Assembly (NCBI GenBank): GCA_003497765.1
Contig: DNNY01000111.1
Span: 1-8,135, forward strand
Source: Oceanospirillaceae bacterium
GTDB lineage: Bacteria; Pseudomonadota; Gammaproteobacteria; Pseudomonadales; Balneatricaceae
Reading direction: 5' to 3'
Length of the DNA: 8,135 nucleotides
Of the stretch, positions 1-8,135 are shown piece by piece. Position numbers and translations under genes: made by a program. Below the pieces are notes generated by a model. It did not search any database and had not been told where the DNA came from. It saw only the letters and a program-made list of their open reading frames with translations. Numbering within the stretch: the stretch's first letter is position 1; each line of letters begins with the position of its first letter.

Positions 1-1
1 A

Positions 2-658
2 GCGGAAACAGGGGTTACTGAAGGACTATTGATTGGTGGCGGTGTAACGAATCCAGTAGGCGAGTTTAGTAGTTCTATGGAAGTACTAGAGACGGGTTTA
101 TTTGAAAAGTATGGTATGCAGAAAATGGGATTAGCAGGCCATCCCGAAGGCAGCCCAGATATTTCTCCAGCAGATTGTGCCTTGGCAATTCAACAAAAAA
201 ATGATTACGCCAAACAAACAGATATGCAGCTTTATTTGGCCACCCAATTTGCCTTTGAAGCGGCGCCTATATTTGCTTGGGAACGCTCAATTCGTGCTGC
301 TGGTAATCAGCTACCAGTGCATATTGGCGTGCCAGGTTTGGCGACCATAAAGACCTTAATGCGGCATGCTGCTCATTGTGGCGTAGGGGCTTCGGTCCGA
401 TTTTTAACTCGTAACCCAGTAAACATGCTTAAGTTATCCCTAAAAGATTCGTTCTTAGGTAAATACGTTAACGCGCCTTCTTCGGAGCCGAGTGCGTTAG
501 TGCGTGATCTAGTTGTGGGTATGGCTGCTGATCCAGAGTGTTTGATTAAGCAATGCCATCTGTACCCTCTGGGCGGCTTAAAGAAATCAGCGCAATGGAT
601 GTATAAGGTGCAGGATGGCCGTTTCACCATTAACAGCAAGGGTTTTACCGTGAGCTAG
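2..658 (+). CDS. MetF-like methylenetetrahydrofolate reductase family protein, 5' truncated
   Basis: The reading frame is open from the left edge (codon at 2-4) to the TAG at 656-658, so about 219 C-terminal residues are present. Family members are about 300 residues long, so roughly 80-90 N-terminal residues are missing; the TTG at 29 is internal and not a start. The protein reads as a flavin-dependent TIM barrel. HPEGSPDIS sits where E. coli MetF has its YPEVHPEA stretch, TQFAFE matches TQFFFD, VHIGVPG matches the strand before the substrate loop, and CHLYPLGGLKKS matches the last strand (FHFYTLNR). The expected reaction is interconversion of methyl-THF and methylene-THF. Next to a methyl-THF:corrinoid methyltransferase, oxidation of methyl-THF during substrate demethylation is the more likely direction (inference). 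One oddity is LIGGGV where classical MetF has LRGD. Family assignment is good; it is unlikely to be the biosynthetic MetF of the methionine pathway. Confidence 0.85.
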   Translation, partial: AETGVTEGLLIGGGVTNPVGEFSSSMEVLETGLFEKYGMQKMGLAGHPEGSPDISPADCALAIQQKNDYAKQTDMQLYLATQFAFEAAPIFAWERSIRAAGNQLPVHIGVPGLATIKTLMRHAAHCGVGASVRFLTRNPVNMLKLSLKDSFLGKYVNAPSSEPSALVRDLVVGMAADPECLIKQCHLYPLGGLKKSAQWMYKVQDGRFTINSKGFTVS

Positions 659-685
659 ATTGTTACTAAGTTATCCTTAGCTCAC
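650..685. repeat. Nested inverted repeats between the reductase and the methyltransferase
   Basis: GTGAGCTA (650-657) and TAGCTCAC (678-685) form a perfect 8-bp inverted repeat with a 20-base spacer. It begins within the last codons of the reductase gene. A second perfect inverted repeat, CTAAG-N5-CTTAG (666-680), lies in the spacer and overlaps the right arm. No T-run follows directly, so it is not a typical terminator. It could be an mRNA processing hairpin or an operator for the downstream gene. The structure is seen directly; the role is unknown. Confidence 0.4.
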
Positions 686-697
686 AACTGTCGCATT

Positions 698-703
698 TAT
701 AAT
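698..703 (+). promoter_or_regulatory. Candidate -10 element for the methyltransferase gene
   Basis: TATAAT is a perfect -10 hexamer 30 bp before the ATG at 734, but no good -35 stands 16-18 bp upstream (675-680 reads CCTTAG). The same bases can instead fold into an AT-rich hairpin, 690-708 with loop 698-700 and two or three G-T pairs, followed by GTTTTATTCTT. That would be a weak terminator for the reductase gene. Sequence alone does not decide between the two; an activator-dependent promoter is also possible. Confidence 0.35.
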
Positions 704-733
704 GTGGCGTTTTATTCTTAATAGGAAAATATC

Positions 734-1627
734 ATGACCGATACAATTATCAGTTCAGCAACCAAAGAAGTAGTGATTGGCTTTGATCGCCCTTTTGCCG
801 TAATTGGTGAGCGCATTAATCCAACTGGCCGTAAGTTGTTAGCTGAAGAGATGAGAAATGGTGATTTTAGTCGGGTAGAGGCCGATGCTTTGGCGCAGGT
901 AGCGGCTGGTGCTATGGTGCTAGATGTCAATGCCGGTATTCCTTTGGCGGATGAGCCAGCTATTTTGGCACAAACCATTGAACTGGTGCAGTCATTGGTT
1001 GATGTTCCATTGGCAATTGATTCTTCGATTATTGAAGCTCTAGAAGCCGGTTTGAAAGTATATAAAGGTAAGGCACTATTGAATTCAGTGACTGGTGAGG
1101 ACGAATCATTAGAACGTGTCCTACCCTTGGTTAAAAAATATGGCGCTGCTGTAGTAGCTATTTCTAATGATGAAACGGGTATTTCACAAGATATCAATGT
1201 GCGCTTTGATGTAGCTAAAAAAATTGTTAATAGGGCTGCAGACTATGGTATTCCTGCCTCAGACGTTGTGGTTGACCCTTTGGTTATGCCCGTAGGAGCG
1301 ATTAATACCTCCGGCCGCCAAGTAATGGAGCTAGTCCACCGTTTGCGGACTGAGTTAAAAGTTAATACCACTTGCGGCGCCTCTAACTTTAGTTTTGGTT
1401 TGCCCAATCGTAACGGGGTTAATTGTACCTTTATTGCCTGTGCTATAGGTGCTGGTATGACTTCTGCCATCGTCAACCCAATGCACGAAGAGGTGATGCT
1501 AGGTATTCGCGGTGGTGATTTAATGATGGGACATGACCCAGAATGCAAAAACTGGATTAAGGCTTACCGTGAGCCCACTCCTGAGCGCGAAGGTGGCCGT
1601 GGTGGTCGCCGTCGCCGTCGTGGCTAA
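734..1627 (+). CDS. Methyltetrahydrofolate:corrinoid protein methyltransferase (AcsE/MtgA type)
   Basis: A 297-residue pterin-binding TIM-barrel protein of the dihydropteroate synthase/MeTr superfamily. It should move a methyl group between the cobalt of a corrinoid protein and N5 of tetrahydrofolate in the cytoplasm. Seen motifs are GERINPTGRK (25-34), LDVNAG (63-68), IDSS (95-98), LNSVTGE (116-122), VVDPLVMP (179-186) and CGASNFSFGLPNR (214-226). D96, N117, D181 and N218 fall at almost the same spacing as the pterin-contacting Asp75, Asn96, Asp160 and Asn199 of Moorella AcsE, so the folate site appears intact. It lacks the cobalamin- and homocysteine-binding domains of MetH, so it needs a separate corrinoid partner, which is not in the window. 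An AGGA at 723-726, 7 bp before the ATG, supports the start. It begins 75 bp after the reductase gene and ends at a terminator. The C-terminus (about 285-297) is a Gly/Arg tail ending GRRRRRG, outside the barrel. Confidence 0.92.
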   Translation: MTDTIISSATKEVVIGFDRPFAVIGERINPTGRKLLAEEMRNGDFSRVEADALAQVAAGAMVLDVNAGIPLADEPAILAQTIELVQSLVDVPLAIDSSIIEALEAGLKVYKGKALLNSVTGEDESLERVLPLVKKYGAAVVAISNDETGISQDINVRFDVAKKIVNRAADYGIPASDVVVDPLVMPVGAINTSGRQVMELVHRLRTELKVNTTCGASNFSFGLPNRNGVNCTFIACAIGAGMTSAIVNPMHEEVMLGIRGGDLMMGHDPECKNWIKAYREPTPEREGGRGGRRRRRG

Positions 1628-1647
1628 TATCTTAAAAATAAATAAAC

Positions 1648-1668
1648 ACGGGGCTTTAATGGCCCCGT
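1648..1668 (+). terminator. Rho-independent terminator after the methyltransferase gene
   Basis: A 7-bp GC-rich stem, ACGGGGC (1648-1654) paired with GCCCCGT (1662-1668), encloses a 7-base loop. It starts 20 bp after the stop codon, is preceded by an A-rich stretch and is followed by a short T-rich tract (ATTTAG). The weak T-run suggests incomplete termination, which would leave some read-through into the activator gene at 1779. The remaining bases from 1669 to 1778 hold no gene and no convincing promoter that I can see. Confidence 0.8.
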
Positions 1669-1778
1669 ATTTAGTTGCTAATATGCAATTTGTTTGGCTA
1701 GCAAAGCTAACTTTAAAAATCAGTAAGTTGTTAAACCTTCACTTTCTAAAGTTTGGGTAAAGGATCGAGAGCAATATT

Positions 1779-3806
1779 ATGACTAATCAGGCTGATGAGG
1801 TTTTGGTTGTATTTACGCCTTCAGGGAAACGCGGTAGGTTCCCTGTGGGTACGCCTTTACTGCAGGCTGCACGCTATTTAAATGTGGATATTGACTCGGT
1901 ATGCGGTGGTCGCGGTATCTGTGGTCGTTGTCAGATTTTGGTCAGTGAAGGTGAATTTGCTAAATTTGGTATTATCTCCACTGCTGATAGCTTAGAACCT
2001 ATTACCGCACCAGAAATAAAATATGCTGAACGCCGAGAACTAAAACCCGGGCGTCGATTAAGTTGTCATACTAAAGTCCTTAATGACATCGTAGTTGATG
2101 TGCCAGCGGAAAGTCAGGTGCACCACCAAACTATTCGCAAAGGTGCTGAACATCATGAAATTTCTCTCAACCCCTTGGTACATTTGTACTATGTTGAAGT
2201 GCAAGAGCCTGATATGCATGACCCATCGGGTGATCTACGCCGTTTATTAAATGCCCTTGAACAAGACTGGCAACTGTCTGACTTAGATTATGACGTATCC
2301 TTATTACCCCAATTGCAGACCACATTGCGACAAGGGAAGTGGCGTGTAACTGTAGCGGTTCGAGAGGGTAAACAAGTCGTTGCTGTGTGGTCCGGTTTTC
2401 ATGATCGTTTATACGGAATTGCTGTTGATGTGGGCTCCACCACCATTGCTGCACACTTATGTGACTTGGTTAGTGGTGAGGTGAAAGCCAGTGCTGGGGT
2501 AATGAATCCTCAAATACGCTTTGGCGAAGACTTAATGAGTCGTGTCTCTTATGTGATGATGAATCCTGGTGGCGAGCAGGAGATGACCAAGGTAGTGCGT
2601 GAAGCCTTAAATAACTTGGTGCTTGATTTAGTGCAGCAGGCAGCTTGCGAGATCACAGATATTTTAGAAATTACTTTTGTAGCCAACCCCGTAATGCATC
2701 ATTTGCTATTGGGTATTAATCCAGTTGAGCTGGGTGGTGCACCTTTTGCTTTAGCTACAGATATGGCAGTTAGTAAGCTAGCTAAAGATATGGATATATA
2801 CCTTAACCCGCAGGCGCGAGCCTATTTGTTGCCATGTATTGCCGGTCATGTGGGTGCGGATACCGCAGGGATGGTTTTAGCTGAGGAGCCCTTTAACCAT
2901 GATGCCATGACATTGCTGGTAGATGTGGGCACCAATGCTGAGATTGTGCTTGGGAATCGCCATCGTTTGGTAGCTTGTTCTAGTCCCACAGGGCCAGCTT
3001 TTGAAGGCGCGCAAATAAGTTCAGGACAGCGCGCTGCTGCTGGTGCTATTGAACGTATTCGAATCAATCCAGAAACCCTAGAACCACGTTATCGCGTCAT
3101 TGGCTGTGAAATCTGGTCCGATGAAGAGGGTTTTACCGAAGCTGTTGCTGATTCAGGTATTACGGGTATTTGTGGATCTGGAATAATTGAAGTGGTAGCG
3201 GAGCTCTATTTAGCAGGTGTTATTAATCAGGATGGTGTGATTGATGGCAACTTAGCTGCACAAAGCTCACGAATTAAGGCTGATGGTCGGACTTTTGCCT
3301 ATGAAATATTACCGGCTACAGAGCAACATTCAGCCATAAAAATTCTTCAAAATGATGTGCGTGCTATCCAATTGGCCAAAGCGGCGCTCTATGCTGGCAT
3401 CAAACTATTAATGGATTATCAAGGTGTCGATCGGGTTGAACGCATTCGTTTAGCTGGTGCCTTTGGTAGTCATATTGATGTAAAGTACGCCATGGTACTT
3501 GGCCTGATACCAGATTGTAAATTAGATCAGGTGTCTGCAGCAGGCAATGCAGCAGGTACTGGGGCCCGTGTCGCGTTGCTAGATCAAGAATCGCGGCCTG
3601 TTATTGAGACTGTGGTAAGGCAAATTGAAAAAGTTGAAACAGCTGTTGAGCCAGCTTTTCAAGACTACTTTGTTAATGCTATGGCTTTCCCTAACAAGCA
3701 AGATCCTTTCCCTGAGCTAGCAAAAGAGGTGGCCTTGCCAAAACCCAAAGAAATCGCTTCAGCTGCTGACTCTCGCGATCTTAGACGGCGTCGTAGAAAG
3801 CGTTAG
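1779..3806 (+). CDS. RACo-type reductive activator of corrinoid proteins (2Fe-2S ferredoxin + ASKHA ATPase)
   Basis: A 675-residue cytoplasmic protein expected to reduce inactive Co(II) corrinoid protein to the active Co(I) form, driven by ATP. The N-terminal ferredoxin-like domain (about 6-115) has C42, C48, C51 and C96, a C-X5-C-X2-C...C pattern for one 2Fe-2S cluster. A linker/middle region (about 116-210) leads into the C-terminal ASKHA domain (DUF4445 type). Its nucleotide-site motifs are GIAVDVGSTT (213-222), LLVDVGTNAE (around 379-388), GICGSG (463-468) and LAGAFG (558-563). The length is typical for the family (about 630-680). The start is supported by GAGAG at 1767-1771, 7 bp before the ATG; AAGGA at 1760-1764 is further away. 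It is separated from the methyltransferase by a terminator and converges with the regulator downstream, 27 bp apart, with no clear bidirectional terminator between them. The C-terminus ends in an Arg/Lys run, LRRRRRKR (668-675). The electron donor is unknown. Confidence 0.92.
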   Translation: MTNQADEVLVVFTPSGKRGRFPVGTPLLQAARYLNVDIDSVCGGRGICGRCQILVSEGEFAKFGIISTADSLEPITAPEIKYAERRELKPGRRLSCHTKVLNDIVVDVPAESQVHHQTIRKGAEHHEISLNPLVHLYYVEVQEPDMHDPSGDLRRLLNALEQDWQLSDLDYDVSLLPQLQTTLRQGKWRVTVAVREGKQVVAVWSGFHDRLYGIAVDVGSTTIAAHLCDLVSGEVKASAGVMNPQIRFGEDLMSRVSYVMMNPGGEQEMTKVVREALNNLVLDLVQQAACEITDILEITFVANPVMHHLLLGINPVELGGAPFALATDMAVSKLAKDMDIYLNPQARAYLLPCIAGHVGADTAGMVLAEEPFNHDAMTLLVDVGTNAEIVLGNRHRLVACSSPTGPAFEGAQISSGQRAAAGAIERIRINPETLEPRYRVIGCEIWSDEEGFTEAVADSGITGICGSGIIEVVAELYLAGVINQDGVIDGNLAAQSSRIKADGRTFAYEILPATEQHSAIKILQNDVRAIQLAKAALYAGIKLLMDYQGVDRVERIRLAGAFGSHIDVKYAMVLGLIPDCKLDQVSAAGNAAGTGARVALLDQESRPVIETVVRQIEKVETAVEPAFQDYFVNAMAFPNKQDPFPELAKEVALPKPKEIASAADSRDLRRRRRKR

Positions 3807-3833
3807 CAAGCTTTTAACTTATGCACTTTTAAA

Positions 3834-4874
3834 CTAATTTGTTGTAATTTGGGGGTCGACTTCTTCGGCATCTGCGTGGTTAGCGGATGAATTTAGTTGA
3901 CTACCTGTTCCTGGTGCAAAGCGGCGCCTTTCTTCTCGTGGTGGAATGCCAAAGAAGTCCCGATAACACTTTGAAAAATGAGGGGCTGAGACAAAACCGC
4001 AAGCTAAAGACACATCAATAATGGACAGATTGGTCTGTAATAAAAGCTGACGGGCTCGGTTTAGACGCAACTCCAGATAATAGCGTGAGGGTACACATTT
4101 CAGGTGTTTCTGGAATAAGCGCTCAAGCTGTCGACGAGATACCCCAACATACCTAGCTAAATCGTCTAATGATATGGTTTCTTCTAGATTGGCTTCCATT
4201 AGGGCAACAGCTTCGATTAATTTGGGTTGGCTATTGCCTAGATGTAAGCGCAATGGAATACGTTGGGTATCATGATGGTCGCGAATACGTTCCATAATAA
4301 ACATTTCTGACACAGCGGCAGCCAATTCAGGGCCTTGTTGTTGGCCAATTAGTTGCAGCATCATATCCAGTGAAGAATTGCCCCCAGAACAGGTAAAGCG
4401 ATCTCGGTCGATAGCAAATAGATTAGAAGACATTAAAATATTTGGAAACTCTTCACGCATACCAGCTAGATTTTCCCAATGAATAGTGCACTTATAACCT
4501 TCTAACAGACCCGCTGCGGCGAGTAGATAGCTCCCTGTGCAGGTCGAGCCTAAATTAACCTTGGCATTAGCTACTTTGCGCAGGAAACTTAAGGTGTTTT
4601 TATCAAAGGCACGATCAATGTATGTGCCACCACAAACCACTAAGGCTTCTAAACCGGTCAAATTTAGCTCATGAATAGACTTTGTAGGACCCACATCAAA
4701 ACCTACGCTAGCAGTCACAGGAGTACCAGTCATGGTAACAATTTCCCACTCATACAGAGTTTGCCCACTGATATAATTAGCACCTCGTAAGGCTGCCACA
4801 GCAGACGAGAAGGTGATCATTGAGTAACTTGGAACTTGTAAAAATGCATAGCGTATAGGCTTTGTCATATTCAT
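3834..4874 (-). CDS. GlxA/GbdR-like transcriptional regulator (DJ-1/PfpI domain + AraC HTH)
   Basis: A 346-residue regulator. The N-terminal DJ-1/PfpI (class I glutamine amidotransferase-like) domain spans about 8-190. It has CGG (81-83) and an elbow, STCTGSYLLAAAGLL, with C112; in this family the domain senses ligand rather than acting as an enzyme. The AraC C-terminal domain (about 215-318) has two helix-turn-helix units, LDDLARYVGVSRRQLERLFQ (236-255) and SIIDVSLACGFVSAPHFSK (284-302), and ends in GIPPREERRR. The motifs FTCSGGNSSLDMML, ISLDDLARYV, SRRQLERLFQKHL and GFVSAPHFSKCYR strongly recall Pseudomonas GbdR, which responds to glycine betaine and dimethylglycine; SouR and CdhR are related alternatives for sarcosine and carnitine. 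It is convergent with the activator gene and probably controls the methyl-transfer cluster (inference). A short polar tail (about 319-346) follows the DNA-binding domain. Two ATGs (4874 and 4868) are possible starts, and neither has a strong ribosome binding site. Confidence 0.88.
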   Translation of the reverse strand: MNMTKPIRYAFLQVPSYSMITFSSAVAALRGANYISGQTLYEWEIVTMTGTPVTASVGFDVGPTKSIHELNLTGLEALVVCGGTYIDRAFDKNTLSFLRKVANAKVNLGSTCTGSYLLAAAGLLEGYKCTIHWENLAGMREEFPNILMSSNLFAIDRDRFTCSGGNSSLDMMLQLIGQQQGPELAAAVSEMFIMERIRDHHDTQRIPLRLHLGNSQPKLIEAVALMEANLEETISLDDLARYVGVSRRQLERLFQKHLKCVPSRYYLELRLNRARQLLLQTNLSIIDVSLACGFVSAPHFSKCYRDFFGIPPREERRRFAPGTGSQLNSSANHADAEEVDPQITTN

Positions 4875-4932
4875 TTAATTGCCCAGTTTTTGTCACTATT
4901 AGAAATAATTGACTGGTTTATTGTTTTCGGCA

Positions 4933-4962
4933 ATTGTAGACCAGATTTAGCACTGTTGGTAA
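4933..4962 (-). promoter_or_regulatory. Candidate promoter of the GbdR-like regulator
   Basis: On the minus strand TTACCA (4962-4957) and TACAAT (4938-4933) are separated by 18 bp and lie about 60 bp upstream of the regulator ATG. Match to the sigma70 consensus is moderate (4/6 and 5/6). The whole gap 4875-4995 is AT-rich and contains no other gene; no terminator for the LysR-type gene was recognised in it. Confidence 0.3.
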
Positions 4963-4995
4963 GCATAATTTTCTAAATTTAAGTATTTATTTTGG

Positions 4996-5862
4996 CTATA
5001 AAGTTTGGATTAAAGACATCAATTGTTGCGCTGGATTAGACAGACTTCTTTGCTTGTGGCTAACACAACCTAACTGTCTGACAATTGTGGGGATATTACT
5101 TGCGATGGCAGTGATATCATTGTTTAACAGAGTATGAGGTAATAGGCTCCAACCCATACCCGTGCTGGCCAACATTCGGAGAGTATCCAAGTTATTTGTT
5201 GATGTGGCTACAGGTAGGTCAACTTTGGCTTGATCAAAACGTTGATTAAGTAGTTCGCGGGTAAAAGTGCCAGGCTTACTAAGAAGCGCATCATAATTGC
5301 CTAAGTCCTGTAAACATACATTTTGCGCAATGGCTAAGGGATGACTGGGCGAACATACAAAATGCATTTCGTCCTGCCAGACCACTTCTTGTTGTAATTG
5401 TTTGTGCGGTTGAGGACTTAACGTAATAATACCAATTTCCCATAAACCCTCCAGAACACCTTGGTATATGACTTCTGATTCGGCAAATTGAATATCTAGT
5501 TTTACCTTAGGAAAAGCTTGTTGGTACGCGCGCAAATAAGGAGGCAAGCGATGTAAGCCAATATGATGGCTGGTAGCAATACGTAATTCACCTTCCACAC
5601 GGCCAGACAAGTTACTTAGTTCACGACTTGTATCCTCTAAGGTTGCCAATATATGTTGGGCTTTGGGTAATAGAACCATACCCGCATCAGTTAGATGTAT
5701 ATGACGGCCTATACGATCGAATAGGCGGGCATTTAGCTGCTGCTCTAATTTATCTATGCGCTTGCTAATTGCTGGCTGGGTTAAATACAGTTGTTCTGCA
5801 GCTTGGGAGAATGAGCCCAATCTGGCGACAGTAACAAAGGCCTGTAGTTGTTGCGTGTCCAT
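4996..5862 (-). CDS. LysR-type transcriptional regulator divergent from leuCD
   Basis: A 288-residue LysR family protein starting at the ATG at 5862 (MDTQQLQAFVTVARLGSF). The winged HTH occupies about residues 2-60, with FSQAAEQLYLTQPAISKRI as the recognition region and LEQQLNARLFDR as the wing. A linker helix and a periplasmic-binding-protein-like effector domain (about 90-288) follow. Length is normal for the family. The frame stays open upstream to a TTG at 5937, but that would add 25 residues not seen in LysR proteins and would run across the operator, so 5862 is preferred; no strong ribosome binding site precedes it. It is transcribed divergently from leuC, and a LysR-type regulator in this position is known in pseudomonads. 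It probably activates leuCD in response to a leucine-pathway intermediate such as isopropylmalate (inference). A separate role for the GbdR-like gene downstream is not excluded, since both point the same way. Confidence 0.9.
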   Translation of the reverse strand: MDTQQLQAFVTVARLGSFSQAAEQLYLTQPAISKRIDKLEQQLNARLFDRIGRHIHLTDAGMVLLPKAQHILATLEDTSRELSNLSGRVEGELRIATSHHIGLHRLPPYLRAYQQAFPKVKLDIQFAESEVIYQGVLEGLWEIGIITLSPQPHKQLQQEVVWQDEMHFVCSPSHPLAIAQNVCLQDLGNYDALLSKPGTFTRELLNQRFDQAKVDLPVATSTNNLDTLRMLASTGMGWSLLPHTLLNNDITAIASNIPTIVRQLGCVSHKQRSLSNPAQQLMSLIQTL

Positions 5863-5902
5863 ATAAATTAGGTGTGTTTTAAGTAAAACTAAACTTATCC
5901 TA

Positions 5903-5908
5903 AGTATA
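5903..5908 (-). promoter_or_regulatory. Candidate -10 of the LysR-type regulator promoter
   Basis: TATACT on the minus strand (5908-5903) lies about 40 bp upstream of the regulator ATG. The region where its -35 should be is occupied by the palindrome at 5919-5933, so a protein bound there would block this promoter. No good -35 hexamer is seen. Confidence 0.45.
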
Positions 5909-5918
5909 GTGCATTTGT

Positions 5919-5933
5919 ATTCCAAAATGGAAT
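5919..5933. promoter_or_regulatory. LysR-type operator (T-N11-A palindrome)
   Basis: ATTCCA-AAA-TGGAAT is a perfect inverted repeat with 6-bp arms and contains the LysR-type T-N11-A core (T5920 to A5932). Its centre at 5926 is about 65 bp upstream of the predicted leuC transcription start (about 5991), the usual place of the LysR recognition site. It also overlaps the -35 region of the regulator's own promoter. The palindrome is seen directly; binding by the adjacent regulator is inferred. Confidence 0.65.
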
Positions 5934-5978
5934 CCAATATATAAAAAATATGAATTAGAGTTATTGTTGATCTGTACG

Positions 5979-5984
5979 TATAAT
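5979..5984 (+). promoter_or_regulatory. Candidate -10 of the leuCD promoter
   Basis: TATAAT is a perfect -10 hexamer 75 bp before the leuC ATG. At 16-18 bp upstream there is no recognisable -35 (TTAGAG at 5955-5960 is a poor match). A strong -10 with a missing -35 fits a promoter that depends on an activator bound upstream. Confidence 0.6.
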
Positions 5985-6048
5985 ATCCTCAATAGTCGAA
6001 GATAGCGTTATTATTAATGTTATTCCTAGTTAGATAGAGACAAATAAC

Positions 6049-6054
6049 AGGAGG
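6049..6054 (+). promoter_or_regulatory. leuC: Strong leuC ribosome binding site
   Basis: AGGAGG stands 5 bp before the ATG at 6060 and fixes the leuC start. It immediately follows AATAAC (6043-6048), the right arm of a possible leader hairpin. Confidence 0.85.
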
Positions 6055-6059
6055 CTGAG

Positions 6060-7493
6060 ATGGCCGCAAAGACACTTTACGATAAGCTTTGGGATGCGCA
6101 TTTAGTTCATCAACAAGAAGATGGTAGTTGCCTGATTTACATTGATCGTCACCTATTGCATGAAGTCACCTCACCACAAGCTTTTGAAGGCTTGCGTATA
6201 GCTGGCCGTAAACCATGGCGTATAGATACTAACCTTGCCACACCAGATCATAATGTGCCAACCACGACTCAGGAACGTTCTGAAGGTGTCAATGGTATTG
6301 CCGATCCGGTGTCAAAAATTCAGGTTATGACTTTAGGTGAAAACTGTGATCACTTTGGTATCACTGAGTTTAAGATGCAAGATGCTCGCCAAGGTATTGT
6401 CCATGTTGTAGGTCCAGAGCAGGGTGCTACCTTGCCCGGCATGACAGTAGTATGTGGTGATTCCCATACCGCCACTCATGGTGCTCTGGGTGCCTTGGCT
6501 CATGGTATTGGTACTTCAGAAGTAGAACATGTATTGGCTACCCAATGCCTGATTCAGAAGAAATCCAAAAATATGCTGGTCAAAGTTGATGGTATATTGG
6601 GTAAAGGCGTTACTGCTAAAGATGTAGTTTTGGCTATTATTGGTGAAATTGGTACTGCTGGTGGCACTGGTTATGCCATTGAATTTGCCGGACAAGTGTT
6701 TGCTGATATGTCTATGGAAGGTCGCATGACAGTCTGTAATATGGCCATTGAAGCAGGTGCTAGAGTTGGTATGGTAGCCGTTGACAAAACGACCATAGAC
6801 TATGTAAAAGGTCGTCCTTATGCACCTAAAGGTGAACAATGGGATATGGCTGTAGCCGCGTGGCAAGATCTGCATTCTGATGCTGATGCGGAGTTTGATC
6901 AAGTCGTGGTTATGGATGGTAGTAAGATTGCCCCGCAAGTGACTTGGGGTACGTCCCCAGAAATGGTGCTGCCAGTATCGGCACAGATTCCCAATCCAGC
7001 GACAGAGCAGGATCAAGTTAAAGCCAGTAGTATTGAACGGGCACTTGCATATATGGGTTTGCAAGCTGAGCAAGCCATTACGGATATTCAGTTAGATCGA
7101 GTATTTATTGGCTCTTGCACCAATAGTCGTATTGAAGATTTGCGGGCAGCAGCAGAAGTAGTTGCTGGCCATAAGGTCGCTGCAACGATCAAACAAGCGT
7201 TAGTCGTACCTGGTTCTGGTCTGGTAAAACAACAGGCTGAGGCGGAAGGTTTGGATAAGATTTTTGAAGCTGCCGGTTTGGAGTGGCGTGAACCTGGTTG
7301 TTCCATGTGTTTGGCCATGAATGCCGATAAATTAGGTGCTGGCGAACACTGTGCTTCAACCTCAAATCGCAACTTTGAAGGGCGCCAAGGCAATGGTGGT
7401 CGCACCCATTTAATGAGTCCTGAAATGGCAGCAGCCGCGGCTATTACCGGACATATTGTGGATGTTAGAGAATTTACTGGAGATCAATCATGA
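6060..7493 (+). CDS. leuC: 3-isopropylmalate dehydratase large subunit LeuC
   Basis: A 477-residue protein of the aconitase superfamily. With LeuD it isomerises 2-isopropylmalate to 3-isopropylmalate, the second step of leucine biosynthesis from 2-ketoisovalerate, in the cytoplasm. The three 4Fe-4S ligands are visible as C353 in GSCTNSR and C414/C417 in PGCSMC, matching Cys347, 407 and 410 of the 466-residue E. coli enzyme. The N-terminus ([16 protein letters not shown], then [19 protein letters not shown]) is near-identical in pattern to other LeuC proteins. [19 protein letters not shown] lies at about 137-155. The ATG has an AGGAGG 5 bp upstream. The stop codon overlaps the leuD start by 4 bp (ATGA), showing translational coupling. 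Nothing is missing or broken. leuB would be expected further right, outside the window. Confidence 0.98.
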
Positions 7494-8135
7494 AGGCTTT
7501 TACACAGCATCAAGGCTTAGTTGGGCCAATGGATCGCGCAAATGTGGATACGGATATGATTATCCCCAAGCAATTTCTGAAATCCATTAAGCGCAGTGGC
7601 TTTGGCCCCAATTTGTTTGACGAGTTGCGCTATCTGGACGAGGGGCAGCCCGGTCAAGATTGCAGTCAACGTCCGCTCAATCCAGATTTTCCACTGAATT
7701 TGCCGCGCTACAGTGGCGCTAGTATTTTGCTAGCCCGAAAAAACTTTGGCTGTGGTTCCAGTCGCGAACATGCGCCTTGGGCATTGGAGGACTTCGGTTT
7801 TCGCGCAGTTATAGCGCCGAGTTATGCAGATATTTTTTACAACAACTGCTTTAAGAATGGTTTGCTTCCAGTGGTTTTGAGTGAGCAACAATTAGATGTG
7901 TTATTTGCAGAAATGTATGATCAAGAGGGCTATCAGTTAACTATCGACTTGGTTCAACAGAAAGTTGTGCGCCCCAACGGTGAAAGCTTTGATTTTGAGA
8001 TTGATCAGTTCCGCAAAGACTGCCTGATTCAGGGTTTGGATGAGATTGGTTTAACTTTGCAATCGACTCAGGATATTAAAGACTATGAAAAAACCCGCGC
8101 TGAGCAACAGCCATGGGTATTTGGAGCAATTAAAT
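7490..8135 (+). CDS. leuD: 3-isopropylmalate dehydratase small subunit LeuD, 3' end cut by the window
   Basis: The frame starts at the ATG overlapping the leuC stop and stays open to the right edge, giving 215 codons without a stop. LeuD is usually 200-216 residues, so almost the whole protein is present and the stop is probably within a few codons. It forms the swivelling substrate-recognition domain that closes over the LeuC iron-sulfur site. Visible motifs are [22 protein letters not shown] (about 9-30) and [13 protein letters not shown] (87-99), the diagnostic LeuD/aconitase-C signature. They are followed by [18 protein letters not shown] (about 112-129), typical of the family. Coupling by ATGA overlap implies one-to-one expression with leuC. 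Confidence 0.97.

Follow-up and report, generated by a model that had tools for sequence, protein, structure and literature searches.

Oppositely charged protein ends in a split-B12 demethylation gene set of a gammaproteobacterium in an aerobic setting

The window analysed here is a stretch of 8,135 nucleotides, contig C144 of an incomplete metagenome-assembled genome (1.58 Mb, 67% complete). The genome is that of a gammaproteobacterium, and its closest named relative is placed in the Oceanospirillaceae. It opens on the plus strand with the 3' part of metF2 (2..658, 218 codons), encoding a divergent methylenetetrahydrofolate reductase, the 5' part of which lies on contig C90. Two further genes follow on the same strand: mtgD (734..1627), for a methyl-THF:corrinoid methyltransferase, and ramA (1779..3806), for a RACo/RamA-type corrinoid activator with a 2Fe-2S domain. 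Convergent with ramA, a minus-strand gene (3834..4874) encodes a predicted regulator of the AraC/GATase type that resembles GbdR, and beyond it lie a LysR regulator gene (4996-5937, minus strand), leuC (6060-7493) and leuD (7490 onward). Both MtgD and the activator finish in an arginine tail, GGRGGRRRRRG in the former (residues 287-297; 1592..1624, plus strand) and DLRRRRRKR in the latter (residues 667-675; 3777..3803, plus strand).

The product of metF2 gave no match to any Pfam family and a weak one to TIGR00677 (22 bits, cut-off 310), while a profile of 22 relatives matched the solved methylenetetrahydrofolate reductase 7xg9 with an E-value of 4e-76; we predict that it oxidises methyl-THF. 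MtgD scored above the cut-offs of PF00809 and of NF005719, the model for methyl-THF:corrinoid methyltransferases (360 bits, cut-off 259). Its residues Asp96, Asn117, Asp181 and Asn218, which we take to be the methyl-THF-binding positions of MeTr, are invariant among 41 aligned MtgD proteins. In the activator, the RACo linker, middle and C-terminal domains and the 2Fe-2S domain were every one above cut-off, and the predicted 2Fe-2S ligands Cys 42, 48, 51 and 96 (1902..2066, plus strand) form a C-x5-C-x2-C-x44-C set that fits this domain. The regulator reached 462.6 bits with the GbdR model NF052371, just under the cut-off of 480. The initial annotation had named a MetF-like reductase, a methyl-THF:corrinoid methyltransferase, a RACo-type activator and a GbdR-like regulator, and these model and profile matches place all four where it had put them. 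It was also right that the window holds neither a corrinoid protein nor an MttB gene; the genome has both.

Extending the locus leftward in search of a B12-binding protein had been set as a test beforehand. Searching the same genome for B12-binding domains led to contig C90, which carries folD, mtgC, a DUF1638 gene and the start of metF2, and whose positions 3227-3377 agree with window positions 1-151 at 150 of 151 positions, with one mismatch. The relative Oceanospirillaceae ARS48 (L042) spans the stretches of C90 and of the window contiguously, with 95.5% identity to C90 and 92.0% to window positions 1-7860. Since C90 overlaps the start of the window and this relative carries both in one piece, mtgC lies immediately to the left, directly upstream, and the test came out for the initial annotation. 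The gene order is folD (minus strand), mtgC, DUF1638, metF2, mtgD, ramA and gbdR (minus strand), and in ARS48 an SHMT gene (glyA) precedes folD. MtgC is a standalone corrinoid protein of 233-236 amino acids, with PF02607 and PF02310 both above cut-off, and the DUF1638 protein matched PF07796 with 98 bits.

The MttB-family genes that had been predicted do exist: the same genome has four of them (PF06253), all on other contigs and none in the run from mtgC to ramA. One, MttB_C61, adjoins the genes for MtgE, for an AraC-type regulator (best model GbdR, 261 of 480 bits) and for a choline-sulfatase (757 bits, cut-off 433), and of the four it comes nearest to a glycine betaine methyltransferase (MtgB) of Desulfitobacterium, with 46.5% identity. 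This MtgE is of the betaine-homocysteine methyltransferase type (PF02574, 211 bits; NF005718, 458.8 bits, cut-off 338). Downstream of MttB_C3 come two genes, each fusing a DAO domain with a folate-binding GCV_T domain as in dimethylglycine/sarcosine dehydrogenases, and MttB_C14 lies near a DctP/DctQ/DctM transporter. We rejected pyrrolysine MttB enzymes as a candidate: the four frames are open without stops, and TIGR02369 gave 228-320 of 525 bits. No riboswitch was found upstream of mtgC, and the only above-threshold matches in the nine sources searched were two of PYLIS_3; as these fall inside the MttB frames, which are open, we read them as homologous coding sequence.

At the level of the genus, COX1 was present in 15/15 genomes, in support of the aerobic setting that had been assumed, and each of the 15 gave between 3 and 15 MTTB hits, some of them partial. 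The MetH activation domain (Met_synt_B12, PF02965) was found in 0/15 genomes, including 0/8 among the most complete, and the MetE-type domain PF01717 was above cut-off in 3/15. Two genomes (G003 and G012) had zero matches to PF02574, so that the methionine branch is not shared by the whole genus.

In Ruegeria pomeroyi, proteomics and gene deletion reported in 2025 show that MtgC and MtgD are needed for glycine betaine use and for methionine synthesis, and a strain deleted for mtgD is reported not to grow on glycine betaine even when given methionine (PMC12478193). The text of that report also describes two MtgB proteins that rise on glycine betaine, RamA and DUF1638 proteins that rise on N-osmolytes, and a metF2 product, encoded next to mtgD, that is the most strongly induced protein (PMC12478193). 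It further gives MetH absence as typical of the MtgBCDE system, in about 70% of cases, records mtgC in Gammaproteobacteria, and describes the split-B12 glycine betaine demethylase as highly expressed in the ocean (PMC12478193). Since every component reported for R. pomeroyi is present here, we assign the window to this MtgBCDE glycine-betaine demethylase/split methionine synthase of aerobes. The central proposal of the initial annotation, that an aerobe here has a corrinoid demethylation module delivering methyl groups to folate, is well supported, and the missing genes that it predicted are present. Its description of an alternative route was correct in substance but not new, because the same modules had already been shown in R. 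pomeroyi (PMC12478193). It had overlooked the methionine-synthase role of MtgC and MtgD described there (PMC12478193).

Among 299 Pseudomonadota genomes drawn from the phylum, MtgC of this type (standalone, >340 bits, with the next match at 129) was found in 39, MTTB in 39 and RACo in 48. MtgC and MTTB occurred together in 38/299; one genome had MtgC without MTTB (G139) and in another MTTB was present only as a 73-residue piece (G124). MtgD accompanied MtgC in 38/38 genomes other than our own, and RACo in all 39. The order mtgC, DUF1638, mtgD, ramA, mttB recurs outside Pseudomonadota on contigs filed as Acidimicrobiia and Chloroflexi. The metF2 slot varies, an Azoarcus plasmid (L172) having PF13769, PF12225 and a canonical PF02219 MTHFR gene.

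Charged ends are found on several of these proteins. MtgE ends in KRRSRRR, the four MttB proteins start with arginine-rich stretches, and MtgC starts MSDDQYEDDLDLSTLSDEELVEQMHDD. We counted net charge in a first set of 86 sources (the window, its own contigs and L042-L121), using the last 20 residues for C-ends and the first 25 for N-ends, with cut-offs of +4 or more and -6 or lower, and excluding frames cut by contig ends (3 of 81 for MtgD) and matches below score limits. A basic C-end was present in 74/78 MtgD, 49/56 RamA and 5/5 MtgE proteins, against 2/54 for DUF1638, 0/27 for MetF2, 4/16 for GbdR, 2/51 for MtgC and 0/39 for MttB. Among other open frames the count was 75/687, a background that comes from a crude longest-ORF rule and may include false genes. 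A basic N-end was found in 35/39 MttB proteins versus 140/679 other frames, a number to be read with the same caution, and an acidic N-end in 50/50 MtgC proteins versus 2/679. The misses were seven for RamA, four for MtgD and four for MttB. In a 40-sequence alignment, the MtgC extension before the first cap helix had a net charge of -3 to -9 in 40/40, and 118/120 database relatives of MtgC, among the matches listed, were at -6 or lower. Within the genus, the MtgE tail ended in RRSRRR in 13/13 loci (+4 or more in 12/13), and MttB was at +4 or more in 27/28 of the best-scoring MttB loci (L143-L170); a second PF02574 paralogue had the tail in 0/5, for the 5 of 7 loci recovered. A composition effect was considered and rejected, the window having 44% GC, the tail arginines being written in mixed codons (CGT, CGC, CGG, AGA) and the open reading frames of the same loci serving as control.

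A second set, taken from the phylum draw, covered MttB, MtgD, MtgC and RamA. The basic N-terminus of MttB was present in 29/29 (the best 29 non-own matches of a much longer list), the MtgD tail in 28/30 (the best 30 of 38 genomes) and the acidic start of MtgC in 27/29 (the best 29 of 38 genomes). The RamA tail was found in 27/30 (of 39 genomes, the window's own included) and in 26/29 without the window. None of the second-set MtgD loci was >95% identical to a first-set locus over >800 bases. The two MtgC misses may stem from start-site estimates.

Controls were drawn from proteins outside the system. RACo proteins of nine genomes without this MtgC had the tail in 0/9, and of the corrinoid proteins beside them 1/9 reached -6 in the first 25 residues (L292, at -8, with four residues before the cap), a count in which the rows for L297-L300 have an unreliable start estimate, their alignment beginning late. 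An N-terminus of +4 was found in 1/120 relatives of one Desulfitobacterium MtgB and a C-terminus of +4 in 2/120 relatives of one Carboxydothermus AcsE; these anaerobic controls are close relatives of one seed each and do not count as independent events. The solved relatives agree with the tail pattern: the alignment of chain 2qne begins at query residue 34 and that of 1y80 at residue 25, whereas 4yyc, aligned over query residues 5-508, has an arginine-rich start.

The terminal window was the most charged of its protein in 52/78 MtgD, 28/39 MttB, 44/50 MtgC and 4/5 MtgE proteins, but in only 26/57 RamA proteins. Across loci, the charge of MtgC correlated weakly with that of its partners (MtgD, rho -0.34, p 0.019; RamA, p 0.22; MttB, p 0.32), with kinship left uncorrected, and the MtgC of Paracoccus (L173) had a weaker acidic start. 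AlphaFold single-chain models, computed from alignments of 40 (MtgC) and 41 (MtgD) sequences, placed residues 1-8 of MtgC and 287-292 and 294-297 of MtgD at a pLDDT below 50. Residues 11-20 of MtgC had a pLDDT of about 96 and are thus confidently folded, so that much of its acidic stretch is not a free tail. According to these models, the basic tail of MtgD is predicted to be free (disordered), and the acidic side of MtgC to combine a short free end with a cap that is acidic but folded. Part of this acidity is not special to MtgC, since chain 1y80 too has an acidic first cap helix.

As a whole, these data are best explained, with a probability of roughly 0.7, by a B12-dependent set that demethylates glycine betaine or similar compounds and also makes methionine, with its tailed enzymes docking on MtgC. 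One of the four MttB-type enzymes would methylate Co(I)-MtgC, and MtgD would pass the methyl group from MtgC to THF. MetF2 may then oxidise methyl-THF to methylene-THF, a product that the neighbouring FolD (and SHMT in ARS48) could process. For methionine, MtgE would move the methyl group to homocysteine. RACo/RamA activators use ATP, and here RamA would rescue oxidised Co(II) with ATP and electrons from its own 2Fe-2S domain. The convergent GbdR-like gene is likely to switch the set on with betaine; both this role and betaine-type compounds as the substrate in this organism are what we infer. The tails, finally, may keep each partner concentrated near MtgC and yet let partners exchange quickly, as the linkers of MetH do.

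The proposed electrostatic docking, in place of the covalent linkers of MetH, is likewise something we infer, and the strongest argument is that the tailed proteins are those that must meet cobalamin, with MetF2 and DUF1638 of the same loci, which presumably need not, lacking a tail. The weak charge correlation between MtgC and its partners, the weaker acidic start in Paracoccus and the first-set misses for RamA, MtgD and MttB speak against it. Among corrinoid proteins, docking by way of the N-terminus has a precedent in MtaC, whose extra N-terminal domain is reported to sit in a groove of MtaB; the cap domain of MttC is described as contacting MttB (both in PMC9842639).

One could argue that the cluster works chiefly as a split methionine synthase made of MtgC, MtgD, MtgE and RamA, and that betaine demethylation plays little or no part in this organism. 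Phaeobacter inhibens obtains methionine by way of these modules, as reported in PMC5764234, and the genus combines a MetH activation domain in 0/15 genomes with a tailed MtgE in 13/15. We regard this as improbable, given that all 15 genomes hold 3 to 15 MTTB matches (some partial), that mtgE lies outside this gene run, and that metF2 within the run, the GbdR-like neighbour and the choline-sulfatase and DAO-GCV_T genes beside MttB genes point to catabolism. For the tails themselves, the more serious competitor is that they bind nucleic acid, polyphosphate or a membrane instead of MtgC and serve localisation. In the MtgD tails 27% of residues are R and 21% are G, an RGG-like make-up of a kind that often binds RNA, and residues 287-297 are of low confidence in the AlphaFold model. 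Yet the tails are found on the proteins that must react with the cobalamin of MtgC, and in these loci DUF1638 (2/54) and MetF2 (0/27) seldom have one; MtgC has its acidic extension in 40/40 aligned sequences, and where a genome lacks this MtgC its RACo protein is untailed (0/9). Binding to something other than MtgC seems rather unlikely to us, though it deserves more weight than the other two alternatives.

The tails might also be neutral remnants, carried along as the gene set was passed on by horizontal transfer. This set is common to contigs of Proteobacteria, Acidimicrobiia and Chloroflexi, in a largely conserved order, so descent alone links many of the tail cases. We nevertheless think it a poor prospect, because four protein families are tailed, and at different termini, because the four MttB paralogues all have the basic start though they are only 22-51% identical to one another, and because charge is kept in the MtgD tail while its identity among the 41 proteins drops to 42%, compared with 72% in the core.

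Coming back to docking on MtgC, the question at stake is how one small corrinoid protein meets the substrate, folate and homocysteine methyltransferases and a repair enzyme in turn. A possible answer, to which we give even odds, is a charge code: in the aerobic split B12 methyltransferase, the arginine tails at the N-terminus of MttB and the C-termini of MtgD, MtgE and RamA would all plug, interchangeably, into the acidic N-terminus of MtgC, in place of the covalent linkers of MetH, and new MttB paralogues would join the hub by carrying the tail. If so, the tail would mark, at the level of sequence, which of the several MttB-like genes per genome join the MtgC hub, and could be transferred as a docking tag in engineering. 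Being shared, it allows a simple truncation test. The charged ends of MttB, MtgD, MtgE and RamA and the acidic extension of MtgC are apparently undescribed so far: a search of titles and abstract starts in the freely accessible literature retrieved no paper on arginine-rich, electrostatic or disordered tails of corrinoid methyltransferases.

Among known systems, MtgA/MtgB/MtgC of Desulfitobacterium (solved chains 2qne and 9yce; we also take structure 4o0q to be its MtgA) share chemistry and fold families with the present set. The NCBIfam models of MtgC were tried and rejected, MtgC staying below their cut-offs (NF047996, 216 of 370 bits; NF047995, 183 of 310 bits). MtgD and RamA match the superfamilies of acetogen AcsE (MeTr) and AcsV/RACo, but an acetogen-type system (the CODH/ACS methyl branch) was rejected with scores below the cut-offs for AcsE (NF040758, 133 of 370 bits) and AcsV (NF040756, 400 of 800 bits). 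The modules PF02574, PF00809 and PF02607/PF02310 are also those of MetH and of the fused Hcy-Fol-Cob protein of Peptoclostridium acidaminophilum (L171); in the latter they are covalently joined in one 793-aa chain with no arginine tail at its end.

The split methionine synthase of Phaeobacter inhibens is closer: its MetH modules are three individual proteins, accompanied by a RamA-like and a DUF1638 protein (PMC5764234, PMC12366255). There, going by the locus numbers, the genes for the pterin-binding and RamA-like proteins are separated from the other three, whereas here all but mtgE form one run with metF2; Bmt (MtgE) of P. inhibens is reported to act alone in vitro (PMC12366255). The closest counterpart is MtgBCDE of R. 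pomeroyi DSS-3, which has an MttB-family MtgB, a standalone MtgC, MtgD, MtgE, RamA and DUF1638, metF2 beside mtgD and no MetH. In most of the Rhodobacterales loci compared (L103-L121), metF2 homologues adjoin mtgD. A term search of the main text of the R. pomeroyi paper (PMC12478193) returned no mention of the arginine-rich and acidic ends described here. The present locus differs from R. pomeroyi in that a gammaproteobacterium has mtgC, DUF1638, metF2, mtgD and ramA in a single run, flanked by a GbdR-like gene.

The MetF2 proteins, encoded at positions 2–658 of the window and at 8987–9922 of L042 (the locus of the close relative Oceanospirillaceae ARS48), matched no Pfam family and gave a weak match to TIGR00677. 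Using a profile of 22 MetF2 sequences, we matched the solved methylenetetrahydrofolate reductase (MTHFR) 7xg9 with an E value of 4e-76. Judging from these sequence comparisons, MetF2 is a divergent branch of MTHFR, with no Pfam model of its own.

At the other end of the window (positions 7490–8135), DNA similarity to ARS48 stops at 7860, and the protein sequences of the leuC C-terminus and of leuD differ. Replacement, recombination or a mixed assembly could each account for this break.

Regarding the substrate methyltransferases, two loci gave above-threshold matches to the Rfam pyrrolysine insertion element PYLIS_3 (L039, 4537–4636; L041, 7079–7178). Both lie within MttB frames free of stops, so we rejected them as true insertion elements and regard them as homologous coding sequence. 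Among the 15 genomes of the window's genus, G014 carries 15 MTTB matches, some of them partial, while the other 14 have 3 to 7 each. We also searched for methionine synthase genes: neither G003 nor G012 showed a match to PF02574 (the MtgE family). G003 gave a 99-bit match to the MetE-type domain PF01717, and G012, which is 95% complete, had no match to PF02574, PF02965 or PF01717.

In Azoarcus plasmid pAZKH (L172), a PF13769 protein (7180–7512) is flanked by DUF1638 and MTHFR genes, in a run of the same kind as the window's; the family name ‘virulence factor’ looks misleading in this setting. The Peptoclostridium acidaminophilum plasmid (L171) encodes a 793-aa protein (7107–9488) with homocysteine, folate and cobalamin modules on a single chain, its folate module being 39.5% identical to MtgD. 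This protein is a fused counterpart to the split system and lacks the arginine-rich tail found on MtgD, RamA, MtgE and MttB.
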